Below are positions 1 through 37,787 of a stretch of DNA of 37,787 bases, piece after piece (position 1 is the stretch's first letter; every line of letters begins with the position of its first letter). Source of the stretch: Puniceicoccales bacterium (GTDB lineage: Bacteria > Verrucomicrobiota > Verrucomicrobiia > Opitutales > UBA953); contig JAITHA010000016.1 of the NCBI GenBank assembly GCA_031280235.1, forward strand, positions 1-37,787, given 5' to 3'. Below the pieces are notes generated by a model. The model was not told the DNA's origin. It did no database searches and saw only the letters and a program-made list of their open reading frames with translations. The position numbers and the translations under genes are program-made.

Positions 1-498
1 GAGTATTTCAAGATGCTCTCCGAGCTCGTCGCCACGCCCATTGCCACAGGCGAACGCCACTACACGCGCTGGGATTTCAAACGCCTCTTTGAGCAAAAAG
101 CCGTTGACATCATCCAGCCCGACCTGAGCCACGCGGGCGGCATCACTGAGTGCAAAAAAATCGCCACCATGGCCGAAGCCTACGATGTCTCCCTCGCTCC
201 CCATTGCCCATTAGGGCCAATCGCCTTCGCGGCCTGTCTCCAGCTCGATTTCAACAGCGTCAACGCCATCATCCAGGAAACCAGCGTGGGCATCCATTAC
301 AACGTCGGCGCGGATGTCCTCGATTATCTGAAAAATCCGGAAATCTTCGAATTCAAGGACGGCTGCATAGAACTCTTTGACGGACCGGGCCTTGGCATCG
401 AAATCAACGAGGAAAAAGTCCGCGAAATGGCAAAAATCGGACACTCTTGGAAAAACCCCGTCTGGCGCACACCCTCGGGCGTCGTCGCCGAGTGGTAA
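1..498 (+). CDS. dgoD: Galactonate dehydratase-like enolase-superfamily protein, C-terminal part
   Basis: The reading frame is open from base 1, so the 5' part lies outside the window; about 165 codons remain. The fragment closely resembles the C-terminal barrel of D-galactonate dehydratase (mandelate racemase subgroup). Visible landmarks are the GER at fragment residues 17-19, whose Glu matches the last metal ligand; [12 protein letters not shown], a barrel strand and loop; and APHCPLGP, whose His (fragment residue 68) matches the general acid/base. It ends in VAEW, as family members do. These enzymes dehydrate an aldonate to a 2-keto-3-deoxy acid in the cytoplasm. The aldolase 35 bases downstream could cleave that product and the permease after it could import the sugar. 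Related fuconate or rhamnonate dehydratases share the fold, so substrate is not certain. Confidence 0.85.
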
Positions 499-533
499 CC
501 TTGTGACCAAATTAGTTTCTTCGTAGATAATTT

Positions 534-1304
534 ATGATTTCAGGCATTCTCGATAATTTCAAAAACAAGCTCTCGCGAGGTGACGCCGTTTATGGCCCTT
601 TCATGAAGTCGCTTGATGGCTCATTTGTGGAATGTACCGGTCACGCGGGTTTTGACTTCGCGATATTGGATATGGAGCATGGCCCTGCATCGTTCTCGGA
701 AACACAGGAATTGATTCGCGCCGCCATTCTCGCCAACCTGCTCCCCATTGTGCGCACGCATGATGCGTCGGAATCGGCGATCAGCAAAGCCTTGGATCTG
801 GGCGCGGGAGGTGTCCAGGTGCCGCAGATCCAATCCGCCGATGAAGCACATGCCGTTGTGCGTGCTGCCAGATATTTTCCGCAGGGAGAGCGTGGTGTTT
901 GTCGCTTTGTGCGTGCCGCGAATTATTCTTCGACGCCGCGCAATGAGTACTTTGCCAAAGCCAACAGGGCGCTCGTCATCCCGCAAGTGGAAGGGAAAAA
1001 GGGTCTTGAGGCACTTGATGAAATTCTATCAGTTGAGGGGCTGGATATTTTATTTATCGGCCCCTACGATCTCTCCCAATCTTTAGGCGTGCCCGGCGAT
1101 GTGTCCAACCCCGTCGTCATCAACGCCATAAAGGACATCACGGAACGTGCTAAAAAACGTGGTGTTGTGACGGGTGTTTTTGCCGATACAATTGAAGCTG
1201 CTGCCCGTTGGAAAAACGCTGGAATACAGTATCTTTCATATTCCGTTGATGTCGGTATCTATACGGAAGCGTGCAAGAATATCCTCTTGAGCATTAAGAA
1301 TTAA
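534..1304 (+). CDS. HpcH/HpaI-family class II aldolase (2-keto-3-deoxy acid aldolase)
   Basis: This is a 256-residue protein of normal length for the HpcH/HpaI family, which uses a divalent metal to split 2-keto-3-deoxy acids into pyruvate plus an aldehyde. LDMEHGP carries the catalytic His49. VRT carries Arg74, which in homologues binds pyruvate. PQVEG gives metal ligand Glu153 and GPYDLS gives metal ligand Asp179. The GAGGVQVPQ and ARYFPQGERG blocks are also typical. The gene follows a galactonate-type dehydratase and precedes a FucP-like permease on the same strand, so the likely substrate is the 2-keto-3-deoxy acid made by the dehydratase. GarL, RhmA and 4-hydroxy-2-oxoheptanedioate aldolases cannot be told apart here by reading alone. 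No clear Shine-Dalgarno precedes the ATG. Confidence 0.88.
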   Translation: MISGILDNFKNKLSRGDAVYGPFMKSLDGSFVECTGHAGFDFAILDMEHGPASFSETQELIRAAILANLLPIVRTHDASESAISKALDLGAGGVQVPQIQSADEAHAVVRAARYFPQGERGVCRFVRAANYSSTPRNEYFAKANRALVIPQVEGKKGLEALDEILSVEGLDILFIGPYDLSQSLGVPGDVSNPVVINAIKDITERAKKRGVVTGVFADTIEAAARWKNAGIQYLSYSVDVGIYTEACKNILLSIKN

Positions 1305-1335
1305 CACTTTCCTCCTACCGATAACACTTTCCTCC
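1302..1335 (+). repeat. Short direct repeat between aldolase and permease genes
   Basis: The 14-base unit TAACACTTTCCTCC occurs at 1302-1315 and again at 1322-1335, a 20-base period. The first copy begins inside the stop codon of the aldolase and the second ends five bases before the permease ATG. It could be a small duplication or a paired protein-binding site; nothing else here decides. Confidence 0.6.
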
Positions 1336-1340
1336 CGTCT

Positions 1341-3053
1341 ATGGATAAAAACGACTTCCACCAGAAAAAAAAACAGGGCTCACCTGAGGACAAAGGGAGC
1401 AAAAAGCCCAGTCTTATCTCGCCCGGCTACATCCTCACTTTTGCCTTGGTGACGCTGCTTTTCTTCCTCTGGGCATTCCCGAATATTCTCAACGACGTGC
1501 TCATCAAACAGTTCGAAAAGTCGCTGGAATTATCGAGTGGGCAGACGAGCTTTCTCCCCTTCGCGTTGAAGACGGGTTATTTTTTCTTGGCGATTCCAGC
1601 CGGGCTTTTCATGCAGCGCTGGGGGTATAAAACAGGCATTCTAGTGGGGCTGCTGCTGTTTGCTTTCGGTTGCGTGTTGTTTTATCCAGCTGCGCTCTCG
1701 CATACCTATCTCATTTTTTTGGGTGGCATATTCGTCATGGCTGCGGGTTGTGCTTTTCTTGAAATTGGTGCCAACAGTTTTGTCGTGGCTCTTGGGGACA
1801 ATTGCACATCGGAGCGTCGGCTCAATCTTGCCCAATCATTCAACCCTATCGGTGGCATTGCCGCAGCAGCTCTCGGCACTATTTTTATTTTTTCGGGCAT
1901 AGAGCCCAAGGATCACACCGTGGCTCTCTGGAAAGCGAAACCTGCGCACGAAGTTTACGCCGCTGTGCAGAGCGGGGGCAGCGATGCTGCCGCCACTTTT
2001 TTTACCACGGATTTTTTTGATAAAACAACGCATGTGGGGGGTAAAAAGCTCGCCACCTACACCCCGCCACCTTCGCAGGAAGAATTAATGGCATGGACAA
2101 AATTTTTCTCACAACAACGCCCTACAGGGCAGGTTGCCGAGTGGGAAAAGACTAATAAAACAGCTTATGACGTTTTTCTTGAAGCCGAGAACAAACGCGT
2201 TTTCCCGACCTACCTTACACTCGCTTGTGCCGCTTTGTTGATTGCCCTCATCATGTGGAAAGCGCGCTTTCCCGAGCTTGATGCATCCCGTGGAAAATTT
2301 GCGGCTTCTGTGGATGGGAAGAAAGGCAGTTTCAGGGAGCTTTTACGTTTTCCGCATTGGTGGGGTGCGATACTTTCCCAGTTTTTCTATCTCGGAGCAC
2401 AGCTGGGAACTTGGAGTTTTCTCATTATCTACGTCCAGAATAACAGCAGCCTTGGTGAGAAGCAAGCGGGCGCATTCCTTGTTGCCAACATGATTCTTTT
2501 CATGCTCGGGCGTTTCCTTTCCACCTACTTCATGAAGTATGTGAGACCGCAGCGCCTTATGGGTTTCTATGCTTGTGTGAATATCGGGCTTGTTGCCATG
2601 GCGATAATGGGTTCGAGGTGGGCGGCGGTGAAGTATGAGGCTGGCTTGCACAATGTTGTGTTACCGTTGCCTTTCGCCGGGGCGGAAATTCCTTTTTCCG
2701 GTGGATATTCTGTTTTATCCACGCCTCTGCCGATTGGCATTTATGCCCTGTCGTTGACGACCATTTTCATGTCGTTGATGTACCCGACCAATTTTGCGTC
2801 AGGCATGAAAGGTCTTGGGCCCAATGCAAAACTTGGCGCCTCGATACTTGTGATGAGCCTCATCGGCGGAGCACTTTTATCCATGTTGATGGGTCAGATC
2901 CGTAACCTTGATTTGGCGCAACTTCCTGGTATGGGGGTGACTTATAGGGGAGAAATTGCGCCGGGTCTCATCATTCCCATTATTGCCTATTGCGTGATTG
3001 CCTGGTACGCCTTCGTAGGCTCGCGCCCGCGTGGTCCGTTGTACGAGGTTTGA
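1341..3053 (+). CDS. FucP-type major facilitator sugar:H+ symporter
   Basis: This 570-residue inner-membrane protein matches the L-fucose permease branch of the major facilitator superfamily. After a charged cytoplasmic N-terminus (1-30), TM1 contains FLWAFPNILNDVLIKQF, where Asp52 corresponds to the proton-coupling Asp46 of E. coli FucP. CAFLEIGANSF supplies Glu141, equivalent to Glu135. TM5 carries AQSFNPIGG. The protein is longer than E. coli FucP (438 residues), mainly because of a soluble segment of about 100 residues (187-286) between TM5 and TM6 and an extended loop around 435-470. The gene lies 36 bases after the aldolase and probably shares its transcript. The transported sugar is inferred only from context: a galactose-, fucose- or related aldose or its acid. 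Confidence 0.88.
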   Translation: MDKNDFHQKKKQGSPEDKGSKKPSLISPGYILTFALVTLLFFLWAFPNILNDVLIKQFEKSLELSSGQTSFLPFALKTGYFFLAIPAGLFMQRWGYKTGILVGLLLFAFGCVLFYPAALSHTYLIFLGGIFVMAAGCAFLEIGANSFVVALGDNCTSERRLNLAQSFNPIGGIAAAALGTIFIFSGIEPKDHTVALWKAKPAHEVYAAVQSGGSDAAATFFTTDFFDKTTHVGGKKLATYTPPPSQEELMAWTKFFSQQRPTGQVAEWEKTNKTAYDVFLEAENKRVFPTYLTLACAALLIALIMWKARFPELDASRGKFAASVDGKKGSFRELLRFPHWWGAILSQFFYLGAQLGTWSFLIIYVQNNSSLGEKQAGAFLVANMILFMLGRFLSTYFMKYVRPQRLMGFYACVNIGLVAMAIMGSRWAAVKYEAGLHNVVLPLPFAGAEIPFSGGYSVLSTPLPIGIYALSLTTIFMSLMYPTNFASGMKGLGPNAKLGASILVMSLIGGALLSMLMGQIRNLDLAQLPGMGVTYRGEIAPGLIIPIIAYCVIAWYAFVGSRPRGPLYEV

Positions 3054-3132
3054 GTGTTGCTTTAGACGTCGCCGGGTTATTTGAGGTTCTTGAATTGAGA
3101 AAACAGGATTGCCTTGGGCGGCGTTGGGAGTG

Positions 3133-3137
3133 AAGGA
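3133..3137 (+). promoter_or_regulatory. Ribosome binding site of the NSS symporter
   Basis: AAGGA lies seven bases before ATG 3145. It favours that ATG over an upstream in-frame TTG at 3109, which would add twelve poorly conserved residues. Confidence 0.6.
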
Positions 3138-3144
3138 TACGGAA

Positions 3145-4797
3145 ATGGCGCATTTACATGAAGCATGGAATTCGCGGCTTGGGGTGATTCTTGCCGTATC
3201 TGGGAGCGCGGTTGGGCTTGGGAATTTTTTGCGTTTCCCTAGTTTGGCAGCCAAGTACGGCGGCGGTTCGTTCATGGTCGCATATTTTGTTTCGCTTTTG
3301 GTGATCGGGATTCCTGTTGCATGGGCGGAGTGGTCCATGGGTCGTTGTGGAGGGCGCCTTGGCTTTCATTCTTCGCCGGGAATATTCCATGTTTTGCTGC
3401 GCAGGCCTTGGGCGAAGTACTTGGGTGTTGTGGGGCTCGTTGTGCCTTTGGTTGTCGGCATGTATTACGTCTGCGTGGAGTCTTGGTGCTTGGGCTATGC
3501 GTATAAAGCTTTGAGTGGAGAGCTCGGAAGCACAGTGGATTACGGTCGTTTTTTTGATGAATTTACAGGTGTTGGGGCCAATGGAAGTGCTCTCGGTTTT
3601 GGTTTGGGCAGGGCTGGTTTTTTTCTGGTTCTCGTGCTCGCGATTAATCTCTTCTTGCTCTATCGAGGGATTTCGCGGGGCATAGAGATCGTTTGTCGCA
3701 TTGGGATGCCTACTCTGCTTCTTATTGCTTTGGTGATTCTTGTGCGTGTGCTTTTCTTGGGGACGCCTGATGCGTCGAAGCCGGAACAGAATTTGCTGGC
3801 AGGGCTTGGGTTCATGTGGAATCCGCAAAATTTGCTTTCGCGTCTCTCGGACCCGCAGTTGTGGCTTGCAGCGGCAGGGCAGGTGTTTTTCTCGCTGTCT
3901 GTCGGCATGGGAATCATCTTCACCTATGCGAGTTATTTGAGGAAGACGGATGACGTGGTTTTGAGCAGCGTTACTGCGGTGTCGGCCAATTCGTTTTGCG
4001 AGGTTGCGCTTGGGGGTATGATTACTGTGCCAGCGGCCTTTGTTTTTCTCGGTGCATCGGGCGTGGCCGGCGGGACGTTTGCGCTGGGTTTCAAGGTGTT
4101 GCCCTCAGTGTTTGCTGCGATGCCGGCTGGGGGCTTGTTGGCGAGTAGTTTTTTTGTGCTTTTGTTTTTGGCGGCGCTGACGAGTTCGGTTTCCATCTTG
4201 CAACCTGTGGTGGCTTTTTTGGAGGAGGCTTTTCATTTGCGGCGCGATTTCTCAATCACCTGGCTTGCGGTGCTTGTCGTCAGTGGGAGTGCTTGGGTGT
4301 CTTATTTTTCGAAAGATTTGAAGGCCATGGATACGATGGATTTTTGGGTTGGCAATGTGGGTGTGTTTGTGCTGGGCACTACTGTGGTGGTGCTTTGGGG
4401 ATGGCTGGTGGGGCTCAACAAGAGTTGGCAGGAGCTGCATCTGGGGGCCTCCTTTCGCGTGCCGATTTTTTTTCGTGGCATGATGCGTTATGTGACACCG
4501 TTTTATCTCCTCTTCATTTTCGTGCTCTTCCTCTTCGAGAAATTATTGGGTTGGGACTTCAGCCTCGCCAACCCCGTGTTCAAGCCCACGGGCTACGTGA
4601 CGGACTTGTTTGGCGGTGAGACCAGCCCTGTGGCGCAGCTCACCGTCGGCTTCATCTTTCTGGTGTTTCTTGCTGCTGTGGGGCTCACTTGCATGGCTGG
4701 CAAGCGTTGGCGCAACAAGGCTCTTGCGCCTTATCTGCGCCATTCGGGCTTGTCGGTTCGCGCCCCGGCGCCAACCACTCGGGGAAAATCCTCATGA
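3145..4797 (+). CDS. Sodium-dependent neurotransmitter:sodium symporter (NSS) family transporter
   Basis: This 550-residue polytopic membrane protein carries the NSS (SLC6) signature near its start: SGSAVGLGNFLRFP in TM1, forming the unwound Na+/substrate-binding segment, followed by YGGGSFMVAYF in TM2. About twelve hydrophobic segments can be traced. Family members import amino acids with sodium. The substrate cannot be read from the sequence. The start at 3145 is chosen because AAGGA sits seven bases upstream. The stop codon overlaps (ATGA) the start of a 51-residue membrane protein, the arrangement seen for NSS transporters with a small accessory subunit. The gene is rich in TTG, GTG and TTT codons and looks less GC-biased than the genes further right. 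Confidence 0.92.
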   Translation: MAHLHEAWNSRLGVILAVSGSAVGLGNFLRFPSLAAKYGGGSFMVAYFVSLLVIGIPVAWAEWSMGRCGGRLGFHSSPGIFHVLLRRPWAKYLGVVGLVVPLVVGMYYVCVESWCLGYAYKALSGELGSTVDYGRFFDEFTGVGANGSALGFGLGRAGFFLVLVLAINLFLLYRGISRGIEIVCRIGMPTLLLIALVILVRVLFLGTPDASKPEQNLLAGLGFMWNPQNLLSRLSDPQLWLAAAGQVFFSLSVGMGIIFTYASYLRKTDDVVLSSVTAVSANSFCEVALGGMITVPAAFVFLGASGVAGGTFALGFKVLPSVFAAMPAGGLLASSFFVLLFLAALTSSVSILQPVVAFLEEAFHLRRDFSITWLAVLVVSGSAWVSYFSKDLKAMDTMDFWVGNVGVFVLGTTVVVLWGWLVGLNKSWQELHLGASFRVPIFFRGMMRYVTPFYLLFIFVLFLFEKLLGWDFSLANPVFKPTGYVTDLFGGETSPVAQLTVGFIFLVFLAAVGLTCMAGKRWRNKALAPYLRHSGLSVRAPAPTTRGKSS

Positions 4798-4949
4798 TAT
4801 CGTTGATGTCTAAAATCTTGTTTTTCGCCTCGGCGACAGAGCCGGTTACCACGCTGACGACCGGAGGCTGGGTGAGCATGCTGGTCTCTGTCGGCAGTGT
4901 GTGCGCCTTCTTTTTTTGGTGCCTGTATCGAGTGATGCGGGAGAAGTAG
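4794..4949 (+). CDS. Small single-TM protein, candidate NSS transporter small subunit (MetS-like)
   Basis: The 51-codon reading frame starts at the ATG of an ATGA overlap with the symporter stop, which suggests translational coupling. The peptide has a short N-terminal part, then TTGGWVSMLVSVGSVCAFFF as one transmembrane helix, and a basic tail ending RVMREK. Small proteins of this plan (a Gly-Trp before one helix, positively charged end) are known as MetS-type subunits of bacterial NSS transporters, in which the small subunit supports transport. Coupling, size and topology agree with that role here, but sequence similarity is weak. An internal ATG at 4806 is an alternative start. Such a small gene is easily missed by automatic annotation. 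Confidence 0.68.
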   Translation: MISLMSKILFFASATEPVTTLTTGGWVSMLVSVGSVCAFFFWCLYRVMREK

Positions 4950-4955
4950 GCGGGG

Positions 4956-7900
4956 CTACAAGCCGAAGTCGTGCAGGAGGCTGCGTCCTGCACGTATCGC
5001 CGCATCGGCTTTGGGGACGAGGTCGCTACCGTTCCGGAGCATGGAGTCTTGGGCGGCTTTCAGGAGGGTCGCCAACAGGTCTGTTTGCAGGCCATTCAGG
5101 GTGCCATCGATTTGGAATCTTGGTCCTGCGCGGTAGCCGTTTGCATCTTTTTCTGTGTATAGCACTTTTAGTTCGCTGAGCAAATCGGCCAGTGAGCCGC
5201 GAGCGGAGAATCCTGCTTGGAGGTTTAGCGGGCAATCTGCGAGGGCGAGCCCGGGCTGGTTTGCAATGTTGCCGGAACCTTGCATCAGCAGGCTTTCGTT
5301 GCGGATGAGGAGACGCTCGAGCACGACGTCGCCGTTGCGTTCGCGTCGTAACCTGAGCTCTGCTTGCTCGAACGGGAAATCATTCAGGTAGTCCTGTATC
5401 TGGCGGAATGCTTGCAGGGGAGCTTTCTTTTTGCCCAGTTGCGCGTGCGGCTTGAATCCCTCGACGATGTCTACGAGGCCGCCTGCGAGGTCGGTCAAAT
5501 CGCCGAGGGCGCGCACGGTGTCGTTGTCCATTTTTAGCACGCGTATGCGCCCATTTTGGCTGGTCAGGAGTGCCTGGAGTTCGAGGTTTTTCAGGATGGA
5601 TTTTCTCTTTTTTGCTGTGGCGTTCAGCGTTGCTGTGGCGTTGAAGCGGCCTTCGATGGTGTTGGCGGCTTCGGGCTTGAAGCGCTCTAGCCAGTCGCGG
5701 AAGGGCACCGAGCGCACGGAGGCGTTGGCTGAGAGGGAGTAGGGTTCGGGTTGATCCTTTTGGTATTTCAAGTGCCCGGTGGTGTTGAGTGTGCTGTCGT
5801 CGATGCGTAGTGCGCTGGAGTGCAGGGTGAGGGAGCTCTTGCGTACGCCTACTGTGGCCGTCGCCCCGGAGATGACCAGGGGCGGCAAGATTTTGGGCAA
5901 GGTATTTGCGATGGGTGCAGCCTTCACGGCGGGCAGCTCGTCCTCGAAAAGCAATTTTGGGGCATGGCGTGTGGCTGTGTCGTTTTCGGCAGGCGCGGCA
6001 ACTTGGGGCGGGTACGGCAAAATGATTTTCCCCAGCGCGAGCGAGAGGCTACCTTCGCCCATCCAGGCCCAGAAGGCGTGTTCCTTTTTATTTTTCGGGG
6101 AGTGCTCGTCCTCCGTGTCGGTGATCTCGCTTGGGGTGAAGAGGGCGACGAGGGATTGCAGATCCAGCGCGTGGATTTGCTGGCCATCGAGCTTGGCTGC
6201 CCACGGTTTGCCGTCGCTGGCGGAGATTGTCAGCAAGAGGTCGCTGGTGTGCGTTTTCCCCTGCAAAACAGCGGGCATGGTGAAGGCGGTTTTGGGGGGC
6301 GAGAAGATTCCCGATGCTTTCATGGTGAGGCGCGGGAGGGAGCCGATGTTTCCGCGCCCTGTGAGGTCGTTGAGCTCGAGCTGCAGGGTGCATGTGCCGT
6401 CGCGTGTGTAGTTGCCGTTGAGTTCAAGTTTTGCCGAGGCGAAGTTATCGAAGCCGCCAAGCAAGGGCTGGCGGAGCAGGTGGCTTGGGTCGCCTTTGAG
6501 CTTGGCGCGGATGTCTTGCACGCCGTCGCGCCAGGCGAGGGAGAGTGAGCCGTCCAATGGGTTCTCGTTATCGGCGTTGGCGCGGGCCTTGGAGATGTCC
6601 AGTTGCCAGACGGTGGGTTCGCTGTTCGTCAGAGATGTCTCGCACGTGAACTTGATCTCGCCGCGCAGGTGGAGTTTGTCGAGACGCGCTTTCCCCGAGG
6701 CGTCGGAGTAGGAGAGGGCGTGCAGGGTGAGCGGTTTGTCGGGCTCGGAGGCGAGGTGTGCCTTCCCGGCGTTTTGCCAGAAGTTCATCTCACCGCTGGC
6801 AGCGCCACTGATGCGCGCGCCTCCGAGAAAGGGAGTCGCGAGCTCAAGTGGGAAGGCATTCGTCGAAGCGCGCAGCAGGGGCTTGCTGGAGTCGTTTAGC
6901 GGGCGGGAGGAATCGAAGGGCTGCAGTAGTGCAAGAGAGAGTATGGGCTTGGTGTTCGCATTGCGCGCAACGGCGAGGCTGGCGGCGGAGAGCTTGAGCA
7001 CATTGCCTGTGGGCGTGCCTGGGGCGAGCTGGAGCGCGCCCGTGGCGGCGAGCTTGCCGCGCCAATCATCTGCGGTAAATTTGGCGAGGAGTTCCCGCCA
7101 TGCGGGCTGTGCAGCGAGTCCGTTGGTGAAGACGATAGCCGATAGGCTGAAGGCATATTGCTGGCTGGGCGCGGCATTGATGTTCGCCGCAGCATCGAGC
7201 AGGGGCTTGTTTTCCGCTGTGCGCAGGTTGAGCCGCGTCAGCGCCAGCTTCCAGGACTGGGGCTTGGCGAGGTTGGGGAGGGTGACTGTGCCGGCGAGGC
7301 TGGCGTTGAGGGTGCCGAGGCCGTCAAGGCTCTTGTGCGCGCGGTTGAGGTGGGTCGCAGCGCCGCTGAGGTTGAATCTGGCCTGCGCGGTTTGCCCGGC
7401 CTCATGTGTGGCGTCGAGCGTTCCGGAGAGCGCGCGCACTTCCGGGATGTAGCGGGCTGTGTTGCCGAGGAGGGAGGCGAAGTGGTTCGTGGAAAAATCC
7501 CGGAAGTCGAACTTGGCAGTGAATGCCCCATCGCACGCAATCTTACCAGAGAGATGCGTGGGTGCGGTGTCTTTCTCAGCGCGCCCCAGCAGGAGCGTCC
7601 AGCCATATTTTTTCTCTCCGTCGGAGACAGAGGTTTCGATCGAGAGGGTGGCGCGGGCGGTGTTTGGCCCGGGCGCGCTGAGGGTTGCATTGGCGGAGAT
7701 GCTGGGTTTTAGAGAGAGGATTTCGTCGAGGCTTGCCGGGATGTGCGAGAGCGGCGCGAAATGCAGCGAGAGCGAGCCTTTGAGGGTGCGCCCGTCTGGA
7801 GCTTTTTCCGTGAGGGTGAAGTGGGCGTCACCACATGTGAGCTCCAGGAGGCTGCTGTTTGCCGAGAGCTCGAATGGTGTGCCGTCTTCGGTGTGGATTT

Positions 7901-8342
7901 CAGAGTCTGTGATGGTGGTGTTTTCGATGCGGATTCCCCAGGTTTCGAAGCTGCCCATGCGGGTTCTTTTGCTGGAAGCCTTTGGTTTGGTCCCCAATTT
8001 TTTTTTCGAGAAATCCACGTCCAGGCCTTCGATTTTGGAGGAGCTGATGCGCACGAAGTCATGGAGAAGCAGGGCGGGCCACGAGACGTCGATGTGCGCC
8101 TCGCGGCAGGCGATGTGTGCCTCGGGCAGTTGGAGCGCGAAGTCTTTCAGAGACACCCCTGTGAGCCCGAAGCTCACGTGGCTGAGGCTGGCATCAAGCC
8201 CTTGCTCGTGCAGGGCGTTCAAGACGATGTCTCGCTGGACGCCCGGGCGCGTGAAGTAGAACAGTGTGCCGCCAGCGGCCAAAAGGGCGAGAGCGAGGAA
8301 GCCGAGCAATATTCGGCGGATTTTTTTCGAGAAGAAAGACAT
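4956..8342 (-). CDS. AsmA/YdbH-like large envelope protein
   Basis: This is a protein of about 1128 residues. The start is placed at the ATG at 8342 because it directly precedes a basic N-terminus (MSFFSKKIRR) and one transmembrane helix (about residues 10-28), the usual AsmA-family anchor. The rest is predicted periplasmic and rich in beta strands, with many short L-x-L-x-G-x-like repeats. The C-terminal region, with QGSGNIANQPGLAL and GLQTDLLATLL, resembles AsmA-like C-terminal domains. Proteins of this class form long beta-groove bridges thought to carry phospholipid between inner and outer membranes. The gene lies 63 bases downstream of the pseudouridine synthase gene on the same strand and ends seven bases from the convergent small NSS subunit. 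The exact subfamily is not certain. Confidence 0.72.
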   Translation of the reverse strand: MSFFSKKIRRILLGFLALALLAAGGTLFYFTRPGVQRDIVLNALHEQGLDASLSHVSFGLTGVSLKDFALQLPEAHIACREAHIDVSWPALLLHDFVRISSSKIEGLDVDFSKKKLGTKPKASSKRTRMGSFETWGIRIENTTITDSEIHTEDGTPFELSANSSLLELTCGDAHFTLTEKAPDGRTLKGSLSLHFAPLSHIPASLDEILSLKPSISANATLSAPGPNTARATLSIETSVSDGEKKYGWTLLLGRAEKDTAPTHLSGKIACDGAFTAKFDFRDFSTNHFASLLGNTARYIPEVRALSGTLDATHEAGQTAQARFNLSGAATHLNRAHKSLDGLGTLNASLAGTVTLPNLAKPQSWKLALTRLNLRTAENKPLLDAAANINAAPSQQYAFSLSAIVFTNGLAAQPAWRELLAKFTADDWRGKLAATGALQLAPGTPTGNVLKLSAASLAVARNANTKPILSLALLQPFDSSRPLNDSSKPLLRASTNAFPLELATPFLGGARISGAASGEMNFWQNAGKAHLASEPDKPLTLHALSYSDASGKARLDKLHLRGEIKFTCETSLTNSEPTVWQLDISKARANADNENPLDGSLSLAWRDGVQDIRAKLKGDPSHLLRQPLLGGFDNFASAKLELNGNYTRDGTCTLQLELNDLTGRGNIGSLPRLTMKASGIFSPPKTAFTMPAVLQGKTHTSDLLLTISASDGKPWAAKLDGQQIHALDLQSLVALFTPSEITDTEDEHSPKNKKEHAFWAWMGEGSLSLALGKIILPYPPQVAAPAENDTATRHAPKLLFEDELPAVKAAPIANTLPKILPPLVISGATATVGVRKSSLTLHSSALRIDDSTLNTTGHLKYQKDQPEPYSLSANASVRSVPFRDWLERFKPEAANTIEGRFNATATLNATAKKRKSILKNLELQALLTSQNGRIRVLKMDNDTVRALGDLTDLAGGLVDIVEGFKPHAQLGKKKAPLQAFRQIQDYLNDFPFEQAELRLRRERNGDVVLERLLIRNESLLMQGSGNIANQPGLALADCPLNLQAGFSARGSLADLLSELKVLYTEKDANGYRAGPRFQIDGTLNGLQTDLLATLLKAAQDSMLRNGSDLVPKADAAIRAGRSLLHDFGL
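4970..4994. other. Perfect 9-bp inverted repeat at a convergent gene junction
   Basis: CGTGCAGGA (4970-4978) pairs perfectly with TCCTGCACG (4986-4994) around a seven-base loop. It lies inside the last codons of the AsmA-like gene and 20 bases beyond the stop of the small NSS subunit. No T-tract follows on either strand, so it is not a standard intrinsic terminator, but it could stabilise or end the + transcript. Confidence 0.5.
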
Positions 8343-8405
8343 GGCGCACAGGGTACAACAGGCCAAAATGTCTGTGCAAGACGGCACTGTCGCGTCGCTG
8401 TTGGC

Positions 8406-9242
8406 TCAGGCTTTTTGTGCTCGCGCGGGCTGGCTGTTCTTGCAAAACGCGTCGAGCCTGCGCCGTAGGACGCCCCATTTTGCCGACTCGGGAAAGGAGA
8501 GGGCGCCCCAAGCCTCGGCGCCCATGGCAGAGCAATCCACGGCGGACATGCGCAGGCAGGGCTCGTCGTGCAGCGGTTTTGCTTCGCCCTTGTTGAGGCG
8601 CCCGCGCCGGATGAGCTGCTCCAGCAAGATGGACGGCGCGCCGGGGTAGGACGTCTCGCCCACAATGCGCAGCTGGCACTCGGCGGCATGGAGACGCACC
8701 TGATCTTGTCGCAGATAATGGGCGGATGCCTCCCACCAACTCCAACGCCCGACCCGGGAGATGCGCCGGAAAATGGTGCGGCTCTTCTTGCCCGTGCTGT
8801 GCGAGATGAGGGCGCGTGGCTCACTCAGGTGCTGCGCAATGGGCAACGTGCATTCAAAGACGTCTGGGACGTTCGGGGTGGCTTCCTCGGCAAGAAATTC
8901 AAAGCGAAAACAAAATTGCTCTGAGCCGAAGGCATTGCGCCAGCGTTCATGGCAGGCGCCGCGCGAGGCCAGGATCCCGATGCCCGCAGTTGCCGCATCG
9001 AGTGGCCACGCCGATACCGGGTTTTGCAGGCCGAGGGCGAGCAACTCTGGCTTGCCCTCAGCAAGCTGGCGACGGAGCGCCCCGACGACGTTCCTCTCGC
9101 CGCTCTCGCTTCCCCACGCGATTCCGCTGGGTTTTCCCAAGGCTACGATGCCGTTCTGTGCAGCCAATACCGGCAGGCGCCAAGCCACCGTGCCCAGCAA
9201 AGGCGGAGGGAAACCGATGGAGGGTGGTATTTGAGAGAGCAT
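8406..9242 (-). CDS. Divergent RluA-family pseudouridine synthase-like protein
   Basis: The 278-residue protein matches the RluA plan in order. GIVALGKPSGI (around 32-42) corresponds to the LVVDKPAGL strand. WPLDAATAGIGILA corresponds to the catalytic HRLDxxTSGLLLLA motif. A TGKKSRT block follows. QVRLHAAECQLRIVGETSYPG corresponds to the QIRxHLxxxGxPIxGDxxYG motif. The catalytic Asp is kept (PLDAAT), but the Arg that normally precedes Leu-Asp is Pro, and the TGRxHQ stretch has decayed. No S4 RNA-binding domain is present. Family members isomerise uridine in rRNA or tRNA. The substitutions make activity doubtful, although a long intact frame suggests the protein is still used. It lies between rpsT and the AsmA-like gene, after the rpsT terminator. 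Confidence 0.7.
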   Translation of the reverse strand: MLSQIPPSIGFPPPLLGTVAWRLPVLAAQNGIVALGKPSGIAWGSESGERNVVGALRRQLAEGKPELLALGLQNPVSAWPLDAATAGIGILASRGACHERWRNAFGSEQFCFRFEFLAEEATPNVPDVFECTLPIAQHLSEPRALISHSTGKKSRTIFRRISRVGRWSWWEASAHYLRQDQVRLHAAECQLRIVGETSYPGAPSILLEQLIRRGRLNKGEAKPLHDEPCLRMSAVDCSAMGAEAWGALSFPESAKWGVLRRRLDAFCKNSQPARAQKA

Positions 9243-9269
9243 GATTGGCGGGCTGTTGAGCGAGAGAAC

Positions 9270-9302
9270 AAAAAAGCCCCGGCATCTTGTGTGAAGCCGG
9301 GG
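9270..9302 (-). terminator. Intrinsic terminator of rpsT
   Basis: On the minus strand CCCCGGC (9302-9296) pairs with GCCGGGG (9283-9277) across a 12-base loop and is followed by C and six Ts (9275-9270). It lies about 20 bases after the rpsT stop, a classic rho-independent terminator. Confidence 0.88.
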
Positions 9303-9322
9303 GTGGTCTGGGTAAGGGGCGA

Positions 9323-9601
9323 CTACGCAGCCTTCAAGGCCTTGGCGGTTTTCACGGCCTTCGCGAGCCTGGACTTTATGCGACTGGCCTTGTTTTTGTG
9401 GATGACACCGGTCTTCGCCGCCTTGTCGTACCCGGAGGCGACATCCGAAACCACAGCGGCGATTTTTGTCGCATCGCTATCCTTCAACGCGGAAGCAGCA
9501 CTCTTGGAGAGCGTCTTCAGACGGCTCTTGGAGGCTTTGTTGGCTTCCGTGCGGCTCGTGGTTTTGCGAATGTTTTTCTGGGCGGACTTGATGTTTGCCA
9601 T
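9323..9601 (-). CDS. rpsT: 30S ribosomal protein S20
   Basis: This 92-residue, Lys/Ala-rich protein starts MANIKSAQKNIRKT and ends TAKALKAA, the standard S20 pattern. KSRLKTL and GVIHKNKASRIKSRLAK, in the helical bundle, are recognisable. S20 binds 16S rRNA early in small-subunit assembly. The length is normal. The gene appears monocistronic, with a TTGACA-containing promoter candidate just upstream and a strong terminator just downstream. No Shine-Dalgarno is evident in the short leader. Confidence 0.97.
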   Translation of the reverse strand: MANIKSAQKNIRKTTSRTEANKASKSRLKTLSKSAASALKDSDATKIAAVVSDVASGYDKAAKTGVIHKNKASRIKSRLAKAVKTAKALKAA

Positions 9602-9623
9602 GCGAATTGGATTTGCTGGCGGC

Positions 9624-9652
9624 AGTCATGAAGAGTCCCTCCACCCTGTCAA
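9624..9652 (-). promoter_or_regulatory. Candidate sigma-70 promoter of rpsT
   Basis: A perfect TTGACA (minus strand, 9652-9647) is followed after about 16 bases by the weak -10-like CATGAC. Transcription would begin near 9617, giving a leader of only about 16 bases before the rpsT ATG. The -35 is convincing, the -10 is not. Confidence 0.42.
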
Positions 9653-10243
9653 CCAATTTCCTCGGGAAGCGGCAGGTTCATGCACGGGAGGTACAGGCAG
9701 AAGTTGTCCCATGTGTGAGTTGAGAAGGCAAGGGTGTAGCAGGAGGATGTGAGGGTGCGGATTGGGTGCTTTTTCGCAGAGCAATTCGACCGGGGTTTTG
9801 TTGGCGCGCGAGCGGTTTTTCCGGGAGAAGTTGTAGGAGTGCTGTTGTGGTATTATTTCAGTCCCAATAGGAATTTTTCACTGTGCGTAAGTGCCGATAA
9901 AAAGCCCGAAAGTGGCCCAAAACTATCATTTTGAGCCATGGAAATAATAGAAAAACAGGATTTTAGAACTGTCAGTGCGGAAGTCGGATTGGCAATTCTC
10001 CGTATCCTCCTCAGCACCAAAACTACCCCTACAATACTGGCGACGGCCCCAGCCTATCCACAAAATAGCGCCCCCTCCGCGATCATGCGCAATCCCTCCA
10101 GACCCTTTTTATTCTTTTTCCCCTGTGGCGGTAATTTTCATAATCGCAGGCTGTACTTTGCTTATTTGTGGTTATGAAAATTATGCCCTTTGGTTGGGGA
10201 AGAGCCTTGCTTTTGTGCGTTCTTGGCCAAGCATGGTGGGGCT
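9653..10243. other. Intergenic stretch between rpsT and the lipoprotein gene
   Basis: About 590 bases separate the divergently transcribed rpsT and lipoprotein genes. Short open frames exist (for example 9749-9934 and 9938-10177) but their translations look random and carry no family signature. The part from about 9830 to 10200 is visibly richer in A+T than the flanking genes, as expected for a region carrying promoters of the + operon. I could not fix a promoter or a structured RNA in it. Confidence 0.5.
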
Positions 10244-10702
10244 ATGCGATTCTTTACTCACTTGCTCAAATTCGGTCTCGGCATTCCCGCTTTGGCCGTT
10301 GCTTTCCTCCTCTGTGGCTGCCAGCAGAGCAGGCTTACTGTGGAGACTATGGCTCCTTACCAGACGGTCGTGATTGCCAAGGGAGACATGGCTTCTTTTG
10401 AAGGTGGGCCGACTCAGGCGAGCGTGAGTGATGTGGTTGCCGTTTTGCGCAAAGGCCTTGCTGCAAAGGGTTACACGGTTGTGGAGGACGGGCAGGCGGC
10501 TGACCTTGTGTTGGCCATTTCGTATCGTCAAGCCCGCACGGGGGTGCCCGCCGAAGCGAATGAATCCGGTGCTTCGTTCATCCTCTCCCTGAGGGATGGC
10601 GTTGCAAAACGCATCTGGACGGCCACTATTGCCGCCGAGTTTGCGTCAACGCTCACCCAAGATGCTTTGGAGGAAATTCCGGCAAAATCTGGGAAAAACT
10701 GA
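10244..10702 (+). CDS. Small lipoprotein at the head of an MlaE/MlaF operon
   Basis: The 152-residue protein begins with a lipoprotein signal: basic N-terminus, hydrophobic stretch and lipobox LCGC with the acylated Cys at residue 26. The ATG at 10244 is chosen because an upstream in-frame start would add a non-signal sequence. After the signal the mature protein has VVIAKGDMASF, a predicted alpha/beta stretch with VVAVLRKGLAAKGY, and DLVLAISYRQ, loosely reminiscent of DUF4136-like lipoproteins, but I do not recognise a family. It ends one base before the GTG proposed for the STAS-MlaE gene, so it probably belongs to the same lipid-transport operon and could be its envelope partner. Ser or Gln at +2 is typical of outer-membrane sorting; Gln is found here. 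Confidence 0.75.
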   Translation: MRFFTHLLKFGLGIPALAVAFLLCGCQQSRLTVETMAPYQTVVIAKGDMASFEGGPTQASVSDVVAVLRKGLAAKGYTVVEDGQAADLVLAISYRQARTGVPAEANESGASFILSLRDGVAKRIWTATIAAEFASTLTQDALEEIPAKSGKN

Positions 10703-10703
10703 G

Positions 10704-11897
10704 GTGGGCGTAATTGGCGGAGCGAAGGGGAGAGGCCCTCGTGTTGGCGTCTCGGCGGAGCGGGGAGTGGGAGGTCGTGTGTTTGTGGTGCATCTCGGTG
10801 GCGACTGGAGTATCAAGGCGCATTTTCCCACGGCTGCTTCTGTGATGCCGAGCCTTGCTGCCGCCACAGTGGTACGTTTTGACTGCACGGGCCTTGGGCG
10901 TTGTGATTCCAGTTTGCCAGCTTTTTTGCTGGAGCTGTACCGTTTGTGTTCTGCGCAGGGGCGGACGCTGGATTCTGAGGCTTTGCCTGACGAGGTGGCC
11001 AGTTTGCTCGCTCTCGCGGTTGCCCGCCCCAAGCGTGCAGAGGTGCCTGCCGCCACGCAACTCGCACCTATAGCCACGTTGGGCGAGCCTGGGCACGTTG
11101 AGGACAGAGTAGCTTATCGCGTGGGTGTGTGTGTGGTTTCCTGCGGGAAGTCTTGGAACAAGGCGCTTGATTTCATCGGACAGGTTGTCATCGCGCTGGG
11201 AAAGTTCGTTTGTGGGCGGGCGCGTACACGCTTCGGCGAATGCTGGCAGCTCATTCGTGCTTGTGGCCCAGACGCGCTTCCCATCATCTCCCTCGTCTCT
11301 TTCCTGACGGGTATCATCCTCGCCTATCTTGGGATGCTCCAGATGCGCCAGATTGGTGCCACGACTTTTGTTCCGGGTTTTGTCTCGTTGACCATGATGC
11401 GCGAGATGGGCGTGCTCATGGCGGGTGTCATCCTTTGTGGGCGAACGGCGACGGCCTATGCGGCCCAGCTTGGCAATATGCAGGTCACGGAGGAGGTCGC
11501 CGCCTTCCGTGTCCTTGGTATTTCGCCTGTCGAGTACCTTGTCCTACCGCGCATCATCGCGCTATTGTGTGTGATGCCTCTGTTGACGCTGTATGCCAAT
11601 TTTTTCGGGGTCATTGGTGGCGTCGTGGTTATCTCAAACATGGGCGTCTCGGTGGAGCAATGCTATGACTTGATCGTGCGTACGGTCACCCCTCACAATC
11701 TCGCCTCGGGGCTTTTCAAGAGTGTGGTCTTCGCGCTGCTCATCGCTTGGGCCGGGTGTTTCCGCGGCATGGTTAGTGGCAAAAGCTCGCAAGCGGTGGG
11801 GAACGCCGCGACTTCGGCTGCAGTCTTAGGCATCACGCTTCTCGTCATCGCAGATGCTGTGTTCGCGGTTATCTATAACGTGACTAATTTTTTCTAA
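10704..11897 (+). CDS. mlaE: MlaE-family lipid ABC transporter permease with N-terminal STAS-like domain
   Basis: From the GTG at 10704 the protein has 397 residues; the frame stays open further upstream inside the lipoprotein gene, so the start is uncertain. Residues about 20-110 look like a STAS domain (VVHLGGDWSI, FDCTGLGRCDSS). The rest is an MlaE permease: FLTGIILAYLGMLQMRQIGA, the conserved cytoplasmic helix MMREMGVLMAGVILCGRTA, then VTEEVAAFRVLGISPVEYLVLPR, and further membrane segments. MlaE dimers move phospholipid across the inner membrane with MlaF. In the E. coli Mla complex a separate STAS protein, MlaB, binds MlaF; here the STAS is fused to the permease, as seen in several phyla. 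The ATPase gene follows with one base between them. Confidence 0.88.
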   Translation: MGVIGGAKGRGPRVGVSAERGVGGRVFVVHLGGDWSIKAHFPTAASVMPSLAAATVVRFDCTGLGRCDSSLPAFLLELYRLCSAQGRTLDSEALPDEVASLLALAVARPKRAEVPAATQLAPIATLGEPGHVEDRVAYRVGVCVVSCGKSWNKALDFIGQVVIALGKFVCGRARTRFGECWQLIRACGPDALPIISLVSFLTGIILAYLGMLQMRQIGATTFVPGFVSLTMMREMGVLMAGVILCGRTATAYAAQLGNMQVTEEVAAFRVLGISPVEYLVLPRIIALLCVMPLLTLYANFFGVIGGVVVISNMGVSVEQCYDLIVRTVTPHNLASGLFKSVVFALLIAWAGCFRGMVSGKSSQAVGNAATSAAVLGITLLVIADAVFAVIYNVTNFF

Positions 11898-11898
11898 C

Positions 11899-12663
11899 GT
11901 GCCCATGCCCATGCCTACAGCCAACGCGCACATCTCTGTTCGGGATCTCACCATGGCCTATGATGGCAGGGCTATCATGGAGGGGCTCAATTTCGATATT
12001 TTTCGCAAGGAGATCTTTGTGATCATGGGCGGGAGTGGCTGTGGCAAGAGCACCCTGCTGCGTCACCTCATCGGTTTGCAGCAACCGGCCTCTGGGGAGA
12101 TCCACCTGAATGGTAAAAATTTTTCTGATGCACCGGGACGTATGCAGGAGGCCATGCTTCGCCACTTCGGCGTCATGTTCCAGAGCGGTGCCTTATGGAG
12201 TTCTCTGACGCTTGCGGAAAACGTAGCCTTGCCCCTGCGCGAATACACGCGGCTGGGCGCGGCGGAGATCAACGAAATTGTGCGCTACAAACTTGCACTC
12301 GTTGGTCTTGCGGGTTTTGAGGACTATTACCCGGCGCAGATCAGCGGCGGCATGATCAAGCGCGCGAGCCTCGCGCGCGCCATGGCGCTGGATCCACAGG
12401 TGCTTTTCCTCGACGAACCTGGGGCGGGCCTTGACCCTGTCACGTCGCGGCTGCTCGATGACTTGATTTTGCAAATCCGGGATAGCCTTGGCGAGACAGT
12501 TGTCATCGTCACACACGAGCTTGAGAGTATTTATGCCATTGCAGATCGTGCTCTCTTTCTCGACGTCGCCACGCGCACGGCAGGGGCGCTCGGCCCTCCG
12601 GGTGAATTACGCGATCATGCTGGGAACCCGCGTGTGCGCCAGTTCCTCAGACGCCAGATTTGA
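11899..12663 (+). CDS. mlaF: MlaF-type ABC transporter ATP-binding protein
   Basis: The 254-residue ATPase contains Walker A GGSGCGKST, a Q-loop region MFQSGALWSS that is typical of MlaF (FQxGALFxS), the signature ISGGM with KRASLARAMA, Walker B LFLDEPGAGLDP and the switch His in VTHEL. It energises the MlaE permease encoded one base upstream. The first possible start is GTG 11899; ATGs at 11905 and 11911 within the MPMPMP run are equally plausible and no Shine-Dalgarno helps. The next gene is an unrelated oxidoreductase, so the MCE-domain substrate-binding protein (MlaD) that normally follows is absent here. Confidence 0.92.
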   Translation: MPMPMPTANAHISVRDLTMAYDGRAIMEGLNFDIFRKEIFVIMGGSGCGKSTLLRHLIGLQQPASGEIHLNGKNFSDAPGRMQEAMLRHFGVMFQSGALWSSLTLAENVALPLREYTRLGAAEINEIVRYKLALVGLAGFEDYYPAQISGGMIKRASLARAMALDPQVLFLDEPGAGLDPVTSRLLDDLILQIRDSLGETVVIVTHELESIYAIADRALFLDVATRTAGALGPPGELRDHAGNPRVRQFLRRQI

Positions 12664-12743
12664 CTCAGCGCGGGATATTTGGAGAAATGTTCGGAGAAGT
12701 CCCGGGCGCATAGTTGTTTTTATGAAACATTTTTTGGGGGCAA

Positions 12744-14069
12744 ATGTCACCTTGGCGCATGAGTTCGAATGCATCCCCGACGGTGGGAAAGGTTTCCCGG
12801 CGTGATTTTCTGAAACACACCAGTATGGCCTTGGCCGCAGGTGTGGTTTTTCCCTCGCTTATCCCGGCGAGCGCTCTCGGGCGCGATGGCACCACGGCGC
12901 CGAGCAACCGCATCGCGCTCGGCGTGGTCGGTCTGATTCAGGGCTGGGATGGCTTCGACAAGTGCCTTAACGCACAGGGTGTCGAGGGTGTTGGTGTGTG
13001 CGACGTGAACGCTGAACGTCTGAATGGCCGCCTGAGCGAAACGCGTCGGCGTGCCAATGGAAAGAGCGCAAAGGGCTACCGAGATTTCCGGGATATGTTT
13101 GCCAATGCTAAACTGGATGCTGTCGTGCTGGGCGCACCGGACCATTGGCACGGCATCATGGCTGTCGCCGCTGCTCGCGCTGGCTTGGATATTTATGGGG
13201 AAAAGCCCCTCGCGCACACCTTGGCTGAAGGGCGCGCGATTGTTGATGCGGTGAAGCGCCACGGGCGCATCTGGCAGACGGGCAGTTGGCAGCGTTCAGG
13301 AGACAAATTTCGCAAAGCAGTGAACATCGTCCGCAATGGCCTCATCGGCAAATTGGTGCGTGTGGAGGCAGGGACGCTTGGTGCATTTACCCGTGCAAGC
13401 TCTCAACCTGCAAGTTTTGACAAGCCGCCTGCTCATATTGACTACGACATGTGGGTCGGCCCGGCGCAATGGCTACCCTATGACACGCGCATCGTGGATT
13501 TTAACTGGCGCTGGAACCTCAACTTCGGAGGCGGGAACCTCATGGACTGGGTGGGCCACCACGTGGATATCGCCCACTGGGGGATGGATAAGGACCACAC
13601 GGGACCAGTGAGCGTAAGGCCTGTTTACGCCAAGTGGGCGACCGATTACCCCTACAACGCCCAGCGCAGCTACACCTATGAGTGTACCTACGCGGACGGT
13701 CTTGTGATGAAGGTCACGAGCAACAGCGGTACAAAATTCATTGGAGAAAAAGGCTGGGTGTTTGTGGATCGTAACCGCCTTGATGCTTCCTCGAAAAGCT
13801 TGCTTTCTTTTGAGCCGGGCACCAGCGACTACCGGGCCTACAACAGCCGTGGTCACTGGAATAATTTCATCGACTGTGTGAAGACGCGCAAGGAGACGAT
13901 CACACCCGCCGAGACCGCGCACCGTTCGGCATCCGTTGGGCATCTTGGCCACATCGCTCTCACCACTGGGCGCACTATCCATTGGGACCCGGAGACGGAA
14001 ACCATCAAGGACGACCCTGGTGCCTCCGAGATGTTAAAGCCCATTTATCGCTCGCCCTGGGTCTTGTAA
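12744..14069 (+). CDS. Tat-exported Gfo/Idh/MocA-family oxidoreductase
   Basis: This 441-residue protein begins with a twin-arginine signal: SRRDFLK at about residues 18-24, then a mildly hydrophobic stretch to ASALG. The mature part has an NAD(P)-binding Rossmann fold (RIALGVVGLIQGW, then VCDVNAE), VLGAPDHWHG, the family EKP motif in GEKPLAHT, and a C-terminal substrate domain with MDWVGHHVDIAHWGMD. Family members oxidise or reduce sugar, inositol or glycoside substrates; exported ones are abundant in Verrucomicrobiota and Planctomycetota. The substrate is unknown. ATG 12744 has a G-rich stretch before it at short spacing; ATG 12759 is an alternative. The hydrolase gene after it starts 89 bases downstream. 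Confidence 0.9.
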   Translation: MSPWRMSSNASPTVGKVSRRDFLKHTSMALAAGVVFPSLIPASALGRDGTTAPSNRIALGVVGLIQGWDGFDKCLNAQGVEGVGVCDVNAERLNGRLSETRRRANGKSAKGYRDFRDMFANAKLDAVVLGAPDHWHGIMAVAAARAGLDIYGEKPLAHTLAEGRAIVDAVKRHGRIWQTGSWQRSGDKFRKAVNIVRNGLIGKLVRVEAGTLGAFTRASSQPASFDKPPAHIDYDMWVGPAQWLPYDTRIVDFNWRWNLNFGGGNLMDWVGHHVDIAHWGMDKDHTGPVSVRPVYAKWATDYPYNAQRSYTYECTYADGLVMKVTSNSGTKFIGEKGWVFVDRNRLDASSKSLLSFEPGTSDYRAYNSRGHWNNFIDCVKTRKETITPAETAHRSASVGHLGHIALTTGRTIHWDPETETIKDDPGASEMLKPIYRSPWVL

Positions 14070-14158
14070 AACTGCACAAGCCGAAAAAGGGCTGCCTCCA
14101 CGCCGCAGGCGTCGGAATACCGAGTGTGGCGGCGCTTCCCTTGAGGTACTGTTTCCCA

Positions 14159-15193
14159 ATGTCGAAGAAAACGACACATGCCAAGCCAAAGGGCGCGCTT
14201 GGTGTGTCCACGAGAAAATCTGATTATCACGACGGTAGGCGTTTCATTTCACCTGGAGCGCCACCCATGGCCACGTGGCGCCGCGTGTTGCGTTGGTGGT
14301 TTTCGAGGCGGGAGCGCGGCTTGTGGCCAGAGTGGGTGTACACGCGCCCTTTTCAGCACAAGGGCTTGCAGAAGGGGCGGAATTTTCAGCTATCGTGGAT
14401 CAACCACTCGACCTTCCTCATCGAGACACCTTTGGGCAACATTCTTACTGACCCAATCTACAGCCGCCGTGCCGGCCCGTTCAAGGTCTTTGGCCCAAAG
14501 CGTGTCCATGCCCCGGGCATCCCCTTTGATGCTTTGCCGCAAATAGACTACGTCTTGCTCAGCCACGATCACTACGACCACTGCGACATGAATACTTTGC
14601 GCCAGCTGGCACGGCGCGATTCTCCTCAGGGCATCACGCCTCTGGCCAACGGGCATCTTTTGCGCAGCGCAGGATTCAGAAAAATCATCGAGCTGGATGT
14701 CTGGGAAAGAACTCCTCTCAACAAGGCAAATGCGCACGGAGTGCCTCCTCCCGTCGCGAGCGTGACTCTCACCCCTGCGCAGCACTGGAGCAGCCGCGTG
14801 TGCGGGTGCCGTTGCGGGCGCCTCTGGGGTGGCTTCTGGCTCGAAATCGCTGAGCGCCGGATGTACTTCACTGGCGACACGGGTTACAACGAGGCCATGT
14901 TCCTCGAAATCCGCAAACGTCTCGGGGCCCCAGATCTCGCCATGATCCCCATCGGTGCCTACGAGCCACGTTGGTTTATGAGCCCCCAGCATTGCGCCCC
15001 CGATGAGGCTGTGTGTATCCACCGCGAACTGGAGTCAAAGCTTAGCGTCGCCATGCACTGGGGTTGCTTTCGCTTGACGGACGAAGCCCGCGACGCCCCG
15101 CCCCGCGAGCTTGCCGAAGCCCTTGAACAGGCCGGTCTCTCGCAAAAAGAATTCCGTATTCTCGAACCCGGCGAGACACTTCCCCTGTGGTAA
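14159..15193 (+). CDS. Metallo-beta-lactamase-fold hydrolase (NAPE-PLD/UlaG-like)
   Basis: The 344-residue cytoplasmic protein has the metallo-beta-lactamase metal site HDHYDH (His136, His138, Asp140, His141). It also has WINHSTFLIE and ILTDPIYS in the N-terminal sandwich, PAQHWSSR, FTGDTGY with the bridging-type Asp, and AMHWGCF with a late His ligand. The GDTGY and HWG patterns and the NILTDPI opening match the N-acylphosphatidylethanolamine phospholipase D-like branch, which hydrolyses phosphodiesters or lactones. The ATG at 14159 is chosen because GAGGT lies 11 bases upstream and the preceding in-frame part overlaps the oxidoreductase. The real substrate is not known. Confidence 0.88.
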   Translation: MSKKTTHAKPKGALGVSTRKSDYHDGRRFISPGAPPMATWRRVLRWWFSRRERGLWPEWVYTRPFQHKGLQKGRNFQLSWINHSTFLIETPLGNILTDPIYSRRAGPFKVFGPKRVHAPGIPFDALPQIDYVLLSHDHYDHCDMNTLRQLARRDSPQGITPLANGHLLRSAGFRKIIELDVWERTPLNKANAHGVPPPVASVTLTPAQHWSSRVCGCRCGRLWGGFWLEIAERRMYFTGDTGYNEAMFLEIRKRLGAPDLAMIPIGAYEPRWFMSPQHCAPDEAVCIHRELESKLSVAMHWGCFRLTDEARDAPPRELAEALEQAGLSQKEFRILEPGETLPLW

Positions 15194-15302
15194 ACACCCA
15201 AGGAGATGTGTACGTGCGACCATTATGAAAAACATAAAAATGGCGGAGTTTCGTTGTCCTGCTCTCTTTCCGATGCTTATCTCTGCTCCTTTACGAAAGA
15301 AG

Positions 15303-16118
15303 ATGATGCCGACCAAGCAGATGTTTCTACGCATCTTTGATAAGTTCCGACACGCTGCCACGGAATATTCGGGCTTAGAACAGAGTCTCGGTTTTTATTT
15401 CAAAGACATGGAACTCTTGCGCACGGCGCTCACGCACCCGTGCTACAAGTCGTACGACAAAAAGATACGCGACTACCAACGGCTGGAATTTCTCGGAGAT
15501 GCGGTGCTGGGCCTCGTTTTTGCCGAGGCGCTTTACATCACTTCCGATGCCGAAGAGGGGAAGCTAACGGAGGCCCGCATCTGCCTCGCCCGGGGCAGCA
15601 ACCTAGCTGGAGTGGCGAAACGCCTACAACTGGGGCGTTATTTACGCCTGCCGCCCAACTATGGCGAAGCGAAGAACATTCGCATCGGAAACAACACAAA
15701 TGAGGACGCCTTGGAGGCGCTCTTTGGTGCTATTTTCCTGGATGGAGGCCTAGAGGCCGCACGCCGGGTTGCCCAACATCTTTTTGGCGACAAACTGGTC
15801 ATCGGCAACAGCGCCGGAGGGCACTCCCCAAAAAACCGTCTCCAAGAGCTCATCCAAAGAGACAAACGCCCTGCGAAAGGAACGTGCATTGAATACCGCA
15901 TGGTCGCAGAGACAGGGCCAGCGCACGCGCGCCAGTTTACTGTGGAAGCGTGGGTGGGTGGCAAGTGCCTTGGCAGAGGGCATCACAATAGCAAACGCGT
16001 TGCGGGTGAAATGGCGGCAGAAATGGCCCTGAAACACCTTTCCCAGAAACATCTGGTGAACGCGTTGCAGGGGGCACCCGAAACAAAGCAGGGGCATAGG
16101 AACGACAAAAAAGCTTGA
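15303..16118 (+). CDS. rnc: Ribonuclease III
   Basis: The protein has 271 residues from ATG 15303. The RNase III signature RLEFLGDAVLG (60-70) includes metal ligands Glu62 and Asp66. The second ligand helix is NEDALEALFGAIFLDGG. A double-stranded RNA-binding domain follows: PKNRLQELIQRD, then the end motif with HHNSKRVAGEMAAEMAL. RNase III cuts double-stranded RNA, including rRNA precursors. The frame stays open upstream with further ATGs at 15225 and 15240, but homologues usually begin about 15-20 residues before the LEQSLGF helix, favouring 15303 or 15306, with GAAAGAAG just before. A short low-complexity tail (ETKQGHRNDKKA) extends beyond the family core. Confidence 0.93.
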   Translation: MMPTKQMFLRIFDKFRHAATEYSGLEQSLGFYFKDMELLRTALTHPCYKSYDKKIRDYQRLEFLGDAVLGLVFAEALYITSDAEEGKLTEARICLARGSNLAGVAKRLQLGRYLRLPPNYGEAKNIRIGNNTNEDALEALFGAIFLDGGLEAARRVAQHLFGDKLVIGNSAGGHSPKNRLQELIQRDKRPAKGTCIEYRMVAETGPAHARQFTVEAWVGGKCLGRGHHNSKRVAGEMAAEMALKHLSQKHLVNALQGAPETKQGHRNDKKA

Positions 16119-16176
16119 GTTCTGCAGTGCCGCTTCCATAAACACCCGCCTTTTCGGAAAACTCCCCGAAGTTTTG

Positions 16177-16251
16177 GGGACAGTAGCTCAATGGTAGAGC
16201 AGTTGCCTTTTAAGCAATTGGTTCCGGGTTCGAGTCCCGGCTGTCCCACCA
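16177..16251 (+). tRNA. tRNA-Lys (anticodon TTT), CCA encoded
   Basis: The cloverleaf can be drawn. The acceptor stem GGGACAG pairs with CTGTCCC. The D arm is GCTC-AATGGTA-GAGC. The anticodon stem GTTGC/GCAAT encloses loop CTTTTAA with anticodon TTT. The T arm is CCGGG-TTCGAGT-CCCGG. A discriminator A and encoded CCA end at 16251. It lies between rnc and a convergent ABC ATPase. Confidence 0.97.
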
Positions 16252-16294
16252 AGTTTCCCACGACCTCTTTCTGGTACTTTCCTCCCTGACCCTT

Positions 16295-17020
16295 TCAGGG
16301 CTTCTCCAAGGCAAACCCTTCCCGGCGATTCGCCCGTACGCGAAAAACTTCTCCCAGCAACTCTCTCGAAAGCACTTCTTTGGGGGCGCCAGAGGCGCGT
16401 AGTTGCCCGTTATGGAGCACGGCGAGCCAGTCTAACTCCAAAGCGAGCGAGAGGTCATGCAGGGCGAAGAGTATGGCTGCGCCTTGGCGCTGTGCCAGCT
16501 TCCTTGCGATGCCCAGCACATCGAGCACGTGACGCGGGTCTAATGAGGCGAGAGGTTCATCCCACAGTTGCAACGGGGCGTTGGTCGCCAGCGCGCGGGC
16601 GAGCAGAACGCGCTGACGTTCTCCACCTGAAAGCTGGTTCACCGGACGCGCGGCAAGCTCCGCTAGCTCAAGCTGGCAGAGTGCATCTTCCACGCCGCTG
16701 GCATCGTCGTCATGTGCGAAACGCCCTTGGGCGACGACGGATCTGACTTTGAAGCCGAATTCGAAATGGGCGTCTTGGGGCACCCATGTGGCGATGCGCC
16801 CGCGCTCCATGAACGGAATGTGCGCGAGCTCGCGCCCTTGCCAGAGGACGTGCCCGTCGTGCGGAAGTACGCCTGCTGCGGCTTGCAGAAGGGTGGATTT
16901 GCCCGAACCGTTTGGGCCGATGAGCCCGGCGAGTTGCCCGGGCTGAAGGCGCAGGCTGACCTTGTTGAGCCGTCCGTGGACGGAGACGTCCTGAAGTTCG
17001 AGCAGTGTTTTCTCCGGCAT
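16295..17020 (-). CDS. Iron-siderophore/cobalamin-type ABC transporter ATPase
   Basis: The 241-residue ATPase has Walker A GPNGSGKST, Q-loop VPQDAHF, signature LSGGERQRVLLARALA, Walker B LQLWDEPLASLDP and switch LHDLSLAL. The motif set and length fit the FecE/BtuD/HmuV class that powers uptake of siderophores, haem or cobalamin across the inner membrane. Its ATG overlaps the stop of the TonB-dependent receptor gene (TGATG), so the two are translationally coupled. Downstream there is only tRNA-Lys on the other strand, so the matching permease and binding protein are not in this operon. The Walker B residue before Asp is Trp rather than the usual aliphatic residue. Confidence 0.9.
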   Translation of the reverse strand: MPEKTLLELQDVSVHGRLNKVSLRLQPGQLAGLIGPNGSGKSTLLQAAAGVLPHDGHVLWQGRELAHIPFMERGRIATWVPQDAHFEFGFKVRSVVAQGRFAHDDDASGVEDALCQLELAELAARPVNQLSGGERQRVLLARALATNAPLQLWDEPLASLDPRHVLDVLGIARKLAQRQGAAILFALHDLSLALELDWLAVLHNGQLRASGAPKEVLSRELLGEVFRVRANRREGFALEKP

Positions 17021-19029
17021 CAGAAGTGGAGCGTTAGGCCCAACATGCCGCCAATACCGGGGAGTGGGTAGCCTGGGCGGTAGTGGTATTTTCTGTCCGT
17101 GATGTTGTCGGCGGCGAGGAAGACTTCGCCTGCCCTGATCCCCAGCGATGGGAGGGCGAACTCGTAGACGAGCTTGGCGTTGAGCAGAAATGCAGAGGTC
17201 ACGCTTGGGTTACTCGTCGAGGCGGCGGTTTGCGTTCGCCCGAAGGCATCTGGGCTGACATGCATTTTGTCTTGAAAAAGCATGTCCACGCACAGCTTGA
17301 AGTTTTCCAGAAAGCGCCACACGACGCCTGCGCTGGCCGTCCATTCTGGGGCATAGGGCATTTCGTCTACGGAGCAGTGCAACCAGGTGGCGCCGACAAA
17401 GAAGCTCAAGTTTTGGGTGGCAGCCCAGGAGATGGCGGCTTCCACACCGTAGTTTTCATAGGAGGGGATGTTGATGAAACCAGTTGGCGGCGTTTTCATC
17501 ACGTAGCGGCGTTTCCCTGCGTCATGGAAACCGGTGAGTTCGGCTTGCAGCGTTTGCGAGAAATTATGGCGCACGCCCAGCTCATAGTGATCCAGCAGTT
17601 CGGCTTTGAGCTTTTTCCAGGAACTGCCGAGCGGGGGAATCATGTTCGCGAAGGCGATGACGTTCAGCCCGGGGTAGTTTACGCCGCGTGAGTAGTTTAC
17701 GTGCAGCTCGGTGTCTTTGTAGCCGACGATGAGGCCGGCGTGAGGCGCGATTGCTGACTCGAAAATGTCGTGCGCATGGAAACGCATGCCGCCGGAGGGT
17801 TGGGCGTAGAGGCTTTTTCGGCTCCCCATGAACTGGCTTATCGCCAGGTAGGGCGAGTAGAGCTGGAGCTCGGCTCGGCGGAAGTGCAGCACATTGCCGT
17901 TGTAGGTCACTCGGTCCATCGTTCCTGTGAAGATATCTATGTCGATGCCCGCGACAAATTCGCCGCCGTTTTGCGTAGTGCCGTGTTCGCGTACCCGTAC
18001 ACCGTAGTTATCCCAGTTCATGATCGTGTTGTTCACATCGGCGGGTGCTGCCGTTGCGCCGCTTCCCTGCATTTTTTGGTCGAGCCATTTTGCCTGTCCG
18101 TTGTTCCAATAGGGTTTGATGTAGCCGTCGAAGCCTTCGTATTTGTGCTCAAGGGCGAAGGTGGCGATGTAATCCCGCGTGTGGTAATCGCCCTGGCGCA
18201 GTCGTGTGCCTTCAACGCCTGGGTCTTCGGCGTAGTTCTCCGTGTGGTCGAAGCAGAGGCGCAGCGTCCAGTGTTCGTCCAAGGCGTGGCCGATGTTGGC
18301 GGCGTAGTCTTGTAATTCCCCGCCAGAGTTGACGCGGTGCCCTGAGGAGCGACGATAGCTCTGGCCTGTGAAGAGTTCCCAGGCTCCGGTACGCCCAGTT
18401 ACGGAGGCAGATTCCACGACGGTGTCATGCAGGCCGTAGGCGCCTGCGAGGTCCAGGGCCCAGCCCTCCTCGGCTGATGCCGCGTGGCGTGGCAGGATGT
18501 CTATCGCGGCGAAGGCATTACCGAAGGCTTGTGGTTGCGGGGATTTATAGATGCGCAGGGCGTGCGCGGCGTCGATGGAAAGGATGTCGAGCAGTGGATG
18601 GCTGAACACGGCGTTGAAGCGCGGCACGCCGTTGTAGAGGGTCGCCAGCTCGCCGCCTGGGCGGCTGATCCCTTGCCCGCGGATGAAAATGCCGCCGCCG
18701 CTACTGCCGCCGTAAGACCCGGCCAGATTGTGGCGAGCCGTTGTCACCCCAGGCACCGTCCGGAGCGTTGAGCCGATGTCCATCGCGTTGAGGTCTTCCA
18801 TCTGCTGGCGCGAGACGACGGTAGAGGCTGAGGCGAAAACATCCGTCTCATTTCCTTGTACGAGGGGTATGGCTGTCACGACGATTTCTGGTAGATGCTT
18901 TGGTGGTGGCACGGCCTCCGGGGTCTCTGCGGCGTGCGCGCCGAGGGCGGCAAAGAGAATGCCCAGCGCGGGCGAGATAGGGGGAAGGCCAGTGTGGTGT
19001 GCGGTGTGTGTCGAGGGAGCGGAGGGCAT
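17020..19029 (-). CDS. TonB-dependent outer-membrane receptor
   Basis: From the ATG at 19029 the protein has about 669 residues. An in-frame TTG at 19056 could add nine more but is less likely. A weak signal peptide ending near GAHAAET precedes the TonB-box-like EIVVTAIP and a plug domain with STLRTVPGVTTAR, GGIFIRGQGISRPG and LYNGVPRFN. The rest alternates aromatic beta strands and ends in the terminal strand LGLTLHF with the C-terminal Phe of outer-membrane barrels. Receptors of this BtuB/FecA-like size import metal chelates or cobalamin. Coupling to an iron/cobalamin-type ATPase supports such a ligand, but the exact one cannot be read. No Fur box or cobalamin riboswitch is evident in the 41 bases up to tRNA-Leu. 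Confidence 0.9.
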   Translation of the reverse strand: MPSAPSTHTAHHTGLPPISPALGILFAALGAHAAETPEAVPPPKHLPEIVVTAIPLVQGNETDVFASASTVVSRQQMEDLNAMDIGSTLRTVPGVTTARHNLAGSYGGSSGGGIFIRGQGISRPGGELATLYNGVPRFNAVFSHPLLDILSIDAAHALRIYKSPQPQAFGNAFAAIDILPRHAASAEEGWALDLAGAYGLHDTVVESASVTGRTGAWELFTGQSYRRSSGHRVNSGGELQDYAANIGHALDEHWTLRLCFDHTENYAEDPGVEGTRLRQGDYHTRDYIATFALEHKYEGFDGYIKPYWNNGQAKWLDQKMQGSGATAAPADVNNTIMNWDNYGVRVREHGTTQNGGEFVAGIDIDIFTGTMDRVTYNGNVLHFRRAELQLYSPYLAISQFMGSRKSLYAQPSGGMRFHAHDIFESAIAPHAGLIVGYKDTELHVNYSRGVNYPGLNVIAFANMIPPLGSSWKKLKAELLDHYELGVRHNFSQTLQAELTGFHDAGKRRYVMKTPPTGFINIPSYENYGVEAAISWAATQNLSFFVGATWLHCSVDEMPYAPEWTASAGVVWRFLENFKLCVDMLFQDKMHVSPDAFGRTQTAASTSNPSVTSAFLLNAKLVYEFALPSLGIRAGEVFLAADNITDRKYHYRPGYPLPGIGGMLGLTLHF

Positions 19030-19097
19030 AGTATGGTGAAGGGCGACGGATTCCAAAAAAAAGGCAAAAGATGCGGGTGGTTGCGAAGTGGCAATGG

Positions 19098-19183
19098 TGG
19101 TGCCCGGGGCGGGGATCGAACCCGCACGCCATTACTGGCAGTGGATTTTAAGTCCACAGCGTCTACCATTCCGCCACCCGGGC
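19098..19183 (-). tRNA. tRNA-Leu (anticodon TAA), CCA encoded
   Basis: On the minus strand the gene begins GCCCGGGTGGCGGAATGG, a class II leucine tRNA opening. The acceptor GCCCGGG pairs with CCCGGGC. The anticodon stem GTGGA/TCCAC encloses loop CTTAAAA with anticodon TAA. A long variable arm follows (TGCCAGTAATGGCG), then the T arm with GGTTCGATCC, discriminator A and CCA. It sits between the histidine kinase and the TonB receptor on the same strand. Confidence 0.96.
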
Positions 19184-19249
19184 TTTGGCAGTGAAGACAA
19201 CGATAAGCCTGCCTTCTTCCAAGATTTTTATTTTTGGGGGGCGCGTGTG

Positions 19250-20953
19250 TTACAGTTTTCGAGGGAGTTCCAAGCGGAAGGCGCAGCCGTTCTTGTTTGT
19301 ACCCTTGAGCTTCAGGTCGCCGCCGAGCCAACGTGCCAGCTGGCGCGAGAAGGCGAGGCCGAGGCCGACGCCGGGCTTGCTTCCAGCGGCTTCCTCGGCG
19401 GAGCGGTGGAAGGCTTGGAAGAGTTTGCGCTGTGCCGAGAGCGGGATGCCTTTGCCGTTGTCGGAAAAGTCGAGGTAAACCTTGGCGTTGTCGGCGCTTG
19501 CGGTGAGTGTGGCGTGGCAGCCGGTGCCTGCGTACTTGGCGGCGTTGTCGGCGAGGTTGAAGAGAATCTGGTCTATGGCTGTGCCGTCGGTGAAGAGCGT
19601 GGTGGTGGCCATGTCTTCAGAGATTTCCTGAGAGAAAGTCATCTTGCCTTCAATGAGGCGTTCCTTGAGGCGCGGGGCGATGTGGGAGAGGAAGTCGCCG
19701 AGGACTAGGGTCTCGTCGCGGCGCAAGGCGCGGCCTTTTTCAATGCGGGCGTAGCCGAGGACGTTTTCGACGAGGTGTCGTAGGCGGGTGGCTTCGGAGT
19801 GGAGTGTGGCGATGTAGATTTTGCGTGATTCTTCGGAGACCATGCCTCCTGCCAGCATTTCGGTGTAGAGCTGGAAGGTGGTCAGCGGGGTACGCAGCTC
19901 GTGGGTGACAGCGGAAACGAAGGTGGCGCGGCGCTCGCTGAGGGAGAGTATGCCGAAGAAGAGGGCTCCTAGGCCCAGCATAGCGAGTGCAGCAAAGGCC
20001 CAGCAAGTGATGAGCATGACGAGGGTACGCGAGAGTGTAGGTGGGGGTTCGCCTTCTTCTAAGCCTGTGTTCATGAGAGTTATGGGGAGCGTGACGAGGG
20101 GCAGCCCGTTGTCATTGCCCGTCGTTGGGCGGAAGCTTGTGCCGCGCAGGTCGTTTGCGACCCGGGCCTCAAGGGTTGTCTTGAGGGCGGGCCAGTCCAC
20201 CCAGATTCCTTGAATGCAGTCGCCTTGGGTCGTCGAGGCGCAGCGGAGGAGGTAGAGCTCGCCATTATACCAAGTCGGGAAGAAGAGTGAAAGTTTCCCA
20301 GTGAAGCGCAATTTTCCCGTTTCGTCAGTATTGTCTTGCTTGGGGGTGAGGCTTGTTTCGGGTGTTTGTGCGGGAGAGAGGGTGCCTGCTGCTACATGTT
20401 TGCGCATGGTTTCGACGAGGGCACGCAGGAAAAGGGCATGGAAATCCGAGTCTTTGCTGCTGGCGCGGAGCATGCCCAAGCGCGCGGCAAAGGGGCTATG
20501 GGAGGTTGTGCATTTGGCGAGGGAACACCATTCTTCGGGCGGGACTTCGGGGGAGGAGATTTCCCCAGAGGGGGCGACCATGAAGTGTAATCGGGCAGGG
20601 ATACTGGTGTATTTGCTGAGAGAGGTCTGGCGAAGGTTTTCGCCCGAGGAGGGCGGGTCGAACATCGCATCGTAGGGGCGCTCCAGCGCGTGGAAGGCGA
20701 AATAATCGAAGTAAGGGCGATTGTTTTCAGCGTCCACGCGCCGGAGTAACCAAGACTCAGAGACGTAGCGCGTACGCTGCAAGTGTTGGTCAAGGTTATT
20801 GTCTCGTCGGACAGCTTCCTGAGCAGACTCGAGCTGGAGCAGCGTCGCGCTTGTCCAGCCGAGTGCAAAGAAGACCAAGATGCAGCACAGCGCGAAGAGA
20901 AGACGCGCCGAGCGCAGCCCGGTGCCTGAGAGGCTGCGACGGAGGAACGCCAT
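19250..20953 (-). CDS. Membrane sensor histidine kinase with large extracytoplasmic domain
   Basis: The 567-residue kinase has TM1 at about 17-40, a periplasmic sensor region of about 270 residues, TM2 at about 309-336, and the H box VTHELRTPLT with phosphorylatable His351. The ATP-binding domain follows, with N box NLADNAAKY, G1 DNGKGIP and G2 GVGLGLAFS. No HAMP or PAS domain is obvious between TM2 and the H box, which are only about 14 residues apart. The sensor region has two Cys pairs (C143/C148 and C238/C246) that could form disulphides. Its ligand is not recognisable. The gene starts three bases after the stop of the response regulator, so they form a two-component operon. Confidence 0.93.
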   Translation of the reverse strand: MAFLRRSLSGTGLRSARLLFALCCILVFFALGWTSATLLQLESAQEAVRRDNNLDQHLQRTRYVSESWLLRRVDAENNRPYFDYFAFHALERPYDAMFDPPSSGENLRQTSLSKYTSIPARLHFMVAPSGEISSPEVPPEEWCSLAKCTTSHSPFAARLGMLRASSKDSDFHALFLRALVETMRKHVAAGTLSPAQTPETSLTPKQDNTDETGKLRFTGKLSLFFPTWYNGELYLLRCASTTQGDCIQGIWVDWPALKTTLEARVANDLRGTSFRPTTGNDNGLPLVTLPITLMNTGLEEGEPPPTLSRTLVMLITCWAFAALAMLGLGALFFGILSLSERRATFVSAVTHELRTPLTTFQLYTEMLAGGMVSEESRKIYIATLHSEATRLRHLVENVLGYARIEKGRALRRDETLVLGDFLSHIAPRLKERLIEGKMTFSQEISEDMATTTLFTDGTAIDQILFNLADNAAKYAGTGCHATLTASADNAKVYLDFSDNGKGIPLSAQRKLFQAFHRSAEEAAGSKPGVGLGLAFSRQLARWLGGDLKLKGTNKNGCAFRLELPRKL

Positions 20954-20956
20954 GCG

Positions 20957-21682
20957 TCATTCCGTTTTGTCTGCGGTGGGGGTGTCCTCGGCGGTGGCGC
21001 CTTCAAAGAACTGGTAGCCGCGGCCACGGACAGTCTGGATGATGCTCCAGTCCTTGTCGTGAATTTTTTCGCGCAGGCGGGCGATGGTCATGTCGATGGT
21101 GCGTGTCTCGACGGCGCGTGGGTCGAGGCGCCAGACGCGGAGGAGGATCTCGTCTCGCGTAATGAGGCGCCCTGGATGTGTGCCGAGGTAGCGCAGGAGC
21201 TCGTATTCCCTTGAGGTGAGGAGCACCTTTGTCCCATCGTTGAAATGGACGGTGCGCAGTTCGAGGTCGACCTTCCCGCAGGGCAGGGCGATGGAGCGTT
21301 TGTCGAGCGGTGGCCCTGGGCTGCGGCGGAGCACGGCCTCAATGCGGGCTAAGAGCTCTTTCACACTAAAGGGCTTCACGACGTAGTCGTCGGCTCCCAA
21401 TTTCAGGCCACGCACGCGGTCTTCCTCGCTCCCCTTGGCAGTGAGGAGAATGACTGGGGTGCCGGGTCGCTCGACTTGAAGCCTGTCGAGGATTTCGAGA
21501 CCGCTCATGCCTGGCAGGACAATGTCGAGCAGGAGCAGGTCATACTCACGATTGAGCGCGGCGGCAAAGCCGTCCGTCCCAGTCGCAGCCTCAAGCACTT
21601 CGTGGCCGGAGAACTTAAGGGCATCCACCATCCCTCGGCGGATGGCGTCGTCGTCTTCTATTACAAGTATTCGATAACTCAT
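20957..21682 (-). CDS. OmpR/PhoB-family response regulator
   Basis: The 241-residue protein has a receiver domain with acidic pocket EDDD (9-12), phospho-acceptor Asp53 in LLLLDIVLPGMSG, LLTAKGSE and the conserved Lys in VVKPFS. The C-terminal winged helix carries LTSREYELLRYLGTHPGRLITRDEIL and VRGRGYQF, typical of OmpR/PhoB DNA binding. It would be phosphorylated by the kinase encoded three bases downstream and act as a transcription factor. Its target genes are unknown. A short acidic/Thr tail (AEDTPTADKTE) follows the winged helix. Confidence 0.95.
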   Translation of the reverse strand: MSYRILVIEDDDAIRRGMVDALKFSGHEVLEAATGTDGFAAALNREYDLLLLDIVLPGMSGLEILDRLQVERPGTPVILLTAKGSEEDRVRGLKLGADDYVVKPFSVKELLARIEAVLRRSPGPPLDKRSIALPCGKVDLELRTVHFNDGTKVLLTSREYELLRYLGTHPGRLITRDEILLRVWRLDPRAVETRTIDMTIARLREKIHDKDWSIIQTVRGRGYQFFEGATAEDTPTADKTE

Positions 21683-21855
21683 GGCAGAATTTGTTGTTGG
21701 TTGAATGATTAGGACTCCCCGCTAATAAAAAGCTCAAATGGGGTATCGTGAAGAAGAAAGATGTAAGAAACGCGTAATCTGTTTGGCGTAATTGGCTTGG
21801 TTCTTTGGGGTCAAGAGGTGGGTGTGTGAGGTAGGCATGCCCTGACGAAAGAAGG

Positions 21856-21889
21856 AAAAAATGGCCCCGGGCGAAAGGATCGCTGGGGC
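21856..21889 (-). terminator. Second of two tandem intrinsic terminators after the kinase/small-protein pair
   Basis: On the minus strand GCCCC (21889-21885) pairs with GGGGC (21868-21864). Inside it GCGA pairs with TCGC around a TCCTT loop. CA and six Ts (21861-21856) follow. Together with the hairpin just upstream it should block readthrough into the two-component operon. Confidence 0.7.
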
Positions 21890-21890
21890 G

Positions 21891-21926
21891 AAAAAAACAT
21901 TCCTCACGGGAGTCTTTCTCGTGAGG
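21891..21926 (-). terminator. First of two tandem intrinsic terminators after the kinase/small-protein pair
   Basis: On the minus strand CCTCACG (21926-21920) pairs with CGTGAGG (21908-21902) around an 11-base loop, followed by AATG and seven Ts (21897-21891). It begins 28 bases after the stop of the 64-residue protein. Confidence 0.75.
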
Positions 21927-21953
21927 CTTGTGGAGGGTGTTTGTTTGGCGGTG

Positions 21954-22148
21954 TCAGACTGAGCCGGCAGACCGAATCACCTTGTTGGGGTCAATCCCTA
22001 CGACTTTGCCTTTGCGGACGACGTAGAGCAGCTGTCCAAACTCGATGGCTTTCTTTGCGGCGGCGATTTGAGCGCGGCGCATGGCGGCGCAGACTTGTCG
22101 CGCGCGCTTGCTCCGAGATTGGGATCGTTGAGTAGAAACTTCTTTCAT
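21954..22148 (-). CDS. Small basic protein paired with the zeta-like kinase (candidate antitoxin)
   Basis: The 64-residue protein has an Arg/Ser/Gln-rich, strongly basic N-terminal half (QRSQSRSKRARQ), a helix-forming AAMRRAQIAAAKKAIEFG, and a C-terminal strand pair around LLYVVRKGKVVGIDP. Its ATG overlaps the stop of the kinase gene by four bases (ATGA), so translation is coupled. Small partners with a V-x-R-x-G-K-V-V-x-I ending commonly accompany zeta-toxin-like P-loop kinases, which makes an antitoxin role plausible. It is not the classic epsilon antitoxin by sequence, and the order (kinase first) is the reverse of epsilon-zeta. Function is an inference from neighbourhood. Confidence 0.62.
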   Translation of the reverse strand: MKEVSTQRSQSRSKRARQVCAAMRRAQIAAAKKAIEFGQLLYVVRKGKVVGIDPNKVIRSAGSV

Positions 22149-22678
22149 AATTTCCAGCCGCGAAAGATGCGTCCTTTGCCTTTTGAGTCAAGCATTTCGC
22201 GCGTGCTCGCATCGAAGACCCACCAGTCATCGGCCAATTTCTTGTAGATCTTGTTGAAATTTTGCCAGCTGCGCTCGATTCGCCGTCGGATGGAGTCTTC
22301 TGGGACGGAGTGCCCGCCTTGCTTGACGCGCATGGCCACGCGTTGCACGGCCAGCTCAGGGACGTCCAGCTTCAGGTAGGCAATCTCGATGGAGTAACCC
22401 GCTTTTTTCCAGCTCTTGAGGAAAAGCGTGTGCGTCAGCCCGGAGAGTGTGCTCTCAATGGCGAAGTCTCTCCCCGAAGCCACCACGCGGTGCATTTCCT
22501 CAATGGCGATGCGGGCCGCCGAGCGAGTGGCCAGCTCAGGGGCAAAGGGAGAGAGGCCGCGGGCAATCTCATCCGTATTGATGAAGCGCAACACCCCGGC
22601 TTCGAGCGGCAGGTACTCGCGCGCAAAGGTTGTCTTCCCGGAGCCGTTGGGCCCGCCAATGACGATGCAAAGGGGCAT
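22145..22678 (-). CDS. Zeta-toxin-like P-loop kinase
   Basis: The 177-residue protein begins with Walker A GGPNGSGKTT (8-17), then INTDEIARGLSP, IESTLSG (the E/S/TTLSG motif typical of this family) and an Arg-containing lid helix SIRRRIERSWQNF. Zeta toxins phosphorylate UDP-N-acetylglucosamine and so block wall synthesis. This compact branch is shorter than classic zeta toxins (about 270-290 residues) and its substrate is not established; some members may be ordinary kinases or ATPases. The stop overlaps the start of a 64-residue partner, and tandem terminators follow. It is the first gene of this short transcript. Confidence 0.83.
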   Translation of the reverse strand: MPLCIVIGGPNGSGKTTFAREYLPLEAGVLRFINTDEIARGLSPFAPELATRSAARIAIEEMHRVVASGRDFAIESTLSGLTHTLFLKSWKKAGYSIEIAYLKLDVPELAVQRVAMRVKQGGHSVPEDSIRRRIERSWQNFNKIYKKLADDWWVFDASTREMLDSKGKGRIFRGWKL

Positions 22679-22817
22679 GGAGTTTTAGGATGTGGCATGT
22701 TGGCACCTTGGCGTGATTGAACACCGCTTTCGCGCATCCCCGCGTCGCCAAGGCTTTCTGGCGGGGGCACGAAACAAAGACGTGTAAACCTTGCCAAAGT
22801 TCCTTTCTTTCACATAG

Positions 22818-22821
22818 AAGG
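22818..22821 (+). promoter_or_regulatory. Ribosome binding site of the DUF1080 protein
   Basis: AAGG lies seven bases before ATG 22829, one of the few clear Shine-Dalgarno sites in this window, and it supports that start. Confidence 0.5.
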
Positions 22822-22828
22822 TGGGCTT

Positions 22829-23734
22829 ATGTTTAAACAGCACACCCTAATCACCCTCCTGAGTCTTGGTGCCTTGGTTGGCGCCAGCACTTGGGCCCAC
22901 GCTGCGCCGAAGCCGCCAACACCGTTCACGCTCAATCTCGACGGCTCTCCCACCGAATGGCGCACGCACGCCGAGGAGCGCCCCCAACCACCTCTTGCCA
23001 AGGATCCGCGCTTCCAGTCTCGCACGCCTCCCGCAGGGGCCGAGGTGCTTTTCGATGGCAAAAACCTCGACGCATGGGTGCCCGCGAAAAAACGCAAGGC
23101 CCCCGGGCAACTCTGGGAAATCAAAAATGGTGTGATGGTCGCCACTGGCAATGACCTGCTCACCAAACAATCCTACGGCGACGCCCAGTTGCACATCGAG
23201 TGGCGCATCCCCAAGGAGCGCAAAGACCACGTTGGGCAGGGCAGCACCAACAGCGGCGTCATGTTCGGCGATGGCCGTTACGAGGTCCAAGTGCTCGACG
23301 TCCACCCGGACACCAACAAAACCTATCCCGATGGCATGGCGGGTGGCATCTACGCCCAGTTCCCTCCCAAATTTAACGCCGCGCTTCCCAAGGGCGAATG
23401 GCAGAGCTACGACATCACGTTCACCGCGCCCCGCTTTGACAGCAACGGCAATACGACCAAGCGCGCGCGTTTCCACGTGGTGTGGAACAACATCGTCGTG
23501 CAAGAGGATCAGGAGCTCGTCGGCGACTGCTCATGGCGCGGCTCCAAGCTATTCCCGACGGAGAAATTGCGTTCTGAGGCCAAATTGCGCCACAAACACC
23601 CACTCTTGCAGGCGCACCCGGAACGTCTCCCCCTGCGCCTCCAATTCCATGGCGACCCGGTTGAGTTTCGCAACATTTGGATCGTAGATCTCGAAAAGGG
23701 CAACGAAGCCAAGGGCGTGGAACGGAAGAAATAG
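22829..23734 (+). CDS. Secreted DUF1080 (3-keto-disaccharide hydrolase-type) protein
   Basis: The 301-residue protein has a signal peptide (1 to about 26, ending WAHAAP) and a DUF1080 domain: LFDGKNLDAWV at its start, LWEIKNGVMVATGNDLLT, AQLHIEWRIP, STNSGVMFGDGRYEVQVLD, then GGIYAQFPP and GEWQSYDITFTAPRF, ending in VEFRNIWIVDL. The domain is a concanavalin-like sandwich; members are reported to hydrolyse 3-keto-glycosides, and are very abundant in Verrucomicrobiota and Planctomycetota. It probably acts in the periplasm on oxidised sugars, and a Gfo/Idh/MocA oxidoreductase of the type that makes such keto sugars lies about 9 kb away. The gene is monocistronic, with its own terminator. Confidence 0.92.
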   Translation: MFKQHTLITLLSLGALVGASTWAHAAPKPPTPFTLNLDGSPTEWRTHAEERPQPPLAKDPRFQSRTPPAGAEVLFDGKNLDAWVPAKKRKAPGQLWEIKNGVMVATGNDLLTKQSYGDAQLHIEWRIPKERKDHVGQGSTNSGVMFGDGRYEVQVLDVHPDTNKTYPDGMAGGIYAQFPPKFNAALPKGEWQSYDITFTAPRFDSNGNTTKRARFHVVWNNIVVQEDQELVGDCSWRGSKLFPTEKLRSEAKLRHKHPLLQAHPERLPLRLQFHGDPVEFRNIWIVDLEKGNEAKGVERKK

Positions 23735-23762
23735 CTCTCCTACTTTTTGCAAAGCGTTCTCG

Positions 23763-23803
23763 CGGAACTGTGTCTGGCGACCCTGGACGCAGTTCCGTTT
23801 TTT
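23763..23803 (+). terminator. Intrinsic terminator of the DUF1080 gene
   Basis: CGGAACTG (23763-23770) pairs with CAGTTCCG (23790-23797) around a 19-base loop that can pair further, followed directly by six Ts (23798-23803). It is 28 bases after the stop codon. Confidence 0.85.
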
Positions 23804-23941
23804 CTGCCACACGCTCGCGAAGTTTTTGGAAATCCGCTTGCCTTCGCCGAGCGCCCAGACATTAGTCTGCAGTTCGGGCTTGGGGACTGTCGTCCCGCCC
23901 CTTAGCAAACCGGTCCGCTGAATCTTACTGCCTTGTCTGCC

Positions 23942-26900
23942 ATGAATAATCTCTTGTCCTCATTCGCCTTGCACGGACGCCGAGTCGTCCTGCTCGGTGC
24001 CCTTTTCCTCGCCTTTCTCTCATCCGCCCCGGGTGTCGTAGCCGCCGCCATCGATGAGCGCACCGTGGACGTCCTCGTGGTCTACACCCCAGCTGTGAGC
24101 GCCTATCATGGTGGGCCCGATGGCGTGCGCGCGTTGATGATCGCCTACGAAGCCGAGACCAACAAGGCCTACGAGGATAGCTTGGTCGACGGGAGGATAA
24201 AGGTCGTTGGGGTCGAACGCGTGAACTACAGCGAATCGTCGAGCTACTCGACGGATCTCTACGCCGTTACGGGGGCAGGCTCATCGACAGTTTTCGATAC
24301 CTTGCCAGAGTTACGCGACCAGGCAGGCGCTGACCTCGTCTGCCTCTTGCGACGCGGGATGGACAGCAACGGCACGATGGGTATCGCATGGCTTAGCGTG
24401 AGCAGTGCTTCCCCCAACGGACAGTCGTCTTTTGGTTTTTCCGTCGTCGGTGCCGATTTCGGTGCAAACGTTTTCGCCCACGAGCTTGGGCACAATTTCG
24501 GCTGTGCGCATGACCGAGCTACAATCGCCGCCTCAGGGGGAGGAGGCGGGCGCTTCGAGTACTCAAACGGCCACACATTCACCGGGAATGATGGTGTGCT
24601 CTATGGGACAATCATGTCCTACGTCCACAACCAACCAGGCGGCAGAACGATCATGTATTTCTCCAACCCGGATGTGAGTTACCAAGGGAAGCCAACGGGC
24701 GTCCCGGCTGGCGATGCGCAATCTGCCGACAACGCAAGGACGCTCAACCAGACTTTCACCACTGTCGCTGAATACCGCGAGCGCACGACTCCCCCGATCA
24801 TCGAGCCCGAGGGCGGTGAATTCAGAGGCGCCGTCGAAGTACGCCTGAGTTGTGAGGCACCGGAGGCAACCATACGCTACACGACCGACGGCTCGGACGT
24901 CACATGGGGGAACTCCGTCATCTACTCCGCGCCATTTGTGCTGACATCCTCCACATGGCTGAAAGTGCGCGCCTTCAAGAACCCGCTACAAATGAGCTTG
25001 CAGGCCTCCGCACGTTTCAAGGTGACAAACCTGCCACCTGCCCCGGCCCCGGAAATCTCTCCCGATGGCGGGAGCAGCCTCGGGCCACAGCTCATCACCA
25101 TCACGAGCTCTGTCGCTGACGGGCAAATCTATTACACGCTCGACGATACGGATGTGGACCAGAAGTCGATACGTTACGAAGGCCCCTTTTACCTGACGAG
25201 GACTGCCACCATCCGGGCGCGCGTCATGGACAGCAATACTCACAACCCAAGCCCGGAGGCACAGGCCGCTTTCAGCATCTTCCCGGTGCTCATGCCTGCG
25301 CCGCAAATCCTGCCCGACGGGGGCAAGTTCCTTGAGATCGCTACGGTGTCCCTCTCGGTGCCCGCTCCCGCCGCCACCCTGCGCTACACGACGGATGGCA
25401 GCGCTGTAACCGAGCAATCCCCGATTTATACAGCCCCCTTCACCCTCGTGGAGACAAGCACGCTGAAAGTGCGTGGCTACGGGGAGGGCTATCACCCAAG
25501 CCCAGAGGTCACCCGCGTAATCGTCGTGAGACGTGTTGGGGATGTTCAAAACGACAATCTGCACAGCGTCGGTGCAGGCGGCGAACACAGCGCTTTCCTG
25601 ATGGCAGATGGCGAACTGCGCACAACGGGCCTGAATGTCCAAGGCCAGCTTGGCGACAATACTTTCGAAAACCACGTGGCTCCGGTCATTGTTGCCCAAA
25701 ACGTGAGAGACGTCGCGACTGGCGCAGCGCACACTTTGTTTGTGACGACGGATGGTGTGTTGCACGGTATGGGCCTGAACACCAGCGGCCAGCTCGGTGA
25801 CGGCACTTCCATAAACCGCAAAAGCCCCGTGGACATTTCTCGCAACGTCAGCCTCATCGCAGCTGGTGGCGCGCACAGCCTCTTTATCACCACCGAAGGG
25901 CAACTCTGGGCCGCAGGCCTGAACAATCATGGCCAACTTGGCGACGGCACCGCAGTGACACGCTTTGCTCCAGTGCGTGTAAGCGCGGGCGTAATACTCA
26001 TCGCCGCAGGAGCGCACCACTCCCTCTTTGTCGATAGCACCGGGCGCCTCTACACCATGGGTCTGAATGACCACGGACAACTTGGCGACGGGACGGACAT
26101 TAGCCGGAAAACCCCCGTGCTCGTGCTCATCCCTGAGCATGTCGCCGCCGTGGCCGCAGGGGACAACCACAGCCTTGTGCTCGGGATCAACGGTGTGCTC
26201 TATGCCATGGGCGGGAATGATTATGGCCAGCTCGGCAACGGCACATTTGTCGCCAGCCGCCAGCCGGTGATCGTCGCGGAACATGTCGCCGCCATCGCCG
26301 CCGGGGGTAACCATAGCGCGTTTATCACCGAGGACGGGCGTCTCTTCACCATGGGCCTCAACGATGCCGGTCAGCTCGGCGACGGGCACATAGCCAACAG
26401 CTCGCAGCCTGTGCAAATCGCGCAAGGCGTGAAAGCCGTCTCTGCCGGAGCTTCGCACACAATGTACGAGCTCAACGACGGGCGGCACTTTAGCGTAGGG
26501 CGCAACCAGAGCGGCCAGCTTGGCAGCGGCACCGACGAGAGCCTCGTCTTGCCCGGACAGATGCTCGTCCAACCTGCGACATCCACGCCGTACATCAGCC
26601 CGGATGGCGGGTTTTTCGAAGGTGCCGTCACGGTTTCCATCGTCAACGCCACTGGGGCCGACGGGGCCATCATCCGCTACACAACGGATGGCGGAAGCGT
26701 CACCGAACTTTCCCCGGTCTACACTCAGCCGTTTGCGTTGGTGCAAAACACTACGGTGCGTGCCCGTGCGTGGCTCGACGGTTGTGTCGCCAGCAATCAG
26801 GCGGAGGAGACTTTCTCAATACTCTTGCCCCCGGGCTACAGTGTTCCAGTGATCGTCACGCAGCCCGTCGCCCAGGTTGTCGGCATCGGCGGCTCGGCTT

Positions 26901-28981
26901 CATTTGAGGTCGTTGCCGAGAGCCTTCTGCCTCTCACCTACCAGTGGCGCTTCAACGGCGTGCCGTTACCAGGTGCCACCAGCTCTACTTTGCTCCTGCC
27001 ATGGGTCGGCAGCGTGAACTTGGGCGAGTATTCGGTGGAGGTGACCAATAGCCTTGGTGCCGTCGTCTCCGAGAGCGCAACACTTTCGCTTCGTTCCACG
27101 CCGCGTATCACCTCGCAACCGCAATCCCTGCGCGTCGCACGCGGGCAGCAGGCCATTTTCCGTGTCGTCGCCACGGGTAACCCGTCTCCGACCTACCAGT
27201 GGTATTTCAACGGACTCCCAATCCCCGGAGCTGTCGGAAACTCGCACACAGTCATCGGTGCCGTGGGCGAAAATGCGGGGAGCTATATCGTGGCCATCAC
27301 CAATGCCGCAGGCAGCGTCACCTCAGACGTGGCCGTGCTCACTGTGGACGCGCCGCCCGTCATCTATCGCCATTCTGCCGCCGACAGCTCCGGCTGGAAG
27401 GGCGGTACGGTTTCCTTCTTCACCGAAGCTTTTTCTCCGGATGGCAGCGACCTCTCCTACCAGTGGTATTTCAACGACTCGCTGATCCAAGGCGCCGTCG
27501 CGCCGATCTATACTGTCTTGAACCTCTCGGCAAAAAATGAAGGCGTTTATACCGTGAAAGTCTCCAATATCCGTGGCGATGTTTTCAGCGGGAAAATGCG
27601 CCTCGGCGTGCAGACCCCTGTCGCGCCCAAGATTCTTTATAACTTGCCCAAGACAGCCGAGGCAGGTTTGGGAGGGGCGCTCACACTCAAAATTTACGCC
27701 ACGGGCCAGCCAGAGCCGCAATATCAGTGGCTCTTCAACGGCGAGCCCATAGAAGGCGCCACGAGTGCAAGCTATACTATCCAGGACATTACTGCTGCAG
27801 ACGCAGGCAAATACTCTGTCGTCATCGTCAGCGGCCCCAAAAAAGTGACCAGCCGCGCGACGACGGTGAACATCATCATGCCGCCAGAAGTGACGCTCAC
27901 GCCAGCTGGCGAAGTCGTCGCCCTAGCCTCCAAGGGGGCAAAGCTCACTGTCAAAGCCGTCTCAAACGGCAAGACCAAGCCATCCTATCAGTGGGTGAAC
28001 GCTTCGGGTGATATCAAGGGAGCCAACAAAAACAGTTTTACAGCGAAGGCGGACGGCACTTACCGTGTGCGAGTCACCAACGGCGCAGGTTCTGTTCTCA
28101 GCGAAGAAGCCAGAGTCTTCCTCATCGCCCCACCCAAGATTGCCCGTTTCGACGCCAGTGCGACGACAGTCTCTCAGGGCGACGAGGTGAGCTTTACTGT
28201 CACGCTCAAGCCAGGCACAGGTACCCCCGTGAACTTGCGGTACATCTGGCTTTTCAACGGCAAGCCCATCGCGGATGCGCCCAACGCCCCCATCTTCACC
28301 ACAGCTCCCACGCAGTCCGGGAAATATTCTGTGCGCGTTGAAAACGGAGCAGGGAAAGCCATAGGTAAGGCGACGAGTAGAATAATTAAGATTAATGTCA
28401 GCCCGAGACAGTCGTATTCAGGAGGAGGCAGTTTGATTTTGACTTCAGTTGGAAGCGGTTCGATAGAAGCAGGAATCATGAAAGTAGTAGGCGACTTGGT
28501 GTCCAGCAAAGTAGTAGGCGACTTGGTGTTCAGCAACTCTTCCCTGACTACGCTGTGTTTGGATGTTCAGGACACGAATTCTTCCGATTCACCCAGACCC
28601 GATATCTTCGGGAAAAATTTGGCACTTACGTCTCTTGTTTCTTCCGTGAGATTCTTTGAAGATATTAGGCTTACGTTCTACCCCCTCGTTTGGACGGGCG
28701 AGAATACGGCAACTTTATCCTACCACATTCATGACGTGAGTGGCACGATAGATCTATTATTAGAAAGGGGCGAGGTGTATCTCACTTTCCCTGAGGGAGT
28801 GGATCGCCATTCTCTGGCTGGAAATGAAGGTGAGTGCACCATTGTCGGAGAGCGCTTTCTTATCGGAGAGTCAGAACTCTTCGATGAGCGAGGCACCTTC
28901 TCAGTGATGAAATCACAACTTGGTGCTCTTATCCTGAATGTTTTCGAGTTCAACCAAGGTGTGGTCGAGCTCGAAAACTAA
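23942..28981 (+). CDS. Giant secreted metalloprotease with chitobiase-like, RCC1 and Ig-like repeats
   Basis: The start is ATG 23942; three codons earlier only a TTG is available. The 1679-residue protein has a signal peptide (about 1-35). An M12-type zinc protease domain follows, with HELGHNFGCAHD (His180, Glu181, His184, His190) and the Met-turn TIMSYV (Met225). Two chitobiase C-terminal-like modules follow at 24795-25230, recognised by the DGS or DDT turn and ISPDGG. A third lies at 25303-25520. Seven RCC1-type repeats (25560-26570, each with a GQLG core) predict one complete seven-bladed propeller. A fourth chitobiase-like module is at 26590-26815, then six Ig-like modules with YQW-type cores (26845-28400). 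The unrecognised C-terminal part (28400-28981) is less GC-rich. The protein is probably exported and digests or binds polymers outside the cell. Confidence 0.88.
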   Translation: MNNLLSSFALHGRRVVLLGALFLAFLSSAPGVVAAAIDERTVDVLVVYTPAVSAYHGGPDGVRALMIAYEAETNKAYEDSLVDGRIKVVGVERVNYSESSSYSTDLYAVTGAGSSTVFDTLPELRDQAGADLVCLLRRGMDSNGTMGIAWLSVSSASPNGQSSFGFSVVGADFGANVFAHELGHNFGCAHDRATIAASGGGGGRFEYSNGHTFTGNDGVLYGTIMSYVHNQPGGRTIMYFSNPDVSYQGKPTGVPAGDAQSADNARTLNQTFTTVAEYRERTTPPIIEPEGGEFRGAVEVRLSCEAPEATIRYTTDGSDVTWGNSVIYSAPFVLTSSTWLKVRAFKNPLQMSLQASARFKVTNLPPAPAPEISPDGGSSLGPQLITITSSVADGQIYYTLDDTDVDQKSIRYEGPFYLTRTATIRARVMDSNTHNPSPEAQAAFSIFPVLMPAPQILPDGGKFLEIATVSLSVPAPAATLRYTTDGSAVTEQSPIYTAPFTLVETSTLKVRGYGEGYHPSPEVTRVIVVRRVGDVQNDNLHSVGAGGEHSAFLMADGELRTTGLNVQGQLGDNTFENHVAPVIVAQNVRDVATGAAHTLFVTTDGVLHGMGLNTSGQLGDGTSINRKSPVDISRNVSLIAAGGAHSLFITTEGQLWAAGLNNHGQLGDGTAVTRFAPVRVSAGVILIAAGAHHSLFVDSTGRLYTMGLNDHGQLGDGTDISRKTPVLVLIPEHVAAVAAGDNHSLVLGINGVLYAMGGNDYGQLGNGTFVASRQPVIVAEHVAAIAAGGNHSAFITEDGRLFTMGLNDAGQLGDGHIANSSQPVQIAQGVKAVSAGASHTMYELNDGRHFSVGRNQSGQLGSGTDESLVLPGQMLVQPATSTPYISPDGGFFEGAVTVSIVNATGADGAIIRYTTDGGSVTELSPVYTQPFALVQNTTVRARAWLDGCVASNQAEETFSILLPPGYSVPVIVTQPVAQVVGIGGSASFEVVAESLLPLTYQWRFNGVPLPGATSSTLLLPWVGSVNLGEYSVEVTNSLGAVVSESATLSLRSTPRITSQPQSLRVARGQQAIFRVVATGNPSPTYQWYFNGLPIPGAVGNSHTVIGAVGENAGSYIVAITNAAGSVTSDVAVLTVDAPPVIYRHSAADSSGWKGGTVSFFTEAFSPDGSDLSYQWYFNDSLIQGAVAPIYTVLNLSAKNEGVYTVKVSNIRGDVFSGKMRLGVQTPVAPKILYNLPKTAEAGLGGALTLKIYATGQPEPQYQWLFNGEPIEGATSASYTIQDITAADAGKYSVVIVSGPKKVTSRATTVNIIMPPEVTLTPAGEVVALASKGAKLTVKAVSNGKTKPSYQWVNASGDIKGANKNSFTAKADGTYRVRVTNGAGSVLSEEARVFLIAPPKIARFDASATTVSQGDEVSFTVTLKPGTGTPVNLRYIWLFNGKPIADAPNAPIFTTAPTQSGKYSVRVENGAGKAIGKATSRIIKINVSPRQSYSGGGSLILTSVGSGSIEAGIMKVVGDLVSSKVVGDLVFSNSSLTTLCLDVQDTNSSDSPRPDIFGKNLALTSLVSSVRFFEDIRLTFYPLVWTGENTATLSYHIHDVSGTIDLLLERGEVYLTFPEGVDRHSLAGNEGECTIVGERFLIGESELFDERGTFSVMKSQLGALILNVFEFNQGVVELEN
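28481..28534 (+). repeat. Tandem 27-base duplication inside the giant protease gene
   Basis: The 27-base unit at 28481-28507 is repeated at 28508-28534 with one change (C to T). It keeps the frame and encodes KVVGDLVSS followed by KVVGDLVFS. The near identity suggests a recent slippage duplication at the junction between the Ig repeats and the C-terminal part. Confidence 0.9.
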
Positions 28982-29066
28982 GCAGGGAACCGGACAGGAC
29001 TTTCCTTGTCGGAGAGAGATCTCGGGTTACGGGCGACGTAGCCTGAAAAGGTGCTGGCACTCATAC

Positions 29067-30512
29067 ATGTTCCCTCATCCAAGACGCATATTCCTGGCAT
29101 TTGTTTTTGCCAGCCTTGCTGGTTGCACAGTCGGCCCGGATTATCAGCACCCGGAACCTTTCTCGCCGCTCCCCGAAGCCTTTAAAGAAAAGGGGCCTTG
29201 GAAAAAACCTGTACCGCGGGACCACTTGCCAAAGGACGAATGGTGGAAAATCTACAACGACCCCGCCTTGAGTCGCCTCCTTTCTGCTGTCACGAAGGCC
29301 AGCCCTACCATTTACGCGGCCCTCGCCCGGCTTGACCAAGCGCGAGCTCTGGCAGGCATGGAGGCCTCAGCCTTTTCCCCAGGCATCTCAGGCAGCGCTT
29401 CCGCCGAGCGCGCCCGCCAATCTCCGGCAAAAAATCGTCCCGCCATTACGGTTAATTCGTTCTCCTTCGCTTTCGATTTGCGCTACGAGCTGGATCTTTG
29501 GGGGCGTGTTCGCAGGCTTGACGAGGCCGCTGTTGCCCGTGTCGCTGCCTCTGGAGCCGATTTTCACAACGTCCTTCTGTCCGTCCAAGCTGAGACGGCC
29601 CGCGCCTATTTCCAGTTGCGCACTCTTGATGCTGAGCGCGCTGTCGTGTTGCGCAACATAGACGGGCGCGCGAGATCCCTCGACTTTATCAAGCGCCGCC
29701 GAGAACTCGGGGCCAGCGATCGTCTCGACCTCTCGCTTGCCGAGACCGAGTTGGCCACTGCCGAGGGAGATCTGTTAGAGATCGACCGTCTCCGCGCCGC
29801 ACGCCGTCACGAGTTGGCCGTTCTCTGCGGCACAAATCCATCCACTTTTTCCATCGACGAAAACGCCATTGCCGCGCGCACCGCACCGCCTCCAATCCCG
29901 GTCGGAATCCCGTCGGAGCTCCTTGAGCGCCGCCCGGACGTTGCCTCTGCCGAGCGTGCCCTCGCCGCCACCTGCGCGGATATCGGTGTCGCCTCGGCAG
30001 CGTTTTACCCGTCCATCGTCATCTTTGGCGCGGCAGGCTATGGCTCTTTTGATGTGGAGAGGGTGCTTGATTGGAGCAGCCGCCAGTGGTCGCTTGGCCC
30101 GGCGCTCAACGTCCCCATTTTTGATGGCGGGCGCAATATTGCCAACTTGCGCCGCGCCGAGGCCCTCCACGCCGAGGCTCTCGCTCGCTATCGCCAACAG
30201 GTGCTTGTTGCTTTCCAAGAGGTGGAGACTTGCCTTAGCGATCTTCAGTTGTTGGCAGGGCGCAGTGTCAAGCTGGAGCAAGCCGTTGCCTCGGGAAACC
30301 GCGCCTCGCTTTTGATGAACGAGCGCTACAAGCACGGAGCTGTTGCCTACAAAGATGTGGCAGATACAGAGCGCCTCGCCATTGCCAACGAACGCCTCGC
30401 AGTGCAAGTTCTTGGCCAGCAACTCGTCACAAGCGTCCTCCTCGTGAAGGCCGTTGGCGGGGGCTGGGCATCTGAGGCCCCGTTTGACGGAACAGGGCAG
30501 GATGCGCCTTAG
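29067..30512 (+). CDS. NodT/OprM-family outer-membrane efflux lipoprotein
   Basis: The start at ATG 29067 gives a lipoprotein signal with lipobox LAGC (Cys20), followed by VGPDYQHPE, the classic opening of OprM/NodT channels. The 481-residue protein shows the duplicated helical hairpin plan: DEWWKIYNDPALSRLLSAV, LDLWGRVRRLDEAAVARVAA, later LLERRPDVASAERALAATCADIGVA and FPSIVIFGAAG-like SIVIFGAAGYG, ending in VAVQVLGQQLVTSVLLVKAVGGGW. Such trimers form the outer-membrane duct of tripartite efflux pumps. The gene precedes a membrane fusion protein gene with a 37-base gap, so both belong to one efflux unit, but no inner-membrane pump gene follows here. Confidence 0.93.
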   Translation: MFPHPRRIFLAFVFASLAGCTVGPDYQHPEPFSPLPEAFKEKGPWKKPVPRDHLPKDEWWKIYNDPALSRLLSAVTKASPTIYAALARLDQARALAGMEASAFSPGISGSASAERARQSPAKNRPAITVNSFSFAFDLRYELDLWGRVRRLDEAAVARVAASGADFHNVLLSVQAETARAYFQLRTLDAERAVVLRNIDGRARSLDFIKRRRELGASDRLDLSLAETELATAEGDLLEIDRLRAARRHELAVLCGTNPSTFSIDENAIAARTAPPPIPVGIPSELLERRPDVASAERALAATCADIGVASAAFYPSIVIFGAAGYGSFDVERVLDWSSRQWSLGPALNVPIFDGGRNIANLRRAEALHAEALARYRQQVLVAFQEVETCLSDLQLLAGRSVKLEQAVASGNRASLLMNERYKHGAVAYKDVADTERLAIANERLAVQVLGQQLVTSVLLVKAVGGGWASEAPFDGTGQDAP

Positions 30513-30549
30513 ATTAATCCGAGTAAAAAATCCTTTTTTCTCCTGCATC

Positions 30550-31737
30550 ATGATACAACGCATCATCTTCGCCACGATAGCTCTCACCATTCTCGGCTTG
30601 GGTGCGCTCGCTTGGTATATCCCCAAGCAGCGTAGCGCCGCGCAAGAAGCTGCTCGTCAGGAGGCCACCGAACGCAAGAAGCGACCTGTGCCAGTTGTGC
30701 TTGCCAGGGCCGTCAGGCAGGACGTACCCATTTGGCTCGAAAACACGGGAACCGTTCAGGCCTACAACTCCGTCACGGTGCGCCCACGTGTCAGCGGCAC
30801 GCTTGACTCGGTAAACTTCTCCGAGGGGCAACTCGTCGACAAAGACGATGTCCTCGCGCAAATCGATCCGCGTCCTTACCGTGCGGTTCTCGCTCAAGCC
30901 CAAGCCCGCAAGGTGCAAGACGAGGCTCAGCTTGCCCACGCACGTCGTGAGTTGGAGCGCATCAGCGCCCTTGTTAAACTCGACGCTGAGAGCCAGCGTC
31001 TCCTCGACCAGCAGCAGGCCAGCGTTACCCAGCTCTCCGCACTTGTTCAGGCAGATCAGGCCGCAATGGAGGCGGCTCAGCTTGACCTTGAGTTCACCAC
31101 ACTACGTGCGCCCATAGCGGGCCGCACTGGCTTTCGCCAGCTCGACGCGGGGAACACCGTCACCGCCAATCAAAGCACGGGTTTGGTCGTCATCACACAG
31201 TTGCAGCCCATCAACGTCGTCTTTTCCATGCCCCAGAAGCACCTTGCCGCTCTCCGCCCGATCATTAGCCCGGGCGGCAAGCCTTTGCCCGCGCAGGCTG
31301 TCATCGACGAGACGGGCGAGGTTGTCGGAGCGGGTGAGCTCAGTTTGCTCGATAACTCGGTGGATGTCTCCACAGACAATGTCCGCCTCAAAGCCACTTT
31401 TCCCAACGAGGATGCGGTTCTCTGGCCGGGACAGTACGTTTTGGCGCGCGTCTTGGTCAGCACTTTGAAAGGCGCCATCCTCGTTCCCGCCGAGGCGGTG
31501 AAGCCGGGTGTGGATGGCCCCATCGTTTATGTCGTTCGCCCGGGCAACACCGTGGAAATGCGCTCCGTCGTCCTTGGCCCGGAAGTGCGCCAGGGAAATC
31601 AAGTCGTCATTGAGACGGGAATTTCGGATGGCGAAGTCCTTGTTCGCGAAGGCCAAAATAAGTTGAAGACGGGCTCAAGCATTGAGGCGGCCAGGGATAT
31701 GTCGGGCACCGCCGTTCCTGCCGCTGAAAAGATCTAA
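30550..31737 (+). CDS. RND-type membrane fusion (periplasmic adaptor) protein
   Basis: The 395-residue protein starts at ATG 30550. It has an N-terminal anchor (about 3-24), then RPVPVVLARAVRQDVPIWL and the lipoyl half VTVRPRVSGTLDSVNFSEGQLVDKDDVLAQIDPRPY. A long helical hairpin follows (about 95-170), then the other lipoyl half LRAPIAGRTGFRQLDAGN, and a beta-barrel and membrane-proximal domain with LWPGQYVLARVLV and ILVPAEAVKPG. These match MdtA/AcrA-type adaptors that join an RND pump to an outer-membrane channel. The channel gene lies upstream, but an OppD/DppD-type ATPase follows 22 bases later instead of an RND pump. Confidence 0.93.
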   Translation: MIQRIIFATIALTILGLGALAWYIPKQRSAAQEAARQEATERKKRPVPVVLARAVRQDVPIWLENTGTVQAYNSVTVRPRVSGTLDSVNFSEGQLVDKDDVLAQIDPRPYRAVLAQAQARKVQDEAQLAHARRELERISALVKLDAESQRLLDQQQASVTQLSALVQADQAAMEAAQLDLEFTTLRAPIAGRTGFRQLDAGNTVTANQSTGLVVITQLQPINVVFSMPQKHLAALRPIISPGGKPLPAQAVIDETGEVVGAGELSLLDNSVDVSTDNVRLKATFPNEDAVLWPGQYVLARVLVSTLKGAILVPAEAVKPGVDGPIVYVVRPGNTVEMRSVVLGPEVRQGNQVVIETGISDGEVLVREGQNKLKTGSSIEAARDMSGTAVPAAEKI

Positions 31738-31759
31738 TCCCAGCCTGCGTTTTATCGCC

Positions 31760-32767
31760 ATGCCCCTCCTTCGTATTGAGAACCTGCGCGTTGGTTTTGA
31801 CACCGAGGCTGGCCACCTTACCGCCGTTGACGGCATCTCGCTCGATGTGCCGCGCGGCAAGACGCTCGGCATCGTGGGCGAATCCGGCAGCGGCAAGTCA
31901 GTCACCGCCCTCGCCATCATGCGCCTTCTCCCCCAGCCTTCTGGGAAAATCACAGGTGGGCGCATTCTCTTTGACGGGCAAAATGACCTCGCATCCATGC
32001 CCCTCGACCAACTCCGCCGAATTCGGGGAAACCGCATCGGCATGGTTTTCCAAGAGCCAATGACGGCTCTCAACCCAGCGCACCGCATTGAGCGCCAGCT
32101 CATGGAGCCGCTCTTGCTCCACCTAGTCATCTCACGGGCCGACGCTCGCGAGCGCGCACGAGAATTACTCGCCAAAGTGGGCATTCCAGCCCCAGACGAA
32201 CGCCTCCGCGCCTACCCGCACCAACTCAGCGGGGGAATGCGTCAGCGTGTCGTCATCGCTATCGCTCTCGCCTGCCAGCCCGATTTGCTCATCTGCGACG
32301 AGCCAACGACCGCACTCGATGTCACGATTCAGGCCCAGATTCTCGACCTCCTGAAATCACTCCAGCGGGAGGCGCGCATGACGGTTATCCTCATCACACA
32401 TGACCTTGGCGTTATCGCTGAAAACGCCGACGAGGTGGCCGTCATGTACGCAGGACGCATCGTGGAGTGCGCCTCTGTCCGCTCGCTTTTCCGGGCCCCG
32501 TTGCATGCCTACACGCAGGCTCTCCTGCGTGCGATTCCCGCCCTTGATAGTGTGCCTAAGACACCGCTTTTCTCCATCGAAGGCATGGTGCCCTCTTTGT
32601 CTGAGCTGAAGCCTGGGTGTCGTTTCGCGCCGCGTAGCGGGCGGCCTTACACTGAGCAAGATCTCATGCAGCGCCCTCCCTACCTTGAGATCCGCCCAGG
32701 CCACTGGGTGGAGGCTTCACGTGTTTGCGTGGCAAACCTCCCGCCCTCGCAGACGATTCTGGCCTGA
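31760..32767 (+). CDS. OppD/DppD-type oligopeptide ABC transporter ATPase
   Basis: The 335-residue ATPase has Walker A GESGSGKS, the peptide-type Q loop MVFQEPMTALNPAHRI, signature LSGGMRQRVVIAIALA, Walker B LLICDEPTTALDVTIQAQ and switch THDLGVIAE. The C-terminal extension with LHAYTQALLRAIP and PGCRFAPRSGR matches the oligopeptide/dipeptide family, whose C-terminal Cys residues bind an iron-sulphur cluster in several members. Such ATPases work with two permeases, a binding protein and usually a second ATPase (OppF/DppF), none of which is in the window. It follows the fusion protein gene by 22 bases and precedes a phosphatase-fold gene by 14, so it is probably co-transcribed with them, but a functional link is not shown. 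Confidence 0.92.
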   Translation: MPLLRIENLRVGFDTEAGHLTAVDGISLDVPRGKTLGIVGESGSGKSVTALAIMRLLPQPSGKITGGRILFDGQNDLASMPLDQLRRIRGNRIGMVFQEPMTALNPAHRIERQLMEPLLLHLVISRADARERARELLAKVGIPAPDERLRAYPHQLSGGMRQRVVIAIALACQPDLLICDEPTTALDVTIQAQILDLLKSLQREARMTVILITHDLGVIAENADEVAVMYAGRIVECASVRSLFRAPLHAYTQALLRAIPALDSVPKTPLFSIEGMVPSLSELKPGCRFAPRSGRPYTEQDLMQRPPYLEIRPGHWVEASRVCVANLPPSQTILA

Positions 32768-32781
32768 CGCCCCATTCCTCC

Positions 32782-33693
32782 ATGGCACGCCGCGCGCGAC
32801 ATATCATCTGTTCCATCCTCGGCCTGTTTTGCTTTGCGGCCACCCTCTCCGGTGAGCGTCTGCGTGTCGCCACTTTCAACACGCAAAACTACACCCTCGA
32901 ATACCGTCCTGGCGGAGGAAATGGCCCAGTCCCCAAACCAGAGAGCGAGAAGGCCGCCATGCGTTTTCTCATTTGCGCCACGGCGCCGGATGTGCTCGCG
33001 CTTCAGGAAATTGGTGGCACAGCTTTTGTCGAAGAACTGCGGCGCGACCTTACCCGCGAGGGCGCCAGCTATGCCCACGTCGCTGTGCTCAATAGCCCGG
33101 ATAAAAAACGCCAGCTGGCAATCCTCTCCAAAAAACCTTTCAAAAAAGTACTGCGCCACGACAACATCCGTACCCACTATATGGGCAAGGATGATGTGGT
33201 GCTCCGTGGCCTTCTGGGCGTTGTGCTCAGCACAACAGAAGGCGACTTTACCTTCTACACAGTGCACCTCAAAAGTCGCCTCTCCAAAGCAAAATCCGGC
33301 GACCAGCAATCTGCTGCACAACGTCTGGCCGAAGCCGTCGCTATCTGCTCCATTTTAAACAAGGCGCACGCATCCAACCCCAGTAAAACGCTCGCCCTTA
33401 TCGGCGGTGATTTCAACGACTCTTCGCGCAGCAAGACGGTGCTTCGATTTTCCGACGAGCACCAGCTCCCCCCCTTTTCACCTCTTTATGCCGGAGATTC
33501 TCGCAACGAGACTTGGACTTACCGTAACCTGCGTGACGATTTTTACGATCGCTCAGATTATTTCCTCGCCACTCCATCCCTTGCTCAGCGTGCCCGCGAA
33601 AGAGCCCGCATTGTTGACCTGCCAGCCTCCGTCAACGCCAGCGACCACCGCATGGTCTACGTGGACTTGGAATTTCGAAAAAACACAAAGTGA
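32782..33693 (+). CDS. Secreted endonuclease/exonuclease/phosphatase-family protein
   Basis: The 303-residue protein has a signal peptide (1 to about 23, RHIICSILGLFCFAATLSG) and the metal-dependent EEP fold: LRVATFNTQNY at its start, VLALQEIGG with the metal-binding Glu, TFYTVHLKSR, ALIGGDFND with catalytic Asp and Asn, and NASDHRMVYVDLEF with the closing SDH. Family members hydrolyse phosphodiesters of nucleic acids, phosphoinositides or other phosphate esters. An exported form could take up phosphate or degrade extracellular DNA. Start ATG 32782 follows the previous stop by 14 bases; it is the last gene of this cluster. Confidence 0.9.
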   Translation: MARRARHIICSILGLFCFAATLSGERLRVATFNTQNYTLEYRPGGGNGPVPKPESEKAAMRFLICATAPDVLALQEIGGTAFVEELRRDLTREGASYAHVAVLNSPDKKRQLAILSKKPFKKVLRHDNIRTHYMGKDDVVLRGLLGVVLSTTEGDFTFYTVHLKSRLSKAKSGDQQSAAQRLAEAVAICSILNKAHASNPSKTLALIGGDFNDSSRSKTVLRFSDEHQLPPFSPLYAGDSRNETWTYRNLRDDFYDRSDYFLATPSLAQRARERARIVDLPASVNASDHRMVYVDLEFRKNTK

Positions 33694-34083
33694 GCTTCTT
33701 CACAGGCCGTAAAAAATGTCACGCCATTTCCACCTAAGGGCTGCTTTTGTCTTCGAGCAGGTATTCGGCAATTTCGCAATATCACGTCTCTTCTGAGCCA
33801 GCCCACAGAGTGCGCCCGATGACGTAGCTTTCTGCATACGCCTGATAGAAATTAAATAGACCACAACAGGTCTAATGGGCGAAACGCTTTTAACGTCGAC
33901 AATCAGGAATCGAGATGCAAGGGCTCTGACTGTGGAAAGCCAGAGCGGCTGGGCATGCTTTAGCGAGGTACTCCTCATCGTGGAAGGGATGTGATGTTGC
34001 TTTCCGAAAGAGGTGACGTGGCATAAATGTCACATTCTTTTTCTCTTGCATTCCATGATGGATTCTCCTTGTTGCACCCTACT
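33694..34083. other. Intergenic region before glgC, with two small inverted repeats
   Basis: No convincing gene is seen in these 390 bases; a minus-strand frame at 33700-33978 has no recognisable family. Two hairpin-capable segments stand out: AGACC/GGTCT (33858-33873) and GCTCTG/CAGAGC (33923-33946). Nearer glgC, GTGAC (34013-34017) and GTCAC (34029-34033) form a third inverted repeat that could be a protein-binding site. The region is probably the glgC promoter. Confidence 0.5.
34013..34033. promoter_or_regulatory. Inverted repeat GTGAC-N11-GTCAC upstream of glgC
   Basis: Two perfect five-base arms are separated by 11 bases, about 50 bases before the chosen glgC ATG (34084). The spacing suits a dimeric regulator on one face of the helix. 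An in-frame ATG at 34027 lies inside the site, which argues for the later start. Short arms mean chance is possible. Confidence 0.3.
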
Positions 34084-35379
34084 ATGTATAGCCCCAAGGT
34101 CAAGTGTGTCATCATGGGCGGCGGTCGCGGTACGCGTCTCCATCCACTCACTCATTCGCGTTGCAAGCCAGCTGTCGCCCTTGGAGGGAGTTACCGGCTG
34201 GTGGATGTTCCCATCAGCAACTGTCTTAACTCGGGGTTCAACCAGATCTACGTGTTGACACAATTTAATACTGCGTCTCTGCACAGGCACATCCAGCAGG
34301 CTTATCGCTTCGACCGCTTCAGCAAGGGCTTTGTGGACATTCTTGCCGCTGAGCAGACGATGGAGAAAGAGGCTTGGTATCAGGGCACGGCTGATGCCGT
34401 TCGCCAAAACATCCACCACTTTCACATTGGGGATGAGGATATCGTCGTCATCCTCTCCGGGGATCAGCTTTTCCGCATGGATTTGCGCGCCTTCGTGGAG
34501 CAGCACACGGCTAGCGGGGCTGACCTTACCATCGCGGCTAAGGCCATGCCTGCCCCGCAAGTTTCGGCCTTTGGCGTTATGCACGTCAAGGACAATGGCG
34601 AGGTCATGGAGTTCGTCGAAAAGCCCACCGATGCCAGTGACATCCAGCCGCTCGTCATTGGGAGGAATTTGCGTGCGGCGATCAAGGACGCGAGTGACAC
34701 GCCGTATTGCCTCGTTTCCATGGGCATATACGTCTTCACGGGGCGTGTTCTCAAGCAGGCGCTCGCCAATTCGATGACGGATTTTGGCAAGGAAATCATC
34801 CCTTCGCTTCTCGGTTCGCACAAAATCAGCGCCTTCATTTTCGATGGCTACTGGGAGGACATCGGGACGCTCCGTTCTTTTTGGGAGGCCAATCTGGCAC
34901 TCACCGACCCGCTCCCGCCGTTCAATTTTTTCGACGACGAGCATCCCATTTATAGCCACACGCGCAACCTCCCGCCCACGAAGCTCAACAAGGGAAGTCT
35001 CGAACGTGTCGCGCTCTCCGAGGGCGGCGTCATTTCCGAGGCCACTCTTTACCGCTGCGTCATCGGCATACGTTCTGTTGTGCGTGAGGGAGCGTGCATG
35101 CGAAACGTTGTCATGCTTGGGGCGGATTTTCATGAGGAGGAAAAAGATTTTGAGGAGAATGTCCGCTTGGGGCGTCCGCACGTCGGCATCGGGCGTGGCG
35201 CCATCCTCCAAAATGCCATCATCGACAAAAATGCCCGCATTGGCGACAACGTGCGCCTTTCGCCCCAAGGCGTCGAGGAGAAGTGGGAGGACAGCAGCTT
35301 CTTTAAGCGGGATGGTGTGCTCGTCATTAAAAAAGGGGCCATTGTTCCCGCTGGCACCGTCCTTGGCCAAGTAGAATAA
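34084..35379 (+). CDS. glgC: Glucose-1-phosphate adenylyltransferase
   Basis: From ATG 34084 the protein has 431 residues, the size of E. coli GlgC. It makes ADP-glucose from ATP and glucose-1-phosphate for glycogen synthesis. Motifs are VIMGGGRGTRLHPLT (nucleotide loop), CKPAVALGGSYRLVDVPISN, VVILSGDQLFRMD (catalytic Asp), FGVMHVKDNG with EFVEKP (glucose-1-phosphate site), and GYWEDIGTL, followed by a left-handed beta-helix end with repeated hexapeptides. An in-frame ATG at 34027 would add 19 residues unlike the family's usual N-terminus. The next gene starts 17 bases later. Confidence 0.95.
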   Translation: MYSPKVKCVIMGGGRGTRLHPLTHSRCKPAVALGGSYRLVDVPISNCLNSGFNQIYVLTQFNTASLHRHIQQAYRFDRFSKGFVDILAAEQTMEKEAWYQGTADAVRQNIHHFHIGDEDIVVILSGDQLFRMDLRAFVEQHTASGADLTIAAKAMPAPQVSAFGVMHVKDNGEVMEFVEKPTDASDIQPLVIGRNLRAAIKDASDTPYCLVSMGIYVFTGRVLKQALANSMTDFGKEIIPSLLGSHKISAFIFDGYWEDIGTLRSFWEANLALTDPLPPFNFFDDEHPIYSHTRNLPPTKLNKGSLERVALSEGGVISEATLYRCVIGIRSVVREGACMRNVVMLGADFHEEEKDFEENVRLGRPHVGIGRGAILQNAIIDKNARIGDNVRLSPQGVEEKWEDSSFFKRDGVLVIKKGAIVPAGTVLGQVE

Positions 35380-35396
35380 AACCGTCTGCTCGCGTC

Positions 35397-35864
35397 ATGA
35401 ATTTTCGCAAGACGATCCTGCACCTCTTTGTTGGCGCGTTGCTCGCGGTGCCCTTCTTGCTCGGTGCCCAAAGTCTTTTTGATTCCAGCGGGCGCGACCG
35501 CTTCCGCCGTTCGCGGAACGAGATTGACGCCAGCCGCGCTCTGCAAAACACGGTAAAACCCGCTATAAATTTGCCCGTCGGCGAAATCATCTGGGTGGAC
35601 GATTCGGGGAAATATGCCGTCGTCTGGCTCAACACGACGGCAAGCGTAGCACTGCCTGAGGGCAGCATTTTGCGCACGCAGGAACGCCCCTCCAAGCCCG
35701 CTTCTGTGCGACTTCAGGGGACTGCCGCCGTGCTTGCCGCTACACCCCAGACTGTCATGCTCAGGGTAATCCGCCATCGCGCCCGACAGCGTGCTGTTGG
35801 GGTGCGCATTGACAGCGGTGAGGTTAGGCTGGGGGAGATTATCACCCGCGCCGCTGTTCTTTGA
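35397..35864 (+). CDS. Small secreted protein of unknown function
   Basis: The 155-residue protein has a signal peptide (1 to about 24, MNFRKTILHLF then AVPFLLGAQS). A basic linker (RDRFRRSRNE) follows, then a mainly beta-strand domain: PVGEIIWVDDSGKYAVVWL, LPEGSILRT, AAVLAATPQTVMLRVI, ending in RLGEIITRAAVL. The alternation of GEI, AVV and GEI strands with LPEG resembles small barrel proteins common in this kind of genome, but I do not recognise a named family. It follows glgC by 17 bases and probably shares its transcript. Its last 23 bases overlap the end of thrC on the other strand. Confidence 0.75.
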   Translation: MNFRKTILHLFVGALLAVPFLLGAQSLFDSSGRDRFRRSRNEIDASRALQNTVKPAINLPVGEIIWVDDSGKYAVVWLNTTASVALPEGSILRTQERPSKPASVRLQGTAAVLAATPQTVMLRVIRHRARQRAVGVRIDSGEVRLGEIITRAAVL

Positions 35865-37242
35865 TGGACGCGAGCACGCCAGTAATTGCTTGGCGCACAG
35901 CCTGAGAATTCGCGGGAAGAATTTGTTTCTTCACGGGGAGATTTTTCAGATGCTCCAGAATCGGATGCGTGGGGCGCAGGCCGGTGGTTTTCATGATGGC
36001 TTCGGGGAACTTCGCCGGATGAGCTGTTGCAACAACCACGCTTCGCACGTCTTGGCGCACTGAGGCGAAGGCGCAGGCTGTGTGTGGGTCAGCGAGGTAG
36101 CCAGTTTCCTCGTGAACGTGCTGGATGCTTCTCTCAATGCCCGCATCGTCACAAGAGGCCGTGCGCAATATTCCCCCACAGAGTTTTTCGGGGCTGCCCA
36201 GCGAAAAGGAACCCTCGCTCCTCAGCTTTGCCATCAGAGCGGCGACGCGGATACTGTCACCCTCGAGATGCCACCAGAGCCAGCGTTCGAAATTGGACGC
36301 TTGCTGAATATCCATTGATGGGGCGAGACTTGTCGACACCTTGCCTGGGTGATATTCGCCTGTCTGGAAAAACCGTGCCACGACGTCGTTGGCATTTGTC
36401 ACTACGCAAAAGCGCAAGCCTGGGACGCCCATCCGCGAAAGCATCCAGCCCGCGAGCACGTTGCCAAAATTGCCCGTGGGCACGACGAACTCAAGTGGCT
36501 CTGTCTCGCTCGCGCCCAGCTTGAGGGCGGCATCAAGGTAGTAGATGCACTGGGCGAGAATGCGCGCGATGTTGATGGAGTTCACGGCGGTGAGTGCGTG
36601 TGTGTGGACAAAATCCGTGTCGCCGAAAATTTCTTTCACGATGGCCTGCGCATCGTCGAAGCTGCCGTGAATGGCCAGTGGGTGGACAAGGGGTGAACCC
36701 GTTGTCGTGATTTGTCGCTCTTGCAAAGGCGCGATACGCCCTTCGGGGTAGAGGATGAAACTATGTACATCCGGTTGCCCAAGTACTCCGTAAATGGCGG
36801 CGGAGCCTGTGTCTCCCGAAGTCGCTCCGAGGATGTGGACGGGTTGTCCACTGATGCGGATGTGCCTCCCGTAAAATTGCCCAAGCAACTGGAGCGCGAA
36901 ATCTTTAAAGGCAAGCGTCGGCCCATGAAAGAGCTCCATGACGTATAGCGGCACCTTGTCTGTATCCAGCGGGATGAGGGGGGCGGGAGAAGTCGGTGTT
37001 GGGAAAGTGGCGTAGGCACGTTGAACACAGCCCGCCAACTCGCCGGATGGGATGTCGGTCGCGAAAAGAGAAAGGAACTCTTGGGCGAGGGCGGCGTAAG
37101 GCAAGCCGCGCCATCCCGGGAGATGCTGGGCAAGGGGGGGAAGGCGCTCCGGGACAAACAAGCCGCCATCGCCGGCCAAGCCTTGAATGACGGCCTCGCC
37201 AAAGCTCAAAGTATCTCCTCCGCGCGTGCTGATGAAATTCAT
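35842..37242 (-). CDS. thrC: Threonine synthase
   Basis: From ATG 37242 the protein has 466 residues; an in-frame GTG 13 codons upstream is a less likely start. It opens MNFISTRGG, typical of the long (bacterial/fungal) class. The PLP-binding Lys is Lys113 in HGPTLAFKDFALQ. ILGATSGDTGSAA forms the phosphate/PLP loop, and FVVPTGNFGNVLAGW and VATAHPAKFPEA are also diagnostic. The enzyme makes threonine from O-phosphohomoserine in the cytoplasm. No other threonine gene is nearby. A decayed transposase fragment lies about 90 bases before its start, on the other strand, within what should be the promoter area. Confidence 0.95.
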   Translation of the reverse strand: MNFISTRGGDTLSFGEAVIQGLAGDGGLFVPERLPPLAQHLPGWRGLPYAALAQEFLSLFATDIPSGELAGCVQRAYATFPTPTSPAPLIPLDTDKVPLYVMELFHGPTLAFKDFALQLLGQFYGRHIRISGQPVHILGATSGDTGSAAIYGVLGQPDVHSFILYPEGRIAPLQERQITTTGSPLVHPLAIHGSFDDAQAIVKEIFGDTDFVHTHALTAVNSINIARILAQCIYYLDAALKLGASETEPLEFVVPTGNFGNVLAGWMLSRMGVPGLRFCVVTNANDVVARFFQTGEYHPGKVSTSLAPSMDIQQASNFERWLWWHLEGDSIRVAALMAKLRSEGSFSLGSPEKLCGGILRTASCDDAGIERSIQHVHEETGYLADPHTACAFASVRQDVRSVVVATAHPAKFPEAIMKTTGLRPTHPILEHLKNLPVKKQILPANSQAVRQAITGVLASIKEQRRG

Positions 37243-37332
37243 GCCGCCGCAGGAAAGGACGGAACTTTTGTGGCACAACACCTAATGCGCCCGGCGCGAA
37301 GGAAATGCCCCAGCCAAAGGCTCGTGGCTTGA

Positions 37333-37602
37333 AAGAGCCTCAGGCCGTGCTACGTGGATGGAGGATGCACCAGCCAGCCTTTTGCCGACTTCGTGCGCGA
37401 ACACACCGGGGCCTCTGTGCAAGTGGCCAAACGCAGCGAGCTTCACACCCTCGCGGTGATCCCCAAGTGCCGGGTTGTCGAACGTACCCTCTCCTGACTG
37501 GAGAAACGCCGCCGTCTCTGGAAAAACTGCGAACGCAAGCTCTCCTCCTCCCTCGCCATGATCCGCCTCGCCTTCATCTCCCTCTTCCTCAGAAGATCTT
37601 AA
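37333..37602 (+). pseudogene. Decayed IS5-family transposase, C-terminal fragment
   Basis: In the frame of 37351 the translation runs YVDGGCTSQPFADFVREHTG, then VAKRSELHTLAVIPKCRVVERTL, a TGA stop at 37495-37497, then LEKRRRLWKNCERKLSSSLA and AFISLFLRRS with stop at 37600-37602. This matches the catalytic end of IS5-family DDE transposases (second Asp in DGG, Glu in VVER). The family sequence reads ...FAWLEK; here the Trp codon is TGA. Nothing upstream of about 37333 continues the similarity, so roughly two thirds of the transposase is missing. Overlapping open frames in this stretch are shadows. No terminal inverted repeats could be identified. Confidence 0.8.
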
Positions 37603-37787
37603 ACGGGTTCTTACTCCCTTTGCGCCACGTCGCCCAGAAACAGAAAAAGAAATTCTACCAGCATCGGTATGCTATTTGCGGATAAGCTCTAATGATTTCT
37701 TCGGTCGGGCACACGCATGGATACCGCATCGAGATGCTTCTCCTCGATAATGTCGCCAATGCCCGCCACGGAGGAAGGTCACGTCCC

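Follow-up and report, generated by a model that had tools for sequence, protein, structure and literature searches.

A Metzincin with a Predicted Seven-Bladed RCC1 Propeller Is a Shortened Paralog of Proteases Encoded beside a Prodomain Homolog

Introduction

How does a bacterial metalloprotease come to carry an RCC1-type propeller inside a run of chitobiase-like and immunoglobulin-like modules, and how might such an enzyme be guarded? The question is raised by one gene of the window, by which we mean the whole stretch of DNA analyzed here (37,787 nucleotides; contig JAITHA010000016.1 of assembly GCA_031280235.1). It comes from a 1.76-Mb, 83% complete genome (G000) of a Puniceicoccales bacterium, a group placed in Verrucomicrobiota by the NCBI taxonomy. 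Four further MAGs of the same genus, likewise deposited as 'Puniceicoccales bacterium' (G001, G002, G003 and G008; JAITXH, JAITIB, JAITPT and JAISZI), fall within the accession range JAIRJQ-JAITXW given for termite gut MAGs in PMC11257099 (this and the other articles are cited here and below from partial texts), and we infer a termite gut origin for the window bacterium, too.

Results

Catalytic Domain and Module Layout

The gene is a single intact open reading frame of the plus strand, running from an ATG at 23942 to a stop at 28981 (1679 residues, 5040 stop-free bases, with an in-frame TTG at 23933). A predicted signal peptide (23942-24046, residues 1-35, ending ...SSAPGVVAA, read from the sequence by eye) precedes an M12/reprolysin-like metzincin catalytic domain (24059-24787; Pfam PF13583, Reprolysin_4, E 2.5e-28, 99.6 bits against a cut-off of 22), in which both the zinc site HELGHNFGCAH (24479-24511; its three histidines invariant in the nine rows of alignment A1) and the Met-turn GTIMSY are intact. 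The same region matches positions 1-236 of the NCBIfam Mep72 equivalog NF052434 (E 9.9e-37, 126.7 bits against a cut-off of 645) and positions 375-575 of the 575 of the CpaA model NF033511 (45.2 bits against a cut-off of 750). Since the catalytic match starts about five residues after the signal peptide, the protein has no room for a prodomain in cis.

Behind the catalytic domain, three CHB_HEX_C_1 (hereafter CHB) modules (24806-24997, 55.1 bits; 25061-25246, 50.4 bits; 25313-25504, 55.4 bits) lead into the predicted seven-bladed RCC1-type propeller (25568-26560), which is followed by a fourth CHB module (26600-26782, 51.2 bits), six Ig-like modules (26846-28399) and a C-terminal stretch (28400-28978), all on the plus strand. 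On the whole protein, Pfam assigns CHB_HEX_C_1 to four stretches (E 1.2e-54) and further matches Ig_3 (E 9.4e-41). A profile of the genus Ig modules, these six included, matches all six at 62-90 bits; scanned singly, three of the six exceed a Pfam cut-off (Ig2 and Ig4 for Ig, Ig6 for PKD), and Ig1 falls just short. The layout bears out a first-pass annotation of this DNA, which had described an intact M12-type zinc site, an RCC1 block between the third and fourth CHB modules and six Ig modules in a chain that may be secreted, a view with which the signal peptide is consistent. Its remark that the order was not that of a recognized family also stands: no single Pfam or NCBIfam model covers the whole order, and our literature searches returned no relevant match to it. 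As to the polymer-degrading or adhesive function it had considered, the module content is proof of neither, and the presence of CHB_HEX_C_1 does not in itself prove chitin binding.

Elsewhere in the window, a Zeta_toxin/AAA_33 kinase-type ORF of 177 residues lies on the minus strand (22145-22678), and positions 28938-32767 hold genes for a NodT-type outer-membrane factor and an RND adaptor. No RND pump gene adjoins these two, the next gene encoding an oligopeptide-type ABC ATPase; RND pump matches elsewhere in the genome are on contigs C5, C55 and C83, with a weak one on C25.

A Complete Predicted Propeller

Pfam matches the window protein with both RCC1 (E 1.3e-64) and WD40_RLD, the RCC1-like domain (E 8e-90). 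Seven RCC1 matches pass the Pfam cut-off within 25607-26563, the seventh spanning only profile positions 1-29 of 50, as it would in a propeller whose first blade is closed by the final strand. An AlphaFold2 model of residues 36-971, built with four relatives as input, has a mean pLDDT of 78 overall and is of low confidence in the protease part beyond the zinc helix; over the propeller (model residues 511-840) block means reach 85-96, with 78 in the preceding block. The strands of the modeled propeller add up as 3 + 6x4 + 1 = 28, consistent with seven closed four-stranded blades, and the top rows of a Foldseek search with the model are UVR8 chains (~1.6 A over ~357 columns), with RCC1 matched as well. 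Matches to the grappling-hook protein GhpA (two rows, TM 0.14-0.15) were set aside. The propeller is thus predicted to be complete, in agreement with the seven full repeats first read from the sequence, and the model gives no indication of a broken one.

In its seven blades and GQLG repeats the propeller resembles those of UVR8 (~30% identity), RPGR, HERC2 and RCC1, a propeller type most familiar from regulatory proteins of plants and animals, but differs from them in being predicted to be extracellular and in lying within a run of Ig-like modules. UVR8-type photoreceptors rely on a tryptophan cluster. Residues 543-880 of the window protein contain a single tryptophan, so the propeller is not a UVR8-type UV sensor. 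Predicted extracellular RCC1 proteins are also on record from an insect gut bacterium, Bifidobacterium asteroides of the honeybee, and the available text of PMC3447821 assigns them no function; these differ in belonging to a Gram-positive organism and in carrying a Listeria-Bacteroides domain and an LPXTG-type signal, and that text mentions no protease with them. Antisense to the RCC1 block runs a 586-codon open frame (24986-26746, minus strand), probably a shadow frame of the repeats.

Relatives within the Genus and Beyond

A search of relatives, in which up to eight candidates per genome were scored, found matches in 16 of 57 genomes, including seven of the nine of the genus; among the 28 same-family genomes outside it, one (G018) matched, in Ig-type stretches only, and the full domain order was found in none. 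We analyzed 13 M12 proteins of the genus, a set that leaves out two further M12-type matches (on contig C188 of G001 and at L218 in G004). Nine of the 13 have the order M12-CHB-RCC1-CHB-Ig: the window protein, L046 and seven proteins that we call canonical (L040-L045 and L047), with an M12 domain, four CHB modules, about seven RCC1 repeats, one CHB module (weak in L044, at 11 bits), seven Ig modules and a C-terminal domain. Of the others, L048 lacks a CHB module after the RCC1 block, L051 has no Ig module that we could find, and L049 and L050 carry 7 and 12 CHB modules, respectively, and no RCC1, which leaves RCC1 in 11 of the 13. The window protein is therefore no one-off but belongs to a set of at least 13 M12 proteins of its genus, nine of them sharing the same order of module types.

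A GTDB scan found the full order in four of the best 80 of at least 393 confirmed loci, all four from Puniceicoccales, and in the same 80 two others with M12 and RCC1 and, by the genus profiles, neither CHB nor Ig. A CHB-RCC1-CHB query had matches in 69 of 273 genomes of the order, with up to five candidates per genome considered (up to two in the corresponding phylum search), and among the matches listed for the order four cover nearly the whole query, in three genomes of this genus. Judging from match ranges in G090, G501 and G541, CHB probably lies next to RCC1 elsewhere as well. As far as searched, then, the full architecture is confined to one genus.

The trees suggest how it arose. In the RCC1 tree, the blocks of ten genus M12 proteins, L051 not among them, form one clade (96/97) that excludes the blocks of L052, a genus protein without M12, and of Pararhodobacter, Nitrosomonadales and other families; in the M12 tree, the RCC1-less L050 groups with L048 and L051 (97/91). 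Together, we read the two trees as a single gain of the cassette in the genus proteases, followed by loss or replacement, so that the early impression of an RCC1 block inserted among similar modules holds in the sense of a cassette gained once and missing from some paralogs. An M12 domain and an RCC1 block also share a chain in Pararhodobacter aggregans (L064) and in a MAG of Nitrosomonadales (L065), but there a cis prodomain is present (with only a weak match in L065, at E 6e-4), the genus profiles find neither CHB nor Ig, and, with RCC1 blocks outside the genus clade, these are probably independent fusions. In L052 itself (L052:1064-4189, minus strand) the RCC1 blades are on average 73% identical, as against 39-50% in the nine others compared, which looks like recent repeat amplification.

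That the protein is mainly an adhesin or surface scaffold, whose propeller, CHB and Ig modules bind host, fiber or neighboring cells and whose protease is accessory or inactive, is a reading we regard as unlikely. Most of the chain does consist of binding-type modules, RCC1-Ig proteins without M12 occur in the genus (L052) and elsewhere in the order, and the canonical copy of G001 (L041/L060) reads HQIGHNLGCGH, with Gln in place of the catalytic Glu. Against it, 12 of the 13 genus M12 domains keep HExxHxxGxxH, and a prodomain-like partner, described below, is kept at all seven canonical copies, which would make little sense for a dead enzyme, although the Glu-less G001 copy keeps its partner too.

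The Window Gene as a Shortened Paralog

The genome of the window holds a canonical copy on another contig (C52), of which the window gene is a shortened paralog. It lacks the partner gene, one CHB module and one Ig module, and little of the C-terminal domain is left. CHB cross-scores indicate which module went: the best cross-matches of window module 3 include module 4 of the G002 and G001 proteins, and module 4 of the C52 copy has window module 3 as its best match, so that the latter likely corresponds to canonical module 4 and one earlier CHB module seems to have been lost. In the M12 tree the window protein groups with that of G002 (86/95), apart from the C52 copy of its own genome.

The C-terminal stretch (28400-28978), on which the first-pass annotation is silent, contains a short internal duplication (VVGDLV) and has no Pfam match. 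It is an apparent remnant of the canonical seventh Ig module and C-terminal domain, with which it aligns with large gaps (alignment A5). A profile built from the C-terminal domain of the canonical proteins recovers the canonical copy in seven of the nine genus genomes but does not reach the window tail at E 0.01; the last 193 residues match only themselves in their own genome, and modeling of the last Ig module together with the C-terminal stretch gave a prediction too poor for use (mean pLDDT 50). The C-terminal sorting signal that the first-pass annotation suggested looking for did not emerge: no known one was recognized, and the canonical domain is eroded in this copy. The idea that the canonical domain is itself a general sorting domain was dropped, as seven of its 11 profile matches in the nine genus genomes are the canonical proteins.

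Such losses could mean that the window copy is a duplicate degenerating into a pseudogene, with only the C52 copy at work. We consider this quite improbable: the missing CHB and Ig modules, C-terminal domain and partner gene speak for it, but the 5040 bases run without a stop, the catalytic motif is intact, the propeller is regular, and the other partner-less paralogs of the genus are likewise open over their length.

A Partner Gene Upstream of Canonical Copies

Comparison of 415 neighboring ORFs from the 13 genus loci singled out one partner gene, found directly upstream and on the same strand at all seven canonical copies; beyond it, the comparison yielded just a frame antisense to the partner and two single pairs. 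It is absent from beside the window copy and L046, L048, L049 and L051 (none of the five other loci with upstream sequence), L050 beginning at a contig end with its upstream side outside the contig. The window copy is thus an orphan, and the spot where canonical copies have the partner is taken by a 3-keto-disaccharide hydrolase-domain gene (PF06439; 22829-23734, plus strand), about 200 bases upstream. In six of the seven canonical loci, partner and protease are 48-115 bases apart by the start codons that we chose. Searched for in whole genomes, the partner turned up in seven of the nine genus genomes, exactly those with a canonical protease gene; G000 has a single partner gene, on C52. G004 gave one weak match, to the partner's anchor and linker part, and G003 has a second partner-like gene (L217:4464-5435), with no M12 gene on the fetched 7.7-kb stretch.

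All seven partners have, near the N-terminus, a hydrophobic stretch of 19 residues (mean hydropathy 2.2-2.8), a predicted membrane anchor, followed by a linker in which Pro, Ala, Ser or Thr is often abundant and by a domain of ~120 residues ending in LDPxKMPxCGTC or similar. This fits the layout of CpaB, BamI and Lif, with a predicted N-terminal transmembrane segment, an extracytoplasmic domain and a gene adjoining that of the enzyme. Pfam offers nothing convincing for the partner and no model for five cis prodomain regions scanned, and neither the partner profile nor the mixed prodomain alignment A7 has a convincing match among solved structures.

Homology to Cis Prodomains

An un-iterated profile of the partner's C-terminal domain, run against the 2335 ORFs of the fetched loci (87 of them M12 ORFs), returned three family members and 12 other hits at domain E up to 1. 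Ten of these 12 lie in M12 ORFs, and in all ten the match sits immediately N-terminal to the catalytic domain; the best E values in M12 ORFs are 1.7e-5, 1.6e-4 and 7.5e-3, against 3.0 for the best reversed-sequence match, and one of the remaining two (L123:5682-6239) directly precedes an M12 ORF. Iterated over four rounds and 7045 ORFs, the profile reached 74 matches at E 1e-3. Of these, 55 precede an M12 domain encoded by the same ORF, and 19 (16 distinct) are stand-alone proteins, which adjoin an M12 gene in 15 of the 16 cases. Outside the genus, those at L056, L057, L069, L205 and L207 are partners of M12 genes with no recognized cis prodomain. Seen from the protease side, 55 of 103 M12 ORFs have a cis prodomain by this profile, 15 (12 distinct) have only an upstream stand-alone one, and 33, the window protein included, have neither, although many of these 33, from other phyla, may have prodomains missed by the profile.

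A profile-profile comparison of cis prodomains with the partner set gave 99.4%, a figure that is partly circular because the cis prodomains were gathered by a partner-seeded profile; the independent tests of homology are the un-iterated search and the BamI sets described below. On this evidence, the C-terminal domain of the partner and the prodomains that other M12 metzincins carry in cis are homologs. A CxxC tail closes all 13 Verrucomicrobiota stand-alone domains, and at the same place an acidic residue followed by Cys occurs in 27 of the 55 cis prodomains, by a loose pattern. The CxxC tail may resemble the cysteine switch of animal M12B proteases. It is not found in the other three of the 16 stand-alone proteins, L106:5865-6410 and L123:5682-6239 from Desulfobacteraceae MAGs and L079:7876-8403 from a Nitrospira MAG, which have no tail cysteines and whose neighboring M12 genes also encode a cis prodomain.

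The Link to BamI and CpaB

A stand-alone ORF of a Pseudomonadales MAG (L121) tied the partner to proteins of known systems. It matches NCBIfam BamI (3.6e-10) and CpaB (4e-4), both under cut-off, and is found by the iterated prodomain profile at E 7.4e-3, outside the inclusion limit. At this locus (L121:6170-15689), two large M12 genes flank the one BamI/CpaB-like gene, the downstream of them with internalin-like leucine-rich repeats by NCBIfam, under cut-offs. In the 390 genomes of the same order, the BamI model matched 29 at E 1e-3, nine over cut-off. The iterated prodomain profile in turn reaches 27 of 30 BamI-type ORFs at E <=0.1 (15 at 1e-3), as against a single one (and none at 1e-3) of the 306 ORFs of those loci outside the BamI-type and M12 sets; the un-iterated partner-domain profile does not reach BamI.

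In profile-profile comparisons, BamI was matched by the cis prodomains at 97.5% (E 6.8e-12) and by the Verrucomicrobiota stand-alone domains at 71% (E 3.7e-5), but by the genus partners alone at only 7.3%; controls stayed at or below 0.6%, except BamI against Ig at 10.5%. The BamI set used here comprised 25 of the 30 ORFs, a choice that favors a match, with L232, L244 and L245 (unreached by the profile), L238 (a fragment) and L219 (the same ORF as in L121) left out. With other alignments, partner against BamI gave 58% and a mixed set of cis and stand-alone domains against BamI 94.6%, and the CpaB chain 6o38_G is matched (E 7.5e-6) when 11 of the 30 BamI-type proteins are aligned and used as the query.

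Unlike the Verrucomicrobiota stand-alone domains, BamI-type tails have no CxxC, and indeed, among the BamI-type proteins that the profile reaches, 0 of 27 has a tail cysteine. With three of the 16 stand-alone proteins lacking one as well, a cysteine switch cannot serve all of these proteins. The same result raises the odds that the upstream partner is a folding or export chaperone only, not a prodomain-like inhibitor, a possible if doubtful reading that draws on the lipase foldases, whose membrane anchor and folding domain have the same layout, and on the description of CpaB as a chaperone (PMC4713064). It has to contend, in turn, with the partner's homology to cis prodomains, with the CxxC and acidic-Cys ends noted above, with the CpaB tail lying in the catalytic site of CpaA (PMC4713064, PMC7542363), and with BamI, which binds Mep72 and relieves its toxicity in Escherichia coli (PMC4334185). 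In the available texts of PMC4713064, PMC7542363 and PMC6299215 neither 'prodomain' nor 'propeptide' occurs, the latter appearing in that of PMC4334185 only in the reference list, and 'cysteine switch' is absent from those of PMC4334185 and PMC6299215.

Discussion

With a partner homologous to prodomains and linked to BamI and CpaB, the window protease most likely goes back to a system in which the prodomain is detached and tethered. We propose, with a probability of roughly 60% for the explanation as a whole, that it is a large signal-peptide metzincin whose propeller serves as a binding platform, and a paralog of a partner-guarded canonical form. Under this model the canonical partner would be anchored in the inner membrane while the protease is exported by Sec; by analogy with CpaB and CpaA, the partner domain would both fold the protease and block its active site until export, and such detached prodomains would inhibit by occupying the active site, with or without involvement of a cysteine. 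The protease would then be released and moved across the outer membrane. The genome encodes one secretin, near PilM with two unnamed genes between, which could belong to pilus or type II machinery. Outside the cell, the CHB and Ig modules may form a rod that carries the catalytic domain, with the propeller as its binding face, most likely a platform that would keep the enzyme at the cell surface or on its substrate. The Gln that stands for the catalytic Glu in the canonical copy of G001 suggests that binding can persist without catalysis. The window copy, for its part, would either borrow the single C52 partner of its genome or work unguarded. Counted against this explanation are the partner-less, C-terminally eroded state of the window copy, the Glu-to-Gln exchange in G001, the failure of the un-iterated profile to match BamI, the 7.3% of the genus partners alone, and the tails without cysteine. 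A broader proposal, that in many bacterial metzincins the prodomain is a protein of its own tethered to the inner membrane, that BamI, CpaB and the Verrucomicrobiota partner are one detached-prodomain family related to the M12 cis prodomains, and that the duplicated RCC1 giants have lost their own member and share one in trans, we would put at even odds, lowered by the cysteine-free BamI-type tails.

A close known parallel is Mep72-BamI of Pseudomonas aeruginosa, a co-transcribed, adjacent pair in which a metzincin secreted by the type II system has accessory modules behind its catalytic domain (PMC4334185), as the window protein does, and in which the partner is known as an adjacent gene, as at the canonical copies. 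Mep72 differs in size and equipment, with 599 residues, two carbohydrate-binding modules and no RCC1, CHB or Ig (PMC4334185), and no BamI-like gene stands beside the window gene, whereas the seven canonical copies have a distant relative of it. CpaA-CpaB of Acinetobacter likewise pairs a metzincin with a partner that is encoded next to it, is anchored in the membrane and blocks the catalytic site with its tail (PMC4713064, PMC7542363), but cpaB lies downstream of cpaA and the canonical partner upstream of its protease.

The architecture is a variant of the secreted metzincins of the Mep72 and CpaA kind, and its most interesting part, the proposed detached prodomain, lies outside the window gene. 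The findings place a predicted secreted bacterial RCC1 propeller, a type of protein for which we found no assigned function (none in the available text of PMC3447821), in a defined genomic setting. They further suggest that partners described case by case, BamI as an inhibitor and CpaB as a chaperone, correspond to the prodomain that related proteases carry in cis. A switch between cis and trans prodomains thereby becomes testable, and may offer a route to finding the partners of metzincins from uncultured bacteria and so to making these enzymes in the laboratory.
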